From assembly GCA_016841525.1 (NCBI GenBank), contig JAENYZ010000001.1, positions 620,001 to 684,000 of the forward strand: 64,000 bases of DNA. Reading direction: 5' to 3'. How positions within the stretch are numbered: the first letter of the stretch is position 1; every line of letters starts with the position of its first letter. The translations under genes and the position numbers were made by a program. Positions 1-64,000 of the stretch are shown piece by piece. Below the pieces are notes generated by a model. That model was given only the letters and a program-made list of their open reading frames with translations. It ran no database searches and was not told where the DNA came from. This DNA is from Anaerolineaceae bacterium. Lineage in GTDB: Bacteria; Chloroflexota; Anaerolineae; Anaerolineales; Anaerolineaceae.

Positions 1-185
1 AGCATTTACTTGACACAAGCGGTTCGAAGGCGAGCATCCAGGTTGATGGCGGTATCAGCAGCAAAACGATCAAAGCCTGTTACGATGCTGGGGCAAGGAA
101 TTTTATTGCCGGGTCTGCAATATTTGGACACGAAGACGGCATTGCTGCAGGAATTGCAGCACTGCGAAATGCATTGAATTTGTAG
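1..185 (+). CDS. rpe: Ribulose-phosphate 3-epimerase, C-terminal fragment
   Basis: The reading frame is open from base 3 to the stop at 183-185 and encodes the last 60 residues. It carries the TIM-barrel signatures VDGGIS and AGSAIF, which in this family form the last phosphate-binding strands. The enzyme interconverts ribulose 5-phosphate and xylulose 5-phosphate in the cytosolic pentose phosphate pathway. The 5' end lies outside the window. It converges on rpmB. In Firmicutes rpe also sits near rpmB and the yloU-yloV-recG genes, which supports the call. Confidence 0.88.
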   Translation, partial: HLLDTSGSKASIQVDGGISSKTIKACYDAGARNFIAGSAIFGHEDGIAAGIAALRNALNL

Positions 186-201
186 CCCTTAAAAGGAAAA
201 A

Positions 202-220
202 TCGCGGCATAAAACCGCGA
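202..220. terminator. Hairpin between convergent rpe and rpmB
   Basis: A 6-bp stem (TCGCGG and CCGCGA) closes a short A-rich loop. On the minus strand the hairpin is followed by T-rich sequence, so it can end rpmB transcription. On the plus strand the trailing sequence CTTTAG is less convincing. Confidence 0.6.
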
Positions 221-245
221 CTTTAGCCTTCTAAAAGTGTTATAA

Positions 246-431
246 CTATTTAGTGGATTTGGTTAATGTACGGATGCAACGGGTGCACAAAGTCTTACGA
301 ACCATTCGTCCGTTTTCAAATACCGTGACCTTTTGAAGGTTTGGTTTGAATTGTCGTTTTGTTGCTCGCATGGAGTGGCTTCGGCTTTGACCAAAGGTGG
401 TCTTTTTTCCGCACTTTTCACAGATCGCCAT
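246..431 (-). CDS. rpmB: 50S ribosomal protein L28
   Basis: The product is 61 residues, the usual bacterial L28 length. It has an N-terminal CEKC pair and a C-terminal CTRC pair, the zinc-binding form of the protein, and a basic central segment. L28 is a structural protein of the large ribosomal subunit. A purine-rich AAAGGA lies just upstream of the ATG at 431. The gene is transcribed away from the Asp23-family gene at 552, as in the Firmicutes rpmB and yloU arrangement. Confidence 0.95.
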   Translation of the reverse strand: MAICEKCGKKTTFGQSRSHSMRATKRQFKPNLQKVTVFENGRMVRKTLCTRCIRTLTKSTK

Positions 432-551
432 GATGTCGTCCTTTCAAATACTTTAAAGTATAATTACCAGGTTTGGGTACTTCTTTATCCCAAACAAGGA
501 ATGATTTTACCACACAGAAATTAAAGCATCAAGCAAGTTGGTGAGGAAAAT

Positions 552-917
552 ATGGCAGAAATTGAAAACAAACACAACGAATTAGGAAGCATTCTGATAC
601 AAAAAGATGCAATTGCTTCGATTGCACGGCAAACAACGCTTCAGTCCTATGGTGTTGTTGGATTGTCTCCCAAGAACCTCATAGAAAATATTCGTCGGCT
701 ATTCAACAAAGATGCCAAATTTGGCGTAGAAGTCGAATTTGAGCACGATGGATTGGTGATCGATATTTATATCGTTGTCGAATATGGCACGCGTATCAAA
801 AGCATCACCAATAGTGTTGTGAATAGTGTAAAATACAACGTCGAAAAAACGGTAGGTTTACCCGTTCGACGGATCAATGTGCATGTTCGCGGCTTGCGTA
901 TCAGCAACATGGATTAA
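552..917 (+). CDS. Asp23/Gls24 family envelope stress protein (YloU-like)
   Basis: This 121-residue protein has the Asp23/Gls24 layout: an N-terminal IASIARQT segment, a central YGVVGLSPKN stretch, and the C-terminal hydrophobic strand plus VRRINVHVRGL ending. Family members are small cytosolic proteins, some membrane-associated, linked to envelope stress, but their biochemical role is not settled. It is followed after 56 bases by a DhaL-domain gene. This yloU-yloV pairing is widely conserved and suggests a link to fatty-acid phosphorylation or envelope lipid metabolism. Confidence 0.85.
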   Translation: MAEIENKHNELGSILIQKDAIASIARQTTLQSYGVVGLSPKNLIENIRRLFNKDAKFGVEVEFEHDGLVIDIYIVVEYGTRIKSITNSVVNSVKYNVEKTVGLPVRRINVHVRGLRISNMD

Positions 918-973
918 TTTATTTTATTTAATTGAAAGATTGAAGTTATTGTGTTTTTATTTATTGGAGAATT

Positions 974-2659
974 ATGAGTGCTCCCGAACTAACAAAATTA
1001 TCGACAGCTGAAAGACATAAGCTGGTATCTGTCCCGATTGATGGACAGGGTTTGAAAACACTGCTTGAAGCAGGCATGATATGGCTGAAGACAAACCAGC
1101 AAACAGTCAACAGTTTGAATGTTTTTCCTGTGCCGGATGGGGATACCGGCACAAATATGGTCCTAACCATGCAAGCTGCTTTTGATGAGGTCTCAACCTC
1201 AGGTTCATCAAATGTAGGGCAGCTTGCCCACAGCATTGCCCGGGGTGCATTAATGGGCGCCAGGGGCAATTCAGGCGTTATCCTGTCACAAATTTGGCGA
1301 GGTTTTGCCCGCGCATTAAATGACCACCCCACTATGGATGTCAAACTCCTGGCTGATGCCCTTGAAGAAGCCAGGGCAACCGCTTATAAAGGCGTTGTTC
1401 GACCCGTAGAAGGAACCATCCTGACGGTTATCAAAGATATCGCCGCTCAGGCAGCTGTCTCTGTTCAACGAACCTCCAGTTTCACGGAAGTTCTGTGGGA
1501 TATCGTTGAAGCAGCTAACGCCTCTGTGGAACGAACACCGGACCTCCTGCCGATCCTCAAGCAAGCCGGCGTTGTGGATTCGGGCGGTAAAGGTCTGATG
1601 TTCCTTTTTGAAGGCATGTGGCGTTTCATCAATGACGACTCCCTTGATAAGGCTGTAACTGAGGTTTTACCATTGTCAGAAATGGACCTGGAAAACGCAA
1701 TGGAAACCGTTGAAGAGGGACAGGATTATGAAGTGGTGATTGACTTCACCCCACAAGAATCCTTTAACCTTGAAGAATATTATGATGAACTATCAAAAAT
1801 TGGCACATCCATTCAGGTGGGTGAAGGGGATGGCATGTACCGGATGCACATCCACGTGCCTTTAGAAAGTCGTTATCAGCCGATCGATCACACAATGAAT
1901 TTAGGCACCATTCAAAAGGTGATGATGGAAAACCTTGTGGCTCAGATGGATGAGCGTAAAAACAATAAAAACCCAAAGATAAAGCTGACGCCTGTTCAAC
2001 CCGATGAGATTGCTGTTGTAGCCGTATCTCCCGGGCCGGGATTATCTCGCATCTTCGCAAGCCTTGGCGTTGCTGCACTTGTTCACGGCGGGCAAACCAT
2101 GAACCCGAGCATCAAGGAACTCCTGGCGGCTTTCGAAAACTTGCCAACAGATAAAATCATCATCCTGCCGAATAATAAAAATATCATCATGGCAGCCAAG
2201 GAAGCAGCATCCATGACCGTTAAAAACGTTGCTGTTATCCCCACCATTAGCGTCCCCCAGGGATTATCAGCGATGTTCCGATTAATCCCGGACAATGATT
2301 TTGATGAGATTGTTGAAGCAATGAATGAGGCGGTTACTGAAGTTGAAACTGGTGAGATCACGACAGCCACCCGGACTGTTGAAATTGACGGCGTCCAGGT
2401 TGAAAATGGACAGGTGATTGCCCTTCACAATGGAAAATTGATCACATCGACACACTCCATCGAAGAGGCATGTGAGTCCTTATTAGTCGCTGCGGATACG
2501 AGTGATTATGAACGCATTACCCTGTTCTATGGCGAAGACATCCAATTAAACCGGGTGAACGAACTTGCTGATAAAATTCGATCGATCTACCCAAGCCATG
2601 AAATTGAGGTCCATGAAGGTGGTCAACCCCATTATCAATTAATTATTTCAATCGAATAA
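974..2659 (+). CDS. DhaL-domain fatty acid kinase-like protein (FakA/YloV family)
   Basis: This 561-residue protein begins with a DhaL (DAK2) domain. The NVFPVPDGDTGTNM segment supplies the Asp ligands for the two Mg-ATP ions, and the ARGNSGVILSQ loop follows. The middle and C-terminal domains match the YloV/FakA architecture. In Firmicutes FakA phosphorylates fatty acids held by a FakB carrier of the DegV family. A DegV gene is present here at 59689-60579, not adjacent but a plausible partner. SD-like TTGGAGAATT precedes the ATG. A strong terminator follows. Confidence 0.87.
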   Translation: MSAPELTKLSTAERHKLVSVPIDGQGLKTLLEAGMIWLKTNQQTVNSLNVFPVPDGDTGTNMVLTMQAAFDEVSTSGSSNVGQLAHSIARGALMGARGNSGVILSQIWRGFARALNDHPTMDVKLLADALEEARATAYKGVVRPVEGTILTVIKDIAAQAAVSVQRTSSFTEVLWDIVEAANASVERTPDLLPILKQAGVVDSGGKGLMFLFEGMWRFINDDSLDKAVTEVLPLSEMDLENAMETVEEGQDYEVVIDFTPQESFNLEEYYDELSKIGTSIQVGEGDGMYRMHIHVPLESRYQPIDHTMNLGTIQKVMMENLVAQMDERKNNKNPKIKLTPVQPDEIAVVAVSPGPGLSRIFASLGVAALVHGGQTMNPSIKELLAAFENLPTDKIIILPNNKNIIMAAKEAASMTVKNVAVIPTISVPQGLSAMFRLIPDNDFDEIVEAMNEAVTEVETGEITTATRTVEIDGVQVENGQVIALHNGKLITSTHSIEEACESLLVAADTSDYERITLFYGEDIQLNRVNELADKIRSIYPSHEIEVHEGGQPHYQLIISIE

Positions 2660-2692
2660 TTGCATAAAGGTGGTTGGATCTGTTATTATTTT

Positions 2693-2717
2693 AACCCCGG
2701 CAGCCGGGGTTTTCTTT
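2693..2717 (+). terminator. Intrinsic terminator after the DhaL gene
   Basis: An AACCCCGG and CCGGGGTT stem with a 3-base CAG loop is followed by a TTTTCTTT run. It is placed 34 bases after the DhaL stop and separates that operon from recG. Confidence 0.9.
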
Positions 2718-2874
2718 ATTAAATCCTTTACAAGGCTCGCTCTCAACATCAGCATCAATCATTAATGCTGATGATACAATAAATGAGGTCATCCTCGTCG
2801 AGGAAATAATATGATAAACAAAGAAATTACGTTAAAATTAAAGTAATTCATAATTCGAAGGTTATTTAGAAACA

Positions 2875-5370
2875 ATGCAACGATCCACAGAAAAACTATA
2901 TAAAATTTTTAAACTTGAGGCTGAATTTGGCTATGCCAATAAAGCGGTTGTCGGTGGTCTGGAAAAATTAACCGACTCCTGGGTAGGTGAAGCTCGAGCG
3001 GACGGCTTATCAGAAGATGATATTCAAAAAGTGACCGCTGCGCTCAACAAGTATCCCAGCATGGATATCCAGGGCAGAGTCCAATCGCTCAGAGAAATTG
3101 GGCATATTTTAGATATCCCGGGTATCAAATACCTGGAAAGCCCGAACCAAACTGAACAAAAATCTGTGCATGAAGAACCTCCCCAAGCAATTGAGAAGGC
3201 TATAGATAGTCAGGGGCACAGTCAAACGCAGCTTCGAAGTTCCACACGAAAGCGGTCCAACAGTCCTTTACCAATCCCGGATGAAGCTTCGCCTGCAGGG
3301 TTAAAAGCGCCGGTGACATCCGTGAGAGGCATTGGGCAAAAACAATCACAATTGCTGGCGAAATTAAACCTTCACACGGTTGAAGATATGCTGTATTACT
3401 TCCCCCGCCGTTATGATGATTATTCCGAGCTTAAGCTCATCAAAGATCTGAAGTATGGCGAAGAAGTTACTGTATTAGCCTACGTAAAAAGCATCACGAC
3501 ATTTAATACGCGAAATAAGAACCGAAAAATAATCCAGGCAATCGTATCTGATGATACCGGCAGCATTCAACTGATGTGGTTCAACCAGGAGTACCACCTG
3601 CGATATCTGCGGAAAAATATGTTTCTTTCCATCTCGGGCAAAGTCGAGCAATACATGGGACGCCATGTGATGTATCACCCTGATTATGAACAGGTTGAGA
3701 AAGACCAGCTAAATACCAAACGCATCGTACCGGTCTACGCCCTGACCGCTCGATTAAGCCAAAAATGGCTTCGCAGGATGATTTTCAACGTCGTCAATGA
3801 ATGGGCACCTAAAATCCCGGAATTTATGACAGAGTATATCCTTAAAGACGCAGACCTGATTGACCTATCGTCTGCGTTGAAAGAAATCCATTTTCCTGAA
3901 ACCGTGCCAGACCTCAAGAAAGCCCGTTATCGCCTTGCCTTTGACGAAATTTTCTTGCTTCAACTGGGCGTATTAAAGCAGAAATATGAATGGTCTATTC
4001 AAAAAGGACATACCTATGCAGTTGAGGACGAGTGGCTTGTAGATCGTATTCAAAACCTGGATTTTTCCCTGACCCACGCCCAAATGCGTGTCCTTTCTGA
4101 ATTTCGAAAAGACCTCAACTCGGGTCAACCGATGAACCGCCTCTTACAGGGTGATGTCGGCTCAGGTAAAACAGTAGTCGCCGCACTTGCAGTGAGCATT
4201 GTCGTCAAACATGGTGCCCAGGGCGCAGTGATGGCACCAACCAGCATTCTGGCAGAACAGCATTATGCCAGTCTGAAGCGCCAATTAGCAAATCCAGAAG
4301 ATGAAGGAGCAGTCCTAAAAGAAGACCAGATCCGCCTGCTGATTGGGGACACATCAGCCAGGGAACGAGAGGAAATTCTTTCAGGATTAGCTGACGGCAG
4401 CATTAAATTGGTGATTGGCACACACGCATTAATTGAAGATCCGGTAGTCTTTCAAAACCTGCAAATTGTGATCGTCGATGAGCAGCATCGTTTTGGCGTC
4501 GCGCAACGTGCAGCCTTAAGAGATAAAGGGGACAACCCGCACCTGATCGTAATGACAGCGACACCGATTCCCAGGTCTCTTGCACTGACCATTTATGGCG
4601 ATCTCGATGTCAGTGTGATGGACGAAATGCCGCCTGGACGCCAACCAGTGGAGACTCACATTGTTTATCCAACCGAAAGGGAACGTGTTTATACGCTGAT
4701 CCGTTCACAAGTTGAGAATGGACACCAGGCTTTCATCATCTATCCTCTTGTTGAGCAGGGAGACAATGAAGAGAGCAAAGCTGCCGTTGAAGAACAAGAA
4801 CGCCTTCAACAGGAAATTTTTCCGGATCTCAGCATCGGTCTGCTGCATGGACGATTACGTCCTGATGAAAAAGAAGAAGGTATGCGAAAATTCAGGGACA
4901 AAGACTACGATATCCTTGTTTCAACCTCTGTTGTTGAGGTCGGTGTTGATATCCCCAATGCAACTGTGATGGTAATCGAGGGAGCAAATCGATTTGGCTT
5001 GGCCCAATTACATCAATTCCGAGGAAGGGTTGGAAGAAGTCCCGAGAAATCCTATTGTCTTCTGATTCCTGAAACCAACGAAGCAGCTGAAAACGAGCGA
5101 TTATTAGCCATGGAAAGCACCAATGATGGATTTGTGCTGGCAGAACACGATCTCAATCAACGCGGACCTGGTGAATTTCTTGGGACGCGCCAATCTGGCT
5201 ATACTAATTTACGTTTGGCGAATATCACCGATATCCATTTGATTGAAAAAGCACAGCGTTATGCCCATCAAGTGCTCGAAAATGATCCCACCCTCTCTGC
5301 CAACGAACATCAATTAATGCGGGATGCCATGGAGAAATTTTGGCCAACTGCAGAAGGAGATATTAGCTGA
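2875..5370 (+). CDS. recG: ATP-dependent DNA helicase RecG
   Basis: The 831-residue protein is a RecG branch-migration helicase that remodels stalled forks and Holliday junctions. Residues 1 to about 150 are an extra, poorly conserved helical N-terminal region. The wedge/OB domain follows (LNLHTVEDMLYYFPRRYDDY). Helicase domain 1 has Walker A GDVGSGKT near residue 427 and a DEQH box near 534. Domain 2 has VSTSVVEVGVDIPNA and the QLHQFRGRVGR arginine motif. E. coli RecG is about 690 residues, so most of the surplus is at the N-terminus. coaD starts one base after its stop. Confidence 0.96.
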   Translation: MQRSTEKLYKIFKLEAEFGYANKAVVGGLEKLTDSWVGEARADGLSEDDIQKVTAALNKYPSMDIQGRVQSLREIGHILDIPGIKYLESPNQTEQKSVHEEPPQAIEKAIDSQGHSQTQLRSSTRKRSNSPLPIPDEASPAGLKAPVTSVRGIGQKQSQLLAKLNLHTVEDMLYYFPRRYDDYSELKLIKDLKYGEEVTVLAYVKSITTFNTRNKNRKIIQAIVSDDTGSIQLMWFNQEYHLRYLRKNMFLSISGKVEQYMGRHVMYHPDYEQVEKDQLNTKRIVPVYALTARLSQKWLRRMIFNVVNEWAPKIPEFMTEYILKDADLIDLSSALKEIHFPETVPDLKKARYRLAFDEIFLLQLGVLKQKYEWSIQKGHTYAVEDEWLVDRIQNLDFSLTHAQMRVLSEFRKDLNSGQPMNRLLQGDVGSGKTVVAALAVSIVVKHGAQGAVMAPTSILAEQHYASLKRQLANPEDEGAVLKEDQIRLLIGDTSAREREEILSGLADGSIKLVIGTHALIEDPVVFQNLQIVIVDEQHRFGVAQRAALRDKGDNPHLIVMTATPIPRSLALTIYGDLDVSVMDEMPPGRQPVETHIVYPTERERVYTLIRSQVENGHQAFIIYPLVEQGDNEESKAAVEEQERLQQEIFPDLSIGLLHGRLRPDEKEEGMRKFRDKDYDILVSTSVVEVGVDIPNATVMVIEGANRFGLAQLHQFRGRVGRSPEKSYCLLIPETNEAAENERLLAMESTNDGFVLAEHDLNQRGPGEFLGTRQSGYTNLRLANITDIHLIEKAQRYAHQVLENDPTLSANEHQLMRDAMEKFWPTAEGDIS

Positions 5371-5371
5371 A

Positions 5372-5896
5372 ATGACCACTGTACTTTTTCCCGGTACTTT
5401 TGACCCGATCCACTATGGGCATATCAACATTGCTAAACGAGCAGCAAATATGTTTGATGAAGTTGTCGTGGCTGTTTACGCCAGGGAGCAGGATAACATC
5501 CTCTTTTCACCTGAAGAACGCCTCTCGCTTGCTCAAGAAGCATTTAAAAATATGGGCAATATCAGTGTCACAACCTATCAAGGGCTGACGGTTCAGTTTG
5601 CCAAAAAAATCGGTGCCCGAGCTATCGTTCGGGGCTTGCGCGTATTTTCTGATTTTGAATATGAATTCAGAATGGCACTGGCAAACAATCGGCTTGCACC
5701 TGAGATTGATGTGATCGCATTAATCACCAGTGAGGAACACACTTTTCTTTCATCAACAACCGTTCGTGAAATTTCTGCATTAGGTGGGGATGTCTCAAGT
5801 ATGGTGCCGCCCCATGTACAAAAAGCACTGGAAAAAAGGTTCAATGTTTTAGGGGACGACCAGGACATTGTTCGGCTAACGTCTTTAAGAGATTGA
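5372..5896 (+). CDS. coaD: Phosphopantetheine adenylyltransferase
   Basis: The enzyme joins ATP and 4'-phosphopantetheine to make dephospho-CoA, the fourth step of coenzyme A synthesis. The 174-residue product starts at ATG 5372 so that MTTVLFPGTFDPIHYGHI is the N-terminus. This contains the nucleotidyltransferase GTFDP and HYGH motifs. The C-terminal FLSSTTVREI motif is the family ISSTxxR signature. A longer in-frame start at 5324 would overlap recG and is unlikely. One base separates it from the recG stop, implying cotranscription. Confidence 0.95.
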   Translation: MTTVLFPGTFDPIHYGHINIAKRAANMFDEVVVAVYAREQDNILFSPEERLSLAQEAFKNMGNISVTTYQGLTVQFAKKIGARAIVRGLRVFSDFEYEFRMALANNRLAPEIDVIALITSEEHTFLSSTTVREISALGGDVSSMVPPHVQKALEKRFNVLGDDQDIVRLTSLRD

Positions 5897-5977
5897 AGCC
5901 ACAAAAATTAAAATATATGTTAAGATTGGTACAAGGATTGCAACAAAATCAGATGTGTATTCAAATCGGAGGAAGTA

Positions 5978-6475
5978 ATGGATATTTTACATCTCGTTGA
6001 TCGGCTCGAGGAATTATTCAATGACAGCCGCCCAATTTGGCTGACACACAGCGTCATTGTTGACGAAGATCGCATGCTGGACCTTATCGATCAAATGCGG
6101 GTTGCTATCCCTGAGGAAATAAAAAAAGCCCAACAGATCATCACGCAGCGAGATCGGATTTTGGCTCAGGCTAAAGAAGAAGCAAATCGAACAATTTCAC
6201 TTGCTCGCGAAAAGGCTGAAAAACAACTGGAAGACGATGAACTGATCCTTTCAGCCAAAGCCAAGGCTGAGCAAATTGTGGACCAGGCACATAAAGATGC
6301 TGCCGTCACCCAGCGCGAAGCGGATAAGTACATCCTAGAAACATTGACAAACCTGGAAATGCACATGGACCGGCTGTTAAACCAGGTGCGTAATGGCATT
6401 AAAACCCTGCAAAGCGACACCTACCCAATCGCACCAAAGCTGGATACACAGGATCAAGAAAAAGACATATCCTGA
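5978..6475 (+). CDS. Coiled-coil protein of unknown function, DivIVA or ATP synthase b-like
   Basis: The 165-residue product starts MDILHLVDRLEEL and continues with a short conserved block (IVDEDRMLDLIDQMRVAIP). A long charged Ala/Glu/Lys-rich helix from about residue 60 to 150 should form a coiled coil. There is no signal peptide or membrane segment. The spacing resembles DivIVA or V/F-type ATPase stalk subunits, but no catalytic motif is seen. A GGAGG site sits before the ATG at 5978. Its place after coaD hints at a housekeeping or cell-division role, which is inference only. Confidence 0.72.
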   Translation: MDILHLVDRLEELFNDSRPIWLTHSVIVDEDRMLDLIDQMRVAIPEEIKKAQQIITQRDRILAQAKEEANRTISLAREKAEKQLEDDELILSAKAKAEQIVDQAHKDAAVTQREADKYILETLTNLEMHMDRLLNQVRNGIKTLQSDTYPIAPKLDTQDQEKDIS

Positions 6476-6500
6476 AAATTTATTGACAAAGCTAATTCAA

Positions 6501-6534
6501 AACAGCCCCTTATTTCTCAGGGGCTGTTTTTTTT
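6501..6534. terminator. Bidirectional terminator overlapping the end of lon
   Basis: AACAGCCCC and GGGGCTGTT form a 9-bp stem, followed by eight T residues on the plus strand and A/T-rich sequence on the other. It serves the coiled-coil gene. The right arm and T-run also encode the last codons of lon, whose stop lies in the loop. Confidence 0.9.
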
Positions 6535-8990
6535 GAACTTCGGCGTTTTACAGTTTTTTCTTCGGATTTTGGTGGGTGAAGCGCAACCGGCAGCACTTCA
6601 TCCATGTGTTTGACCGTGACAATCTCCATTTCCTTTAAAACACTTTTAGGTACATCTTCCAGGTCTTTTTCATTACGTATTGGAATGATCACTTTTTTCA
6701 ATCCAGCTCGGTGAGAGGCAAGGACTTTTTCCTTAATACCCCCTACCGGCAGAACACGACCTCTTAATGTGATTTCACCGGTCATGCCAACCAAATGAAA
6801 ACTAGGTCGTTCTGTAAGCGCAGAAATCATAGCTGTTGTTATCGTGATACCGGCACTCGGACCGTCCTTGGGGATGCCGCCTTCAGGAACGTGCAGGTGG
6901 ACGTCCACATTTTCAAAAATATCAGCATCGATTTCAAGCAATTCTGCCCGAGATTTTATGTAAGATAAAGCAGCCTGCGCAGATTCCTGCATGACCTCCC
7001 CGATTTGCCCGGTTATCTGAAGGTTTCCCTTACCATCTAAAATCAAAACTTCAACCGGCATGATTTCTCCGCCGTTTTCAGTCCATGCTAAGGCCGTTGC
7101 AACGCCAACCTCATCCTCCATCTCAGCTTCAGTTTCAAAATACTGCTGCGGTCCGAGATACTTCCGGATAGCCTGGGGGGTGATTCGCTTTGGATAAGTT
7201 TTCTTTTCGGTTTTTAATCGGGCAATCTTCCGTAAGACACTGCCAATTTCTCTCTCAAAATTACGTACACCAGCTTCATAGGTGTATTCCCGGATAATTT
7301 TCATCAAGGAAGCATCCTGAAAAATAATTTGCTCGTCCGAAAGACCATTTTCTTCCATCTGCCGAGGGATCAAGAATCGCTTTGCAATTTCCAGCTTTTC
7401 CTCTTCAATGTAACCGGAAAACTCAATGATCTCCATCCGGTCTAACAAGGCGGGTGGAATTGTGCTGAGACTGTTAGCGGTTGTAATAAATATGACTTTG
7501 GAAAGGTCATAACTGACTTCTAAATAATGGTCAGAGAACGCATTATTTTGTTCTGGGTCAAGTACTTCCAAAAGCGCAGATGATGGGTCTCCGCGAAAGT
7601 CCGCACCAAGCTTATCAATCTCATCCAGCATGAATAACGGGTTGGATGTCTCTGCTCGCCGCATGGTTTGAATGATCCGCCCGGGCAGTGCCCCGATATA
7701 AGTCCGACGATGACCGCGAATTTCCGCTTCGTCCCTGACCCCACCTAATGAGAGTCGAACAAACTTTCGCCCCAGGGCATTGGCGATTGATTTTCCAAGG
7801 GATGTTTTGCCCGTTCCCGGAGGACCTACAAAACACAATATTGGCTGCCGAAGACGTTTGGGATTCAAGCTCCGGATAGCAATGTATTCAATAATGCGAT
7901 CTTTGGCTTTTTTCAAGCCATAGTGTTCCCGCTCCAGCACTTCATTGGCGTGCAGCACATCCAGGTTATCTTCGCTTGCCTCTTCCCAGGGGAGATCCAA
8001 AAGCCAATCCAAATAGGTGCGAATGATGCCCACTTCCGGTGCCATTGGCGGCATTTGTTCCAACCGCGATAATTCTCGGAATGCCTGTGCCTTAACTTCT
8101 TCAGGGAATTTCTTTTCGTCAATTCTTTCACTGAGTTCGACGATTTCCTGGTTCCAGATATCACCTTCACCAAGCTCAGTCTGGATGGCTTTCATCTGTT
8201 CACGCAGGTAAAACTCACGATGAGATCGATCTACTTCTGTCTGGACTTGCGCCTGGATTTCACCTTCCAATTCCAATACGTCCAATTCTTCTGCAAGGAT
8301 CTGATTCAACTTCTTCAACCGATCTCCTGGATGAGTCAGGATCATCAATTCTTTCCGGGTGTCATTGGGGAGAGAAAGCGAGGATGCAATCATATCCGCC
8401 AGCCAACCCGGATCATTGATGTTCATTGAAAAAAGATGTGCCTCTTCCGGTAAACTGTCATTCAATTCAACGCAGCTCTCAAACAAGCTCCTTGTTGTCC
8501 GCATGAGTGCCGTCAGGCGTTTCGTGCTTCGAAATTCATCAGGAACATTGCGGGCTTCAACGATAATGTAAGGTTCTGTTTGCAAGATGTTGATTATTTC
8601 AACCCTGCGTCTGCCCTGGACAAGGGCTGAATGACTGCCCCCCTGCATCGATAACATTCGACCAACAGCCAATTCGATGCCTACCGGTAGAAAATCACTC
8701 TGGAAATCGCCGTCAACACCCTGGTCCGATAAAAATAAAGCGACCAGGGTTTTGTTCTGTCCTTGAGCAGCTTCGATTGCTTTTTGGCTGTTATCGTCAC
8801 TTATGAAAATCGGTGAGATCATGCGTGGAAAAACAACCACATCCTTTAAAATAAAGGCTGGGCTGATAAAAACGCCGCTGTCATCGCTTTCGCGGTTCAC
8901 AATCCGATAGAGTTCATCTGTTCTTTGGTGAATGTTCCCAAAAAGACCTTCCTCACCATCAGATGGCGGGAACCATTGTTCATCACTCAT
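6510..8990 (-). CDS. lon: ATP-dependent protease Lon
   Basis: This 826-residue LonA protease degrades misfolded and regulatory proteins in the cytosol. The N-terminal substrate domain is followed by an AAA+ module with Walker [10 protein letters not shown] near residue 389 and Walker [12 protein letters not shown]. The C-terminal protease domain has catalytic Ser712 in DGPSAG and Lys755 in [12 protein letters not shown]. Their 43-residue spacing equals that of the E. coli Ser679/Lys722 pair. I chose ATG 8990 over the TTG at 9017 because GGAG lies 6 bases upstream of it. folC is 50 bases upstream on the same strand. Confidence 0.97.
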
Positions 8991-9040
8991 TTTGACTCCA
9001 GTCGATTTTATACACAAATATCAATTAGACCCCTTAAATT

Positions 9041-10429
9041 TTATTTTGGGGATTGATCCTGGGTTTGTTTAGAAAAGATATCACGGATAGCTGCCACAAC
9101 AAATACACTTCCAGTCACCAGCACAACAGCTTCCTGGCCAGCCTCCTGCATGGCTAAATCAAATGCATCCTCAATGGGGGTTACTGCCCGGCCAGACCTA
9201 CCAAAACGGTGGGCTAATTCGACAAGTTCACCAGCATCAATTGCCCGAGGATGGGTCGATTGGGTTGTTATCACGCGCCGAACTCTGGGCAGCAGTTCCT
9301 GGTACATACCTTCAATATCCTTATCCTCAGAGGCACCAAAAAGCATGATCACAGGCAATCCGGGGAAATAATCATCCAGTGCCTGTCGCAGCCTGAGGGC
9401 TGAATAGCGGTTGTGCGCTGAATCAATAACGATTGTAGGATGGTTTTGCAAGACCTCCATCCTGCCAGGCCACTTAACATTAGAAAATCCCTTACGATAG
9501 GCTTCCTGTGAAAGCCTCAAGCCGAGCTTTTCTGCTGTTTTCAAAGCGGCATAAGCTGTCGCCGCATTTTCAACCTGGTGAAAGCCCAGGAGGGGAATGC
9601 GCAAACGTAAGGGGCTCCAAATATCTCTGCCCCCTGATTCAATGAACTCGTCAACCATGGGTTGTTCATCGGGCGTCCACACCAGGAAATGCTGGCTGTC
9701 CAGACTATGTGAATCAGCGGCATAAAGATAATCCCGCCCAACCTGGATCAAAGGAGACATTCGTTCTTGCGCAATTTGTTCGAGTTTGAGTCGTGCTTCC
9801 TCTTTTTGAGGCGCAACAACTACCGGAACGCCTTCTTTTATAATGCCGCCCTTTTCTCCTGCAATTTCGCTGAGGGTATCACCTAATATTTTGACATGGT
9901 CATAAGAAATCGAAGTGATCACCGAAACCAAAGGCGTAACAATATTCGTCGCATCAAGCCTACCGCCTAAACCGACTTCAAATACGCTGTAATTTACCTT
10001 CTGCTGAGAAAAATACAAAAATGCCATGGCTGTCATTAATTCAAATGTGGTAATTTCTGGCACTTTCTCTGTGATCGGTTTCAACTGGTCAATTATTTCA
10101 ACAACATCTGCTTTTGAGATTTCCTGATCGTTGATTTTGATTCGCTCTGTAAAACGGACCATATGCGGCGACGTGTAAAGACCGACACGATGGCCTTCAG
10201 CCATCAGTACACTGGCACACATGGATGAAACCGAGCCTTTGCCTTTTGTGCCGGCCACGTGAATGATGTCATAATCTTTTTGGGGGTCTCCCAACAGCGC
10301 CATGAATTTATACATGCGATCAAGATTAAATTTTTCTGCAGCGTTCCTGAAATTGCGCTTCAAGCTGTAATCAATAAAGCTATACAGAAAATCTAAAGCC
10401 TCTTCATATTTTTGTTCAATTTCCTGCAT
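9041..10429 (-). CDS. folC: Folylpolyglutamate synthase / dihydrofolate synthase
   Basis: The 462-residue Mur-ligase-fold enzyme adds glutamate to dihydropteroate or to folates. It shows the ATP-binding P-loop GTKGKGSVSS, the FEVGLGGRLDATN substrate loop, the SYDHVKILG block, and the C-terminal VIDSAHNRYS and FGASEDKD motifs. The length is standard for FolC. It is encoded just upstream of lon with about 50 bases between them, so the two may be cotranscribed. Confidence 0.94.
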   Translation of the reverse strand: MQEIEQKYEEALDFLYSFIDYSLKRNFRNAAEKFNLDRMYKFMALLGDPQKDYDIIHVAGTKGKGSVSSMCASVLMAEGHRVGLYTSPHMVRFTERIKINDQEISKADVVEIIDQLKPITEKVPEITTFELMTAMAFLYFSQQKVNYSVFEVGLGGRLDATNIVTPLVSVITSISYDHVKILGDTLSEIAGEKGGIIKEGVPVVVAPQKEEARLKLEQIAQERMSPLIQVGRDYLYAADSHSLDSQHFLVWTPDEQPMVDEFIESGGRDIWSPLRLRIPLLGFHQVENAATAYAALKTAEKLGLRLSQEAYRKGFSNVKWPGRMEVLQNHPTIVIDSAHNRYSALRLRQALDDYFPGLPVIMLFGASEDKDIEGMYQELLPRVRRVITTQSTHPRAIDAGELVELAHRFGRSGRAVTPIEDAFDLAMQEAGQEAVVLVTGSVFVVAAIRDIFSKQTQDQSPK

Positions 10430-10866
10430 GATAAGGGTCCATTCATTTTTGAATAAATTATTTAATAAAGCTTACCTCAAAATCTCATCCTTCCGGTTGG
10501 CTTTTATTTTGCAAATTAATTTGACGGCAATAATTATATCCCTTCTTGGGTCGAGGATTGGAATTACTAAATTCTACAGAGAAGATTATTACCCTTGGCA
10601 GGAAATAATAAAAGATTCAACAAATACAATTAATTTTTCTTTTTCAAAAGCGATTTTTCCCTTAATTGTCAAAAACCGTTACCTATGTCTCCGAACATGT
10701 ATTAGCTGTGTCTCCTATCGATATACCCTATCTTAAGAGAAGAGTTTTTTAATCTCTTCCAAGCAAGTAAGTGATTCAGGTTTTTAGAAAACAAGAAGCA
10801 AAAAAATGAGGCTGTCAAAAAAACAGCCTCATAACAGATTATTAATTAATGAAGAATTATTGATAT
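10430..10866. other. A/T-rich intergenic region between folC and the SRPBCC-PDZ-DinB gene
   Basis: These 437 bases should hold the folC promoter near 10440-10600. The terminator of the next minus-strand gene lies at 10806-10832. A 102-codon plus-strand frame (10428-10736) exists, but it has no ribosome-binding site or coding bias, and I treat it as chance. I see no RNA gene. Confidence 0.6.
10806..10832 (-). terminator. Intrinsic terminator of the SRPBCC-PDZ-DinB gene
   Basis: ATGAGGCTGT and ACAGCCTCAT form a 10-bp stem with a short loop. Read on the minus strand, the hairpin ends in a run of seven T residues. It lies 35 bases past the stop of the 10867-12108 gene. Confidence 0.9.
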
Positions 10867-12108
10867 TTAAGCTTCTGATCCTATCCTTGATCTCGCCTCA
10901 CGAATTGCATCTTCAATTTGCCGGGTATGTTCTTGTATGTGCCTGAGAGTATTCAGCAATTCCGTTCCCAAACGCCAGTAACTCGATTTTCTGCGGGTAA
11001 AACTTTGATCCAGGAATGCAACGCTTGCGACGGTTTCCTTCAAACTTCGCCTTAATTCCGCCATCAAATCATCCACTGTTGGGTAGGTTGTCAGGGTTGC
11101 ACGTATTCGGAAAAGCTGATCGCCAGACCAGTCGTCCTGGAAACGTTCCTGCCCTGCCACAACGTCGTTGATATGGGTATGCAATTCACGTTCGCTGTGA
11201 ATCAGGTGAACCAGGGTTTCTTTTGCAGACCACTCGTCGGGACCCGGAGAGAAAGAGGCTTCTGCATCGGTAACATCTGCCAAAACGCCCTCCAGGGCTT
11301 CTAAAGATTTGGATATAAAATTCTCCAATTCCTTGGCTAATTTCTCTGGTGTTTCCGGTATATCCTCAAATTTTTGAGGTTTAGTGTCAATCGAAAAAGT
11401 CTTTTTTGTATGTTCACGATAAGCTGTAACAGTAATCTCATCCCCTGCAACAAATTCCAACATCAAACCTAACAATGCCCTGACCCCATCAATGGTTTGA
11501 TCGTTTACTGCAACGATCACGTCGCCTTCTTGAATACCTGCCAGGTCAGCACCGTAACCAGGCACCAATTCCTTCACCTTTACACCTTTATCAACAGGAA
11601 CATTCAGCTCTTCCAGCTCAGTCGTGGTCAGATCCGATAAATCGTCTGGATAAATGCCAATCAAAGGCCGCTCAACAAAGCGCAAATCCTTACCAACTTC
11701 CAGGGTGGATTTCAAATTCTTTAATCCGAACGCCCATCCTTTGGAAATTTCTTCACGAGCCTTTGTCCATTCATCGCCTTCGCCAATCCCTGAATGACTG
11801 ACCCTGACATTATAAAGATCTTCATCATCAAGGGGTGTAATAATTACATCAACATCCGTCCAGCCTGGCTCATCCTTGCCAATCCATTTAAATGAAATCG
11901 CCTTATCAGGGATCAATTTGGTGTAGTGCCCACTCGCAAAATAACCGCGATTCCAAACCAAAAAAATCCAACCCCCTTCTTCAGGATTTGTCGTGGCAAT
12001 ATCACACAGCCATTCTCGTAAAGCAGTACTGGAAGTAAAAGCACGATAAATTAATTCAACCGGGGCATTAATAGTTTTCTCAAAAACAAAGGCTTTTTCA
12101 AGAGACAT
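10867..12108 (-). CDS. Three-domain SRPBCC-PDZ-DinB fusion protein
   Basis: This 413-residue protein has three recognisable parts. Residues 1-140 are an AHSA1-type SRPBCC ligand-binding domain (FEKTINAPVELIYRAFT, then GWAFGLKNLKSTLE). Residues 145-245 resemble a PDZ domain (VPGYGADLAGIQEGDVIVAV). Residues 260-405 are a DinB-like four-helix bundle (DEWSAKETLVHLIHSE and a late HIQEHTRQIE), which offers His metal ligands. No signal peptide is visible, so it is probably cytosolic. ATG 12108 is preferred because GGAGG lies 6 bases away; it abuts the earlier ATG at 12114. The function is unknown. Confidence 0.82.
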   Translation of the reverse strand: MSLEKAFVFEKTINAPVELIYRAFTSSTALREWLCDIATTNPEEGGWIFLVWNRGYFASGHYTKLIPDKAISFKWIGKDEPGWTDVDVIITPLDDEDLYNVRVSHSGIGEGDEWTKAREEISKGWAFGLKNLKSTLEVGKDLRFVERPLIGIYPDDLSDLTTTELEELNVPVDKGVKVKELVPGYGADLAGIQEGDVIVAVNDQTIDGVRALLGLMLEFVAGDEITVTAYREHTKKTFSIDTKPQKFEDIPETPEKLAKELENFISKSLEALEGVLADVTDAEASFSPGPDEWSAKETLVHLIHSERELHTHINDVVAGQERFQDDWSGDQLFRIRATLTTYPTVDDLMAELRRSLKETVASVAFLDQSFTRRKSSYWRLGTELLNTLRHIQEHTRQIEDAIREARSRIGSEA

Positions 12109-12564
12109 ATGCATCCTCCATGAGGATAAATTTTCAGTGTTATTGTAATTAAGTATACCTTGGTTGAAAATTTACGACAACGAAGGTCTTTTATGCCCTG
12201 GTTTTAGCTCCTTCGACGGTCCTTAAAATAAATCAAGGGATCGCAAACCAATCCGCTAAGAAGCAGGCCAATGTCTTCATATAATCCCATATTCTTCATC
12301 TAAAATATTGCGGTACCTCCTTTAAATTTCTGGAGAATGTCCTTGCATTGTTGATACAATTGGGAAACAATCATATTTTTCAAAAAAATTTTCCAAATTT
12401 CAATGATTAATAACATAGAGACATGTTTTTCGTTTTTCTTAATTTAGAAAAGCTAATTTTTTTGTGACTATGCGTCAGGCACAAGAAAAGGTATCATCTA
12501 ACAGATATTCGATTACAATTAAATGCGGATTTATTGACAATTCCGCAAATAACAGGAAGACATT
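12109..12564. other. Divergent intergenic region before the MreB-like gene
   Basis: These 456 bases lie between divergently transcribed genes and must contain both promoters. The sequence is A/T-rich near 12360-12450. A TTGACA-like hexamer at 12533-12538 sits too close to the MreB-like ATG to be a normal -35. No tRNA, riboswitch or convincing small gene was found. Confidence 0.5.
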
Positions 12565-13575
12565 ATGGCTGGATTATCACATGAACTTGGCATTGACCTG
12601 GGTACGTTAAACACCAGGATAGCTGAAGGCAGTAACATTCTGCTTCAGGAACCGACTATTGTCGCTATACTGATGGAAGAACTAAAAATCGTGGAAATCG
12701 GACAGTCCGCCCTGGACATGTTAGGCCGCGTCCCCGAATCCATTGAGGTTTCCCGACCAATGCGCAACGGTGTTATTGCAGAATTTGAAATTACCGAAAA
12801 TTTGCTCCGGCACATGGTGAGAAAAGTCACTGGGCGGATGCTTTTGTTCCGCCCAAAGCTGATGATCACTGTCCCCTATGGCGTTACAAGCGTTGAAAGG
12901 CGTGCAGCCTATGAAGCTGGTCTAGGTGCCGGCAGCCGTGAAGTCAACCTGATCCAGCAGCCTCTCGCGGGCGCAATCGGCATCGACCTGCCCATCGGCA
13001 CCCCAACAGGAAACATGATTGTTTGTCTGGGCGGTGGGACTACACAGGCTGCTGTACTTGCCATGCACGGCATTGTTTCGGCGGATACCAGCACAATTGC
13101 AGGGCTTAGACTCGATGATGCCATCATCGATTATGTGCGTAGAAAATACGGCCTGATTATCGGGCAGCCAACAGCAGAGCAGCTGAAGATTCGCATTGGC
13201 GCAGCAGTGGATCAGGATGAACAGGAATCCATGGACATCCAGGCGCAGGACCAGGTTTCTGGACTGCCCAAACCCGCAACACTGACTACCGATGAGATTG
13301 TAGAAGCACTGCAGCCCCCACTTGAAGAAATTGCGAGCACAATTCGTCGTGTTTTAGAGAAGACACCACCCGAATTGATCTCCGACATTATTGATCGGGG
13401 TGTTGCGCTGTGCGGCGGCACTTCTTTACTGCGCGGCATAGACAGGTATCTGACCAAAGCGCTGGGCATCCCTGCTTACCTGGTTGATAACCCCACTACC
13501 TGCGTGGTTGAAGGTGCAGCAAAATCATTTTCTATGCTTGAAGTTCTGAGCCGAAGTCTTCCACGAGGAATCTGA
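12565..13575 (+). CDS. MreB-like actin-family protein
   Basis: The 336-residue protein belongs to the MreB/Mbl actin fold that polymerises under the membrane to guide cell-wall growth. Seen are phosphate-1 motif GIDLGTLNTRI, a connect-1-like segment (QQPLAGAIGIDLPIGTP), phosphate-2-like CLGGGTTQAAV, and the adenosine motif GVALCGGTSLLRG. The length matches MreB. AGGAAG precedes the ATG. Unlike most mreB loci, mreC and mreD are absent; a two-helix membrane protein gene follows after 17 bases. It may be a second MreB copy with its own partner, which is inference. Confidence 0.88.
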   Translation: MAGLSHELGIDLGTLNTRIAEGSNILLQEPTIVAILMEELKIVEIGQSALDMLGRVPESIEVSRPMRNGVIAEFEITENLLRHMVRKVTGRMLLFRPKLMITVPYGVTSVERRAAYEAGLGAGSREVNLIQQPLAGAIGIDLPIGTPTGNMIVCLGGGTTQAAVLAMHGIVSADTSTIAGLRLDDAIIDYVRRKYGLIIGQPTAEQLKIRIGAAVDQDEQESMDIQAQDQVSGLPKPATLTTDEIVEALQPPLEEIASTIRRVLEKTPPELISDIIDRGVALCGGTSLLRGIDRYLTKALGIPAYLVDNPTTCVVEGAAKSFSMLEVLSRSLPRGI

Positions 13576-13592
13576 TCGATCGAGGCTTTCCA

Positions 13593-14384
13593 ATGTCAGC
13601 TGAAAGTCCACAAAATAAATTGAATAAAGAGAATGAGATAAAGGTGTTCTTTCCGAAAGATCACTACCTCAAACGATGGGTCATGCTCCTTTCAGGAGGT
13701 ATGCTGATCCTCGCTGCTTCAGTATTTGGGACCTTGATTGCGCTCAACACTTATACGAGCGTCCTCAGACATGGGCGTGCAATTCTGCTAAATAAAATCA
13801 CAGCCATATTGCCCATGGTGCTTATCTTGATACCGATTGGACTATTGTTAATCTTGTGGACGAAAAACCACTGGGAAGATCGTCTTATCCTGAGCGAATC
13901 AGGTTTATTCCAGAAAAAAGGGAAAAAAGAACAATCCTGGCTCTGGGATGAAACAGAAAAATTAGATACGATCATCACCGAAATTCAATTTGGGGGATCA
14001 AGCGTTGCAACAAGGCTTAAGCTCCTGTTAACTGGCACGAATAAAAAATGGCTTATTCGCAATCGCTATGAAAATATTTTAGACCTTGTTGACCATATTC
14101 GGGAAAAAGTCCTGCCTGGAATTTACAACGAGGCAAAACAAAATTTAGCACATGATCAAGAAATTGAATTCCACACCGGCCTGTCTGCAAGCAAAGAAGG
14201 GCTTAGAATTGGCGATCAACAGATACCCTGGGATGAGAGAATCATTTCACTAGTAAAAAATAACAAATTGATCATTAAGGATCATGAAAACCAGGAAACC
14301 TTATTCAAAACAAAACTCACAAAAATCAAAAATCTTGATTTGTTATTATGCCTGGTTGAAAATCCCCCAGACCCCTCGATTTAG
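13593..14384 (+). CDS. Two-helix membrane protein, unknown function
   Basis: The 263-residue product has two transmembrane helices near residues 28-54 and 66-90. About 170 residues follow that are rich in beta-strand-like stretches (DRLILSESGLFQKK, SWLWDETEKL). This resembles bacterial PH-like membrane proteins such as the DUF6585 type, but the match is not firm. It lies 17 bases after the MreB-like gene, so it may anchor or regulate that filament. Its stop overlaps the rex stop by three bases in convergent orientation. Confidence 0.65.
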   Translation: MSAESPQNKLNKENEIKVFFPKDHYLKRWVMLLSGGMLILAASVFGTLIALNTYTSVLRHGRAILLNKITAILPMVLILIPIGLLLILWTKNHWEDRLILSESGLFQKKGKKEQSWLWDETEKLDTIITEIQFGGSSVATRLKLLLTGTNKKWLIRNRYENILDLVDHIREKVLPGIYNEAKQNLAHDQEIEFHTGLSASKEGLRIGDQQIPWDERIISLVKNNKLIIKDHENQETLFKTKLTKIKNLDLLLCLVENPPDPSI

Positions 14385-15007
14385 TCTTCACCCAAATAAT
14401 ACATCATCGTCTGTAACTGCAATACAGGATCGATATGCTGTGCATGTACCGTTTCAGGCAAAATCAAGGAAACAGGTGCATAATTCAAAATCCCCTCGAT
14501 CCCAGCCTTAACCATTCGGTCAGCAATTTTTTGAGCGTATTCGGCAGGCACTGCGAGAACGCCAATTTTTATGTCATGATGCCGAATTTCTTTTTCTAAA
14601 TAATCAACATGCTGAATGGTGATAGGTCCGACTTTCGTTCCAACGAGTTTTGGATCAACATCAAACAAGAGCTTGATTTCAATCCCTCTTCTCGGAAAAC
14701 CCTGATAACGCGTTAAGGCACGTCCCAGGTCCCCTGCGCCTACTACAGCAACCTGCCAGATACGATCCAGGTTCAATATTTCCTGTAAAGCTTCAATCAG
14801 ACTGTAAATGGGATAACCCGATCCCTGCTTGCCAAAGCCGCCAAAATAAGAAAGGTCTTTTCGTATTTGGGCAGCGGTTGTCCCAAGTCGTTCAGCCAAA
14901 ACCCCGGAGGAAACGGTGTGCAATCCTTCCTTTGCCATTAAATTGAGACATTGTAAATATCGTGGTAAACGGGCAATCACGATGTCTGGAACGACTTCTT
15001 TTGTCAT
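14381..15007 (-). CDS. rex: Redox-sensing transcriptional repressor Rex
   Basis: Rex senses the NADH/NAD+ ratio and represses fermentation and respiration genes. The 208-residue protein has an N-terminal winged helix (LAERLGTTAAQIRKDLSYFG, with the family LSYFGGFGKQGSGY block). A Rossmann domain follows with VVGAGDLGRAL, and a C-terminal domain-swapping helix. Length and motifs are typical. It is divergent from the cassette beginning at 15189. I saw no clear TTGTGA-N6-TCACAA operator in the gap. Confidence 0.95.
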   Translation of the reverse strand: MTKEVVPDIVIARLPRYLQCLNLMAKEGLHTVSSGVLAERLGTTAAQIRKDLSYFGGFGKQGSGYPIYSLIEALQEILNLDRIWQVAVVGAGDLGRALTRYQGFPRRGIEIKLLFDVDPKLVGTKVGPITIQHVDYLEKEIRHHDIKIGVLAVPAEYAQKIADRMVKAGIEGILNYAPVSLILPETVHAQHIDPVLQLQTMMYYLGED

Positions 15008-15188
15008 AGAGCAGTATCCTGTATAATAGTAATTGTTTTACTTTGCTTATCAAACGATCCTTATTGATTATACGTCAAGCCTGAAATGCCTGCTTTGGAA
15101 ATGAAAAGACTAATAAAATCTACGGTTCCTTTGGCAAAGTTAAGTTAAAATTATCATAACATCAGACATTAGATATACTGGAGGACCC

Positions 15189-15557
15189 ATGCGTGCAGGA
15201 AGAATCATTGCCTTTATTACTGCTGCGATTTTTATCATACTTGCTTTTCTGTTCATATTAGGCGCATTCAGCCCTGAAGGATCCCCAAGCTGGATCATTG
15301 TGGGTATTATTGGGCTGGTGATTGGCTTTGTTCTGATTTTTGTTGGGACAAAGCTCAGTCCACCCGTCAAAGCTGGCGACCAGGTTGTCAACCTGAATAT
15401 CGACCTTCCTGGAGAGGTGGGAATGGACACCATCAAATGCCAATCTTGCGGTGCGCCACTTTCTTCAGAAGATGTTAAAATGGTTGCCGGAGCGCCAGTT
15501 GTTGAGTGCCCCAATTGCGGCACTACCTATCAATTAACCGAAGAACCAAAGTGGTGA
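15189..15557 (+). CDS. Membrane-anchored zinc-ribbon protein (first gene of the Cys-tail cassette)
   Basis: The 122-residue product has two transmembrane helices (about residues 4-27 and 36-54). A soluble tail with two CxxC knuckles (CQSCGAPL and CPNCGTTYQL) should bind zinc. GGAGG lies 4 bases before ATG 15189. Only three bases separate its stop from the next gene, so the two are cotranscribed. No enzyme motif is present. The context suggests an accessory or presentation role in the modification cassette downstream, which is inference. Confidence 0.75.
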   Translation: MRAGRIIAFITAAIFIILAFLFILGAFSPEGSPSWIIVGIIGLVIGFVLIFVGTKLSPPVKAGDQVVNLNIDLPGEVGMDTIKCQSCGAPLSSEDVKMVAGAPVVECPNCGTTYQLTEEPKW

Positions 15558-15560
15558 GAT

Positions 15561-17333
15561 ATGAAAAAATTTAGACTTTTCCTTCTAAGCCTGTTTATTA
15601 TCGGTCTGTTTATGCTGCCTGCTGCAGTAATAGCACAGGACCTGCGCTTTGAAGTCCCTGCATCAGAAGTTGAAGTCTATGTTGAGGAAGATGGGACCCT
15701 TTCCATCTGGTATTACATTGAATTTCAAAACAGGACGGGGGCAGCACCTATTGATTTTGTTGATATCGGTATGCCAACATCTGCCTATAACCTGAACAAT
15801 ATTGAAGCAGAAGTGAACGGGCAATCCATCAATGATATTGAAAGTTCACCCTATGCAACCAATGGATTTGCATTGGGTTTGGGTGATAATGCCATTCAGG
15901 CTGGCCAATTTGGGACGGTCACTGCCTGGATCCCAGGCGTTCAAAATGTGCTCAGGCCTTACGACGACGCAGATCGGGAAAATTATGTCAGCTTCCAATT
16001 CAGCCCGAACTGGTTCGGACCGGAATTCGATAAAAGTACAAATACCGAATACCGGGTGACGATCATTCTCCCACCAGGCGTCGGAAGTGAAGAAGGCGTT
16101 TACTATTACCCAAATAATTGGCCTGGTCCTGATGAGCCAGATGACATTGGATTCACCGCTGAAGGAGACCGTGTCTACTATTCATGGTTTACTGACAATG
16201 CTGACGCCCATACACAGTATATTTTTGGGGGCGCATTCCCCAGCCAATATGTGCCAGAGGATTCGATCGTAACTGAACCTGAGCCTTCCTCCCCTTCTGA
16301 GCCATCAGGGAGTGTTACCGGTTTTATACCGGCGATATTAGGAATCCTTGGCCAAAATTTTTGCTGCTTTGGCTTTGGTTTATTCTTCATTGCCATCTTC
16401 GGGTTCAGCATCTACCAGGGTACTGTTGGTGCACAGAAGCGTAAAATGAGCTACCTCCCACCCAAGATGAAAATTGAGGGCAATGGTATCAAACGCGGCC
16501 TGACAGCCGTTGAAGCGGCAATCCTGATGGAACAGCCCATGGATAAAGTTTTGACCATGATTCTCTTTGGCGTCCTTAAGAAGGAAGCTGCCATCGTCAC
16601 CAAGGAAGATCCCCTCGAACTCGAGGTTTCAGAACCCATCCCTGACGACCTGCACCTTTATGAAAAACAGTTCCTGGATGCTTTTAAACAACCTGAAAAA
16701 TTACGCCGGACAGCCATTCAAAACATGATGGTCTCACTCGTTACTAGCGTTACAGGAAAAATGAAGGGCTTTTCACGCAAAGAAACGATAGCCTACTACG
16801 AGGACATCATGCGGCGAGCCTGGACGATGGTTGAAGAAGCGGAAACGCCAGAGGTTAAAAGCGAGAATTACAACCAGACCCTCGAGTGGACCATGCTGGA
16901 CGACGATTACCAGGAGCGGACACGCCGCACCTTCACCGGTGGACCTGTCTACGTCCCCATTTGGTGGCCGCGTTATTCACCCAGTTATCGCCGTTCGATC
17001 GGGGGCGGCGTACCAACCACCGCCAGCAGACCTGCAGTTTCAACAGGTAGACCCTCCAGCGGTGGTGGGGGCGTTTCCTTGCCAAGCATTCCTGGCTCGA
17101 CATTTGCTGCTAATGTGATCAATGGCGCAACAGGGATGGCAGCCGGTGTGGTCGGCAACCTGACATCCTTCACTGACCGTATCACCAGCCGAACCAATCC
17201 GATCCCTGTATCCACCAGCACAAAAAGCGGATCTGGCGGCTTCCGAGGAGGTGGTGGGGGCGGCGGAAGTTCCTGTGCCTGTGCTTGCGCCTGTGCCGGT
17301 TGTGCTTGCGCCTGTGCTGGCGGCGGCCGGTAA
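15561..17333 (+). CDS. Secreted/membrane protein with Gly-rich, seven-cysteine Cys-Ala C-terminal tail
   Basis: The 590-residue protein starts with a signal peptide (LFLLSLFIIGLFMLPAAVIA). It has a DUF2207-like extracytoplasmic beta domain (about 25-230), a Pro/Ser/Glu linker, and a transmembrane helix near 258-282. A cytoplasmic domain (300-440) and a long Gly/Ser/Thr-rich stretch follow. The tail carries Cys572, 574, 576, 578, 581, 583 and 585 separated by single alanines and one Ala-Gly, then GGGR. The next genes encode a PqqD-like/radical SAM protein and relatives, so the tail is a candidate substrate for post-translational modification. Confidence 0.78.
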   Translation: MKKFRLFLLSLFIIGLFMLPAAVIAQDLRFEVPASEVEVYVEEDGTLSIWYYIEFQNRTGAAPIDFVDIGMPTSAYNLNNIEAEVNGQSINDIESSPYATNGFALGLGDNAIQAGQFGTVTAWIPGVQNVLRPYDDADRENYVSFQFSPNWFGPEFDKSTNTEYRVTIILPPGVGSEEGVYYYPNNWPGPDEPDDIGFTAEGDRVYYSWFTDNADAHTQYIFGGAFPSQYVPEDSIVTEPEPSSPSEPSGSVTGFIPAILGILGQNFCCFGFGLFFIAIFGFSIYQGTVGAQKRKMSYLPPKMKIEGNGIKRGLTAVEAAILMEQPMDKVLTMILFGVLKKEAAIVTKEDPLELEVSEPIPDDLHLYEKQFLDAFKQPEKLRRTAIQNMMVSLVTSVTGKMKGFSRKETIAYYEDIMRRAWTMVEEAETPEVKSENYNQTLEWTMLDDDYQERTRRTFTGGPVYVPIWWPRYSPSYRRSIGGGVPTTASRPAVSTGRPSSGGGGVSLPSIPGSTFAANVINGATGMAAGVVGNLTSFTDRITSRTNPIPVSTSTKSGSGGFRGGGGGGGSSCACACACAGCACACAGGGR

Positions 17334-17351
17334 AAACAAAGGAAAAACTTT

Positions 17352-17380
17352 CGCTCCTGGCGTGATTGACGCCAGGAGCG
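17352..17380 (+). promoter_or_regulatory. Perfect 12-bp hairpin between candidate substrate and radical SAM genes
   Basis: CGCTCCTGGCGT and ACGCCAGGAGCG pair without mismatch around the 5-base loop GATTG. There is no T-run after it, so it is a poor terminator. The 3' arm ends at the first G of GAGG (17380-17383), the likely Shine-Dalgarno site for ATG 17393. It may stabilise the upstream message or damp translation of the enzymes. Confidence 0.7.
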
Positions 17381-17392
17381 AGGTTCGTATTT

Positions 17393-18766
17393 ATGACAAA
17401 TTCAAACACATTTATCTCTAAAATTAAAAACTTATTCAGAGGTACAAACCTGCCCCAATCCGGGCTTTATCATTACCGGCGTGAGGAACAGGACGGGAAA
17501 ACTCGCATCCATTTGAGGATTGATCCCGACAGCAGTGGATTACTGATCCTCAACGCCAATCGCGTGGTGCACCTCAACCCTTCTGCAGCCTTTTTGGCTT
17601 ACCTGCACCTTGAAGGCAATGACCCCGTTCAAATCGGGAGAGCCATGCAAAAGCAATTTCGCGTTACTGCTGCCCAGGCACAGCAAGATTACATGGATTT
17701 CAGCCTGCAAATGGAAGAACTTCTTGATCCTAACGGCGGCTGTCCCGTTTGTGATTTACAACTTGAAACAACAGCACCCTTCAGCGCAAAACCCAGTGCA
17801 CCCTACCGCATGGACCTGGCGATCACCTATCGTTGTAACAACAATTGCAGCCACTGCTACAACGCGCGTCCGCGTAATTACCCAGAAATGCCGGTGGAAC
17901 AGTGGAAAAAAGTGATCGACAAAGTATGGGATTTGCGCATCCCGCATCTGGTTTTCACCGGCGGTGAGCCGACCCTGTACAACGGCCTGGTAGAGCTCGT
18001 TGCTTATGCCGAAGAAAAAGGGCTGATCACCGGCCTCAACACCAACGGGCGTAAGCTGGCGGATAAGGATTTTGTTGACTCACTGGTGAGTGCAGGGTTG
18101 GACCATGTTCAGATCACCTTCGAGTCCCATGATGCAGGTATTCATAATTCAATGGTCGCCGCGAAGGATGCCTGGGGAGAAACCGTGACAGGGCTTAAGA
18201 ACACACTGGCATCAAAGCTGTATGTGATGACCAACACAACCCTCCTCACCCATAATAAGGACTCAATTCGAGAAACCCTGGCATTTTTAGCTGAGATTGG
18301 CGTACCAACGGTTGGAGTAAATGCCCTAATTTATGCCGGCAAAGGTAAGGATGTGGGCACAGGATTGCATGAAGAAGAACTACCGCCCCTGCTTGAAGAC
18401 GCAAGGGCAATAACCCAGGCGAATGGGCAGCGCTTGATCTGGTATACGCCGACGCAATACTGTCATTTCAACCCGCTTCAGCTCGACCTCGGAGTCAAAG
18501 GCTGTACAGCTGCACTGTACAATATGTGCGTGGAACCCAATGGTGACGTTATTCCATGTCAATCTTATTACCAATCGCTAGGGAACTTATTGGACAAACC
18601 CTGGAATGAGATTTGGGAACATCCACTGGCATTATCTCTGCGAAATCGCGCAGATGTTCCAGAAGGATGCAGAACCTGTGATTACTTAATTGAATGCGGC
18701 GGGGGCTGCCCATTAGCCAGGGAGCACCAGGTCATTCATCCCATCAGAAAAGACATTTTTAATTGA
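17393..18766 (+). CDS. Radical SAM/SPASM protein with PqqD-like N-terminal domain
   Basis: The 457-residue enzyme has a PqqD-like (RiPP recognition element) region at residues 35-110, then a CPVC pair near 119-122. The radical SAM core holds Cys148, Cys152 and Cys155 (CNNNCSHC) for the 4Fe-4S cluster and FTGGEPT for SAM binding. A SPASM-type tail has Cys371, 379, 389, 426, 429, 435 and 439 for auxiliary clusters. I start it at ATG 17393, not 17366, because the paralogue at 18788 aligns from there. It probably installs cross-links on a peptide; the Cys-Ala tail encoded just upstream is the likely target. Confidence 0.88.
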   Translation: MTNSNTFISKIKNLFRGTNLPQSGLYHYRREEQDGKTRIHLRIDPDSSGLLILNANRVVHLNPSAAFLAYLHLEGNDPVQIGRAMQKQFRVTAAQAQQDYMDFSLQMEELLDPNGGCPVCDLQLETTAPFSAKPSAPYRMDLAITYRCNNNCSHCYNARPRNYPEMPVEQWKKVIDKVWDLRIPHLVFTGGEPTLYNGLVELVAYAEEKGLITGLNTNGRKLADKDFVDSLVSAGLDHVQITFESHDAGIHNSMVAAKDAWGETVTGLKNTLASKLYVMTNTTLLTHNKDSIRETLAFLAEIGVPTVGVNALIYAGKGKDVGTGLHEEELPPLLEDARAITQANGQRLIWYTPTQYCHFNPLQLDLGVKGCTAALYNMCVEPNGDVIPCQSYYQSLGNLLDKPWNEIWEHPLALSLRNRADVPEGCRTCDYLIECGGGCPLAREHQVIHPIRKDIFN

Positions 18767-18787
18767 TTTTTCTTCAACGGAGGAGCC

Positions 18788-19942
18788 ATGCCAAACATAA
18801 TTCAGAGAATTAAAGAATTATTTTCAAAGAAAGAGACCTTATCGGCAGGTATTTACAGCTACCAATCCCCACGAGATGCTGACCAGCAATATCGACTGCA
18901 CTTACGCATTGAACCGGATGGCAGGGGTTTGCTGGTGATCAACGCATCAACAGTGCTGCACCTGAACCAGACTGCGGCTGAATATGCATACCACCTGATC
19001 AGAGAATCAAGCCCAAGCGATGTTATCAAAGAAATATCAAATCGCTACCAGGTAAGCAAAGTCACCGCCTACCAGGATTTTGATTCCTTTAAGGAGAAAA
19101 TTCAGACACTCATCAACACGCCAGATTTAGATCCGGTAACTTACCTAGATATTGAGCGGCAGGAACCCTACAGCGGTTATATGACTGCCCCTTACCGACT
19201 GGACTGTGCCCTGACCTATCAAGTGGGACAGGGCAGCTTGCAGGAAGATGCACCCACAGATCGCGTGGAAAGAGAACTCTCAACAGAAGAATGGGTAACT
19301 ATCCTGCACAAAACTTACAATGTGGGCATCCCCCACGTGGTTTTCACCGGTGGCGAGCCCACCCTGCGTGATGATTTGCCCAAGCTTATTGAACACGCTG
19401 AAGAATTAGGTCTTGTCACCGGGCTTCTCACCGATGGACTTAAACTTGTAGAAGACAATTTTCGGAATGACCTGCTGCAAAAAGGGCTCGATCACCTGAT
19501 GATCATCCTCGACCCTGAAAACGAAGATCAATGGCACTCACTCGGAAAAGTATTACCGGAAGATATATTCACCACGGTGCACCTGACATACACCGGAGAA
19601 GAATTCCTTCAACCACACATTGACCGATTGGCAAAAATGGGCGCCAATGCCCTCTCGCTGAGTACACCTAATGAGGACCTGGAAGAGAAGTTACAGGATC
19701 TTCGAGATTTAGCTGCCATGCACGGACTTGAACTGGTTTGGGATATCCCCGTGCCTTATTCCCGAAACAATCCCGTCACCCTTGAATTGGAAGGTAAAGG
19801 ATATGACGAGTCACCGGAAGGCGCAGGAAAAGCGTGGCTCTACATTGAGCCCGATGGCGATGTCCTACCCGCCCAGGGGCTTTACGACCAGGTGATGGGA
19901 AATATGCTGACGGACACCTGGGAAGAAATCTGGAAGCAATAA
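18788..19942 (+). CDS. Cluster-less radical SAM paralogue (pseudoenzyme) with PqqD-like domain
   Basis: The 384-residue protein aligns with the preceding gene product along nearly its whole length. The N-terminal PqqD-like block is retained (LRIEPDGRGLLVINAS, YQVSKVTAYQDFDSF), as is FTGGEPTL. The three cluster cysteines are replaced by Val146, Ser150 and Glu153, and it ends at EEIWKQ just before the SPASM cysteine block would begin. It therefore cannot bind the SAM-cleaving cluster in the usual way. The frame is intact and tightly packed, so I read it as a maintained pseudoenzyme, perhaps a substrate-binding subunit. GGAG lies before ATG 18788. Confidence 0.85.
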   Translation: MPNIIQRIKELFSKKETLSAGIYSYQSPRDADQQYRLHLRIEPDGRGLLVINASTVLHLNQTAAEYAYHLIRESSPSDVIKEISNRYQVSKVTAYQDFDSFKEKIQTLINTPDLDPVTYLDIERQEPYSGYMTAPYRLDCALTYQVGQGSLQEDAPTDRVERELSTEEWVTILHKTYNVGIPHVVFTGGEPTLRDDLPKLIEHAEELGLVTGLLTDGLKLVEDNFRNDLLQKGLDHLMIILDPENEDQWHSLGKVLPEDIFTTVHLTYTGEEFLQPHIDRLAKMGANALSLSTPNEDLEEKLQDLRDLAAMHGLELVWDIPVPYSRNNPVTLELEGKGYDESPEGAGKAWLYIEPDGDVLPAQGLYDQVMGNMLTDTWEEIWKQ

Positions 19943-19946
19943 AATT

Positions 19947-20708
19947 GTGAACGAAAAGCTTGGTCTGGCCCTCTGGCACCGGCGTTATACCCAGCAAGCC
20001 AAATGGTCACAGGAAATCCGCCGGTATCTTTTGGGGAAAATCACCTTAGCAGAAGGCGACAAAATCCTGGAAGTTGGCTCGGGGACAGGCGCTGTTTTGA
20101 GCCTGCTCTCAGAAGAGACCCACGCCCAATGTTACGGCATTGACATTGACTTTGCCAGCCTGGCATTTTCTGCAAAACTTGGTTATCCCTTAGCCCTTGC
20201 AGCGGGAGATGCTTATTCCCTTCCATTCTCTGATGATAGTTTCAATCTCACTTACTGCCATTACTTACTTTTATGGATAAAAAATCCCCTGGCAGTGATT
20301 GCCGAGATGGTCCGTGTCACAAGACCGGGAGGGTTCGTGATCGCTCTGGCGGAACCTGACTACCAGGCGCGTATCGACCAACCAACAATCCTTGCACAAT
20401 TAGGGAAAATCCAAACCCAATCGTTGGGAGAACAAGGCGCTGAAACTGCCATGGGCAGAAAACTTTCAGGCTTATTTCACGATGCCGGTTTGCAAAACAT
20501 TATCTCCGGCATATTAGGCGCGCAATGGGATCCATCAGAAACACGGGAAATGGATGAAACCGAATGGTTAATGATCCAGTCGGATACTGGGGATCGCCTT
20601 TCACCAGAAGCCCTTGAAGCCTACCGTAAAGAAGAAATTAATACCCGAAGAGAAGAAAATCGGGTGCTTTTTATTCCCACATTTTATGCGGCTGGGATCG
20701 CACGCTGA
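19947..20708 (+). CDS. Class I SAM-dependent methyltransferase (last gene of the Cys-tail cassette)
   Basis: The 253-residue protein has the Rossmann methyltransferase motif I VGSGTGAVLS, motif II YGIDIDFASL, a GDAYSLPFSDDSF loop and MVRVTRPGGFVIAL, as in UbiE/Methyltransf_11 enzymes. It starts at GTG 19947, four bases after the paralogue stop, which implies translational coupling. The substrate is unknown. Because it closes the radical SAM operon, methylation of the same tail or of a radical SAM product is plausible. Confidence 0.82.
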   Translation: MNEKLGLALWHRRYTQQAKWSQEIRRYLLGKITLAEGDKILEVGSGTGAVLSLLSEETHAQCYGIDIDFASLAFSAKLGYPLALAAGDAYSLPFSDDSFNLTYCHYLLLWIKNPLAVIAEMVRVTRPGGFVIALAEPDYQARIDQPTILAQLGKIQTQSLGEQGAETAMGRKLSGLFHDAGLQNIISGILGAQWDPSETREMDETEWLMIQSDTGDRLSPEALEAYRKEEINTRREENRVLFIPTFYAAGIAR

Positions 20709-20856
20709 ACAAAATGCATGATTGAAAGCTCAAAAAGGGGAACATCGCAGCTCCAAAGTAAGATAAATTGACAATAAAATTCGCTTATTAACAAATTAAT
20801 AACCAAATTTCAAAAATTCCCCCCTTGATTGTTCCAAAATTTTCTGAAATTTCGTT

Positions 20857-20862
20857 TATAAT
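20857..20862 (+). promoter_or_regulatory. TATAAT -10 hexamer upstream of the subtilase
   Basis: A perfect TATAAT lies about 60 bases before the ATG at 20924. No good -35 is seen at 17-base spacing, so the assignment is tentative. Confidence 0.4.
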
Positions 20863-20923
20863 CGAAAAATGAGTCTTCGCTCTCATACCACAAATCCATT
20901 TCAAAGTTGTCAAGGAGACAAAC

Positions 20924-22885
20924 ATGAAAAAATCAAGAGTCGGTTTAATATTGTCGGTATTATTAGTGATGACGGTTCTCCTCACCGCGTTTAAGCCCGT
21001 GAGTGCTGAACCAACAAACCCAGTGCGAGTTTGGGTGACCTATCAAAAAGGCGGAAAGATAGCCGTCCTCAGCGCGCTTCAACGACAGGATGCGGAAATT
21101 CATTATGATTTTCCTGAGCTTGATGCCTATGTCGTGACCGTACCTGAAGCAGCGCTGAATGGCATCTGGCGAAACCCCTTCGTCCTCGATATCGAGCCTG
21201 ATCCGGTGCGCTACCCGATTGAGCCAGTGAAAGTGGAATTGGATGCTTTTTATTCAGATACCACGGATGGAAATGGGCAAACCATTCCCTGGGGCATCGA
21301 TGCCGTCCAGGCGCGCGATGTTTGGGATGCTAATCGTGATGCGGTTGTAGATCCCGACGCACCAGCAGGCGCGGGTATTAAAGTTTGTATTGTTGATACA
21401 GGATACTATACTGGCCATGAAGACCTCAAAGACACTGATGTTACTGGCAAAGCACAAATCAGTGGTGAAACCTGGGACTATGATGGTGCCGGCCACGGCT
21501 CACATGTTGCAGGAACAATTGGCGCCCTCAACAACAGCCTTGGTGTGGTTGGCGTCAGCCCTGGGGCAGTGAGTTATCATATCGTTAAAATCTTCAATGA
21601 TGATGGCGTTTGGGCAACCGGGTCTGACCTGGTTGCTGCTATTTATGAATGTCAGAATGCTGGGGCAAAAGTAATCAGCATGAGCCTTGGGGGTACCTTC
21701 AAAAGTAGAACAGAAGAAAAAGCCTTCGATGCCCTCTATAACGCAGGCATTCTTCATGTTGCATCCGCAGGAAACGACGGCAACACCAGGCTTTCTTACC
21801 CTGCCTCTTACAGTTCAGTTATATCGGTTGCAGCTGTCGATTCAGATAAGCTTGTCGCCGATTTTTCGCAGCAAAATTCTGCAGTTGAATTATCTGCCCC
21901 TGGCGTCAGTGTACTTTCAACCGTTCCCTTCGTTGATCAAACTACGCTTACTGTCAATGACGTACCTTACAATGCCATTCGTGTTGAATACAGCCAGGGT
22001 AATACATCAGCCAGCGGCGCTTTAGTGGATGGTGGGTTATGCACATCCACCGGCAGTTGGGCAGGAAAAGTTGTTCTCTGCCAGCGAGGCGATATTTCAT
22101 TCTATGACAAAGTCATGAATGTGCAAAACAGCGGGGGTGCGGCTGCGGTCATTTATAATAACGAACCTGGAGACTTGTTAGCAACTCTGGGTGAAGGCGC
22201 TTCTTCAGAAATCCTTGCTGTTGGGATCACTCAAACTTTGGGTGAAGACCTTGTTGCAACGGCATTAAGCAGCGTTGCCACTGTTACCAACACTTATACT
22301 AAACCAGGATCCGGTTATGAAGCCTGGGATGGCACCTCCATGGCTGTCCCACATGTATCAGGTGTAGCTGCGCTTATCTGGTCTGCTAACCCAGGATGGA
22401 CAAACGCACAGATCCGGAATGCAATGAGTACTTCCGCTATGGATCTAGGAGTTGCTGGTAAGGATAATGCCTATGGCTACGGCCTGGTTCAGGCTAAAGC
22501 AGCACTGGTTTATCTTGGATGGGTTCCTCAACCAACTCCAACAGAGACTCCAACTGATACACCAACCCCAACACCTACAGAAACAGCGACACCAACACCA
22601 ACTGAAACAACCACACCTGAACCGACAGAGACACCAACGCCCAGCACAATTGTTTTGTCTGCAAACGGTTACAAAGTGAGGGGCGCAGGTTATGTTGATC
22701 TGGAATGGTTCGGTGCTACTTCCAGTAATGTTGATATATATCGTGATGGCAGCCTATTGGTGACAACTGAAAATAATGGTATTTACACCGATGCCCAAAT
22801 TGTTCAGGGTGGCGGCAGCGCAACTTATAAGGTCTGCGAGGAAGGTACCAATGTTTGCTCGAACGAGGTGACAGCTATCTGGTAA
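20924..22885 (+). CDS. Secreted subtilisin-like serine protease (S8) with PA domain
   Basis: This 653-residue exported protease has an N-terminal signal peptide (residues 1-29), a short propeptide, and an S8 domain. The triad is Asp158 (IVDTG), His191 (GHGSHVAGT) and Ser472 (GTSMAVPH). A protease-associated domain is inserted at about 340-450 (VVLCQRGDISFYDK, GGAAAVIYNN). A Pro/Thr/Glu repeat linker near 535-580 leads to a C-terminal beta domain. AAGGAG precedes the ATG. It lies 215 bases after the Cys-tail cassette with its own candidate promoter. Processing of that cassette's product is conceivable but unsupported. Confidence 0.93.
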   Translation: MKKSRVGLILSVLLVMTVLLTAFKPVSAEPTNPVRVWVTYQKGGKIAVLSALQRQDAEIHYDFPELDAYVVTVPEAALNGIWRNPFVLDIEPDPVRYPIEPVKVELDAFYSDTTDGNGQTIPWGIDAVQARDVWDANRDAVVDPDAPAGAGIKVCIVDTGYYTGHEDLKDTDVTGKAQISGETWDYDGAGHGSHVAGTIGALNNSLGVVGVSPGAVSYHIVKIFNDDGVWATGSDLVAAIYECQNAGAKVISMSLGGTFKSRTEEKAFDALYNAGILHVASAGNDGNTRLSYPASYSSVISVAAVDSDKLVADFSQQNSAVELSAPGVSVLSTVPFVDQTTLTVNDVPYNAIRVEYSQGNTSASGALVDGGLCTSTGSWAGKVVLCQRGDISFYDKVMNVQNSGGAAAVIYNNEPGDLLATLGEGASSEILAVGITQTLGEDLVATALSSVATVTNTYTKPGSGYEAWDGTSMAVPHVSGVAALIWSANPGWTNAQIRNAMSTSAMDLGVAGKDNAYGYGLVQAKAALVYLGWVPQPTPTETPTDTPTPTPTETATPTPTETTTPEPTETPTPSTIVLSANGYKVRGAGYVDLEWFGATSSNVDIYRDGSLLVTTENNGIYTDAQIVQGGGSATYKVCEEGTNVCSNEVTAIW

Positions 22886-22916
22886 CAATAGAATTTTGTA
22901 AGTAACTAATAACTCT

Positions 22917-22951
22917 AGAGGCTGTTCTCAAACAAGGACCAGCCTCTTTGT
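22917..22951 (+). terminator. Intrinsic terminator of the subtilase gene
   Basis: AGAGGCTG and CAGCCTCT pair around a 15-base loop and are followed by TTGTTGT. It begins 32 bases after the stop. Confidence 0.75.
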
Positions 22952-23202
22952 TGTATGTTGCGTATTCATTGCGAAAAAATCAATAATCAAAAAAACCTTG
23001 TTCCTGCCTGGCATATGATTTCGGATAATCGAGCAAGATGTGTCACGTAGGTTGACCTGTCCCCGAAGCCCAGCGGAGTGGGATGACGCAACCATACCTG
23101 ACCTACGATGTTCACAAACCCACTATAATAAAGATGAGAATATTATTGCCTTTATCGCTGGAACTTTTTATTCCTAAACAAGATTGAGGTCTGATTAATT
23201 TC
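22952..23202. repeat. Intergenic region with a palindromic repeat-like unit
   Basis: At 23046-23107 the sequence starts CGTAGGT and ends ACCTACG, with an internal TCCC/GGGA pairing around CGAAGCCCAGCGGAGT. The look is that of a small non-coding palindromic repeat. A TATAAT at 23124-23129 could serve the gluconokinase gene. No protein gene is seen. Confidence 0.45.
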
Positions 23203-23709
23203 ATGTTCATAATTTTCATGGGCGTCTCAGGATGCGGAAAAACGACCATTGGCAAACAAACAGCCAGGGCACTTAATCTGCCCTACTACGAAGGCGACGA
23301 TTTCCACCCTAAATCAAATATTAAAAAGATGTCCCAGGGCAATCCTCTCACCGATGAGGACCGTGATGCTTGGCTCGAAAAGCTGTCCCAACTCATCCAA
23401 TCAAAACTTGATCATGGGGAATCCGGCGTTTTATCCTGCTCAGCGCTCAAACAACAATACCGTGAACGGCTCAACGTTGACCCTCAAAAGGTCCATTTTA
23501 TTTACCTCAAAGGGTCCTATGACCTGATCCTCAAACGGCTATCGGCAAGAACAGATCATTACATGCCGCCAGCGCTTTTGCGAAGCCAATTCGAGACCCT
23601 GGAAGAACCGCAAAATATATTTACAATCAACATTGATCAAGCTCCTGAAGCAATACTCCAACAAGCACTTGCATATATTTCTCAGCTTAGAGATAAACTC
23701 AATAACTGA
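23203..23709 (+). CDS. gntK: Gluconokinase
   Basis: The 168-residue kinase phosphorylates gluconate to 6-phosphogluconate with ATP. It starts with the P-loop GVSGCGKTTIG. The family blocks YYEGDDFHPKSNIKKMSQGNPLTDEDRDAWL, cut here only by the fold, and LSCSALKQQYRERL are both present. Length is typical of the GntK/shikimate kinase-like family. It stands alone, with no gluconate transporter in view. Confidence 0.92.
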   Translation: MFIIFMGVSGCGKTTIGKQTARALNLPYYEGDDFHPKSNIKKMSQGNPLTDEDRDAWLEKLSQLIQSKLDHGESGVLSCSALKQQYRERLNVDPQKVHFIYLKGSYDLILKRLSARTDHYMPPALLRSQFETLEEPQNIFTINIDQAPEAILQQALAYISQLRDKLNN

Positions 23710-23752
23710 TCGCCTAATACCTGATTGCCTGATACCTGATACCTGGTATCCC
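23702..23752 (+). repeat. Degenerate CTGATACCTGATT-type repeat tract
   Basis: Short units such as CTAATACCTGATT, GCCTGATACCTGATA and CCTGGTAT follow one another. Related tracts occur at 27954-28008, 35450-35482, 35564-35614 (both reversed) and 35683-35721. Confidence 0.55.
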
Positions 23753-23831
23753 TCCCTTTCACCCAGCTAATATCGGGTAAAATAAAGTAAATAATCAAAA
23801 ATATTCCAAACCTCAAGAGAAGAGGAACGCC

Positions 23832-24575
23832 ATGAATCAAGAAAATGATGAATTTGAAATTGAAGAAGGAAAACCTTTATCTGAAGAAACATCCGAAACA
23901 GAACCTTTCAGTGAAGAACCTGTAATGGATGAGACGCCTGAGCCTGTTCTGACATCAGAAGTTGTTGACCAACCCGCCATCAAAGAACCGCTGCCAGAAA
24001 AACCTGGAAAACCAGAGAAAAAAGAGCCAGGTAAATTCAAGAAATTCCTCAACAAAGCCTTGATCTGGCTGGCTGTGATTGTGATCGCCTTTGGTGCCGG
24101 CTTCCTGCTGGATCACTTCCTGCGATACCAGCCTCTTTTAGAAGACTTACGTCAAGCCCAGGCAGACCAGGTGCTCCTCCAGGAAGACCTGGATGAAATA
24201 CAAAATCAAATCGAGCAAATCACACCAAAATTAGAAGCCTCCAACGCCAGGGTTGAAAGCCTGGAAGAAGAGCTCAAAATGGCAAATGCTCGCCTGCAGT
24301 TCTACCAGGTACTGGTAGATGTCAGCAATGCACAGCTGAAATTGTTCCTGGAAGATATCGAAGCGGCTGAAATAGCTTTGGCAGACACCCAGATAAGCCT
24401 GGAGAAATTAGGGCCCGTCATAGAAGAAATTGACCCTGATCTTGCAGTAAGCTTACCCCGCAGGCTGGAACTGATTGTTGCCGGTCTTGCAAGAGATCCT
24501 GAAACTGCCAGAATTGACCTTGAACTCTTCACCAAGGATTTGCTGGCGCTCGAACCCCTCTTATTTGAAGATTAA
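23832..24575 (+). CDS. Acidic single-pass membrane protein with coiled coil
   Basis: The 247-residue product has an acidic N-terminal region (residues 1-60, rich in Glu and Pro), a Lys-rich stretch, and one transmembrane helix near 74-96. A long Leu/Glu/Gln-rich coiled coil at about 100-165 and a helical tail follow. There is no signal peptide, so the N-terminus is probably cytoplasmic. AGAGGAACGCC precedes the ATG. I recognise no family. Confidence 0.72.
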   Translation: MNQENDEFEIEEGKPLSEETSETEPFSEEPVMDETPEPVLTSEVVDQPAIKEPLPEKPGKPEKKEPGKFKKFLNKALIWLAVIVIAFGAGFLLDHFLRYQPLLEDLRQAQADQVLLQEDLDEIQNQIEQITPKLEASNARVESLEEELKMANARLQFYQVLVDVSNAQLKLFLEDIEAAEIALADTQISLEKLGPVIEEIDPDLAVSLPRRLELIVAGLARDPETARIDLELFTKDLLALEPLLFED

Positions 24576-24596
24576 CTTCTATATTTTATTTCCATA

Positions 24597-24632
24597 AAGG
24601 TCCTGGATTAGAACTTAAAATCCAGGACCTTT
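24597..24632 (+). terminator. Intrinsic terminator after the acidic membrane protein
   Basis: AAAGGTCCTGGAT and ATCCAGGACCTTT form a perfect 13-bp stem with a 10-base loop. The A and T flanks make it usable in either direction. Confidence 0.85.
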
Positions 24633-24660
24633 AACTACCCCAAAATAAAAGCTGAACAAG

Positions 24661-24849
24661 ATGCAAAAACAGCATGGGAGAAATATTGCCATCATATCCG
24701 GAAGCATTCTTCTAATCTTAGCGGCTGCTTTGCTGCTCTACTTTCAGGACATACCCGCGTTATGGTCCCTTTCGATACTGGCTATTGTGGCTGCTGTCGC
24801 CATTATTGGGTACCTTATGGGCTTCTTGTTGACCAAGCGTAAGAAATAA
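24661..24849 (+). CDS. Small two-helix membrane protein
   Basis: The 62-residue frame has two hydrophobic segments (about residues 8-27 and 32-57) and a Lys/Arg-rich end, LLTKRKK. It lies between a strong terminator and another membrane protein gene. The ribosome-binding site is weak. It looks real from composition and spacing, but no family is recognised. Confidence 0.55.
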   Translation: MQKQHGRNIAIISGSILLILAAALLLYFQDIPALWSLSILAIVAAVAIIGYLMGFLLTKRKK

Positions 24850-24881
24850 ATATCAATACAATAGTAAGAAAAGAGGTAAGT

Positions 24882-25265
24882 ATGTTGAATACATTCGCCG
24901 GGATCTTTGTCATCCTCCACGGCCTTGTTCATCTATGGTATGTTGTCCTGAGTTACCAGGTTGTAGAATTCCAGCCTGACATGGGTTGGACAGGAAAATC
25001 CTGGTTGTTTTCTGCCTTTTTGCAAGAGTCAAGTGTGCGTTCGCTGGCTGGCATCCTGTTTATTATCGCCGCGATTTTGTTCATCATCAGCGGGATAGGC
25101 ATAATAACCAACGCAGGATGGCTCAGCTCTGTCATCCTAATTTCGAGCATCTTCTCCTCCATCATTTTGATTTTATTCTGGGATGGCAGCATGGCGATGA
25201 TCGTTCAAAAAGGGATCATCGGCGTGATCATCAACCTGGTATTGATCGCCATTTATGCCTTATAA
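24882..25265 (+). CDS. Small four-helix membrane protein
   Basis: The 127-residue product is mostly hydrophobic with about four transmembrane helices. Near the start is a TFAGIFVILHGLVHLWY motif, whose HGLVH pair could bind a metal or heme. AGAGGTAAGT precedes the ATG. It resembles ABC-2/DoxX-like small membrane proteins, but I cannot name the family. Confidence 0.68.
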   Translation: MLNTFAGIFVILHGLVHLWYVVLSYQVVEFQPDMGWTGKSWLFSAFLQESSVRSLAGILFIIAAILFIISGIGIITNAGWLSSVILISSIFSSIILILFWDGSMAMIVQKGIIGVIINLVLIAIYAL

Positions 25266-25330
25266 GGCTAAAAACTTCCTCAGTTAAAAATTGCTTCCCC
25301 AAGCGCAAGAAAATTAGAATGGAGAAAACT

Positions 25331-25789
25331 ATGGAAAAATATGAGATATCACCAATCGGATTTATCCGACGAATTAACGACCAAACATTTATCGAAATCC
25401 TGTCGGAATACAAACCAGCACTAAAGGAACTGGAAACATTCAGTCACATCCAAATTATCTGGTGGTTCAATAAATTTGACGATGCGAATTCACGAAAAAC
25501 GACCCAATTTGATAAGATGCCATTCGAAGCACCGCCGCTTGGCGTTTTCTCCAGTCGCTCGCCTATGCGTCCGAATCCCCTTGGCTTATCAACTGCAAAG
25601 ATCCTGGGAATTCAACACTCAGAAGGCATGATCAGGATTGCGGATATTGATGCCTATGAGGGCACCCCCGTACTGGATATCAAAGCCTATATGCCGTCTA
25701 TTGACAGGGTTAAAGAGGTGAAAGTCCCGGATTGGATGTCTGATTGGCCGGAATGGCTGCCCGATGAGGGTTTAGGGCTTGAGGATTGA
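25331..25789 (+). CDS. tRNA t6A37 N6-methyltransferase TrmO-like protein
   Basis: The 152-residue protein belongs to the TrmO/TsaA (UPF0066) family, whose E. coli member methylates N6-threonylcarbamoyladenosine at position 37 of tRNA. The signatures are ISPIGFIRR, FSHIQIIWW, LGVFSSRSPMRPNPLGLST and the GTPVLDIKAYMP strand. Some members in anaerobes accept other substrates, so the exact activity is not certain. I start at ATG 25331 because GGAG lies 6 bases upstream. The much longer frame from 24986 overlaps the membrane protein and is not used. Confidence 0.85.
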   Translation: MEKYEISPIGFIRRINDQTFIEILSEYKPALKELETFSHIQIIWWFNKFDDANSRKTTQFDKMPFEAPPLGVFSSRSPMRPNPLGLSTAKILGIQHSEGMIRIADIDAYEGTPVLDIKAYMPSIDRVKEVKVPDWMSDWPEWLPDEGLGLED

Positions 25790-25894
25790 CCCGAAAATTT
25801 GCCATTAGAAATAATTGAAAAGTCGCATTGTAATTTTCAGATTCTGCCTCATCTCCCCCATGGTTTTACAGTATAATCCTTGCAGATTAAATGC

Positions 25895-25933
25895 AAAATG
25901 GGCGGAACAGGGCTCGAACCTGCGACCTCATCT
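25895..25933 (-). repeat. 39-bp copy of the 3' half of tRNA-Val (candidate attachment site)
   Basis: The sequence is identical to 26851-26889, the 3' flank and 3' half of the tRNA-Val gene up to the anticodon stem. It then diverges abruptly. A truncated tRNA end in direct orientation, 956 bases from the whole gene, is the usual mark of integrase-mediated insertion into a tRNA. Confidence 0.85.
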
Positions 25934-26123
25934 AGGTACTCTAGCACCTAATTAATTCTCATCTGAATTGAAAGATTAATCCTTCACATAAAAACATCTG
26001 CTTGTAAATTTGCATTTTAATCGTTTTGAAAAAGATTTTTGATCTCAGGCATATTCAACAATAAATTTTAATTATGCTAATTTAGCAAAATTCAATATTT
26101 TGATATTATGATTAGTTTTAAAT

Positions 26124-26160
26124 CAATACACCATTACAATATAGATGCAATGGTGTATTG
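26124..26160 (-). terminator. Inverted repeat after the lipoprotein gene
   Basis: CAATACACCATT and AATGGTGTATTG form a perfect 12-bp stem with a 13-base loop, 20 bases past the lipoprotein stop on the minus strand. It is followed by ATTTAAAA, so it is a modest terminator or an operator-like palindrome. Confidence 0.5.
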
Positions 26161-26179
26161 AAAAACAAAAATAGAATTT

Positions 26180-26758
26180 CTACTGAACAGACATGTAAAA
26201 CTTGTCTCCAAAGAACGGTTCGTAAAGAAATATTAAATCCGAATCAGTTTCTTTTATCATGAAAGGCAAAGATCCAGTAACTACACCCCCACCGTAAAAC
26301 TCCTCGCTTTCTAATAAACCATCAACGCCTGAGATAAACCATTCAGCATCATATGTGACACCTTCATCACCAATGAGTTTAAAACTAGACTCAAAAATAT
26401 TGCAGGTGTCGTCCACATCCTTCATACACTCAATCTGTAACTCAATTAGTATATATTCTTCCCCCTCCTCTGGTTCTGTATTGAACATATTACCTGACTT
26501 TATAATTTCATCCGCAGGTCTGGTGAGTCCTAAAATTTTAAACTGCATATTGTCAGCAGTAATCACTGAACCCACAGGAGCTGGATTGCTTCTAGCAGTT
26601 CCAACCTCTTTGGTAGGCGCTTCCTCAGGTTCAGAAACATTGTCTGAATCTGATTCTGAAGGCTCTTCAACCGACACACCGTTTGAACTTGATCCACATG
26701 CTAAAGAAACTAATAATAAAACCAATAATGCAACGAAGAATTCTTTTTTGATTTTCAC
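26180..26758 (-). CDS. DUF4352-like lipoprotein
   Basis: The 192-residue product starts at GTG 26758 with GGGAGG upstream. It has a lipoprotein signal (FFVALLVLLLVSLACGSS, with the acylated Cys in LACG), an acidic Ser/Glu/Pro linker, and a beta-sandwich domain. The NPAPVGSVI, FKILGLTR and EEYILIELQIEC blocks resemble DUF4352 (telokin-like) domains. It is the only gene between the two tRNA-Val 3' copies, so it is probably horizontally acquired cargo. Confidence 0.78.
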   Translation of the reverse strand: MKIKKEFFVALLVLLLVSLACGSSSNGVSVEEPSESDSDNVSEPEEAPTKEVGTARSNPAPVGSVITADNMQFKILGLTRPADEIIKSGNMFNTEPEEGEEYILIELQIECMKDVDDTCNIFESSFKLIGDEGVTYDAEWFISGVDGLLESEEFYGGGVVTGSLPFMIKETDSDLIFLYEPFFGDKFYMSVQ

Positions 26759-26854
26759 AAAGCACCTCCCTTAATTAATGACAGTTAAATACATTATATC
26801 ATAAAAATTTATAAATCAATCCAAGGGGTATAATAATTTAATTTAAAACAAAAA

Positions 26855-26928
26855 TGGGCGGAACAGGGCTCGAACCTGCGACCTCATCTGTGTAAGAGAT
26901 GCGCTCTAACCAACTGAGCTATCCGCCC
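26855..26928 (-). tRNA. tRNA-Val (anticodon TAC)
   Basis: The 74-base gene folds as a full cloverleaf. The acceptor GGGCGGA pairs with TCCGCCC, the D-arm includes AGCTCAGTTGGTTAGAGC, the anticodon loop is CTTACAC (TAC), and the T-loop is GGTTCGAGC. CCA is not encoded. A TATAAT -10 lies on the minus strand at 26939-26944. Its 3' half is duplicated at 25895-25933. Confidence 0.97.
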
Positions 26929-26976
26929 GGAGAACAATATTATACCGCAATTACGCATAAGGGGAACACCATACTT

Positions 26977-27750
26977 ATGAAAATATTACGCTTTTCCACC
27001 CCAGATCTCAGTCCCCGATACGGCTGGCTTCATGAAGACAAAATTGGTTTTATCGATGGTGACCCCTTTGATGCCTATCGCCGTTTTGACCCTGACCTTT
27101 CAGTCGACTCGGTCAGGCTCCTGCCCCCTGTCTTGCCAGGCAAAATTGTATGCGTTGGACGAAATTACCAGGCACATGCCAAAGAGCATAACACAGAGGT
27201 GGGCGAGATTCCCACATTATTCCTCAAACCTAACAGCAGCCTGATCGGGCCGGGCGATCCGATCCTCCTGCCGCCGCAATCCAAGCAGGTAGAACATGAA
27301 GCTGAATTAGCTGTGGTCATCGGTAAGCGCGGACGCTGGATCCAGCCAGAGAACGCCATGGACCATGTCTTTGGATACACCATCGCCAACGACGTCACCG
27401 CCCGTGATTTGCAGCGCAGTGATGTGCAGTGGACCCGCGGCAAGGGCTTTGACACATTTTGCCCAATCGGCCCGTGGATTGAGACGGATTTTGATCCCGC
27501 AGACGCCCTCATCACCTGCCATGTGGGTGACCAGCTGCGCCAGATGGCATCCACCCGGGACATGGTCTTTAGCGTGCCGCAGCTGGTGGTTTTTATCTCC
27601 TCTGTGATGACCCTTGAGCCAGGCGACCTGATACTGACCGGCACCCCTGCCGGTGTGGGTGAACTTGTCCCCGGCTTAAATGTGTCCATCAACATTGAAG
27701 GGCTGGGCACATTGGTTAATCCGGTGGCGAATGAATCCATTCATGCGTAG
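26977..27750 (+). CDS. Fumarylacetoacetate hydrolase family protein
   Basis: The 257-residue protein has a short N-terminal domain and an FAH domain from about residue 55 (IVCVGRNYQAHAKEH). The acidic metal ligands lie in VEHEAELAVVIG and NDVTARDLQ, and LTGTPAGVGE closes the active site. Relatives hydrolyse acylpyruvates, decarboxylate oxaloacetate or tautomerise it, so the substrate cannot be fixed. I use ATG 26977 because the longer frame from 26899 would run through the tRNA-Val gene. Confidence 0.9.
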   Translation: MKILRFSTPDLSPRYGWLHEDKIGFIDGDPFDAYRRFDPDLSVDSVRLLPPVLPGKIVCVGRNYQAHAKEHNTEVGEIPTLFLKPNSSLIGPGDPILLPPQSKQVEHEAELAVVIGKRGRWIQPENAMDHVFGYTIANDVTARDLQRSDVQWTRGKGFDTFCPIGPWIETDFDPADALITCHVGDQLRQMASTRDMVFSVPQLVVFISSVMTLEPGDLILTGTPAGVGELVPGLNVSINIEGLGTLVNPVANESIHA

Positions 27751-28044
27751 TTGAAGGACAAGATAATCTATCAAGCACCTGCTTTTCGATCAAGATTTCT
27801 GAACACCAGAAAGCAATGGGATTATCCAGAATAAATAGACCTACGCCATTTCAAATTCCACCTGGAATTATTTTCACCCCCCCTGGCCCCCCGCAAGGGG
27901 GGGAATCATCTCGACATATTTTTTTCTATCCAGTCAACGTATTTCAAGACGGGTCACTACTTCCTGATTCCTACTTCCTAATTCCTAATAACTGCTACCT
28001 GATCTCCAATTGACTTTTATCCCTTACAGGGTTTAATTAAGACC
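27751..28044. other. Intergenic region with G/C hairpin and short repeats
   Basis: CCCCCC, GCAA, GGGGGG at 27887-27902 is a strong tetraloop hairpin without a T-run. A degenerate TTCCTGATTCCTA-type tract runs from 27954 to 28008. A 65-codon frame across this stretch is composed of repeat sequence and is not called. Confidence 0.55.
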
Positions 28045-28332
28045 ATGAGTGTCGGAATTTTAACCCTTACTCTCTACTTGCCAGATTGCCACTCTCTGAA
28101 AGCCAAACGCCGCCTGGTCAAACCCATCCTGGCTAGGCTTCATAAGGAGTTCAATATCTCCGTGGTAGAATACGATCACCTTGATTCGTGGCAGTCCTGC
28201 CAGTTACTGGTAGCCTGTGCGTCAAGCCAGGGCGTTCAGGCAGAACGAACCCTATTGCAGGTGATTGAGTTTTATGAAAGCCACTGGCCAGACCTGCCAT
28301 TGACCGACGAAAAAATCGAAATCATTATCTAA
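28045..28332 (+). CDS. DUF503 protein (YlxP-like)
   Basis: The 95-residue protein matches DUF503: N-terminal GILTLTLYLPDCHSLKAKRR, a central KEFNISVVEYDHLDSWQS, and a C-terminal ERTLLQVIEFYE helix. The B. subtilis homologue ylxP sits in the nusA-infB-rbfA operon and is linked to ribosome work, but the biochemistry is unsettled. Here it stands alone, flanked by non-coding repeats. Confidence 0.85.
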   Translation: MSVGILTLTLYLPDCHSLKAKRRLVKPILARLHKEFNISVVEYDHLDSWQSCQLLVACASSQGVQAERTLLQVIEFYESHWPDLPLTDEKIEIII

Positions 28333-28374
28333 AAAAGGAAGTTATTACTCAGGCCAAATTAGGGGTGCTTATAC

Positions 28375-28390
28375 GAGAGAGAGAGAGAGA
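28375..28390 (+). repeat. (GA)8 microsatellite
   Basis: Eight uninterrupted GA units lie immediately before the palindromic element at 28395. Confidence 0.9.
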
Positions 28391-28394
28391 TTAA

Positions 28395-28531
28395 GGCTTC
28401 CCCTCGAGGGGAAGCTGTCCGCGAAGCGGACTGATGAGGTGGATTGTTCTAATCAGAGTAATTATTAATCACGATTAATCCTTAACACCTCATCCGGCGC
28501 TGTGCGCCGCCTTCTCCTCAAGGAGAAGGCT
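28395..28531. repeat. Paired palindromic repeat, MITE-like
   Basis: The left unit has two hairpins (28396-28415 around TCGA and GTCCGC-GAA-GCGGAC at 28417-28431), then TGATGAGGTGG. The right unit mirrors this with CACCTCATC, CGGCGC-TGT-GCGCCG (28495-28509) and GCCTTCTCCT-CA-AGGAGAAGGC (28509-28530). The two units face each other across about 45 A/T-rich bases. Nothing is coded inside. Confidence 0.75.
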
Positions 28532-28603
28532 TTAAAATACTGCTAAGTTCTGAGAAACAATAATGGAAACTGACAAAGCCTGAGCAGTTACAAAAGGAAT
28601 ATT

Positions 28604-29392
28604 ATGGATTTAGGACTCAAAGAAAAAGTTGCCCTCCTCACTGGCGCCAGTCGCGGGCTGGGTTTTGCGGCAGCAGAAGCGCTGGCTAAAGAAGGCGTGG
28701 ATATTGCCATCAACAGCCGGGATGAAAAGACATTATTCAGAGCTGGAGATAAACTGGCTAAATACGGCACGCGGGTTGTCTCGCTGCCAGGCGATGTTAC
28801 CGATCCCAACCAGGCTGAAATGCTGGTGGGGGCAACAATCGCAACCCTTGGCAAACTGGATTTGCTGTTCACCAATGCGGGTGGGCCGCCTCCCGGTGCC
28901 TTTGAATCGTTCACCGATGAGGACTGGCAGCATGCCATCGATCTTTCATTCATGAGCCACGTACGCCTGATCCGGGCAGCGCTGCCTTTATTGCGGAAGT
29001 CAGAATCCCCAGCTGTGCTGACGGTTACATCTATTTCCGTAAAGCAGCCCATTCCAAACCTGGTGCTTTCCAACAGCATCCGGGCTGCAACCATTGGCTT
29101 AACTAAAACCCTGGCTTTGGAACTTGGTGAGGAAGGCATTCGCTTCAATTCCATCCTGCCTTCATGGACAGACACCGAGCGTGTCAATAGCTTACTCTCG
29201 GATCGTGCTAAACGCAAAGGCACCAGTCTCAAAGATGAAATCCGGGTGCAGAATGAACAAAGCCCACTGGGACGCATGGCAAAGCCTGAGGAATTTGGCA
29301 AAGCCGCTGCCTTCTTACTTTCACCTGCCGCATCCTACATCACCGGTGTCATGCTGAGTGTCGACGGCGGCACATATAAGGGGCTTTTGTGA
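28604..29392 (+). CDS. SDR family oxidoreductase
   Basis: The 262-residue protein is a classical short-chain dehydrogenase. The NAD(P) motif is TGASRGLGFAA and the NAG strand is LFTNAGGPPPG. A catalytic-region serine lies in LTVTSISVKQP and the C-terminal part reads ITGVMLSVDGG. The usual YxxxK appears as LSNSIRAATIG, without the Tyr or Lys. It resembles 3-oxoacyl-ACP reductase-like proteins, but the loss of YxxxK makes ordinary SDR catalysis doubtful. Its stop overlaps the next start (GTGA at 29389), so they are coupled. Confidence 0.85.
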   Translation: MDLGLKEKVALLTGASRGLGFAAAEALAKEGVDIAINSRDEKTLFRAGDKLAKYGTRVVSLPGDVTDPNQAEMLVGATIATLGKLDLLFTNAGGPPPGAFESFTDEDWQHAIDLSFMSHVRLIRAALPLLRKSESPAVLTVTSISVKQPIPNLVLSNSIRAATIGLTKTLALELGEEGIRFNSILPSWTDTERVNSLLSDRAKRKGTSLKDEIRVQNEQSPLGRMAKPEEFGKAAAFLLSPAASYITGVMLSVDGGTYKGLL

Positions 29393-31269
29393 GCGAATTA
29401 AACTCAAAACAGGAAAACCTCCGACGGCGAGTTGAGCGTATTCTCCCAACCGTGGTCAAACCCGGCCGCTATGTGGGCGGCGAGCTTAACCAGGTTCACA
29501 AAGCCTGGGATTCGGTGCGCACGCACTTTGCCCTCGTTTTCCCTGATATTTATGACCTGGGTCAATCCAATTTAGGCATCGCATTGCTGTATGATATTCT
29601 CAATAAGCGTGCGGATGTTGCAGCAGAGCGCGCCTTTGCCCCCTGGATCGATATGGAAGCAGCAATGCGCGACGCGGGGATCCCCCTTTTCAGCCTTGAA
29701 AACAAGCGCGCCCTGTCCGATTTTGACATTATCGGTTTCAGCCTGCCCTACGAAACCGTTTACACGAACTTTATAAATTTACTCGACCTCTCAAACATCC
29801 CCATCTTCAGCAAAGATCGCACCGTTGAAATGCCCCTGGTGATTGCTGGCGGCCAGGCTATCTACAACCCTGAGCCTGTCGCTCCCTTTGTGGACGCATT
29901 CGCGCTCGGTGAGGGTGAAGAGGCAGTGCTGGATGTCGTCAATGCTTACCAGGCATGGGAAGACAAAGGTGGTTCACGAGAAGACCTGCTGATTCGCCTT
30001 GCTGAGGTTCCCGGTGTCTATGTCCCAAGCCTATACGAAGTCAACTACCATGGAGACGGCCGTATCGCCAGCATTCAGCCAACACATCCCAGTGCTTCTT
30101 TGCCGATTGATAAACGCATTATGGCAGAATTACCCCCACCCCTAACCCATTTCATGGTGCCTAACGTAGAAGTCGTCCAGGAACGTGTCAGCGTTGAGAT
30201 CATGCGCGGCTGCACCCGGGGATGCCGTTTTTGCCACGCTGGGATGGTCAACCGCCCTATTCGCGAGCGATCTGTGAACGACATTCTTGACACCCTTCGT
30301 GAAGGCATCAGGCAGACAGGCTACGAAGAAGTCAGCCTGCTGTCATTGTCCTCCTCAGATTATTCGCAGATCATTCCCTTGATCAACGGCTTGGGTGATT
30401 TGTTGAGAGAACAGCAGGTCAACATCACCCTGCCCTCTTTGCGAATCGAGTCCTTCTCCGGTGAGATCATGGATGCACTGCAGGATCTCTCCCCTGGCGG
30501 CGGTTTTACTCTGGCGCCAGAAGCCGGCACAGAGCGCATGCGCAATGTCATCAACAAACCTATCAGCGATGCTGAATTTTTCGACACCGTGCGTGAAATC
30601 TTTGAACACGACTGGAACACTGTAAAATTGTATTTTATGATCGGCCATCCCCAGGAGACCCTCGAGGATGTGGCTGCCATCGCTGAGCTTGCAAAAGAGA
30701 CGTTGCAAATCGGGCGCAGAATTGTCGGTGGTCGAGCCCGTATACACCTGGGGGTCAGCACCTTTATCCCCAAACCTCACACGCCGTTTCAATGGGCTGC
30801 CTTCGATGATCCCGTCAGCATCCAGGAAAAAATATCCCTCCTGCATGACCGTCTTCACGGGAGCAAGGTCAAAATGACATGGAACGATCCAATGGCATCA
30901 CAGCATGAAGCCTGGCTTTCTCGTGGTGATCGCCGGATCGCCGATGTGATCTACAAAGCATGGCAAAATGGCGCGCGTTTTGACGCCTGGCGTGAACATT
31001 TCAACATCGAAATTTGGCAAAATGCCTTTGAGGACTGCGACCTCGACCCCGATTTTTACGGTAAACGAGCACGGGACCTCGATGAAGTGCTTCCCTGGGA
31101 TCACATCAACGCCGGTGTGAAGAAAAGTTTCTTAAAACGGGATTACGAATGGAGTATGGAAGGAAGGATCCGTCCCGACTGCCGCCAGCAGTGTTACAGC
31201 TGCGGCATCCTGAGCAGCTTCAGTGAATTACGATTAGCCCACCCTGATGGTGGATGGAAGTGCCCCTGA
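29389..31269 (+). CDS. B12-binding-type radical SAM protein (TIGR03960 family)
   Basis: The 626-residue protein has an N-terminal cobalamin-binding-like domain (DIYDLGQSNLGIALLYDILN). The radical SAM core near residue 270 has CTRGCRFC as the cluster motif. A C-terminal Cys pattern follows (CRQQCYSCGI). It matches the TIGR03960 family, which is normally encoded next to, or fused with, a TIGR03936/DUF2344 protein, as here. The family often lies near ribosomal L21/RNase G genes in other bacteria and its reaction is unknown. It starts at GTG 29389 in overlap with the SDR stop. Confidence 0.9.
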   Translation: MSELNSKQENLRRRVERILPTVVKPGRYVGGELNQVHKAWDSVRTHFALVFPDIYDLGQSNLGIALLYDILNKRADVAAERAFAPWIDMEAAMRDAGIPLFSLENKRALSDFDIIGFSLPYETVYTNFINLLDLSNIPIFSKDRTVEMPLVIAGGQAIYNPEPVAPFVDAFALGEGEEAVLDVVNAYQAWEDKGGSREDLLIRLAEVPGVYVPSLYEVNYHGDGRIASIQPTHPSASLPIDKRIMAELPPPLTHFMVPNVEVVQERVSVEIMRGCTRGCRFCHAGMVNRPIRERSVNDILDTLREGIRQTGYEEVSLLSLSSSDYSQIIPLINGLGDLLREQQVNITLPSLRIESFSGEIMDALQDLSPGGGFTLAPEAGTERMRNVINKPISDAEFFDTVREIFEHDWNTVKLYFMIGHPQETLEDVAAIAELAKETLQIGRRIVGGRARIHLGVSTFIPKPHTPFQWAAFDDPVSIQEKISLLHDRLHGSKVKMTWNDPMASQHEAWLSRGDRRIADVIYKAWQNGARFDAWREHFNIEIWQNAFEDCDLDPDFYGKRARDLDEVLPWDHINAGVKKSFLKRDYEWSMEGRIRPDCRQQCYSCGILSSFSELRLAHPDGGWKCP

Positions 31270-31270
31270 T

Positions 31271-31948
31271 ATGAACCCACAAGAAGATATCACCCGCATT
31301 CGTGTTTTATATACCAAAGGCGAAAGCTTACGGTTCACCGGGCACCTGGATATGCAGCGCATTTGGGAAAGACTTTTGCGACGTAGCAGCTTGCCCGTTC
31401 GCTATTCCCAGGGTTTTCACCCGCGTGCACGCCTGAACCTGGCATCGGCGCTGCCACTGGGTTTTGTCAGCCAATCAGAGCTGCTCGATTTTTGGATGAA
31501 TGAGCCTTTGCCAATCAACGAGATCCATTCCAGGTTGAGCAATACCGCCCCACCCGGACTGGAAATAAAAGAAGTGTCACAAGCCACTTTAAGCGAAGAT
31601 GCACTCCAGGTACAAATGGCTGCCAGTGAATTCGAAGTCGAATTTTTTGATCCACAAGATCCGGAAGAACTGAAAGAGAAGGTGGATGACTTTCTGGCAC
31701 AGGACACGATCATGCGCAGACGCCGCAAAAAGCTTTATGACCTGCGTCCCCTGGTATTGGAAATTAATGTTCTTAATCGTGAAAATGATGAGCCTGCTCT
31801 TCAGATGAAATTAAAAGCAGAAGAAGGCGCAACAGGCCGCCCGGATGAAGTCATGCATGAACTTGGGTATGAGAACACCGAATACCTGGTTTGTCGGACA
31901 AAGTTGATATTATCGAATACATTAGCCAAAGTGTCGATTACTCAATAA
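31271..31948 (+). CDS. TIGR03936/DUF2344 partner of the radical SAM protein
   Basis: The 225-residue protein begins IRVLYTKGESLRFTGHLD and carries LPVRYSQGFHPRARLNLASALPLG, cut here only by the fold. These are the hallmarks of DUF2344, the obligate companion of TIGR03960 radical SAM proteins. I start at ATG 31271, one base after the preceding stop, where GGAAG is in reach; an earlier ATG at 31247 would overlap. The fold suggests RNA or nucleotide binding, but no function is established. Confidence 0.88.
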   Translation: MNPQEDITRIRVLYTKGESLRFTGHLDMQRIWERLLRRSSLPVRYSQGFHPRARLNLASALPLGFVSQSELLDFWMNEPLPINEIHSRLSNTAPPGLEIKEVSQATLSEDALQVQMAASEFEVEFFDPQDPEELKEKVDDFLAQDTIMRRRRKKLYDLRPLVLEINVLNRENDEPALQMKLKAEEGATGRPDEVMHELGYENTEYLVCRTKLILSNTLAKVSITQ

Positions 31949-31961
31949 ATTAATTTACACT

Positions 31962-32042
31962 CCTACCTAACCCTAAATGCCTTCCCTAAAAGGAAGGGAC
32001 TTTTATTCCCCTTCCCTTCAGGGAGGGGGCAGGGGGTAGGTA
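31962..32042. repeat. Palindromic C/T-G/A repeat, MITE-like
   Basis: The ends CCTACCTAACCCT and AGGGGGTAGGTA are imperfect inverted repeats. Inside are CCTTCC/GGAAGG and CCCCTTCCC/GGGAGGGGG hairpins. It lies directly before the tRNA-Arg promoter, and one hairpin could terminate the DUF2344 transcript. Confidence 0.6.
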
Positions 32043-32046
32043 AAAC

Positions 32047-32076
32047 TTGCTGAATTGAAAAATTCTTGGGTATAAT
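32047..32076 (+). promoter_or_regulatory. Promoter of tRNA-Arg
   Basis: TTGCTG and TATAAT are separated by 18 bases. The -10 lies 30 bases before the mature tRNA start, a sensible leader length. Confidence 0.6.
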
Positions 32077-32106
32077 TGTTTTGCTTGGGAAATCCAAACC
32101 CAGCAC

Positions 32107-32178
32107 GTTCCCGTGGCCTAATGGATAAGGCGACGGCCTCCGGAGCCGTACATGTGAGTTCGAATCTCACCGGGAATA
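32107..32178 (+). tRNA. tRNA-Arg (anticodon CCG)
   Basis: The 72-base gene folds with acceptor GTTCCCG pairing CGGGAAT (one G-T pair). The D-arm includes GGCCTAATGGATAAGGC, the anticodon stem-loop is ACGGC-CTCCGGA-GCCGT, and the T-arm is GTGAG-TTCGAAT-CTCAC. CCA is not encoded. Confidence 0.95.
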
Positions 32179-32243
32179 TTTTCATTTAAAGCCCCCTTTT
32201 CGTGTAAAATTTAACATAACCACAAGGCAAAAGAAGGGCGATC

Positions 32244-34262
32244 ATGTCAGAACTACAACAAGAATACCAGCAGCTCAAAGATGAAATTCGATACCACCGC
32301 TATCGTTATTATGTCCTCAATAATCCCGTCGTCAGCGATTATGAGTTCGACAAAAAGATGGGGAGATTGGAAGAAATCGAGCGGGAGCATCCAGATTGGA
32401 TCGCACCGGATTCCCCAAGCCAACGAGCCGGTGCAGAACCCCTGGATAAATTTGAAAAGGTCGAGCATCCAGCCCCAATCCTCAGCCTGGGTAATGCCTT
32501 CAGCCCACAGGACCTTCGGGATTGGTTTGACCGCATTGCCAGGCTAGACGACCGGGTCTCAAATGCAGATTTCACAATTGAACCCAAGCTGGACGGCCTG
32601 ACCGTGGTCCTCCTTTACCGGAATGGCATTTTTATCCAGGGAGCCACGCGCGGCAATGGCGAAATCGGGGAGGATATCACAGAGAACCTCCGCACGATCA
32701 ATGCCCTGCCCCTTCACATCCCGGTCAAAAAAGACGGGCCGCAAGTGCCAGAAGTGCTGGTCGTTCGGGGAGAAGCATTAATTACAAAAGCAGATTTCGA
32801 AGCCCTCAATCAGCGCCTTGAAGAGGAAGGCAAAAAAACCTATTTGAACCCGCGCAATACCGCAGCAGGTTCCTTGCGCCAGCTGGATTCCAGAGTCACT
32901 GCTCAACGACCGTTAACCATCCTGGTGTATGCCATTGTCCACAGCGAAAATGGCGATATCCCATCAACACAATGGGAAACGCTCAACTATCTTAAAGGTC
33001 TTGGATTCCCGGTGGCTGAAAGCTCACAGTACTGCCAAAACCTTGATGAAGCTATCAAAATTTGCCAAGAAACCAACCCGGAACAATTCCCCTTTGAAAT
33101 CGACGGGATGGTGATCAAGATCAATGACCTTGACCTGGCAAATGACCTCGGAGTCGTTGGCAAAGATCCGCGCGGTGCCATCGCCTACAAATTCCCGGCG
33201 GAAGAGGTCACCACCAGGCTGGATGACATCCGCGTCAACGTCGGGCGGACAGGCGTGATCACACCTTACGCCGTCCTTGAAGCAGTGGAAATTGGCGGCG
33301 TGATCGTCAGGCAGGCGACCCTGCACAATTTTGATTTCATCAAAGATAAGGACATCCGCATCGGCGACCGCGTGCTGGTAAAGCGAGCTGGCGAGGTGAT
33401 CCCCTATGTCATTGGTCCGATCGAAGACGTCCGCACGGGTGACGAAGCCCCTTACACGCCTCCGGAAACCTGCCCTTCCTGCGGCGAGCCCATCGTGAAC
33501 CCCGAGGGTGAGGTCGCCTTTTATTGCACCAACAACGCCTGCCCTGCTCAATTGGTGCGCAACCTTGAACACTTTGTTTCCCGTGGCGCTATGGATATCG
33601 TCGGTTTGGGGATTAGCACCGTGGAGCAATTGGTGGAGGAGGATTTGATCAAAGATATCGCTGACCTATACACCTTGAAAAAGCAGGATTTATTAAACTT
33701 GGAAGGTTTTGGCGAAAAGAAAACGGATAACCTGCTTATGGCTATCCAGGAATCAAAATCCCAACCCCTCTACCGCTTGATCACCGGTTTAGGTATTCGT
33801 GGCGTCGGCGAAGTGGCTGCACAGGACCTGGCTGATCGCTACAAAGACCTGGACGTACTGAAAAAAGCAAGTAAAACAGAAATTGAGTCTTTAGAAGGAT
33901 TCGGCCCCAATATCGCAGAATCAGTTGTCGAATGGTTCGAGAATGAAGAAAACCAGCTTATCCTCCAAAAGCTCAAGGAAATCGGGCTCTGGCCTGTGGC
34001 AGAAAAAGAAGAAAAAGCAGGTCCTCAGCCGCTGGAAGGCTTGACCTTTGTGGTAACTGGGACGCTGCCAAGCTTATCGCGCACCGAAGTTAAGGACCTG
34101 ATCGAGTCACATGGGGGTAAGGTGACCGGCAATATCAGCGGCAATACGAGTTACCTCGTGCTCGGTGAAGATCCGGGGTCAAAATATGGCCAGGCGCAAA
34201 AACGGGGTGTGCCGATAATTTCAGAAGATGACCTCAAAACGCTAATCGAAAAAGGATCCTGA
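32244..34262 (+). CDS. ligA: NAD-dependent DNA ligase
   Basis: LigA seals nicks during replication and repair using NAD. The 672-residue protein has the Ia domain (YRYYVLNNPVVSDYEFD) and the adenylation site Lys115 in EPKLDG. The OB domain, a four-Cys zinc finger (CPSCGEP and CTNNACP), helix-hairpin-helix repeats and a C-terminal BRCT domain (GLTFVVTGTLPSLSR) follow. Length is canonical. AGGGCG precedes ATG 32244. Its TGA overlaps the next ATG by one base. Confidence 0.97.
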   Translation: MSELQQEYQQLKDEIRYHRYRYYVLNNPVVSDYEFDKKMGRLEEIEREHPDWIAPDSPSQRAGAEPLDKFEKVEHPAPILSLGNAFSPQDLRDWFDRIARLDDRVSNADFTIEPKLDGLTVVLLYRNGIFIQGATRGNGEIGEDITENLRTINALPLHIPVKKDGPQVPEVLVVRGEALITKADFEALNQRLEEEGKKTYLNPRNTAAGSLRQLDSRVTAQRPLTILVYAIVHSENGDIPSTQWETLNYLKGLGFPVAESSQYCQNLDEAIKICQETNPEQFPFEIDGMVIKINDLDLANDLGVVGKDPRGAIAYKFPAEEVTTRLDDIRVNVGRTGVITPYAVLEAVEIGGVIVRQATLHNFDFIKDKDIRIGDRVLVKRAGEVIPYVIGPIEDVRTGDEAPYTPPETCPSCGEPIVNPEGEVAFYCTNNACPAQLVRNLEHFVSRGAMDIVGLGISTVEQLVEEDLIKDIADLYTLKKQDLLNLEGFGEKKTDNLLMAIQESKSQPLYRLITGLGIRGVGEVAAQDLADRYKDLDVLKKASKTEIESLEGFGPNIAESVVEWFENEENQLILQKLKEIGLWPVAEKEEKAGPQPLEGLTFVVTGTLPSLSRTEVKDLIESHGGKVTGNISGNTSYLVLGEDPGSKYGQAQKRGVPIISEDDLKTLIEKGS

Positions 34263-35452
34263 TGGTTACATTAACGCTCAAAAAAGGCCGTGAAAAAGCC
34301 GTCCTGCGGCATCACCCATGGATATTCTCCGGTGCTGTTCAATCCTTATCGGGGGAACCAGGGTCAGGGGAAACAGTCGCTGTACGTGATTCAGGTGGAA
34401 ACTTCCTTGCCTGGGGGGCGTACAGCCCCAAATCACAAATACGAGCGCGCATCTGGAGCTGGGATGAGGGTCAGTCCATCAACCCTTCCTTTTTCGAAGA
34501 ACGTATCCGAACAGCAATCAAACTGCGTGAAACATTGATTGACCCGCAAAGCACTTCAGCCTACCGTTTGATCCATGCTGAATCTGACCGACTTCCCGGG
34601 CTAATCGTGGACCGATACAACGAAACCCTGGTCATGCAAATCCTCTCTGCTGGTATTGAACACTGGCGAGAGGAAATTACAGACATCCTAATCAAGCTGA
34701 TCAATCCCAACGGAATCTATGAACGTTCGGATGTCGCTGTGAGGGGATTGGAAGGATTGGAAGAAAGAGTCGGGGCGCTGTGTGGAAAGATACCACAGCG
34801 ACCGATCTTGATCAATGAAAATGGGATCAAATTCAAAGTTGACCTTCTGGGTGGACAGAAAACCGGCTTTTATCTTGACCAGCGTGATAACCGCCAATTC
34901 TGTAGGGCAATCGCCCAGGATAAATCGGTCTTAAATTGCTTCGCATATACTGGCGGCTTTACCGCCTATGCCCTTGCCGGCGGCGCTGAGTCTGTACTCT
35001 CCATCGATTCCTCAGTAGAAGCAATTCACCTGGCAAAGGAAAATGTGCTTCTCAACCAGGGCTCGCTCGAAAATTGTGAATGGATCGTCGGTGATGTTTT
35101 CAAAGAACTACGCACCCTGCGTGACGGGGGTCGGCAGTTCGACCTGGTGATCCTTGACCCTCCCAAATTCGCCCCAACCGCCTCACAGGCAAAGCAGGCA
35201 GCCAGAGGCTACAAGGACATCAACCTGTACGGCTTCAAGCTGCTCAAACCTGGCGGCACATTGATGAGCTTCTCCTGCTCCGGCGGGATCGACGAACTCT
35301 TCTTCCAGAAGATCGTCGCCGACGCCGCCCTGGATGCGGAAGTGGATGCTCAAATCCTCTACCGCCTGAGCCAATCACCTGACCACCCCACCCACCTCGC
35401 CTTCCCTGAAGGGAGTTATCTGAAGGGATTGGTGGTGAGGACAGGAAATTAG
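34262..35452 (+). CDS. RlmI-like class I rRNA methyltransferase
   Basis: The 396-residue protein has an N-terminal PUA-like domain (AVLRHHPWIFSGAV) and a Rossmann methyltransferase domain with NCFAYTGGFTAYALAGGA as motif I. LDPPKFAPT and SFSCSGG resemble the RlmI/RlmK catalytic loops. RlmI makes 5-methylcytosine in 23S rRNA. The catalytic Cys is present in FSCSGG, which supports cytosine-C5 chemistry. It is coupled to ligA by a one-base overlap. Confidence 0.88.
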   Translation: MVTLTLKKGREKAVLRHHPWIFSGAVQSLSGEPGSGETVAVRDSGGNFLAWGAYSPKSQIRARIWSWDEGQSINPSFFEERIRTAIKLRETLIDPQSTSAYRLIHAESDRLPGLIVDRYNETLVMQILSAGIEHWREEITDILIKLINPNGIYERSDVAVRGLEGLEERVGALCGKIPQRPILINENGIKFKVDLLGGQKTGFYLDQRDNRQFCRAIAQDKSVLNCFAYTGGFTAYALAGGAESVLSIDSSVEAIHLAKENVLLNQGSLENCEWIVGDVFKELRTLRDGGRQFDLVILDPPKFAPTASQAKQAARGYKDINLYGFKLLKPGGTLMSFSCSGGIDELFFQKIVADAALDAEVDAQILYRLSQSPDHPTHLAFPEGSYLKGLVVRTGN

Positions 35453-35743
35453 GTAACAGGTGATCAGGTGTTAGGCAACCAGTTATTATGAAATCCACTT
35501 GATCGCGCAGGTGTCCCCACCTGAGCCCATGATCGCGCAGGTGTCCTCACCTGCGCATTGACAAGTGATCAGGTATCAGGCAAGCAGGTATTAGGGGAGC
35601 AGGAATCAGGCAGCATAGCGCGTGGCACACAATTATCTTTGAAATAAGAAATTAAAATGATTAAAAATATATCTGGACGACACATACCAAATAACCAATA
35701 CCCAATACCTACTACCTGACACTTTTCCCCCATTCACCAACAC
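35450..35743. repeat. Repeat-rich intergenic region
   Basis: AGGTGATCAGGTGTTAGG-type tracts lie at 35450-35482 and 35564-35614, and a reversed tract lies at 35683-35721. Between them is a 30-bp tandem pair (35500-35559). There is no coding frame. Confidence 0.65.
35500..35559. repeat. Two tandem 30-bp hairpin repeats
   Basis: Both copies start TGATCGCGCAGGTGTCC and are exactly 30 bases apart. The second forms a perfect GCGCAGGTG-TCCT-CACCTGCGC hairpin (35535-35556). The first has one arm change (CACCTGAGC). Confidence 0.85.
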
Positions 35744-35769
35744 AAAAACCGCCCGTTTGGGCGGTTTTT
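35744..35769. terminator. Terminator of ssrA
   Basis: AAAAACCGCCC and GGGCGGTTTTT pair around GTTT. On the minus strand the hairpin ends in five or more T residues shortly after the tmRNA 3' end. It can also act for plus-strand transcripts. Confidence 0.9.
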
Positions 35770-35777
35770 GGTTTCAG

Positions 35778-36174
35778 TGGAGATGGCGGGAATCGAACCC
35801 GCGTCCGAAAGATTCGACCCTCGAATATCTACGAGTGTAGTTGACTTATTCAATCTCGCTTGAGGTTAGCCAGCCAACCGGGCGACCCTCTCGCCAGCCG
35901 TTAGAGCCCGAAAGCTCCTCTTTCATGCATTAAACGGCGTCCTGCATGGCATCCTGACTTTATGTCGCCACACCCACTCCCGGCCAGGAAAACGAAAAAT
36001 GGGGGACGAGGTTTCTCTAGGAAACCGTAGCTCTTAGCCTACAGCTTACGCTGCGAGGGGGAGAGCTGCATATTCAGTGCGATTGGCACTTAATTGTTGT
36101 ACTGATTTTACGAGGTCGGTACCTCTCGACTCGCAATCCGGGACCAGCCTCTCCCGTCGAAGCCGATCATCCCC
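35778..36174 (-). ncRNA. ssrA: tmRNA
   Basis: The 397-base RNA rescues stalled ribosomes. The 5' end is GGGGATGATCGGCTTCGACG and the 3' end carries the tRNA-like GGTTCGATTCCCGCC arm and acceptor. The tag frame runs from resume codon GCC at 36087 to TAA at 36046 and reads ANRTEYAALPLAA. Several pseudoknot-forming G/C hairpins lie downstream. CCA is not encoded. Confidence 0.96.
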
Positions 36175-36233
36175 GAATGGATTTATATTATACACCATGA
36201 TTATTAACAGTGTATAAAATCATTTTTACGCAC

Positions 36234-38129
36234 TCAATTGAAGTCAAAGGTCGCAACTAGCGGATCGTGATCACTGAAACGAGAGGTGTATTCAAATTCA
36301 CTGTTGATATGCATAATATCAAATGAGACCAGGTTTTGCGCCAATTCATCCGAAACAAGGATGTGATCCAATGTCTGTGAATTACCCTCAAAAATATACG
36401 AGTACCGCGCTTCTTCAGGCAAAGTTAACATCAGATTTTGCAGTACGTCACCCGCCAGCAGCCTGATCGGGTTTGAAAACTGGAAGTCGTTCAGGTCACC
36501 CAAAACAACCACGCGACTGTCGGGATTAATTACTAATATCTCAGCAACAAAATCATGCACAATCTGTGCTTGTTCTATACGCTGAATTTCAGAATCAAGG
36601 ATTGGCGGCTGGAATTCGCCAAACAAATCGCGGTCCTCACCCTTGGAATTAAAGTGATTATTGATCACAAACAAAGGCTGTCCCTGGTAATTAAAAGAGA
36701 TCACCAGCGGTTTACGGCTGGAATAAAACGCCGGATCCCTCGGGTCAATCCGCCCAGGGTTCAATGAAAGCACTGGGGTGCCGTTGTTATTATTAATCTC
36801 CACAGTTGTCTTTGCATCGCCACTTGGGGCAGCAGCCAGGCTCAAACCCCGATCCAGCCGATAAAGAAAACCCTGGCGGATGTTCCCCAGCGGGATACCT
36901 CCATCAGTACCCGGGATGGGGTCAATATCCGCATAAGCATAATGCGGACCGCCGGCATCCAGAATGGCGTCGATGATACCCTGGTAGGTAAGATCGGACG
37001 AAACAGCAACCTGACCCACACTCCCATCATCATCTTGAATTTCTTGCAGTCCAATGATATCCGGCGAACCCATTTGGTTCACGATCTGTGCACCTAAACG
37101 CGAGAGCCTTTGGGGTTCAATCGCCGAAAGATTCAACACATTATAACTGGCGATTCTCAGTTCGCCTTCCTCAGCAGGAGAAAGGGGTGATTGCGCTTGC
37201 AAGTATCCTGAAACGAAATCCAAATCTGAGGTCACCTGAACTTTGTAAAAACCAAAATCATAATCCATCACACCAATGATCGGACTTTTGGCAAAATCCC
37301 CCACATTAACAAAAGGCGTTTCTTGAAATTTATCATCGAGCATAATCCGTTCAGGATTGTAATCATTTTCCCGAATGACAATGCCGCCTCTTGGGCTGCG
37401 GATGCCAGCATTCACGCCCATGTCTGCCAAAACAACAATCTCTTTATAGCTGTTGGTTGGTCCCACCACCACCGCATCATTGACCTGCACGAGCATGCTT
37501 TCGAGGCTTTCGTAAAAATCTATGCCGTCATTTTGCGGGTCAAACAGCACGTTTTCTGTAATAAACCCGTTGGTGTCATCATCAATAACCTCTGTGGGGG
37601 CTATTCGTCCTCCCTCGCCAATGATTATTGGGGCAGGCAAGTCGTTGCCGCTGGATATAACACTGACCTCCGGGTTTCTTATTTGGGTAATTGAGAGGTT
37701 GCCATAGCCGCCGCCGGGGATCATCTCTTCAACCATGCCGTCAACCCTGACCTCATCCCCAGGTCTGACACTGGGGATAAATTCCGTGAACACAAATAAT
37801 CCCTCTGAAGTATCAGGATTCTGATCGGGCACCAGGCTTTGCATGTAAAATCCATCAAAATCCACGACTGTAACAATACCAGGTAGGCCGCTCACATCCT
37901 GACCGCGGTAAGGAGAAATATGCGCAGCAGCTTGAATTTTAGCTATTGAAATCCCTTCCGGTGTGGCAGTAGATTCAGGCTGTTTTGTTTGTGCTATTTC
38001 CGATGGCGTTTTTCCTATCGTTGGGGTTAACTCTGGTTCCTGGTTCTGGCAGCTGCTCAGCAGCATTAAGAAAATTACCGCCAGGATAAACCATCGAAAC
38101 ATTGAAGATTGGCTGTTTTTTGCAGGCAT
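36234..38129 (-). CDS. Exported endonuclease/exonuclease/phosphatase family lipoprotein
   Basis: The 631-residue protein has a lipoprotein signal (FILAVIFLMLLSSCQ). An OB-like region and an EEP nuclease/phosphatase domain follow from about residue 320 (LRIASYNVLNLS, DIIGLQEIQDDDG, FVINNHFNSKG, VVVLGDLNDF, SDHDPLVATF). This order resembles extracellular nucleases of the ExeM/NucH type. It may degrade extracellular DNA. I start at ATG 38129; AAGGAG is somewhat far (about 13 bases), so an ATG at 38102 is an alternative. Confidence 0.86.
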   Translation of the reverse strand: MPAKNSQSSMFRWFILAVIFLMLLSSCQNQEPELTPTIGKTPSEIAQTKQPESTATPEGISIAKIQAAAHISPYRGQDVSGLPGIVTVVDFDGFYMQSLVPDQNPDTSEGLFVFTEFIPSVRPGDEVRVDGMVEEMIPGGGYGNLSITQIRNPEVSVISSGNDLPAPIIIGEGGRIAPTEVIDDDTNGFITENVLFDPQNDGIDFYESLESMLVQVNDAVVVGPTNSYKEIVVLADMGVNAGIRSPRGGIVIRENDYNPERIMLDDKFQETPFVNVGDFAKSPIIGVMDYDFGFYKVQVTSDLDFVSGYLQAQSPLSPAEEGELRIASYNVLNLSAIEPQRLSRLGAQIVNQMGSPDIIGLQEIQDDDGSVGQVAVSSDLTYQGIIDAILDAGGPHYAYADIDPIPGTDGGIPLGNIRQGFLYRLDRGLSLAAAPSGDAKTTVEINNNNGTPVLSLNPGRIDPRDPAFYSSRKPLVISFNYQGQPLFVINNHFNSKGEDRDLFGEFQPPILDSEIQRIEQAQIVHDFVAEILVINPDSRVVVLGDLNDFQFSNPIRLLAGDVLQNLMLTLPEEARYSYIFEGNSQTLDHILVSDELAQNLVSFDIMHINSEFEYTSRFSDHDPLVATFDFN

Positions 38130-38276
38130 CGAATGATTATTTCTCCTTGAACCTAATAAAATCAACTAAAGAATTATAGCCCAAGTCTCAATGCTTCCAA
38201 ATAATTCAGTGGATTCACGAAATAAAGCTGTGACAATCTTTCCAAAGGGATAAAAAATTGAAGTAAAATTGTACCT

Positions 38277-38984
38277 ATGGAAATTAAAATTGCAGTTGTG
38301 AAAATTGATAAGCATCAATCCGACAAAAGTGGGGACACCGTTGAAACGATTGAACGCCCCAACGGCGGCTTTTCAATTGTCCTTGCCGACGGGCAAATTG
38401 ATGGCATGGATGACAAATCCATTTCCACCAAGGTCAGTCACCGCGTGCTTTACCATATCAGTGAGGGCAAACGGGACAGCACTGCCATACGACAGGCATC
38501 CAACAGCATTTTTGAGGAACATCAAGGTCGTGTCAAAGCCAACCTGACGCTCCTGACAGTTGACTCTCAATCGAACACCATGATCATCTCCCGAAATAAT
38601 CCGGTACCCGTTTTCCTGGTGACGGATGAGAAAGTCGACTGCTTATCCACAGACAGTGAACCCATCGGCACAAAGATGGAGATCAGGCCTTCAATCGTCG
38701 AATTGCCCATCAAACCTGGCATGGCAGTCATTGCCTTCTCTGATGGCGTCTACCAGGCTGGTAGCGAAGACATCCAGAGTGGTGATATTTGCATCACCAT
38801 TGAAGCGCTCTTTGAGGAACAGGAGCCAACCGCCCGAGAAGTAGCAGATTTCCTGCTCAGCCGGGCAATTCGCCTGGATCAAGGTCGCCCAGAAGACGAT
38901 ATGAGCATCATCGTCTTGCTGGTTTCACCAGAATCAAAAGACAAAATCAGGCGTATGAACATCTCCATCAGCCTGGACGAGTAA
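38277..38984 (+). CDS. SpoIIE-type PP2C phosphatase domain protein
   Basis: The 235-residue protein consists of a single PPM/SpoIIE phosphatase domain. The metal-binding Asp lies in IVLADGQIDGMDD. NTMIISRNNPVPVFLV, IAFSDGVYQAG and the C-terminal DDMSIIVLLV follow. Such enzymes dephosphorylate Ser/Thr on anti-sigma antagonists or other regulators. No sensor domain or partner gene is adjacent. No clear SD is seen, so it may be weakly translated or leaderless. Confidence 0.85.
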   Translation: MEIKIAVVKIDKHQSDKSGDTVETIERPNGGFSIVLADGQIDGMDDKSISTKVSHRVLYHISEGKRDSTAIRQASNSIFEEHQGRVKANLTLLTVDSQSNTMIISRNNPVPVFLVTDEKVDCLSTDSEPIGTKMEIRPSIVELPIKPGMAVIAFSDGVYQAGSEDIQSGDICITIEALFEEQEPTAREVADFLLSRAIRLDQGRPEDDMSIIVLLVSPESKDKIRRMNISISLDE

Positions 38985-39081
38985 TTTTATCCAGTAAGTT
39001 CAAACTTAAACCCCAATCTTTTAGAGATTTGATACAATTGAAGCGATCTCAGTTCATTTTGCCACCACTCAGGAGGAGCTT

Positions 39082-40101
39082 ATGCGTCAAAAGGTCGTTT
39101 TAATTACCGGAGCCAATGGAGAGATTGGACACGGCTTAATTCATCACCTTGCTAACAATACAGATGCCAACATTGTTGCACTCGATATCAACCCACTGGA
39201 CAAATCTTTGCGTGATCTGTGCAAAACTTACATTGTTGGGGACATCCTCGACCAGATGCTGTTAGGCAGGCTGGTCGTCGAGCATGAAATATCCACCATT
39301 TATCACCTCGCTTCAATTCTTTCTACCAAAGCTGAATACAATCCAGAAACCGCGCACCGTATCAATGTCGAAGGGACCATGAACCTGCTTCGTCTGGCCG
39401 TTGAGCAGTCTCAATGGCAGGGAAATCCGGTGAAATTCATCTATCCAAGCTCTATTGCTGCCTATGGGCTCCCGGACTTGAAACATAAATCAGAAGCAGG
39501 CGCTGTTAAAGAATGGGAATGGAATTACCCAACGACCATGTACGGCTGCAATAAATTATATTGTGAACACCTGGGACGTTATTACAGCTCTTATTACCGC
39601 CAATTAGCCATAGATTGCGGTGGAACAGAAACCGTGGATTTTCGCAGTATCCGCTTCCCGGGATTGATCAGTGCAGAAACCACACCAACTGGCGGCACCA
39701 GCGATTTTGGACCTGAAATGCTCCACGCAGCAGCTAAAGGTGAGGAATACAAGTGCTTTGTAAGACCAGAAACGACCATTCCCTTTATGGTCATGCCAGA
39801 TGCTGTCAAAGCGCTGGTCTATTTGGAAAAAGTTGACAAAAGCAGATTGTCCCAACTGGTTTACAATGTGACCAGTTTCAGCATCTCAGCGCAGGATATT
39901 TTCAATATTGTCCTTGAAGCTTTCCCTGATGCAAAGATCAAGTTTGATGTCGATGACTGCCGACAGCGCATTGTGGATACTTGGCCGGAAAGCGTGGACG
40001 ATTCAGCAGCATGTGAAGACTGGGATTGGCACCCGGATTATAATTGCGAGCGATCATTCCATGAATACCTGATCCCTGCCATTCAGAAAAGATACCTGTA
40101 A
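39082..40101 (+). CDS. SDR-type L-threonine 3-dehydrogenase / NAD-dependent epimerase
   Basis: The 339-residue protein is an extended SDR. It has the NAD motif ITGANGEIGHG, HLASILSTKAE, the catalytic YGCNK motif and RSIRFPGLIS. TSDFG and FMVMPDAVKAL, and RQRIVDTWPESVDDSAA near the end, match the short-chain TDH family that oxidises threonine to 2-amino-3-ketobutyrate. AGGAGGAG precedes the ATG. No kbl gene is adjacent. Confidence 0.88.
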   Translation: MRQKVVLITGANGEIGHGLIHHLANNTDANIVALDINPLDKSLRDLCKTYIVGDILDQMLLGRLVVEHEISTIYHLASILSTKAEYNPETAHRINVEGTMNLLRLAVEQSQWQGNPVKFIYPSSIAAYGLPDLKHKSEAGAVKEWEWNYPTTMYGCNKLYCEHLGRYYSSYYRQLAIDCGGTETVDFRSIRFPGLISAETTPTGGTSDFGPEMLHAAAKGEEYKCFVRPETTIPFMVMPDAVKALVYLEKVDKSRLSQLVYNVTSFSISAQDIFNIVLEAFPDAKIKFDVDDCRQRIVDTWPESVDDSAACEDWDWHPDYNCERSFHEYLIPAIQKRYL

Positions 40102-40282
40102 ACTTATTCGACTAAAAACGAACAAGTACGAAAGCTGAATAACTGATATAAACCTTCGTTGATGAGGTCAGACACCGCTTTCAACAAAGTTGTATCAGCC
40201 TGCAGACATCTTAATAAGTAATCAGGAATCCGATCTAACCTGGAGTAATCAGATAATGAATTCCAAAAACAGGAGACCTAAA

Positions 40283-40777
40283 ATGGATGCGACGACCCAA
40301 ATCCTCTTCGTATTATCCGGCGCGTTGTTAATTTTCATGCTGCTGAAGGATAAAACAATGGCTTTCAATGGCATCAAAATGGCAGGTTCTACCCTTTGGA
40401 ACAACCTGGACATCCTGTTGGTCGGGTTTTTGTTAGCGGGATTAATTCAAGTGCTGATTCCCAAAGAAATGATCACAAATTGGCTGGGTAATAAAGCGGG
40501 GGTCAAAGCTGTGCTCTTTGGCTGTCTGGCAGGCGGATTGATCCCTGGTTCACCATACGCCGCCTTCCCAATTGCTGCTGGCTTTTATAAAGCTGGGGCA
40601 GGCTTAGGGGCAATGGTCGGGTTCATCACTGCCTGGTCCTTATGGTCTGTAACCCGCCTTCCTGTCGAAATTGCTTTGATTGACCCAAAAGTCGCATTGA
40701 TCCGCTATGGGATCACTTTCATTGTCCCACCAGCAGCGGGGTTATTAGCCTTTTTCCTTGAAAAAAGTATCATCTAA
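40283..40777 (+). CDS. Half-size permease of the ArsP/DUF318 type
   Basis: The 164-residue protein has four to five transmembrane helices and a GCLAGGLIPGSPYAAFPIAAGF signature like that of DUF318 (ArsP/SO_0444) permeases. Those are usually about twice this length, so this is a single-module version that may dimerise. The start at ATG 40283 has AGGAG 7 bases upstream. No arsenic genes are near. Confidence 0.75.
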   Translation: MDATTQILFVLSGALLIFMLLKDKTMAFNGIKMAGSTLWNNLDILLVGFLLAGLIQVLIPKEMITNWLGNKAGVKAVLFGCLAGGLIPGSPYAAFPIAAGFYKAGAGLGAMVGFITAWSLWSVTRLPVEIALIDPKVALIRYGITFIVPPAAGLLAFFLEKSII

Positions 40778-40847
40778 TAAGGTTGACCTGCCTTTACCAG
40801 TGCGCTAAAATAATGCTGATTTATTCATAACATCAGGTAAAAAATCT

Positions 40848-41072
40848 ATGCCTATATACGAATACACGTGCCAGGACTGCAAGGCTAATTTCGAAATGAT
40901 ACGCCCCATGAAAGATGCGGACGCAAGCCTGAACTGTACCAACTGCCAATCTCAGAATGTCAAACGGCGAATTTCACTGTTCAACGCATCAAGTGAAGGC
41001 AGAACAATTGCAGGCGGCAGCACATGCAGCGGATGTTCTGGCGGCACCTGCGCCACTTGCGGGACTCATTAA
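40848..41072 (+). CDS. FmdB-type zinc-ribbon protein
   Basis: The 74-residue protein begins MPIYEYTCQDCKANFEM, the FmdB/CxxC_CxxC zinc-ribbon signature, with a second CTNCQS knuckle. It ends with a Gly/Cys tail (STCSGCSGGTCATCG). It abuts the next gene (TAA then ATG). The function is unknown, although founder FmdB was proposed as a regulator. Confidence 0.85.
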   Translation: MPIYEYTCQDCKANFEMIRPMKDADASLNCTNCQSQNVKRRISLFNASSEGRTIAGGSTCSGCSGGTCATCGTH

Positions 41073-41888
41073 ATGAAAAAATATCAACTTGCACTTATCA
41101 CCGGGGGATCCAGCGGAATTGGCCTGGCGCTCGCCAAAGCATTGATCCAGGAGGGGCTCAACCTTTGTCTGCTAGCCCGAGACATTCCAAAACTCGAAAA
41201 AGCACAGGCGGAAGTAGCTGCTTTGGCCATCGACAGCGGTCAAAAGGTTGACATCATCTCCTGTGATGCGACCAATTATGAAGATTTATCCCTAAAATTG
41301 ACCCAATGGACGGCAACAGCAGGTGTCCCCGACCTGGTGATCAACTCCGCCGGTGTGACCTACCCGGGTTATTTTCAGGATTTAGACCTGGACATCTTTC
41401 ACTGGCAGATGGATGTTAATTATTTTGGCACCATACATGTGATCAAATCCCTGATCGAAGATATGATTCAACGGGGCTCTGGAACAATTGTCAATATTTC
41501 ATCACAAGCAGGCTTTGCAGGCGTTTTTGGCTATTCTGCTTACGGCCCATCAAAATATGCTGTTCGGGGGCTGACGGATGTGCTGCGTTCAGAGATGAAA
41601 CCCCTGGGGATTGACTGCCATATCGTATTTCCCCCGGACACAGATACACCCCAGCTCGAATTTGAGAAAGAACTTAAACCCCCTGAAACCAAAGCCATTG
41701 CCAGTGCTTCCAGCGTGATGTCCGCTGAAAAAGTTGCGGAATCCATCCTGAAAGGCATAAAAAAGGGGAAATATGTCATCATTCCCGGTTTCGAGGGAAA
41801 ATTGATCTACATCCTGATCGGGTTTATGGGCGATCTCGTCTATCCCCTGGTCGATTGGATGATCCGGTCAGCGCAAAAGAAAAAATAA
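41073..41888 (+). CDS. SDR protein resembling 3-ketodihydrosphingosine reductase
   Basis: The 271-residue protein has NAD(P) motif TGGSSGIGLAL, VINSAGVTYPG, catalytic Ser in NISSQAGF and YSAYGPSK. The C-terminal hydrophobic extension (LIYILIGFMGDLVYPLVDWM) may attach it to the membrane, as in 3-ketosphinganine reductases. The substrate is unproven. It starts directly after FmdB. Confidence 0.85.
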   Translation: MKKYQLALITGGSSGIGLALAKALIQEGLNLCLLARDIPKLEKAQAEVAALAIDSGQKVDIISCDATNYEDLSLKLTQWTATAGVPDLVINSAGVTYPGYFQDLDLDIFHWQMDVNYFGTIHVIKSLIEDMIQRGSGTIVNISSQAGFAGVFGYSAYGPSKYAVRGLTDVLRSEMKPLGIDCHIVFPPDTDTPQLEFEKELKPPETKAIASASSVMSAEKVAESILKGIKKGKYVIIPGFEGKLIYILIGFMGDLVYPLVDWMIRSAQKKK

Positions 41889-41937
41889 CTGCAGTTAATA
41901 TCTCAAATGTAGAGCGCGATATCAATATTTAAGGTGT

Positions 41938-41965
41938 TGGGGTAGGTGCGACAAAACCTACCCCA
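41938..41965. terminator. Hairpin between convergent SDR and Kelch-like genes
   Basis: TGGGGTAGGT and ACCTACCCCA form a perfect 10-bp stem. It has no clear T-run, so termination may be weak. Confidence 0.55.
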
Positions 41966-41975
41966 TATTATAGGT

Positions 41976-44453
41976 TTATTTCATGATCATTGGTAAATAA
42001 ACATGCCAGGGCAGCCATAGTCCAGTATATTTATCCGAAAGTCCAGAATAACTAAATCCACCTGTTGATCCACCGACATGGTAAACACTGCCATCCAAGT
42101 GGACGGCGCTTGTACGATAGAACGTGCCGCTCTCCAGGGGGCCTTTATCAATCCATTTATTTGAATTTACATCAAAAGCCAAGGAGCCAGGATAGAGAGC
42201 AAAAGAATCATCAGCACCATTAATTAACCAGAGCTGATCGCCTACGGCAGTATCTGCCTTTGTAAAGCCCATACCCCACAATGGTGTGGGCAGACTTCCC
42301 ATGTCCAGGTTTTCTGAATGCCAAACACCGCTAGGAAACTCGTAACATTGGGTCGAAGCAAATACGACGCTGTCTATATTGGTTCCACCAGCGATGCATA
42401 ACATTTTGTACCCGTCTGCAGGTCTAGAATAAATAAATGCGGCATGGAAATCCCGGGGGGATGTAAACCCTGGTAAGGGTGTTAACCATTGATTTGAGAA
42501 TGCATCATACACAAACACTGTATTCAATGTGCCGCCACCAGGGGCTGTTCCTCCACCTGTCAGGTAACAGCAACCGGTATCAGGGTCCGCTGCCCAGGCT
42601 GGTGCCCAAATACCAGTGTGAGGAGGGGGTGTCCCTGCAGGAGTTAGTTGTGACCATGTATTGGACGACATGCTGTAACGCCAGAGTCCAGTAAAACCGG
42701 CTGTAGCTGCATCACCATATACATAGACCTGATCCGCAACCTGGCAGCCAGATCTTACATAATTAACGCCAAAGGGGGGTTCGGATCCCGGTACAAGTGT
42801 CCACGACTTGGTTAGCGGTGTATAGTAACTCACCCGCATATCGATCCCGTAACCTGTGATGGACCACACTTTTCCATCATAAGCTGCCAAAACGCTATCC
42901 ATTCTTGGGATCGGGTCTGTAGAAATTTCCACCCAATTGCTGTAAAGCCAGTGAATGGCATTGTGAAGGATGTCATCCATCTGGCCTGTCCAGAGATGAT
43001 AAATACCTACATAACCATTAATCGTAACGACACTCCGATCATTCTTAACTGCGACAAATTTTTCACCATCTGACCAGCTGGCAATTTCAACTGTATCTGC
43101 TGTAAGGTAAGTCTCCCCAATATAGTAATACTCACAAACATTCCCAATTCCTGCCATAATTGGATGGGAGCTGTCATAATTTTCGAGACATACATTTGAA
43201 TAATTCTGTGTAATTCCATTGATTGCAGTGTAATTTTCATCCATAAAACGTCCCTGCATTTCCCAGCCTGTTACTCCAAGGGAAAACATCATGTTAATAA
43301 CCTTGCCGCCTAGGTCAACGTAATCCGCCAGCACATTCCCAATACCAACTGGATCACCAAACACATAATTATTCCAGGTAACCACAATATCATAGGCTTG
43401 CAATTGAGTAATTGTGGGTGGTGATGACTTCACGTCGATCAAATCCACTGTACCCAAATCGTCATAATCAAGAAGGGCTTCTTGAATAGGAGAGCCTCCT
43501 GGAATATCATCATCGGCTTCAAGCAGCAGCACTTGTGGACCTGCAGGTACACCAAAATTATCCATTCGGGATATGCCGGATAAACCTGCAATGCCAATGC
43601 CAGTCCCTTCAGGTGCAGGCGCTCCCGTGCAGACATAGGTCTGGTCAGCCTGGATGCCACCATCGATGTTACTGAACGTGATCGTGACTGTATCTCCGAG
43701 GCGGCTGGCTTTCATATGCGCTGTCGTGAAAGGAGAGGATAGTGGAAAAAAGCCCAAACCAAATGGGGCTTCAGCATTATTGTTGCCCGTATAGCAGGCA
43801 GCTTTATTAAATTTTCCTACCCCATCTTGCTGCTGAACCTTTACAAAGACATTATTGACGCCAGCACCATAATTCAACACCAATCCAGCATATTGCACAT
43901 TGATACCCACCGAGGCTACATCCACATCAGCAGTATTGCCGCCCCCCGGTGAATTCTTAAATGTCGCCAGGCCGTAACTGCTGCATATTGCTGCGTGGCT
44001 GCTTACATTACAAAAGCCGGCATGCATCGTCCAGGAAGATCCAATGGGACCGTCAGCCCGATCAAAACTGTCCATAACAAAGGTGCGTGTCCCCAATGAA
44101 GTGCTTGCATATCCCCGTTCCAGATTAGGGATTGTTGATGTCGAGGTTAGATCATTATCTGGAGCAATACTTTCACCGCTTTCTTGCAAATCCCCCACAA
44201 GCTCAGATGGTGGTAAAACCCCGATTGATTTATCTTCCACCTCCTGGGTAATACCTTCAGCTAAACGCGGCCCATAATTGGGTTCTATAGGATTGTTCAC
44301 ACCTGGCTCGTCAATAAATAAATCGCCACCATCCGTCGCCTTTGGTGGGTCAGCCTCTTCTGCATTAACGATTCGGGTATTCCCCAATTCTCCTAATGGA
44401 ATCATTAACAGGCTAAATAAAACAAGAATTGATAAAATCTTTTTTGCATGCAT
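41976..44453 (-). CDS. Large secreted Kelch-like protein with C-terminal YLPMIMK motif
   Basis: The 825-residue protein starts at ATG 44453 (GGAGG 6 bases upstream) with a signal peptide (ILSILVLFSLLMIPLG). The N-terminal third has an acidic linker and a concanavalin-like beta region. A middle ThuA/glutamine amidotransferase-like fold (VLLLEADDD, YDIVVTWNNYVFGD) follows. The C-terminal half has Kelch-type blades (DGKVWSITGYGID, TGLWRYSMSSNTWSQLTPAG). It ends HVYLPMIMK, a short hydrophobic tail seen on many exported Chloroflexi proteins, possibly a sorting signal (inference). Confidence 0.8.
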   Translation of the reverse strand: MHAKKILSILVLFSLLMIPLGELGNTRIVNAEEADPPKATDGGDLFIDEPGVNNPIEPNYGPRLAEGITQEVEDKSIGVLPPSELVGDLQESGESIAPDNDLTSTSTIPNLERGYASTSLGTRTFVMDSFDRADGPIGSSWTMHAGFCNVSSHAAICSSYGLATFKNSPGGGNTADVDVASVGINVQYAGLVLNYGAGVNNVFVKVQQQDGVGKFNKAACYTGNNNAEAPFGLGFFPLSSPFTTAHMKASRLGDTVTITFSNIDGGIQADQTYVCTGAPAPEGTGIGIAGLSGISRMDNFGVPAGPQVLLLEADDDIPGGSPIQEALLDYDDLGTVDLIDVKSSPPTITQLQAYDIVVTWNNYVFGDPVGIGNVLADYVDLGGKVINMMFSLGVTGWEMQGRFMDENYTAINGITQNYSNVCLENYDSSHPIMAGIGNVCEYYYIGETYLTADTVEIASWSDGEKFVAVKNDRSVVTINGYVGIYHLWTGQMDDILHNAIHWLYSNWVEISTDPIPRMDSVLAAYDGKVWSITGYGIDMRVSYYTPLTKSWTLVPGSEPPFGVNYVRSGCQVADQVYVYGDAATAGFTGLWRYSMSSNTWSQLTPAGTPPPHTGIWAPAWAADPDTGCCYLTGGGTAPGGGTLNTVFVYDAFSNQWLTPLPGFTSPRDFHAAFIYSRPADGYKMLCIAGGTNIDSVVFASTQCYEFPSGVWHSENLDMGSLPTPLWGMGFTKADTAVGDQLWLINGADDSFALYPGSLAFDVNSNKWIDKGPLESGTFYRTSAVHLDGSVYHVGGSTGGFSYSGLSDKYTGLWLPWHVYLPMIMK

Positions 44454-44862
44454 CCCTGACCTCCATACCAAATTCAAAATATCAACACAATTAAAGATTA
44501 TCAAAAAGGCACATTTACATACCTCCCCCTTTTCTAAAAAATCCATCTGTCATGCAAAAATCACAAATTTGAGGCATGATCACCTCTTTCCAAAGATGAG
44601 GTGGAGAAATACAAGAAAGGTACCATGTAAACTAATGTAAAAATAATTCTCGATGCTGCAGTGATGTAGATTGATGTGAGTGTGGAAAAATCAAAATTGC
44701 CGTATAAGCCAGGAAGCTTACGCCGATATTCTTTGTTAAATTTAGTTTATATCTAAAATTTTTGTATGTCAATAAGAACTTTTCAAAAAAATATTTCAAA
44801 AGGATATTGCATACTTGTTGCAATCAGATTATGATAAATAAAACAAATATTCGAAGAATCCT
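44454..44862. other. Divergent intergenic region
   Basis: These 409 bases separate the Kelch-like gene and the helicase gene. A weak inverted repeat (CACCTC at 44581-44586, GAGGTG at 44598-44603) lies near the Kelch-side promoter area. The part at 44740-44860 is A/T-rich. No gene is called. Confidence 0.5.
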
Positions 44863-47385
44863 ATGCCTGATAAGATCAAAACCATTCTCAGCCGCTGGCG
44901 CAGCCATCAAACCATCGCCGAAAACGTGGTCGAATGGCGCGTGTTGGCAGCAAAACCTGCCGAGCTTACCGAATTTCCAGAAAGCCTTTCCCCACAACTT
45001 GCAGAACAGCTGCGATTAATGGGGATTAACGCTTTGTATGCACATCAAACCCAAGCTTTCCAAAACGTGTGGGAAGGCTATAACGTGGCGATTGTGTCAG
45101 GGACGGCAAGCGGGAAGACCCTGTGCTACAACCTGCCAGTGATCGACAGAATGATCAAGGCACCGGGCGGCAAAGCCTTGTACCTGTTTCCTACAAAAGC
45201 GCTCGCCCAGGATCAGCTCAAAAATTTACAGGAAACGGTCCACAATATCGAGATCAGCGGGATGAACAGTGTCAATATTTATGACGGCGATACACCTCAA
45301 CACCTCCGTTCAGCAATCCGGCGTGAAAGCAGCATCATCCTGACCAACCCGGATATGCTCCACACCGGCATCCTCCCCCACCACACCGCCTGGAAGGACT
45401 TTTTTGCCGCTCTGAGCTTCGTCGTCATCGATGAAATGCACGCCTATCGCGGCGTTTTTGGCTCCCATGTTGCCAACGTCATTCGAAGGTTAAAACGGAT
45501 ATGCCGTTTTTACGGCAGTCAGCCCCAATTCATCCTGACCTCAGCCACCATTGCCAATCCAAAAGCCCTGGCGGAAGGTTTGATCGAGAAACCTGTCACG
45601 GTCATTGACCAGGACGGCTCACCCCACGGTGAAAAGCATTTTCTAATCTACAATCCCCCTTTCATCGACAAAAAACTGGGGATACGTCAAAGTTCACTTT
45701 TAGATGGTTCCTACTTAGCGGGTGAACTTATCGAAGAAAATATTCAGACCATTGTTTTTGGCCGCACGCGTCGGTCAATCGAACTCATCCTGACATACCT
45801 CCGTCAGAGGGATTCCAGCCAAAATCCCAATCGTGTCCGCGGTTATCGCAGCGGCTATCTCTCCAAAGAGCGACGGGCGATTGAAGAAGGTTTGCGTCGT
45901 GGGGACGTCCAGGGCGTTGTGGCAACATCCGCTTTGGAATTGGGGATCGACATCGGCAGCATGGATGCAGCGGTCTTAATTGGCTACCCCGGAAGCATTG
46001 CGGGGGCACGTCAGCAGGCAGGACGAGCTGGGCGAAAGCTTGCCCCCTCACTGGCGGTGATGGTTACCTCAGCAACGGCAATGGACCAATACCTTGCACG
46101 TCACCCGGACTATTTCTTTGATCGCTCACCTGAGCGCGCATTAATTGCACCCAACAACCTTTTGATCCTGCTGCAGCACATTCGATGCGCTGCATTCGAA
46201 CTCCCCTTCCAATTGGACGAAGGATTTGGCGCTATTCCAGCAGAAAGACTGGCTGCTTTTCTTGAGCTGCTCTCTCAGAATGGGCAGCTCCATCATCAGG
46301 GCGACCGCTATTTCTGGATGGCAGACCAGTACCCTGCTGCTGATATCTCGTTAAGGAATGCAACACCGGATAACATCAGCCTGATCGTCAAAGGAACCTA
46401 TAAAAACAAAACCATCGGGCAGGTGGACCTGAACAGTGCCTATTGGATGGTGCATCCAGAGGCGATTTACCTGCATGAGGGCACTGCCTACCAGGTGGAA
46501 GATCTGGATCTCGAATCCGGTGTGGCATATCTGCGTCAGACCGCCGTGGACTACTACACCCAGGCACAAAAAGAAACCAGTGTTGAAGAAAAAAGTCGGA
46601 TCAAGCAAACCCAGCTAATGGGTACGCAAAAATCTTTAGGGGAAATCCTTGTGACCACAAAAGTTGTTGGTTATCGAAAGATCCGCTGGTTCACACATGA
46701 ATTTTTGGGCGGCGGTAAGGTTGATCTCCCCCCCACGCACCTCAATACCATCGGTTACTGGATTTCAATAAATGAAGAAACGGTGAACAATCTAAAAGAC
46801 CAGATGCTCTGGAATTCTGAGCACAACGATTATGGTTCAGATTGGGATAAAATTCGTCAACACGTTTTGAACCGTGATGGTCGCCGCTGCCAGGTTTGCG
46901 GTGCAGCGGATTCGGTTCGACCATTGCATGTTCATCATATTCAACCCTTCCGCAGGTTTACAAATCTAGAGTCTGCAAACCAATTACAAAACCTGATCAC
47001 CTTATGCCCAACCTGCCATCGAAAAGCCGAATCCAGCGTCCGAATTCGCAGCGGCATGGCTGGTTTGAGCTACATATTACACAGCTTAGCTCCACTGATG
47101 TTGATGTGCGACGGGGAAGATATCGATGTGCACTACGATCCGAACTCAATCCTGGGTGAGGGAAGACCGACGGTTGTTTTGTATGATAATATCCCCGGCG
47201 GATTGGGATTATCAGAAAACCTGTACGAGATGCATGAACAATTGATCTCACAAGCATTCGAAACCATCACTTATTGTGAATGTGAAGACGGCTGCCCTTC
47301 CTGCGTCGGGCCAATTGGAGAGGAGGCTTCCGGCGGCAAAGCAGAAACCCTGGCAATTCTTGAGGCGTTGATTCGAAATGACTGA
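44863..47385 (+). CDS. MrfA-like DEAD/DEAH helicase with inserted HNH domain
   Basis: The 840-residue SF2 helicase resembles B. subtilis MrfA (YprA), which unwinds DNA during mitomycin damage repair. It has Walker A SGTASGKT, box VVIDEMHAYRG, LTSATIANP and QQAGRAGRK. The C-terminal DUF1998-type zinc site is CECEDGCPSC. Between the winged-helix region and that domain, residues about 645-725 form an HNH nuclease module (CQVC, HVHHIQPFRR, LCPTCHRKAE). YprA is about 750 residues, so the insert explains the extra length. It overlaps the MrfB-like gene by 8 bases. Confidence 0.9.
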   Translation: MPDKIKTILSRWRSHQTIAENVVEWRVLAAKPAELTEFPESLSPQLAEQLRLMGINALYAHQTQAFQNVWEGYNVAIVSGTASGKTLCYNLPVIDRMIKAPGGKALYLFPTKALAQDQLKNLQETVHNIEISGMNSVNIYDGDTPQHLRSAIRRESSIILTNPDMLHTGILPHHTAWKDFFAALSFVVIDEMHAYRGVFGSHVANVIRRLKRICRFYGSQPQFILTSATIANPKALAEGLIEKPVTVIDQDGSPHGEKHFLIYNPPFIDKKLGIRQSSLLDGSYLAGELIEENIQTIVFGRTRRSIELILTYLRQRDSSQNPNRVRGYRSGYLSKERRAIEEGLRRGDVQGVVATSALELGIDIGSMDAAVLIGYPGSIAGARQQAGRAGRKLAPSLAVMVTSATAMDQYLARHPDYFFDRSPERALIAPNNLLILLQHIRCAAFELPFQLDEGFGAIPAERLAAFLELLSQNGQLHHQGDRYFWMADQYPAADISLRNATPDNISLIVKGTYKNKTIGQVDLNSAYWMVHPEAIYLHEGTAYQVEDLDLESGVAYLRQTAVDYYTQAQKETSVEEKSRIKQTQLMGTQKSLGEILVTTKVVGYRKIRWFTHEFLGGGKVDLPPTHLNTIGYWISINEETVNNLKDQMLWNSEHNDYGSDWDKIRQHVLNRDGRRCQVCGAADSVRPLHVHHIQPFRRFTNLESANQLQNLITLCPTCHRKAESSVRIRSGMAGLSYILHSLAPLMLMCDGEDIDVHYDPNSILGEGRPTVVLYDNIPGGLGLSENLYEMHEQLISQAFETITYCECEDGCPSCVGPIGEEASGGKAETLAILEALIRND

Positions 47386-48607
47386 TTGGAAATCGCTCTC
47401 CGAACAATTAAAAGGCCTTGGGGTCACGATTGGGAAAGAGACAAAATTTAAGAAAAACCATGCCAATAAACGTCCCATTGAGTCAGTGGTTGACGGCAGT
47501 TTCCGCGAGTTAATTTACGGACAGGTCTTTTGCCACGAAGAAATTTATCAGCAAGACCACACTCACGGTGAGAAACCCCTTTACCCAAAACAACCTATCA
47601 AAACCCTTTGCGAATGGGCTGGAGCGACAGCCTTAACACCAGGTGATATTCAAGATTTCATCTTTCTAGATACCGAAACCAGCGGCCTTGCAGGTGGCAC
47701 CGGGACATATGCCTTCGAGGTTGGTTTGGGGCGTTTCACTGAAAAGGGCTTTCACTTAGCACAATTCTTTATGCGTCACCCTGGAGAAGAACCTGCCCTC
47801 CTGGCAGGTCTATCGGAATTCATGGATGGCATGAAAGCTGTCGTGACCTACAATGGGAAATCCTTTGATATTCCATTACTTAACACGCGCTATACCTTAA
47901 TGGGAATGACCAGCCCCTTTACAGATATTGATCATTTCGACCTTCTTCCCTTAGCACGCAGACTGTGGCGCATACGTTTGGAAAGCCGAACTTTAGCCAA
48001 TGTTGAAAATCAAATCCTGGGGGTGCAGCGAGGTGAAGAAGAGGTGCCTGGTTATTTGATTCCGGAGATGTATTTTGAATACCTCAAATCCCAGGATGCC
48101 AGCTCGATGAAGGGGATTTTTTATCACAACGCCATCGATATTCTCAGCCTTGCAGGACTCTTCAGTCACATGGCATATCTGCTGAGTGAGCCGCATTCAG
48201 ATAAGATCGATCACATTGAAGATGTCGTCGCTTTGGCACGCTTTTTTGAGTCGATGGGCGACATCCCCCAGGCACAGAAGCTGTATCAGAAAGCACTGGC
48301 GGCTGATATGCCCGAAGACCTTTATTGGGACACGCTTGAGCGTTATTCCTTCCTTCTGAAGCGCCAGGATAATTGGGACACTGCCATTTCATTATGGGAA
48401 TTAGCAGCGAAAAACAACGCCCTTTATGCCATCGAGGAATTAGCAAAATACTATGAGCATCGTGCAAAAGAGTTGGAAACAGCCAAAGAATGGACATTAA
48501 AGGGGATAAAAATTTTGCAGGAACAGCTCCTGCCGGCTTATGAACACTATCAATGGCAGGAAAAATTAATCTACCGGCTGGACCGCCTTGAGCGTAAGCT
48601 TACTTAA
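47378..48607 (+). CDS. MrfB-like DEDDh exonuclease with TPR tail
   Basis: The 409-residue protein has a ribonuclease H-like exonuclease domain. FLDTETSGLAGG supplies the acidic pair, VTYNGKSFDIPLLNTR supplies the second motif, and FYHNAIDILSLAGL supplies His and Asp. The C-terminal 150 residues form TPR-like helices (ARFFESMGDIPQAQKLYQKA). B. subtilis MrfB (YprB) is about the same length and works with MrfA in damage repair. Overlapping frames imply the same partnership. Confidence 0.9.
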   Translation: MTDWKSLSEQLKGLGVTIGKETKFKKNHANKRPIESVVDGSFRELIYGQVFCHEEIYQQDHTHGEKPLYPKQPIKTLCEWAGATALTPGDIQDFIFLDTETSGLAGGTGTYAFEVGLGRFTEKGFHLAQFFMRHPGEEPALLAGLSEFMDGMKAVVTYNGKSFDIPLLNTRYTLMGMTSPFTDIDHFDLLPLARRLWRIRLESRTLANVENQILGVQRGEEEVPGYLIPEMYFEYLKSQDASSMKGIFYHNAIDILSLAGLFSHMAYLLSEPHSDKIDHIEDVVALARFFESMGDIPQAQKLYQKALAADMPEDLYWDTLERYSFLLKRQDNWDTAISLWELAAKNNALYAIEELAKYYEHRAKELETAKEWTLKGIKILQEQLLPAYEHYQWQEKLIYRLDRLERKLT

Positions 48608-48677
48608 GATTAATTAAAAAATTGTATGTTTAATCAATTAATCGTGCCAAAACAATCAAATTAACAGCTTAAAATGG

Positions 48678-48683
48678 TATAAT
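48678..48683 (+). promoter_or_regulatory. Extended -10 upstream of the YebC gene
   Basis: TGG followed by TATAAT is an extended -10 element about 57 bases before the YebC ATG. No strong -35 is needed with this motif. It may drive the YebC-ruvC-SpoU-ruvA run. Confidence 0.6.
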
Positions 48684-48739
48684 CCTTCTGTAGTTCTAAC
48701 CCCGTCATTTATTTTTGGGATTTTAAGGAGAACGTTTCT

Positions 48740-49495
48740 ATGTCAGGACATTCGCATTGGGCGACAATTAAACGTAAAAAAGGGGCTGCGGACGCCAAAA
48801 AGGGCAAGATTTTTACCCGAATCGCACGCGAGATTGTCATCGCTGCCCGAGAAGGCGGCGGTGATCCAAGCATGAATGTGCGTCTCGAGCTTGCCATCGA
48901 TAAAGCTAAAGCAGCCAACATGCCCAAGGACAGCATCGATCGGGCAATCAAACGCGGCACTGGTGATGACAAAGAAGGCGTCGATTTTGAAGAAATTCTA
49001 TACGAAGGGTATGCAGCACACGGCGTAGCCCTGATGATCGAATGCGTCACCGAAAATCGAAATCGAACTGTTGCTGAACTTCGTCACACCCTCTCTAAAG
49101 CAGGCGGAAATATGGCTGACCCGGGTTCCGTTAGCTGGCAGTTTGACCGTGTGACTTATTTTGCGATCCCTGCGGATACTTACGATTTTGATACAATTTT
49201 TGAACTGGCAGTTGAGGCCGGCGCTGATGATATTGAGCAAGAAGATAATTTGATTGAGATTATTGGTAAACCCAGCAGTTACCAATCTATTGCAGATCAC
49301 CTCAGCAAAGCCAATATCAAACCAGAAGAATCCGGTATCCGTTTCTTACCAAAACAGGAGATCAACCTGGACGTTGAAAATACTCTCAAGGTGATGAAGA
49401 CCATCGAAAACCTTGAAGAGCTCGATGACATCCAAAACATTTACTCGAATTTGGATATCACCGAAGAAGCAATCCAGGCCATGGAAAACGAATAA
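48740..49495 (+). CDS. YebC/PmpR family regulator
   Basis: The 251-residue protein starts MSGHSHWATIKRKKGAADA and continues with TRIAREIVIAAREGG, the YebC signature. YebC-type proteins act as DNA-binding regulators or, as shown for some members, in translation of proline-rich stretches. Length is typical. ruvC follows after 7 bases, an arrangement also seen in many other bacteria. AAGGAG lies upstream. Confidence 0.94.
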   Translation: MSGHSHWATIKRKKGAADAKKGKIFTRIAREIVIAAREGGGDPSMNVRLELAIDKAKAANMPKDSIDRAIKRGTGDDKEGVDFEEILYEGYAAHGVALMIECVTENRNRTVAELRHTLSKAGGNMADPGSVSWQFDRVTYFAIPADTYDFDTIFELAVEAGADDIEQEDNLIEIIGKPSSYQSIADHLSKANIKPEESGIRFLPKQEINLDVENTLKVMKTIENLEELDDIQNIYSNLDITEEAIQAMENE

Positions 49496-49502
49496 GCGAA
49501 GA

Positions 49503-50006
49503 ATGCTTGTTCTTGGTATTGATCCCGGTATCGCAATAACAGGATATGGGTTGGTCCAAACTGGGAATCGCAGTGATTACCAGTGTATCGATTATGGCGT
49601 CATCAGGACGGAGTCAGGCATTCCTGATTCTGATCGTTTGGCAATCCTTTACAAGGAGCTTAAAAGCCTCCTACAGCAATATGAGGTTCAATCCAGCGCG
49701 GTTGAAAAACTGTTTTTTCAGAAGAACGTAAGAACAGCGTTTTCTGTTGGGCAAGCGCGCGGTGTTACATTGCTTGCGCTTGCACAAAGCCAGCTGCCAA
49801 TCAGTGAATATACGCCAAACGAAATCAAGCAAGCAGTCTGCGGATACGGCAGCGCAGGAAAAAGCCAGGTTCAGCGGATGGTGCAAACACTACTCAACCT
49901 TGATGAATTGCCAAAACCCGATGATGCTGCTGATGCATTAGCTGTGGCGATTTGCCATATCAACCACAAATCCTTTGAAAACTTCGTTGAAAGCGCAGAA
50001 ACATGA
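49503..50006 (+). CDS. ruvC: Crossover junction endodeoxyribonuclease RuvC
   Basis: The 167-residue resolvase cuts Holliday junctions. The acidic residues lie in LGIDPGIAITGYG, VEKLFFQ and DAADALAVAICH. I start at ATG 49503 because the longer frame overlaps YebC in another frame. Its stop overlaps the next ATG (50003), so translation is coupled. Confidence 0.95.
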   Translation: MLVLGIDPGIAITGYGLVQTGNRSDYQCIDYGVIRTESGIPDSDRLAILYKELKSLLQQYEVQSSAVEKLFFQKNVRTAFSVGQARGVTLLALAQSQLPISEYTPNEIKQAVCGYGSAGKSQVQRMVQTLLNLDELPKPDDAADALAVAICHINHKSFENFVESAET

Positions 50007-50818
50007 CCCTGATCACCAGTTTTGCGAACCAAAATGTGAAGTTGATTCGCAAACTCGAGCAGAAGAAATACCGTCAGGAAACAGGTAAATTTTTTATAGA
50101 AGGCTTACGCACGGTGGGAGAGGCGGTCCAAACCGGCGCTCCAATTGAAAGCCTCGTGATTGTACCCGGGCTTCTGGTCAGCGATTTTGGGCTTAGTTTG
50201 CTTGAACATCCCGCCCTTCAAAACATTGACCGTATCGAAGTAAGCGCTGAAATATATCAAAAAATTGCCCACAAAGAGGGTCCCCAGGGGATTGGTGCAA
50301 TCGTCAGGCAGCACTGGCAAAGCATCGACCAGATTCGCCCTGGTCACGACGATTTATGGGTGGCATTGGATTCCATCTCTGACCCGGGAAACCTTGGCAC
50401 AATCATGCGCACAGCGGATTCGGTTGGGTCTCGAGGCGTGATTTTGCTCGGACAATCAACAGACCCCTATGATCCCACTGCTGTCAAAGCGAGCATGGGG
50501 GCAATTTTCTCTCTCGATTTGATACAATCGGACTGGGACACCTTACAGGAATGGCGATTGCAAAACCAGGTTTGCATGGTCGGCACATCGGATAGTGCAA
50601 ACACAGATTATCAAAACGTCAAATACAAACACCCCTTGATCCTGTTGATGGGCAGTGAACGCCATGGTCTTTCATCAGAAATGCAATCCGCCTGTGACCA
50701 CATGGTTTTCATCCCCATGGCAGGACGCAGTGATTCCCTGAACTTGGCCGTCGCAACAGCGGTTATGCTTTATGAAATTTACAACCAATCACGAAAGCTG
50801 GATATAATAGACTCATGA
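50003..50818 (+). CDS. SpoU/TrmH-type RNA 2'-O-methyltransferase
   Basis: The 271-residue protein has an N-terminal substrate-binding domain (LEQKKYRQETGKFFIEGLR) and the SPOUT knot with motif 1 DSISDPGNLGTIMRTA, motif 2 LLMGSERHGLS and motif 3 IPMAGRSDSLNLAVA. Members methylate rRNA or tRNA ribose. The target is unknown. It is sandwiched between ruvC and ruvA with ATGA overlaps at both ends, so it shares their transcript. Confidence 0.9.
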   Translation: MTLITSFANQNVKLIRKLEQKKYRQETGKFFIEGLRTVGEAVQTGAPIESLVIVPGLLVSDFGLSLLEHPALQNIDRIEVSAEIYQKIAHKEGPQGIGAIVRQHWQSIDQIRPGHDDLWVALDSISDPGNLGTIMRTADSVGSRGVILLGQSTDPYDPTAVKASMGAIFSLDLIQSDWDTLQEWRLQNQVCMVGTSDSANTDYQNVKYKHPLILLMGSERHGLSSEMQSACDHMVFIPMAGRSDSLNLAVATAVMLYEIYNQSRKLDIIDS

Positions 50819-51390
50819 TTGCATCTATCACTGGCGAAATTAGCCATATACTCGATGGTCAGGTCGTAATAAATGTGGGCGGCATTGGTTTGCTGCTTAA
50901 CCTTACTGACGAAACCTGCCTGAGCTGCCGTCCTGGAAACAAAAAGGCCTTTCACACATATCTCGTTGTTCGTGAGGATAACCTTTCTTTGTATGGCTTC
51001 GAAACCATGGAAGAACGAGATTTATTTATTCACCTGATCGGTGTCGCAGGTGTCGGGCCAAAAACTGCCCTGGCATCGCTCTCGACCCTGACCCCAGCGG
51101 TGATAAGACGAGCAATCACCGGCGACCAACCCGAGATTTTTACCCGGGTTCCCGGCATCGGAAAGCGAACCGCACAGAAGATCATCCTTGATTTGCAGGG
51201 AAAAATTCAACCACTGGAGCCCCTGGAAGCCGCATCAAGGATGGATGAGGTGGATACCGAGGTGATGGAAGCCCTGACAGCCCTGGGATATTCTATCGTT
51301 GAGGCACAAGCTGCCCTGCAATCCCTGGGTAAGAATGAAGATTCCGATGCGGAAACCCGGCTGCGCAAAGCCCTGCAGTATTTTTCATAA
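50815..51390 (+). CDS. ruvA: Holliday junction DNA helicase subunit RuvA
   Basis: The 191-residue protein binds Holliday junctions and loads RuvB. The N-terminal OB domain (VINVGGIGLLLNL), two helix-hairpin-helix motifs (IGVAGVGPKTALASL, TRVPGIGKRTAQKI) and C-terminal domain III (ALTALGYSIVEAQAAL) are all present. It ends the run without ruvB, which must lie elsewhere. Confidence 0.95.
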   Translation: MIASITGEISHILDGQVVINVGGIGLLLNLTDETCLSCRPGNKKAFHTYLVVREDNLSLYGFETMEERDLFIHLIGVAGVGPKTALASLSTLTPAVIRRAITGDQPEIFTRVPGIGKRTAQKIILDLQGKIQPLEPLEAASRMDEVDTEVMEALTALGYSIVEAQAALQSLGKNEDSDAETRLRKALQYFS

Positions 51391-51700
51391 CAAAAATTTT
51401 TCTGTAATATGTAGAGGCAGGTCTGCTTAAACCCTCAGCAGGGCTCTGTGCCTACCCATTATTACACAAGGATTTATTGTGTAGGGACAGGACTCTGTGC
51501 CTGCCCATTATTAAAATAGGCGACCAAAGAGGGTCGCCCCTACAACAATCGAATTATGCTTGTAAGCAACCTATCCGAAAATTTGATAAAATATTATTAT
51601 ACTTTTGAATTAATTCTAATTTTTCTCCATTTTTCTTTTGGATTCTTGGCTTAACGGGTAAAATTTACGCGTTATCCAATATTTCTAGTCGAGAGGTCCA
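51391..51700. repeat. Intergenic region of palindromic repeat units
   Basis: A unit at 51411-51464 and a unit at 51480-51513 both end CTCTGTGCCTRCCCATTATT. A third, 51517-51543, is GGCGACC...GGTCGCC closed by CCTAC. The units pair GTAGGGRCAGG-like ends with CCTGCCC. The last 100 bases are A/T-rich and should hold the promoter of the next gene. Confidence 0.7.
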
Positions 51701-54487
51701 TTGGCACGCACATTTAAGGGCAGGTCCTATACATGGCGAATAGGTGACCAGGCCATCGGCAGCGGTGACGCTGGCCAGGTCTATGCTGCCGCCTGCCTTG
51801 AGGACCCATCCCTTAAAGCCGTGATGAAAAAGCCCGCCCATATCGCCACTGGAGGCACCATCCAACGCCAGGCTGGCCAAATCGCACAGGAATCACTTGC
51901 CCTTGCCAGGCTGGCGGGTTTACCCAGGTGTAAAGCGCACCCACCCCGCTTGCTGGACCTTGCCCCTGAATTCACGCAAGGGACCGCAAATTTTTTCATG
52001 GTCAGTGAGGCTGCGCCAGGTAAAGATATGGCAAGCATGCTCGCGGAATCACGTCAAAACGGGAAACCCTTTCCTCGCCGCGTGATCATCACCGTGCTGG
52101 ATGCCCTGTTCGATTTATTTGCCCGTGCCCATCGTGCAGGCGTCTTATGGAATGATGTCAAATTAGATCATATCTACTGGCATAACCCAACAGGTCAGGT
52201 GGCTGTCATCGACTGGGGTAACGCACAATTCCTCGATCAACCTCAAGATAAAACCAGGCGCGCCTTGCCGCGCTGGGAAGATTACCAGCAGCTTGTCAAC
52301 ACCCTGGGAAGTTTTCTTCAACAAAATGCACCGGAGCTCTACGTCGACCTTGGGTGGGAAGAATTCCAGGATAAAGAACTGGATCTGCCCCAGGTTTCGG
52401 TCCTCGCACGTCGGATTGCCTACCAGCAGCAGGTTATCGGTTTGCGGGTGATGGAATACCAATCCTTAATCCGGGTGGTCCTGAGTGCAGACCCAACCAT
52501 TGATGGATTAAATAAGATTGGAAACTATTCCCAGCGTCTGGATGAAATAGGCGCCACCTGGGACAAAAATTCCGTATTGAATTATGCAAAATCACTGGTC
52601 ATAAAGGCTTTAGCTGATGGTGACACAAATTCAGCCATCATAACAACCACCATAGCCTGGGATATGTTCGAAGATTCCCTTGACCTTTCCTGGTATTTAT
52701 TACGGGAATACTTCAGATTGCCAGACTTGATTGCCCATAAAAGTTTATATCAACTGGGGCGCAGCACGCTCAATGAAAATTGGGATTTAGCCTTATGGAC
52801 TTTAACAACCATCGCTCATAAAAAACAAAACCCCGATTGGTGGGAACACCTCATGCCCGTCCTCCGGCAGAAAGCTGTGGGCAATGCAATCTCGCGGCCT
52901 TATCAAATCGGGCTTTCTCTAATGGCATGGTTACAATCCCAGGGGACACAGAAAGAAAACAATGCAGAGAAAATTTCGGAGATACTTAAAAACTGGCAGC
53001 TAAAAGGTGCCGCCACAGAGGGCAGCCCTTTTGACTACCTTCTACTGGATTTCATTCAAAATGAGCCAGATATACCAAAAAATATTCTATCTGAAGCGAA
53101 ACAATGCTTCGCAGAAGGACAGGAGGCCCTGCGCGAGCTTGTAAAAGCCTGGCAAAATATGGCCTGGGATAACTTCCCTAAAGCATTGCGGAAGTTCATC
53201 AATTGGGACCCCGATCGTTGGGGCATCATTGAACTTTCAGAATCAATCGAAACCCTTCGGACATGGACGATTAACCTATACGAAGGTCCATCACGGGGAG
53301 CAGACATTCCAATTTTCATGGAGGAGATCATTAAAAATCGCCCCAGACTTGAAAAGATTCTGGGAAATTCGCCATGGCTGAAGTCATTGGATAGGATGCT
53401 TGAATCCTTAAAAAATGGTAAACCCGTATTGAAACATCAAATAGAGGTCACACATTGGTGCCCGTGGTTATTAAACTACAGGACCATCTATGATGAGCAC
53501 CGGGTTAACGCCGACGATGAGATTGTAGAAAATACCCTCCTGCACTTCACAAAGCATCTCAAAAATTGGAGTGATCTGGATACAGGGCTTGAAGATGTCA
53601 GACGGGATGCACCGCAATATCATCCTTCGTCTAAAAAATTGTTAAATCACTTCCAGGCAATTACTAATCTAAATGCGGATGTCTCAATAATTACTGCGGA
53701 CTGCCAGGTTGCTCCGCACCCAAGGCTGGACGATACCTGCCAGGTACTGCATACCCTGGTATCCTGGCGAGATGCCCTGGCTGAAAAAGACTATTTGAAA
53801 GCGCTTTCCCTGTTGAAAAGTGCTGATCATCAAGATTGGCGAATCATTGACCACGCACGTGAAACCACCACCTCCTGGATTGATAAAATCCAGCCTTTGT
53901 TAACGGCAATCGCCGACCAGGAATTACCTCCGGAAGATACATCTCCTGGTAAAGAAAACCAAAAATTAATAAACATCGCAAATGAATGCCACGAACTTAA
54001 AGAAAACTGGAAATTCATCTACAATGCCGGGATTAACGCTCAATTACTTGAGAAACTCACAAAACTGGCAGATGCGAATCGGTCTGGTTTTTTAGAGTGG
54101 CGGCGTTCATTTGAACATACCGGCGATCGGTTTTTTGCATTGCTTTACCATTTCGATTTGGAACGTATCCGCAGCATTTCCGATGACTTATTACGCCTTT
54201 CACAACACTCCCGACAAGCCAATCTAAGTTTTTCCGAATTAAGTTCGGGTGAAGAACTACCATTTGGGACATTGATGCACACAAGCAGCCGGCTGCTCAA
54301 TCATCTCAGAAAGATAGAAGCTGTTTTGGTGACTTCTAAAGAAGATACCCAATTCGAAAAATGGATTGACGAACTGAAAGCCATCGATAACGCGAAAACG
54401 CTTTCAAAAAGGCGTGAAATTGTCATCAGCATGCCAAATGACCATCCCCTATACGCCTGGCTTGTACAATCAATGCTTACGCAATAG
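51701..54487 (+). CDS. Atypical kinase-like protein with long helical C-terminus
   Basis: The 928-residue product starts at TTG 51701 after GAGAGG. Residues 1-240 have a protein-kinase-like layout: glycine loop GSGDAGQVYAA (about 20-30), AVMKKP for the ATP lysine, a catalytic loop with Asp152, Lys154 and His157 in place of the usual Asn, then Asp171-Trp-Gly in place of DFG. The remaining 690 residues are helical without recognised motifs. No signal peptide or membrane segment is seen. It is followed by a second protein with the same variant signature, so both may form one kinase system. Confidence 0.72.
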   Translation: MARTFKGRSYTWRIGDQAIGSGDAGQVYAAACLEDPSLKAVMKKPAHIATGGTIQRQAGQIAQESLALARLAGLPRCKAHPPRLLDLAPEFTQGTANFFMVSEAAPGKDMASMLAESRQNGKPFPRRVIITVLDALFDLFARAHRAGVLWNDVKLDHIYWHNPTGQVAVIDWGNAQFLDQPQDKTRRALPRWEDYQQLVNTLGSFLQQNAPELYVDLGWEEFQDKELDLPQVSVLARRIAYQQQVIGLRVMEYQSLIRVVLSADPTIDGLNKIGNYSQRLDEIGATWDKNSVLNYAKSLVIKALADGDTNSAIITTTIAWDMFEDSLDLSWYLLREYFRLPDLIAHKSLYQLGRSTLNENWDLALWTLTTIAHKKQNPDWWEHLMPVLRQKAVGNAISRPYQIGLSLMAWLQSQGTQKENNAEKISEILKNWQLKGAATEGSPFDYLLLDFIQNEPDIPKNILSEAKQCFAEGQEALRELVKAWQNMAWDNFPKALRKFINWDPDRWGIIELSESIETLRTWTINLYEGPSRGADIPIFMEEIIKNRPRLEKILGNSPWLKSLDRMLESLKNGKPVLKHQIEVTHWCPWLLNYRTIYDEHRVNADDEIVENTLLHFTKHLKNWSDLDTGLEDVRRDAPQYHPSSKKLLNHFQAITNLNADVSIITADCQVAPHPRLDDTCQVLHTLVSWRDALAEKDYLKALSLLKSADHQDWRIIDHARETTTSWIDKIQPLLTAIADQELPPEDTSPGKENQKLINIANECHELKENWKFIYNAGINAQLLEKLTKLADANRSGFLEWRRSFEHTGDRFFALLYHFDLERIRSISDDLLRLSQHSRQANLSFSELSSGEELPFGTLMHTSSRLLNHLRKIEAVLVTSKEDTQFEKWIDELKAIDNAKTLSKRREIVISMPNDHPLYAWLVQSMLTQ

Positions 54488-54516
54488 AATACAATTTCAT
54501 TAGAATTGGATTTAAT

Positions 54517-55533
54517 ATGGAAACTAAGAGTTTTGGGCCAAAACAAAAATTTAAATTAGATGAACCCCTAGATACATGGCTGACCTATGGCTTGCGAGAT
54601 TTTGCCGTACCGGAAGCTGTTGGTTCATCAGCAAGAGTCTTCAGTTTGAACTATCCCCCCTTATCGGGTGAATTCGCGGATTATCCAGCGATCAAAATCA
54701 TGCGACCCGATAAAACGGATTATGCGCTGCCCTTATTTAGAAGCGAAATTACCATCCTGGATCTACTTAAGAACCTTCCTGGTATCACACCCATGATTGG
54801 ATTGGGATACATGCAAGTTATTGATGGGGATTGGCCAGATGAAATCTCGCCACTGACAACATCACAAAAAGAACTGGCTTCAGCCTCAAAACTGGCTGGG
54901 ACAGTGGATTTTTACGACACAGAAGAGACAGAACAATTTCTCTCAGAATTAGATGATCGAATTTCCGAAAATTGGCTGGCTTTCATTATTTTTCCGCGAC
55001 GCTGGGAAGATAACCTCTATTTACGCTGTGATGCCGGTTATACCCGGGGTGATTACAACCGTACCCTGCCCGTCAATATTGCGCTGGAAGCCGCGATTCA
55101 AATTTGTAAAATCCTCCAGGCTGCCCACGATAAAGGCATTGTTTACCTGGATCATAAAGCTTTGCATTATTACTGGAACCAACCGCGCCAGCAGGTTTAT
55201 GTCCTGGATTGGAACATCGGACGCCAGATTAAAAACGGTAATACAAAAGACGTTTATGAATTTGACGTTCTGCAATTCAGCGCGCGTGCCCTGCATCACT
55301 TTCTTACCGGGCGCCAGGCAGCCGGATCCGTAAAAGTTGGCCCAAATAATCCTGAAGAAATCACAAACGCTCCTCATCAATACGAACCCATATGGACCTA
55401 TGATGACCAAAAAAGGCTGACTCAGGACGAGATGGATGTGTTGGGGCAAGCCATACAGGGGCACTATAAAACCCCTTCGGCGCTGGCAGAAGATTTACAA
55501 ACCCTGTATAATCAACGTCAATCTCAGGCTTGA
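54517..55533 (+). CDS. Second atypical kinase-like protein
   Basis: The 338-residue protein has a kinase-like pattern. AIKIMRPD supplies the ATP lysine, the catalytic loop holds Asp212, Lys214 and His217 followed by YYW, and Asp231-Trp-Asn replaces DFG. The flanking protein has the matching DxKxxHxYW pattern, so the two share an origin. Whether it phosphorylates protein is unknown. It lies 29 bases after the first and 26 bases before the TPR gene, a single operon. Confidence 0.72.
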   Translation: METKSFGPKQKFKLDEPLDTWLTYGLRDFAVPEAVGSSARVFSLNYPPLSGEFADYPAIKIMRPDKTDYALPLFRSEITILDLLKNLPGITPMIGLGYMQVIDGDWPDEISPLTTSQKELASASKLAGTVDFYDTEETEQFLSELDDRISENWLAFIIFPRRWEDNLYLRCDAGYTRGDYNRTLPVNIALEAAIQICKILQAAHDKGIVYLDHKALHYYWNQPRQQVYVLDWNIGRQIKNGNTKDVYEFDVLQFSARALHHFLTGRQAAGSVKVGPNNPEEITNAPHQYEPIWTYDDQKRLTQDEMDVLGQAIQGHYKTPSALAEDLQTLYNQRQSQA

Positions 55534-55559
55534 CCGTCATTGGCTGAGAAAGGAAAACC

Positions 55560-57377
55560 ATGCTAAAGGACCTCATCCTAAAGGCGAAAGACATCCTTGA
55601 AGAAACCCATCCCTCTGGCCAGGACCTGGCGGAGGTTGAAAATGGACTCAGCGCTTATCTCGAAGCGATAGCAACGGAACGTATTTCAGAACCCGTGAGT
55701 TTTGAAGAACTTGACCATGCAAATCGGTTGCTGCGTGAAATCAGGCGTGAACGTTCTCGACGCCTTGCCGAAGCCCAATCTCAGGAAAGACCAGCAGCAA
55801 AACCATCCCCCGAAAAAGAAACAAGCGCACCTCAAAAAGAAAGGGTCAACGTCTCACCTCAACTTGGTGAAGATGATGCCTACGACCCCCTCAAAAAGTT
55901 CCTCAGCTCCAGCCATGACCCGGAAGCAGAAGAACTCATGGACGCTGCAGAAGAAGCATTTTATGGCGGCAATTATCAAAAAGCGATCCCGCTCTTCGAG
56001 AAAGTTCTACAAATTGAACCAGGTTGGAGCCGTGCGCAGGAACACCACGACGAAGCAGAGGAATTCTTACGAACTGGAAATATTCCATCTGTTGCCCTTC
56101 CGCCTGAAGCAGGAAAAGCATACGGAAAAGCCCAATCAGCCGCTCGTGTCTTTCGTTACCAGACAGCCCTGGATTATTTAGATGAAGCTTTTCAAAATCT
56201 CAAAGAGGCTGGCATCAACCGCTGGCGTGAAGGTGAAGACCTGCGCCAGGACCTTGAAAACCAGATGCAAGCCCATGAGGTTTACCAGGAAGGGCTCACC
56301 TTGCTCAACCAGGGTGACATTCAAGGCGGTCTTTCGAAAATTCAAACAGCAGCCAGTGCGGTAGCCCTTCCGGAGTACGTGGACAAAGCCAGTGAGATCC
56401 GCGATGACCTTTCGACATTAAACGAAATTGCAGATATCGTCAACCTTAGCGGCAATATCCCACCCATGAAATTGGCTGATTCCAGAGTAAAGCTGGATCG
56501 ACTATCTGTGAAGTATGGAGAAATCCCGCAGATCTCTCGTTTGCGAAACCGGATGGAAATCATCCTTCCTGCCGTGACAGCTGCAGTGATCGAAAGTGTC
56601 CAGCGAAATAAGCGAAAAGGTGAATCTGCCAGCACACTCAAGGCTGCAAAAGAAGCTTATTCCCAGGCAGAAGAACAATTGGATATTCTTCAATCGCTTC
56701 AACCTGACCACCCTCAAAGTCAATCGCTTCGTTCATCGATTAAAGACTCCCTGCAGGAAGTCACAAAGCTTGAAGACAGCCTGCAAAGAGCCAATCAATC
56801 CCTGAATTCAGAAAATCGATTCTTTCCCCGGAATGCCTTCAAGATCAGCAAAGCTGTCCGGACCCGTTTCCCTGAAGATCCTGAAGTGCTTGACCTGAAA
56901 CATCGGCTGCGATGGTACCCGATCACCCTGTACGGCGGCGGAATTCTGGCAGGCATCTTGATCCTCGTCATATTATGGTTCGGCGGACGGGGGATTGCGG
57001 GTCTTGTGCGGCAGCGGCAGCTGGCATTAACGCCTTCGCCAACGGCAACCGGCACCATCACACCGACACCTACGATTACGCCAACTTCTACGGTGACACC
57101 AACACCCACACCCGAGCGCTCCCCCACACCGGTATATTCACCAACCGCAACACCGGTGATTACCGGAACCGTGCTTCGGACACTGTTTGCCCGTGAAGGT
57201 TGTTATGAATCCTACCGGGCTGTTGGGCGCATTCCAGAGGGTGCTGTTGTTTCTCTGATTGCCATCCCAAACCGTGTGTTTGACAACTTGAACCGCGAAT
57301 GTGTTCTTGTGGAATACAGAACCGAGGATCGGGCAATCATCGGTTATGTCCCCCTTGTTGACATGAGCATCCCTTAG
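55560..57377 (+). CDS. TPR, transmembrane and SH3-like protein of the kinase-like operon
   Basis: The 605-residue protein has a charged N-terminus and TPR-like helices at about 120-420 (AEEAFYGGNYQKAIPLFEKVL is the clearest repeat, shortened here). One transmembrane helix lies near 450-475 (LYGGGILAGILILVILWFGG). A Thr/Pro linker and an SH3-like C-terminal domain (GRIPEGAVVSLI, GYVPLVDMS) follow. The cytoplasmic half could present TPRs to the two kinase-like proteins and the outer half could sense the wall. That topology is inference. Confidence 0.75.
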   Translation: MLKDLILKAKDILEETHPSGQDLAEVENGLSAYLEAIATERISEPVSFEELDHANRLLREIRRERSRRLAEAQSQERPAAKPSPEKETSAPQKERVNVSPQLGEDDAYDPLKKFLSSSHDPEAEELMDAAEEAFYGGNYQKAIPLFEKVLQIEPGWSRAQEHHDEAEEFLRTGNIPSVALPPEAGKAYGKAQSAARVFRYQTALDYLDEAFQNLKEAGINRWREGEDLRQDLENQMQAHEVYQEGLTLLNQGDIQGGLSKIQTAASAVALPEYVDKASEIRDDLSTLNEIADIVNLSGNIPPMKLADSRVKLDRLSVKYGEIPQISRLRNRMEIILPAVTAAVIESVQRNKRKGESASTLKAAKEAYSQAEEQLDILQSLQPDHPQSQSLRSSIKDSLQEVTKLEDSLQRANQSLNSENRFFPRNAFKISKAVRTRFPEDPEVLDLKHRLRWYPITLYGGGILAGILILVILWFGGRGIAGLVRQRQLALTPSPTATGTITPTPTITPTSTVTPTPTPERSPTPVYSPTATPVITGTVLRTLFAREGCYESYRAVGRIPEGAVVSLIAIPNRVFDNLNRECVLVEYRTEDRAIIGYVPLVDMSIP

Positions 57378-57400
57378 CCCCCAAAAAATTATCCCATAAA

Positions 57401-57430
57401 AAAAACGGCAGCTATCAAACTGCCGTTTTT
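57401..57430. terminator. Bidirectional terminator between the kinase-like operon and the DUF3159 gene
   Basis: AAAAACGGCAG and CTGCCGTTTTT pair with an 8-base loop. A and T runs flank it on both sides, so it serves convergent genes. Confidence 0.92.
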
Positions 57431-57439
57431 AGTCTTACC

Positions 57440-58111
57440 TTAGAATCCCCTGGTTTGACCCTTCCAGGGTGGGTCCTTTCCCTCCTGAAACTCATCAACT
57501 CCGGGTCCTCCTAAATTTCGTAAACGCCAGATGCCATAAATGTAGCTCAGCACCAAAACAATAATTGTCACAGGCCATCCGAGCAAAGTGTTTGCCCAGG
57601 CTAATTGAGCAGCATCACCCTGTCGAAATAAGATGATTTGCAACCCTAACCGAACTGCAAAAAAGAAAGCCCACATCCAGGTTACTTCAACATATGCAGG
57701 TTTCACGTCCTTACGCCAAAACCAATCTAATGGCCATCCTCGTGTGAGATGACTCGCCCAGGCTGCAAGCGGTTTTCCAATAATCACGCTGAGCACTGCA
57801 CCTAATACTAAAAGTCCGCTGCTGATCATCCCGGGGATGAAATAACTGGCAGCATTCTGGGTTAGCAAAGCCAGCCCAGCCGCCAGGCTAACAGCCAGCA
57901 GCCCACCTAGGGCATAATGCCATTTCTGCTTACGTAGGACCCGCAGTAAGCCCAGGAGGACCGCTAAGCCTATAGCCACAACAACCGCAGTCTGCAGACC
58001 GAAGATCCCATTGGCAATTGCAAACACAATCGGCGGCAGTAAGGCGTCAAAAGTTTTCCCCGATAGAACCGATTTTAATTCTTCCCAAATTTCATCAAAT
58101 TTTTTATTCAA
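57440..58111 (-). CDS. DUF3159 family membrane protein
   Basis: The 223-residue protein has about six transmembrane helices. The segments LPPIVFAIANGIFGLQTA and LRKQKWHYALGGLLAVSLAA are typical of DUF3159 proteins, which occur mainly in Actinobacteria and Chloroflexi. The function is not known. It opens a minus-strand set of small membrane genes. Confidence 0.8.
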   Translation of the reverse strand: MNKKFDEIWEELKSVLSGKTFDALLPPIVFAIANGIFGLQTAVVVAIGLAVLLGLLRVLRKQKWHYALGGLLAVSLAAGLALLTQNAASYFIPGMISSGLLVLGAVLSVIIGKPLAAWASHLTRGWPLDWFWRKDVKPAYVEVTWMWAFFFAVRLGLQIILFRQGDAAQLAWANTLLGWPVTIIVLVLSYIYGIWRLRNLGGPGVDEFQEGKDPPWKGQTRGF

Positions 58112-58140
58112 GTGCCGGCAGCCTCCTTCGGTTTTAATAA

Positions 58141-58494
58141 TTAAATACGAATGATTAAAATTAGACCGAAGACAATTTCCACGACCAGGCTAATAACATT
58201 GGAAGATTCAACCGACTTATCCAAAAACATGGAAACTGCCCTCACCAACGCGATCACAAGATACATTATGCCAAGCATATTATAAACTTGCGGGGTTCGA
58301 TAAAAAAGCGCAACGCCGCCCAGGGCAATAAACAATCCACCAAATATTGACCGGATTTCTGTGATCCCCCGACCGCCTTCCGCCCTTAGCCCGGTGAAAC
58401 CATAAATTGATTCGGGTTTGATCAAAGCCAACAAGCCTGTCATAATCGTGCCAATGGCTGCAACAATCTTCAAAATCATCCATACTGTTGTCAT
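58141..58494 (-). CDS. DUF4345-like small membrane protein
   Basis: The 117-residue product has four hydrophobic helices and the GITEIRSIFGGLFIALGG motif seen in DUF4345. The role is unknown. It sits between DUF3159 and DUF1475 genes on the same strand. Confidence 0.72.
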   Translation of the reverse strand: MTTVWMILKIVAAIGTIMTGLLALIKPESIYGFTGLRAEGGRGITEIRSIFGGLFIALGGVALFYRTPQVYNMLGIMYLVIALVRAVSMFLDKSVESSNVISLVVEIVFGLILIIRI

Positions 58495-58528
58495 AAATTA
58501 TTCCTTTCTGTGCTTGATAATTACTTAA

Positions 58529-58885
58529 TTACCCTTCAAGATATTTTGATAAATATTGTTCTTTGCGACTGCCCAACAGGAAATCCAACCAGTTTCCCTT
58601 GCTGCGATAAAGCGCAATTAAGACATATAAACTCCCAGTAAAGAAGCCAAGCACCATCATCAGGAGGATCCAAATAACGGAAATCAGGACATTCTTCTCT
58701 CGAAGTGCAATCCAAATAGAAAACAATGCAAAACCTACATAAAGATCAACGAGGGAAACAATGCCCCAGGGATTGCGCAGTAATTCCCCGCCATCCTGTC
58801 CAAAATTCCCATTAATAAATCCATTTAATAAAACGGCTGTCATCGCGAACAAGCCCACCCAGGCAATAATTTTTGCAATTTTCAT
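58529..58885 (-). CDS. DUF1475-like small membrane protein
   Basis: The 118-residue protein has three to four transmembrane helices. The WGIVSLVDLYVGFALFSIWI block and a TGSLYVLIALYRSKG end fit DUF1475. No function is established. It lies 22 bases downstream of the DUF1295 gene and is probably cotranscribed with it. Confidence 0.75.
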   Translation of the reverse strand: MKIAKIIAWVGLFAMTAVLLNGFINGNFGQDGGELLRNPWGIVSLVDLYVGFALFSIWIALREKNVLISVIWILLMMVLGFFTGSLYVLIALYRSKGNWLDFLLGSRKEQYLSKYLEG

Positions 58886-58906
58886 TTTAACTCCTATCTA
58901 ATTATC

Positions 58907-59701
58907 CTAATTATTTTTCGTAAACCAGGGGAAAAAAGTATTCGTTTTTTCAACATAATCCTGATACCCTGGTTTTGTTACCTTTAAAGTGCGCTCCAGC
59001 ATGGCTGCCCCAGAGACATTTACCAAAAAGTGGGTCATCCATAAAGGACTGAAGAATGTCCACCATGCGCCTGATGCTAACGCGATCAGATAAAAGCCCC
59101 ACCACTGGGCAGCATCTCCAAAATAGTTGGGATGACGCGTATAACGCCACAATCCTGTTCGCAGTAGTTGTCCTTTGTTGTTTTGGTCAGCCTTAAACTT
59201 AGCCAATTGTGCATCGCCAACCACCTCAAAGAAAAAGCCAATCGCCCAAATCAAAACGCCGAAGAAGTCAAACATATTCAAGCGGTCATTAGCAGATGGG
59301 ATTTGAACAGCCGTTAATGGTGCAGCAATCACCCACATGATCAAACCCTGCAACAAGAATACCTTGAAATAACTCTTCCACCACCAGGACGCCCCTGCCT
59401 CTCGCCGCCATTTTGCATAACGAAAATCTTCGTCCTTGCCGGCATTTCGCCAAAGAATATAGAAGGATAGACGCAATCCCCAGATGGTAACAAGGATAAG
59501 GATCAACCAATCACGGGGGCTAATTGATTCAAGGGTTTTTAAAAATGAAAACCAGGCTGCAAAAACAAATCCTGTACCCCAAAAGATATCGATGATGCTG
59601 CTGTTTTTGAGTTTTATGCTAACCAACCACAGCAGATTCATGAATCCGAAGATCCAGAAGCCCAAAGTGGCATGGAGGTCGAAAAAGGCTACGGAAGCCA
59701 T
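58907..59701 (-). CDS. DUF1295 (steroid 5-alpha-reductase-like) membrane protein
   Basis: The 264-residue protein has about seven transmembrane helices. The C-terminal RYTRHPNYFGDAAQWWGF, AMLERTLKVTKPGYQDY and TNTFFPWF motifs are those of DUF1295 and related isoprenylcysteine methyltransferase or 5-alpha-reductase folds. Substrate and cofactor (SAM or NADPH) are unknown. It overlaps the DegV gene by 13 bases. Confidence 0.85.
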   Translation of the reverse strand: MASVAFFDLHATLGFWIFGFMNLLWLVSIKLKNSSIIDIFWGTGFVFAAWFSFLKTLESISPRDWLILILVTIWGLRLSFYILWRNAGKDEDFRYAKWRREAGASWWWKSYFKVFLLQGLIMWVIAAPLTAVQIPSANDRLNMFDFFGVLIWAIGFFFEVVGDAQLAKFKADQNNKGQLLRTGLWRYTRHPNYFGDAAQWWGFYLIALASGAWWTFFSPLWMTHFLVNVSGAAMLERTLKVTKPGYQDYVEKTNTFFPWFTKNN

Positions 59702-60579
59702 TTCCTCAACCCCGTCTTTTCAGGCTCTTCGTGATGCGCCGCTGATTCAATCCAGTTGACGCATAAAGAACCAGGACCAACGTGCACCCCTAAAGCAGGC
59801 GTGACCTCATTAACCATTGGCTCTGGCAAGCCCGGGATCATTTCTTTCAGCCGTTTGATCAACTCTTTGACCTGGTCTGGCACATTCGCATGGGTGATAC
59901 CAAAAAGCTCCGCATAGGGAATATTATCAACAGCCGTCCGAAGAACCTTCTCAAATGCCTTACTTTTTGTGCGTGCAATCTCCATCTTAGAGGTGTGATT
60001 ATTCATCTTCAGTATGGGTTTAATCCCCAGAATGCTGACAACGCTGTGCTGGATCGAGCTCATCCGTCCGCCCTTTTTTAAATAATCAATCGTGTCCAGC
60101 TTGGCATAGGCATAGGTTCTTGGGATGGTTGACTCGATGACTGAGCGTACCTCATCTACAGATTTTCCTTCTTTTGCAGCCTGGGCAGCCTTGATAACGA
60201 TCAGCCCCTCAGCCATGGTGAGATTGCCTGAGTCTATTGGGTAGACTGGAATCCGAGTGTATTGCCTGGCTGCTGTTTCTACTGACTGGAATGTAGCTGA
60301 GAGTGTCCCTGAGATGTGAATAGAAAAAATTACCTCAGCCCCTAAATCAGCAGCCTTATCATAAGCTTGAATAAATTGATCTGGTGAAGGTGTTGCTGTA
60401 CTGGCATGCGGCTCAGAGGTTGGTAAAGTTTCATAGAAAGTTTTGCGGGTTAAGTCAACCTTGTCCAGGTAACTCTTACCATTTAGGATCACATAAAGCG
60501 GAACAACAATAATTGGTAATCCATCAATGATGTTTTGGGGAATATCACTGGTGCTGTCGGTAACAATATAAATGCTCAT
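59689..60579 (-). CDS. DegV family fatty acid-binding protein
   Basis: The 296-residue protein has the DegV layout: YIVTDSTSDIPQNI at the N-terminus, a TATPSPDQFIQAY motif, SGTLSATFQSVE and a C-terminal LGVHVGPGSLCVNWI. Members (FakB) bind one fatty acid and present it to the FakA kinase. A FakA-like DhaL protein is encoded at 974-2659, so the pair could supply acyl-phosphate. It begins the minus-strand set of membrane genes. Confidence 0.92.
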   Translation of the reverse strand: MSIYIVTDSTSDIPQNIIDGLPIIVVPLYVILNGKSYLDKVDLTRKTFYETLPTSEPHASTATPSPDQFIQAYDKAADLGAEVIFSIHISGTLSATFQSVETAARQYTRIPVYPIDSGNLTMAEGLIVIKAAQAAKEGKSVDEVRSVIESTIPRTYAYAKLDTIDYLKKGGRMSSIQHSVVSILGIKPILKMNNHTSKMEIARTKSKAFEKVLRTAVDNIPYAELFGITHANVPDQVKELIKRLKEMIPGLPEPMVNEVTPALGVHVGPGSLCVNWIESAAHHEEPEKTGLRKWLP

Positions 60580-60859
60580 CTTTAGTTCCTTTAAAAATTC
60601 CCTATTTAACTAAACTTTTCATTTAATTTAACACGTTTTAATTGTATTAGATATGAAATAAAATTTCGAATTTCGTACAGGGTTTACATCCTGAAAACAC
60701 ATTCATACTTTTTTATCAAGGATTACTTCAAATTATACCATATTCAATTTTATTCAATTAACCGAAAATTAATAATTATTCGGTATAATTAAATTGTTAG
60801 AAAAAAATTCGATTAAGCAATATCAAAATCCATCATTCAATAGAAGAAAGGGCAATGGA

Positions 60860-61300
60860 ATGCCAAAATTTGAACGAGATGTAGAAATTGATGCACCTAT
60901 CGAAAAAGTATGGGAAATTTTAACCAACCCTCAAACCTGGCCCCAGTGGTTCCCGGGCATTGAAGAAGTCTCCGGCTTTACTGATGTCGTTGAGAATGCA
61001 CAATTCGAATGGAAGGATGAAGGCCGTACTGGACGTGGGACTATCGTCAAGTTGGAACCGCACAAGCGTCTCGAGGTCGTCACCCAGATGGATGATGACC
61101 GTGATTCACACATTTTCAAGCTTAAGAAAACAGGCGGTTTGCTGGGATTAGCAAAAGACGAAACCAAAGTAACCTATAAACTCGACACGCTCATGGGCGG
61201 TGGGATCATTTCCGGTTTTATCGCTGGCGGAAATCCAAAAGACACCATTCGTGTCAAGAAAGCCGTACACGCCCTAAGGCGAACAGTTGAAAGCATGTAA
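60860..61300 (+). CDS. SRPBCC (polyketide cyclase-like) protein
   Basis: The 146-residue protein starts at ATG 60860 with AAAGGG upstream. It has the START-like pattern FERDVEIDAPIEKVWEILTN, with WPQWFPGIEEVSG and a long C-terminal helix. Such domains bind small hydrophobic ligands. No partner is clear. A TATAAT at 60784-60789 may be its promoter. Confidence 0.82.
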   Translation: MPKFERDVEIDAPIEKVWEILTNPQTWPQWFPGIEEVSGFTDVVENAQFEWKDEGRTGRGTIVKLEPHKRLEVVTQMDDDRDSHIFKLKKTGGLLGLAKDETKVTYKLDTLMGGGIISGFIAGGNPKDTIRVKKAVHALRRTVESM

Positions 61301-61374
61301 CCAATCTGATTGAAAAATCATCACCTAAGTTAGAGATTGAATAAATTTTTCATTAACAAATATAGGAGTTTCAA

Positions 61375-61620
61375 ATGGGTTTATTATCAACAATTGTTGT
61401 CGGTCTAATTGCCGGCTTGCTGGCATCCTGGATCATGAAAGCCAAAACTGGGGTCTTCGTTGACCTTCTTTTAGGTGTGGTTGGCGCTATTTTGGGCGGC
61501 TGGATTTCGAGTTTGCTCACCGGCTCAGACCTGGTGACTGGTTTTAATTTAACCAGCATCCTGGTTGCCCTCGGCGGCGCCATTGTGGTCATCTTCATTT
61601 ACCGCTTATTAAAGAGGTAA
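61375..61620 (+). CDS. GlsB/YeaQ/YmgE family membrane protein
   Basis: The 81-residue protein has three short hydrophobic segments and the family pattern VVGLIAGLLASWIMKAKTG, then LGVVGAILGGWISS. It belongs to the transglycosylase-associated (GlsB) stress proteins. TAGGAG precedes the ATG. The Gls24/Asp23 relative of its usual partners is encoded at 552-917. Confidence 0.85.
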   Translation: MGLLSTIVVGLIAGLLASWIMKAKTGVFVDLLLGVVGAILGGWISSLLTGSDLVTGFNLTSILVALGGAIVVIFIYRLLKR

Positions 61621-61938
61621 TAAACGACTTATTCTAGAAAAGGCGGTCAAAATTTGTTCTGAACAAAGCTTTTGATCGTCGCGCCATATCAAAAAAACCA
61701 AAAGAGCCTCTTGTTCAAACAAGAAGCTCTTTTTAAGTTTGTCTCTGGTGATTCAGAAAATTCTGTAAACATATTGTTAGCAGCTGGCACACATGCGGGA
61801 AGAAATATCAGACTTAAAATTATAACAACCCGAAAATTTTTCATCTTCAGTCCAATCCATAGATGTTAGTTGGTGTCTCCACCCACTAACATCTACTTCC
61901 GCTAAAATATAACCCCGTGATAATGAATGGTTAGCTGA
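61621..61938. other. Intergenic region with terminator
   Basis: Apart from the hairpin at 61699-61735, these 318 bases show no gene. A 65-codon frame at 61672-61869 includes the terminator and is not called. Confidence 0.55.
61699..61735 (+). terminator. Intrinsic terminator after the GlsB-type gene
   Basis: AAAAGAGC and GCTCTTTT close an inner CTTGTT and AACAAG pairing, followed by TTTTT. It lies about 80 bases after the stop. Confidence 0.75.
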
Positions 61939-62445
61939 TCAAAGCAGTAAAATACCTCCAACAACCAGGCTTATCAAACCAACAAACAGAAAAACGATTC
62001 CCGCAATAAGCAATACAGACGATCCTTTTGCTGAACGCTCCAGGACTGCTTCTTCCGGTTTTGCCGGATTGTAAAACACGGTTACCTTTGATCCATCGGG
62101 ATATTTCGCCGCGATCAACTCAGCTTTCTCTGCTTTAGAATAGGATGATTTCCCGGCAAATGAAACCCTATCAGAGGTGTACAGCATATTATCAACCTGG
62201 TAGGTATAGCTGATCTCTGGGGAGTACATTGGCTGGCTCTGACCTTGCTCATCGTCACCCCCAAACACACTTTCATCAACCGCCACGCCTGACTTAACAA
62301 TCGTACCCCCTATCTCGTGCCAGGACATACTCTCCTGGGCTTTTTTCTTGTTTCGTTGATGAAGCAGGATCAGCAAAATACCAATCCCTGAAAACAAAAC
62401 CACAAAAACAATCATCAAAATCAGACCTAATGTGCTCGTTGCCAT
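61939..62445 (-). CDS. DUF3592 membrane protein
   Basis: The 168-residue product has an N-terminal and a C-terminal transmembrane helix (LILMIVFVVLFSGIGILLILL and VLLIAGIVFLFVGLISLVV, cut to the fold here). A beta-rich loop between them holds the DUF3592 pattern YTYQVDNMLYTSDRV and GSKVTVFYNPAKPEEAVLE. GAGGAAT precedes the ATG. No function is known. Confidence 0.82.
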   Translation of the reverse strand: MATSTLGLILMIVFVVLFSGIGILLILLHQRNKKKAQESMSWHEIGGTIVKSGVAVDESVFGGDDEQGQSQPMYSPEISYTYQVDNMLYTSDRVSFAGKSSYSKAEKAELIAAKYPDGSKVTVFYNPAKPEEAVLERSAKGSSVLLIAGIVFLFVGLISLVVGGILLL

Positions 62446-62829
62446 TTATTCCTCTAACTTTCTTATGTTAATAGCGCCGCTAATTTGTTCTTCTTTCATG
62501 ATAATATACTGCCAAGTATACAAAATTCCTTGATAGAAAATCAATATATAAAATAATCTTTTTATACAAATGTTCTGACATTAGGTATGTATGCCAGTTA
62601 ACTGCATACAAGCATCACCCTGGATACGGATCTAGGTACAGGCAAAACTGATATTTTGATCATGTAAACAATTCTCCACAATTGGGAATATCTCATTAAT
62701 TATGGATTTAGTCATATTTTACTAATATCAAATATCATCAAATAAGGAATTTCCTCAGATTTTCTCTGCCCTAAAAATTAGAGTTAAATTAAGTTGTATA
62801 ATTGAAAAAAATTATTAAGGAGGCTGTAA
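62446..62829. other. Divergent intergenic region with a palindrome
   Basis: The 384 bases are A/T-rich. A near-perfect palindrome (TGTATGC, one unpaired base, AGTTAACT, GCATACA) lies at 62588-62610 and looks like an operator. A TATAAT at 62797-62802 lies 28 bases before the GTG start at 62830. Confidence 0.5.
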
Positions 62830-64000
62830 GTGATTCAATCAGATGTTTTAATTTTAGGTGGTTTATCAGGTATTACTGCTGGCATAAGCTGTCGTCGTCA
62901 CTATCCAGACAAAAAGGTTGTATTGGTGCGCAAGGAAGGCACCATCCTTATCCCCTGTGGGATTCCATATATCTACGGGACTGTAGGTGGACCGCAGTAC
63001 AATGTCATTCCCGACGGCTTACTGGAAAGCAATGATATCCAGCTTGTTAAAAATGAAGCGGTTGATGTTGATCGTGAAAAGAAGATCGTCACTCTTGCCG
63101 ATGGTGAAACCATAAGCTATGACAAGTTAGTGTTTGCAACCGGCTCTCTCCCGGCAGTGCCGCCAATACCCGGGGTTGACAAGAAAAATGTTTACCCAAT
63201 CCGGAAAGATTATCACTACCTCGAAGATGTGTTTGAGGAGATGAAATCTGTCAGGGATATTGTGATCATTGGTGGCGGGTTTATTGGCGTCGAGTTTGCG
63301 GACGAATGCAGAAAAGGGCGAGATGTCAACATCACCGTCGTTGAAGCCCTGCCGCACTGCCTTCAAATGGCATTAGATGACGAATTTTGCGCTGAAGCAC
63401 AGGAAAAATTATCCGAAACCGGCGTGAAAATTTTAGTTAACACCAAAGTTGAATCCATTATAGGTGATGATGCTGTTAGCGGCGTTCGATTATCCGATGG
63501 GAACGAGCTTAAAGCAGACATGGTTATCCTCGGAATTGGAGCAAAACCCAATACAAGCCTTGCCGAAAAATCAGGAATTGAGTTGGGTTACAACAAAGCT
63601 ATCAGGGTTGATGCCCACATGCAGACTTACACAGACCCGAATATCTTTGCCTGTGGTGATTGTGCAGAGAAACAATCCTTTTTTACGGGGCGACCAATAA
63701 ACGTGATGCTGGCATCCATTGCTACAGCAGAAGCGCGTATTGCAGGCGCAAACCTATATTCTCCAGTGCACCATCATACTGGTGCGATCAGTGTGTTTTC
63801 GAGCGTTGTGGACGGCCGCGCCTTTGCTGTTGCCGGGTTAACAGAGCGACAGGCGAAAGAATATGGCATGAACATTGTTATCGGCAGAGCACAAGCACCT
63901 GATACTCACCCCGGCGGCATGCCCAATTCAACAATGACAAAGGTCAAGTTGATGTTTGCGAAAGAAACAGGCGTTATTCTGGGTGGGTCCATTTCAGGAG
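62830..64000 (+). CDS. FAD-dependent oxidoreductase, CoA-disulfide reductase-like, 5' part
   Basis: The frame starts at GTG 62830 with AAGGAGG upstream and stays open for 390 codons to the window end. The N-terminal FAD motif is VLILGGLSGITAGI. A redox Cys near residue 43 lies in CGIPYIYG, the NAD motif is IVIIGGGFIGVEFA, and FACGDCAEK is the FAD-binding region. The layout fits CoA-disulfide reductase or NADH oxidase flavoproteins that use a single Cys. The C-terminus, possibly with extra domains, lies outside. Confidence 0.9.
   Translation, partial: MIQSDVLILGGLSGITAGISCRRHYPDKKVVLVRKEGTILIPCGIPYIYGTVGGPQYNVIPDGLLESNDIQLVKNEAVDVDREKKIVTLADGETISYDKLVFATGSLPAVPPIPGVDKKNVYPIRKDYHYLEDVFEEMKSVRDIVIIGGGFIGVEFADECRKGRDVNITVVEALPHCLQMALDDEFCAEAQEKLSETGVKILVNTKVESIIGDDAVSGVRLSDGNELKADMVILGIGAKPNTSLAEKSGIELGYNKAIRVDAHMQTYTDPNIFACGDCAEKQSFFTGRPINVMLASIATAEARIAGANLYSPVHHHTGAISVFSSVVDGRAFAVAGLTERQAKEYGMNIVIGRAQAPDTHPGGMPNSTMTKVKLMFAKETGVILGGSISG

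Follow-up and report, generated by a model that had tools for sequence, protein, structure and literature searches.

A five-gene operon of an Anaerolineaceae bacterium likely encodes a RiPP-like system in which the RRE of a radical SAM enzyme docks on a helix ahead of the cytoplasmic tail of a membrane protein and modifies this tail on the intact protein. The tail, an alternation of Cys and Ala, is probably the target of the enzyme encoded next to it, a pairing that is derived from genomics. The operon spans positions 15189-20708 of the window (the whole 64,000-nucleotide stretch of DNA that was analyzed), as judged from the open reading frames of the window. A preliminary description had claimed five packed plus-strand genes, and all five were recovered (Table 1).

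Organization of the operon

The genes are separated by gaps of only 3, 59, 21, and 4 bases, calculated from their coordinates; therefore, no separate short precursor gene fits within the operon. For comparison, 80 homologous loci were retrieved by similarity to the enzyme. The enzyme and tail genes adjoin in nearly all of them. The five-gene order described for the window holds there and is usual among the relatives, but it is not universal. A conserved sixth gene was ruled out, since the families situated between the enzyme, paralogue, and methyltransferase genes each recurred in at most 10 loci, and no gene family beyond the five recurred in most of the 80 loci, the neighbors of which are annotated in part. 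Upstream gene families were shared by up to 26 loci of near relatives, the most frequent of them looking MreB-like by eye. A hairpin separates the tail gene from the enzyme gene and may set their relative expression; comparable hairpins with altered arms were present in L021, L022, L023, and L027 among 14 loci inspected.

Table 1. Features of the operon (positions within the window)
Feature	Position	Strand	Remark
Small membrane protein with C-terminal zinc ribbon, 122 aa	15189..15557	+	ends YQLTEEPKW
Tail protein, 590 aa, proposed substrate	15561..17333	+	signal-like segment to Cys-Ala tail
Beta-rich ectodomain, residues 27-240	15639..16280	+	AlphaFold2 model
Cytoplasmic domain (predicted), residues 299-475	16455..16985	+	most conserved folded part
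Conserved pre-tail segment, residues 506-550, predicted helical	17076..17210	+	candidate built-in leader
Cys-Ala tail CACACACAGCACACAGGGR, proposed modified core	17274..17330	+	conservation 0.995
Hairpin, perfect 13-base arms	17351..17381	+	between substrate gene and enzyme gene
PqqD-like (RRE)/radical SAM/SPASM enzyme, 457 aa, proposed tail maturase	17393..18766	+	length from ATG
Pseudo-radical-SAM paralogue, 384 aa, proposed partner subunit	18788..19942	+	no cluster cysteines
SAM-dependent methyltransferase, 253 aa, GTG start, proposed accessory modifier	19947..20708	+	Methyltransf_11 E 2.2e-18

Co-occurrence of tails and enzymes

The association of tail and enzyme was followed in 298 genomes of the window's class. 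The Cys-Ala tail was found in 39 genomes and the clade-A enzyme in 43; all 39 tail genomes carried this enzyme, and none of the 255 genomes without it bore the tail (Fisher 1e-44, with related genomes counted as independent). The opposite pattern, tails mostly without the radical SAM enzyme, had been named beforehand as evidence against the pairing and was not observed. The system is also carried by a cultured strain, Leptolinea tardivitalis YMTK-2 (L082). A second tail, built of CHSAC repeats, is unrelated to the Cys-Ala tail and sits on a homologous membrane protein (hhalign 99.8% over 412 columns, with the tails outside that alignment). It occurred in 32 genomes, all of them among the 34 with a clade-B enzyme (Fisher 5.5e-41, related genomes again being counted as independent); the enzyme clade was assigned to each genome by hand, and a tree confirmed 9 of the 34 clade-B genomes. 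The sole cross-pairing exception (G276) had both tails and both enzymes. Tail and enzyme were jointly missing within eight otherwise positive families (f1, f2, f12, f16, f23, f37, f52, and f55), and two genomes (G100 and G173) kept both genes in unlinked positions.

Six enzyme-positive genomes showed no tail. The enzyme lay at a contig end in five of these: in G024 the tail-protein gene runs off the contig before the tail, and in G006, G128, G157, and G225 no tail-protein body was found elsewhere in the genome. The sixth, G005 (85% complete), had neither tail nor body and no nearby contig end. Chance pattern matches were rejected as a source of the counts, the reversed CA-pattern control matching 1 of 298 genomes (G203) and the reversed CHSAC control 0 of 298. 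Viral spread was discarded as well: the short DNA pattern matched in seven viral stretches, but no match reads as a GGGR-ending tail, and some of the frames contain stops. The same applies to plasmid spread, as no plasmid matched the enzyme at 1e-40. In a sample of the phylum, 30 of 400 genomes matched at 1e-40; 29 belong to the class of the window, and the single match outside it was G307 (8% contamination).

The tail protein and its C terminus

The 590-residue protein with a seven-Cys end was found as previously described, the tail reading SSCACACACAGCACACAGGGR. It comprises, in order, a signal-like segment, a beta ectodomain, one transmembrane segment, a cytoplasmic domain, a helix, a Gly linker, and the tail; the hydrophobic segments cover residues 1-19 and 262-280. 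The fold of the modeled ectodomain resembles the oligosaccharyltransferase-subunit domain 6ezn_A (VIA-align Z 16.9, 185 residues, rmsd 2.9), and M1 aminopeptidases reached a Z of about 12. The full-length sequence had no match in the PDB at E 1, no TIGR04222 match (cut-off 43 bits), and no DUF2207 (PF09972) match in Pfam. For clade B, one body scored 39 bits to TIGR04222, below the cut-off, and one homologue reached 28.7 bits to DUF2207 (gathering cut-off 24.4).

Conservation among 40 aligned proteins was 0.57 for the ectodomain and 0.72 (mean column identity) for the cytoplasmic domain. The pre-tail segment, in which AlphaFold2 predicts helices at residues 512-531 and 534-545, stands at 0.68 between linkers at 0.30 and 0.43, and the tail reaches nearly complete identity (Table 1). 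The tail was borne by 96 of 99 body homologues; two of the three tail-less ones have no cytoplasmic domain, and one is masked there. A complete tail with a stop codon was present in 79 of the 80 loci, and the exception (L080) begins inside the enzyme gene. The 112 distinct DNA versions of the tail encode just 5 peptides and make use of all Cys, Ala, Gly, and Arg codons, which rules out a low-complexity or translation artefact. Cys is no more invariant than Ala, Gly, or the final Arg. The register is (CA)3-5 G (CA)3 with enzymes of clade A and (CA)2-3 G (CA)4 in clade A' only. One genome (G048) displayed a kinase-tail fusion that is missing from the second of the two sampled genomes of its family and represents either a real fusion or an assembly chimera.

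A large protein is the partner of the enzyme in 79 of the 80 loci. A hidden short precursor was ruled out, because none of the open frames of 20-69 codons lying outside larger genes was shared by more than 9 of the 80 loci; those that do recur resemble, by eye, frames of tRNA genes.

The radical SAM enzyme and the remaining proteins

Pfam confirmed the three domains ascribed to the enzyme: PqqD at residues 52-108 (24.2 bits, cut-off 23.4), Radical_SAM at 144-299, and SPASM at 371-430 (37.5 bits, cut-off 21.5). The PqqD domain of a clade-B enzyme scored 31.4 bits. In an alignment from which sequences of unusual length were dropped, the CxxxCxxC motif was kept in 92/92 clade-A/A' and 10/10 clade-B sequences. 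Cys 148, 152, 155, 357, 371, 389, 426, 429, 435, and 439 were invariant in all of them, and the last seven are the SPASM auxiliary-cluster Cys common to both clades; Cys117 and Cys379 occur only in A/A'. Within the 80-locus set, the motif lay at residues 100-220 in 75 of 78 enzymes and elsewhere in the other three, owing to start choice or truncation. Sequence relatives in the PDB were PqqE (1.4e-16), SkfB (1.2e-14), SuiB (2.6e-11), and 5wgg (4.7e-7), which is named as a sactipeptide thioether enzyme; anaerobic sulfatase maturase matched weakly. Among the matches listed (25 of 82 families), no NCBIfam radical SAM equivalog cut-off was reached, and the best score was that of TIGR04055 (134 of 500 bits). 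DUF692 (MNIO) had no Pfam match in any of the five window proteins.

The paralogue had been described as cysteine-less. It has no CxxxCxxC motif, nor has any of 70 homologues examined at residues 100-220, but it is not strictly devoid of cysteine, as it contains Cys 140. Its model retains an RRE-like domain and the barrel (Z 21.3 to SkfB 6efn). The methyltransferase assignment proved correct (Table 1), and a similar gene is present in 64 of the 80 loci. Both genes are missing from the genes listed beside the enzyme in ten clade-B loci and from the clade-A loci L058 and L077, despite 5-8 kb of room, and L035, with 3.8 kb of room; L097 (clade A) has no methyltransferase. Paralogue and methyltransferase are therefore regarded as accessories. 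For the paralogue, no second match at 1e-20 was found in families f4, f5, and f8.

The small protein encoded first in the operon has the expected hydrophobic N terminus and CxxC...CxxC arrangement, with every zinc-ribbon Pfam match below its cut-off. A homologue is present in 75 of the 80 loci, and PKW forms the C-terminal end in 62/62 homologues. When the zinc-ribbon proteins of clades A and B were compared as a possible single family, the membrane halves alone aligned (hhalign 94%, 51 columns); the ribbons did not.

Proposed mechanism and alternative explanations

The 590-residue protein would span the membrane, the beta domain facing outward and the C terminus lying in the cytoplasm; this topology is suggested by its signal-like segment together with a single internal hydrophobic segment that has a positive flank. 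The PqqD-like domain may dock on the conserved helix just ahead of the Gly linker as on a built-in leader; PqqD-like RRE domains are described as binding peptide leaders (PMC8326336). The enzyme would modify the invariant Cys-Ala tail, and we favor as putative chemistry at least one thioether cross-link from Cys to Ala (alpha or beta carbon), with the tail forming a hairpin about the central Gly. This proposal draws on the (CA)n-G-(CA)n layout of the tail and on an enzyme architecture like that of sactisynthases. Where present, the cluster-less paralogue could be a non-catalytic partner, and the methyltransferase could add a second modification. The tail would remain attached to the protein, and in a membrane sensor it might be the site that responds to metal or redox state. 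The earlier suggestion that the substrate is the C terminus of a large protein instead of a short precursor gained support from the second tail type with its second enzyme clade, from the unlinked but kept gene pairs, from the conserved predicted helix preceding the tail, and from the small frames, which recur in so few loci.

A broader reading is tentative. Peptide-maturation chemistry could have been transferred to intact transmembrane proteins, where the tails would form a permanent code specific to each enzyme: at least two orthogonal tails (the Cys-Ala ladder and the CHSAC repeats) would each have a radical SAM clade dedicated to it. Multiple thioether bridges might turn the Cys-Ala tail into a rigid hairpin, which a membrane sensor could use as a cofactor or metal site bound to the protein.

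An alternating CxC pattern lends itself well to thiolate ligation, which would suit an unmodified, metallothionein-like metal-binding tail, with the enzyme acting elsewhere in the pathway, e.g., on a cofactor delivered to the tail. The operon does include a zinc-ribbon membrane protein, and within NCBIfam the enzyme comes nearest to the haem-pathway enzymes NirJ2 and AhbD (134 and 116 of 500 bits, far below the cut-offs). However, simple ligands should tolerate changes of Ala, Gly, and Arg, which are fixed like Cys; two unrelated tails track two enzyme clades; and PqqD-like RRE domains are binders of peptide leaders (PMC8326336). We consider this explanation improbable. We judge it similarly improbable that cleavage sets the tail free as a small modified peptide, in which case the product would be a true RiPP and the membrane protein its anchored, oversized precursor. 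The order of leader-like helix, Gly linker, and invariant core matches that of a RiPP precursor, and in 10 of the clustered loci the methyltransferase gene is followed by one that looks, by eye, signal-peptidase-like; nevertheless, ectodomain and cytoplasmic domain are themselves conserved, nearly all bodies retain the tail, the tail is predicted to be cytoplasmic, and the partly annotated neighborhoods hold no further family common to most loci. Operon inheritance alone, with another substrate for the enzyme and co-inheritance of tail and enzyme without interaction, would explain the adjoining genes but is highly improbable, as the pair is kept even when unlinked, is jointly missing within eight families, and has no other candidate precursor among the window frames and the 80 loci.

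Relation to known systems

Anaerobic sulfatase maturase and QhpD are radical SAM enzymes that act on whole proteins, their targets being single residues or defined bridges in other proteins. The proposed tail modification resembles these cases in that a protein, not a peptide, would be the substrate, but it concerns a repetitive membrane-protein tail. The nearest parallel is the group of TIGR04222 membrane proteins, whose Cys-rich C termini are proposed MNIO substrates (PMC12452194). Shared features are a membrane body, an unstructured, Cys-bearing low-complexity C terminus, and an adjoining peptide-modifying enzyme; furthermore, one clade-B body matches DUF2207 above its cut-off and TIGR04222 just below it. 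In contrast, the enzyme here is of the PqqD/radical SAM/SPASM type and not an MNIO, the tail is an exact motif instead of a loose Gly/Ser/Cys stretch and is predicted to be cytoplasmic instead of periplasmic, and the association is 39/39 and 32/32, whereas a third of the TIGR04222 genomes are without MNIO (PMC12452194).

Like the sactipeptide and ranthipeptide synthases SkfB and CteB, the enzyme combines an N-terminal RRE, a radical SAM core, and a C-terminal SPASM/twitch domain; Cys in the core is shared with sactipeptides, and the hairpin layout is that of most known ones (PMC8326336). Precursors in that source have leaders of 8-29 and cores of 26-44 residues, whereas the partner here is the C-terminal part of a membrane protein some 550-770 residues long, Cys alternates with Ala, and the thioether is a proposal made from the genes. 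The pair of radical SAM paralogues recalls TrnC/TrnD of thuricin CD, which work as a complex with only one activity strictly needed (PMC12093266), but the second paralogue here is without any cluster cysteines, and a complex is only proposed. Poly-cyclopropylglycine TvgA/TvgB likewise combines a peptide-modifying radical SAM enzyme with a short repeated motif; TvgA, a peptide of TVGG repeats, is modified on valine, not cysteine (PMC9062424). Among the literature matches listed, no title or abstract opening dealt with Cys-Ala or CHSAC tails that pair with a radical SAM enzyme; the set contained few subscription papers and no bioRxiv preprints.

RiPP-type radical SAM enzymes have been studied mostly on short cleaved peptides, and here whole proteins are proposed as their substrates. 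A single membrane-protein family bears two tail types, and each type goes with its own enzyme clade in dozens of genomes; this natural comparison makes substrate recognition, tail chemistry, and function testable. Should the tail prove to be cross-linked, the Cys-Ala alternation would represent a type of core not seen before, and the uncharacterized DUF2207/TIGR04222-like membrane proteins would acquire a role that can be tested.

The tail and its operon

The window belongs to a Chloroflexota genome. The five plus-strand genes of the operon span 15189-20708 of the window (see the table), and the closest public locus is L021 from a Brevefilum sp., whose enzyme is 94% identical. The tail protein, the proposed substrate, had no match in Pfam or NCBIfam at 0.1. 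Pfam recognized radical SAM, SPASM and PqqD domains in the enzyme and identified the last protein as a methyltransferase; the paralogue exceeded the cut-off for radical SAM and stayed below it for PqqD and SPASM, and the zinc ribbons of the first protein were all below cut-off. None of the NCBIfam equivalogs listed reached its cut-off. The C-terminus of the zinc-ribbon protein is near-invariant, with a PKW end in 62/62 homologues and YQ-x-x-E-x-PKW in most. A hairpin separates the tail gene from the enzyme gene; in loci L021, L022, L023 and L027, the arms at this gap are altered yet still pair, and no hairpin of this kind was seen in L024, L025, L026 and L028. The hairpin may determine the substrate:enzyme ratio.

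Positions of the genes and features discussed
Feature	Stretch	Position	Strand	Size	Remark
Zinc-ribbon membrane protein	window	15189-15557	+	122 aa	
Tail protein	window	15561-17333	+	590 aa	
Hairpin	window	17351-17381		13-base arms, 5-base loop	perfect; T run absent 3'
Enzyme (PqqD-like/radical SAM/SPASM)	window	17393-18766	+	457 aa	
Cys117 codon of enzyme	window	17741-17743			in the linker that joins the PqqD-like to the radical SAM domain
Paralogue (pseudo-radical SAM)	window	18788-19942	+	384 aa	
Methyltransferase	window	19947-20708	+	253 aa	
Minimal tail protein	L096	7167-7931		255 aa	beside full-length copy
Kinase/AAA open frame	L181 (G048:C353)	990-4409		1139 aa	directly upstream of enzyme gene
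Kinase/FGE-sulfatase protein	L184 (G253)	4442-7078	-	878 aa	
Orphan paralogue gene	G192:C35 (L173)	2598-3743			
DUF2207-like protein	L141	11030-12940	-		near CHSAC operon
DUF2207-like protein	L146	13576-15462	-		near CHSAC operon

Genome contigs were scanned with the enzyme as query, and the best 80 of 365 loci were taken. A complete tail with stop codon was present on the same strand in 79 of them; the sole exception, L080, starts within the enzyme gene. With a pattern in which C-A units and GGGR were obligatory, so that variants outside it would escape the count, loci L001-L019 and L021-L162 yielded 112 distinct DNA versions of the tail encoding only five peptides: (CA)4G(CA)3GGGR (81 versions), (CA)5G(CA)3GGGR (16), (CA)3G(CA)4GGGR (8), (CA)3G(CA)3GGGR (5) and (CA)2G(CA)4GGGR (2). 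A looser check of Cys-rich C-termini beside the enzyme in the best 80 of 365 loci did not reveal another tail form. All codons for Cys (2/2), Ala (4/4), Gly (4/4) and the final Arg (6/6) were used. Across 40 selected aligned tail proteins, column conservation was 99.5% in the tail, 72% in the cytoplasmic domain, 68% in the pre-tail segment, 57% in the ectodomain and 43% in the linker. The Cys-Ala tail is under extreme selection, and the exact peptide is what selection keeps.

Pairing of tails with enzyme clades

Co-occurrence was examined in 298 genomes of the class, many of them drafts, with exact patterns for the tails and E of at most 1e-100 for the clade-A enzyme. The enzyme was present in 43 genomes and the tail in 39, all of which fall within the 43 (Fisher 1e-44, a statistic that ignores the relatedness of genomes). 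In three of the four genomes with enzyme but no tail (G006, G128, G157), a contig end adjoins the enzyme; in G005, which is 85% complete, it does not. The tail-protein body was sought in all four and not found, so the tail gene is either within assembly gaps or missing. In two other members of family f8, which includes G005 and G157, tail gene and enzyme lie on separate contigs (G100, G173). Tail and enzyme were jointly absent from some genomes of otherwise positive families (f1, f2, f12, f16, f23, f37, f52, f55). Genome G192 carries only an orphan paralogue gene, and searches there for enzyme, tail and tail-protein body found none; this gene is likely a remnant or has an independent role.

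A more distant enzyme, clade B (about 35% identity), occurs in 34/298 genomes; membership was assigned by hand, with tree placement for 9 of the 34 plus G307. It is accompanied by a membrane protein that terminates in CHSAC repeats. The CHSAC pattern was found in 32/298 genomes, and all 32 contain the clade B enzyme. In the two genomes lacking the pattern, G024 and G225, the enzyme is near a contig start; the tail-protein body was found in G024, where the contig stops before the tail, and was searched for without success in G225. Tail and enzyme share a stretch in 8 of the 11 clade-B loci read; the remaining three are L177 and L178, which are contig starts, and L140 (G059), where the two are on separate contigs. 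Both tails were seen together in G276 alone, which also carries both enzymes. In the sampled genomes, each tail type is found solely with its own enzyme clade. The A and B tail-protein bodies are homologous (hhalign probability 99.8%, E 5.7e-28) over 412 columns that exclude the tails. Near the CHSAC operon, L141 and L146 encode a protein that is DUF2207-like by eye, with an ordinary Gly-rich, Cys-free tail; a DUF2207 protein of Streptococcus mutans influences stress tolerance and biofilm formation (excerpt of PMC10457818).

Among the best 80 of 365 loci, the tail protein was present in 79, the zinc-ribbon protein in 75, the paralogue in 74 and a similar methyltransferase in 64, and 61 had the full five-gene set; many missing genes coincide with contig ends. 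Paralogue and methyltransferase were absent despite room at L058 (5.2 kb), L077 (8.0 kb) and L035 (3.8 kb), as was the methyltransferase at L097 (6.4 kb), and a search at 1e-20 did not find the paralogue in families f4, f5 and f8. In the A' loci (L134-L136, L187, L188), the zinc-ribbon gene comes first, then enzyme and paralogue, then one tail protein or two and last the methyltransferase; in the A' genome G254, the module is spread over several contigs. In clade B, what usually follows the enzyme is a protein of about 390 residues that looks helical by eye. A 163-189-residue membrane protein whose C-terminus is a zinc ribbon also follows the enzyme at 4 of the 10 loci listed (L137, L141, L177, L178); it aligns with the A type in its membrane half only.

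Enzyme, paralogue and tail-protein architecture

In a tree of 88 sequences, clade B formed one branch (100/100), the A' group another (100/98) and the paralogues two separate offshoots, with several of these branches being long and their exact position unsure. Among usual-length sequences, three core and seven SPASM-region cysteines were kept in 92/92 A/A' and 10/10 B enzymes. Cys379 is confined to A/A' enzymes, and Cys117 was found in 92/92 A/A' and 0/10 B. CxxxCxxC occurred in 0/70 paralogue homologues. The paralogue model (pLDDT 85.4) retains the RRE-like domain and barrel and superimposes on SkfB (Z 21.3, 304 residues, rmsd 4.0).

AlphaFold2 modelled the tail protein (pLDDT 81.8, pTM 0.45) with a beta ectodomain spanning residues 26-229, a membrane helix and a cytoplasmic domain; two further helices (512-531 and 534-545) precede a tail that is disordered in the model, and the conserved segment ahead of the tail is predicted to be helical. 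The modelled ectodomain matched 6ezn_A, a yeast oligosaccharyltransferase chain that we take to be OST1 (Z 16.9, rmsd 2.9, 185 residues). Hydropathy indicated two hydrophobic segments in 32 of 40 tail proteins, three in 6 and one in 2, and positive charge follows the last segment in 7 of 8 sampled proteins; the tail is therefore predicted to be cytoplasmic, in the enzyme's compartment. Body homologues carried the tail in 96 of 99 cases, the exceptions being L188 (end masked), L085 (275 residues, ectodomain and membrane parts) and L184, where only the ectodomain is common. The L184 protein, from the window's genus, has Ser/Thr kinase and FGE-sulfatase domains together with an ectodomain that shares 50% identity with that of the tail protein, and it has no tail. 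The second, minimal copy at L096 lacks the ectodomain and retains the membrane segment, the cytoplasmic domain and the tail, so the tail belongs with the cytoplasmic part. At L181, the last 155 or so residues of an open frame that encodes Ser/Thr kinase and AAA domains resemble the tail protein's C-terminus, including helix and Cys-Ala tail; the frame is either a real fusion or an assembly chimera.

Proposed mechanism and related systems

The RRE of the enzyme would dock onto the pre-tail helix, and modification of the tail by the enzyme would take place in the cytoplasm, on a protein that remains membrane-bound. Cross-links from Cys to Ala carbons would fold the tail about its Gly, in agreement with the hairpin that most known sactipeptides form (excerpt of PMC8326336). 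The number of CA units after Gly is constant (three in A; four in tails from A' genomes only, families f23, f37 and f52) and the number before it varies, which suggests that the enzyme measures position from the tail's C-terminal end. The paralogue may serve as a non-catalytic helper or partner, nearly as one enzyme of the thuricin CD pair does (excerpt of PMC12093266), and the methyltransferase could add one further mark.

The nearest printed parallel that we found comes from PMC12452194, where TIGR04222 membrane proteins whose C-termini are rich in Cys are proposed as MNIO substrates; the Cys-Ala/CHSAC system resembles a radical SAM counterpart with stricter motif and pairing. It would act like a RiPP maturase system, yet without a short precursor. 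The membrane protein shares its ectodomain with a Ser/Thr kinase protein from the window's genus, which hints at a role in sensing.
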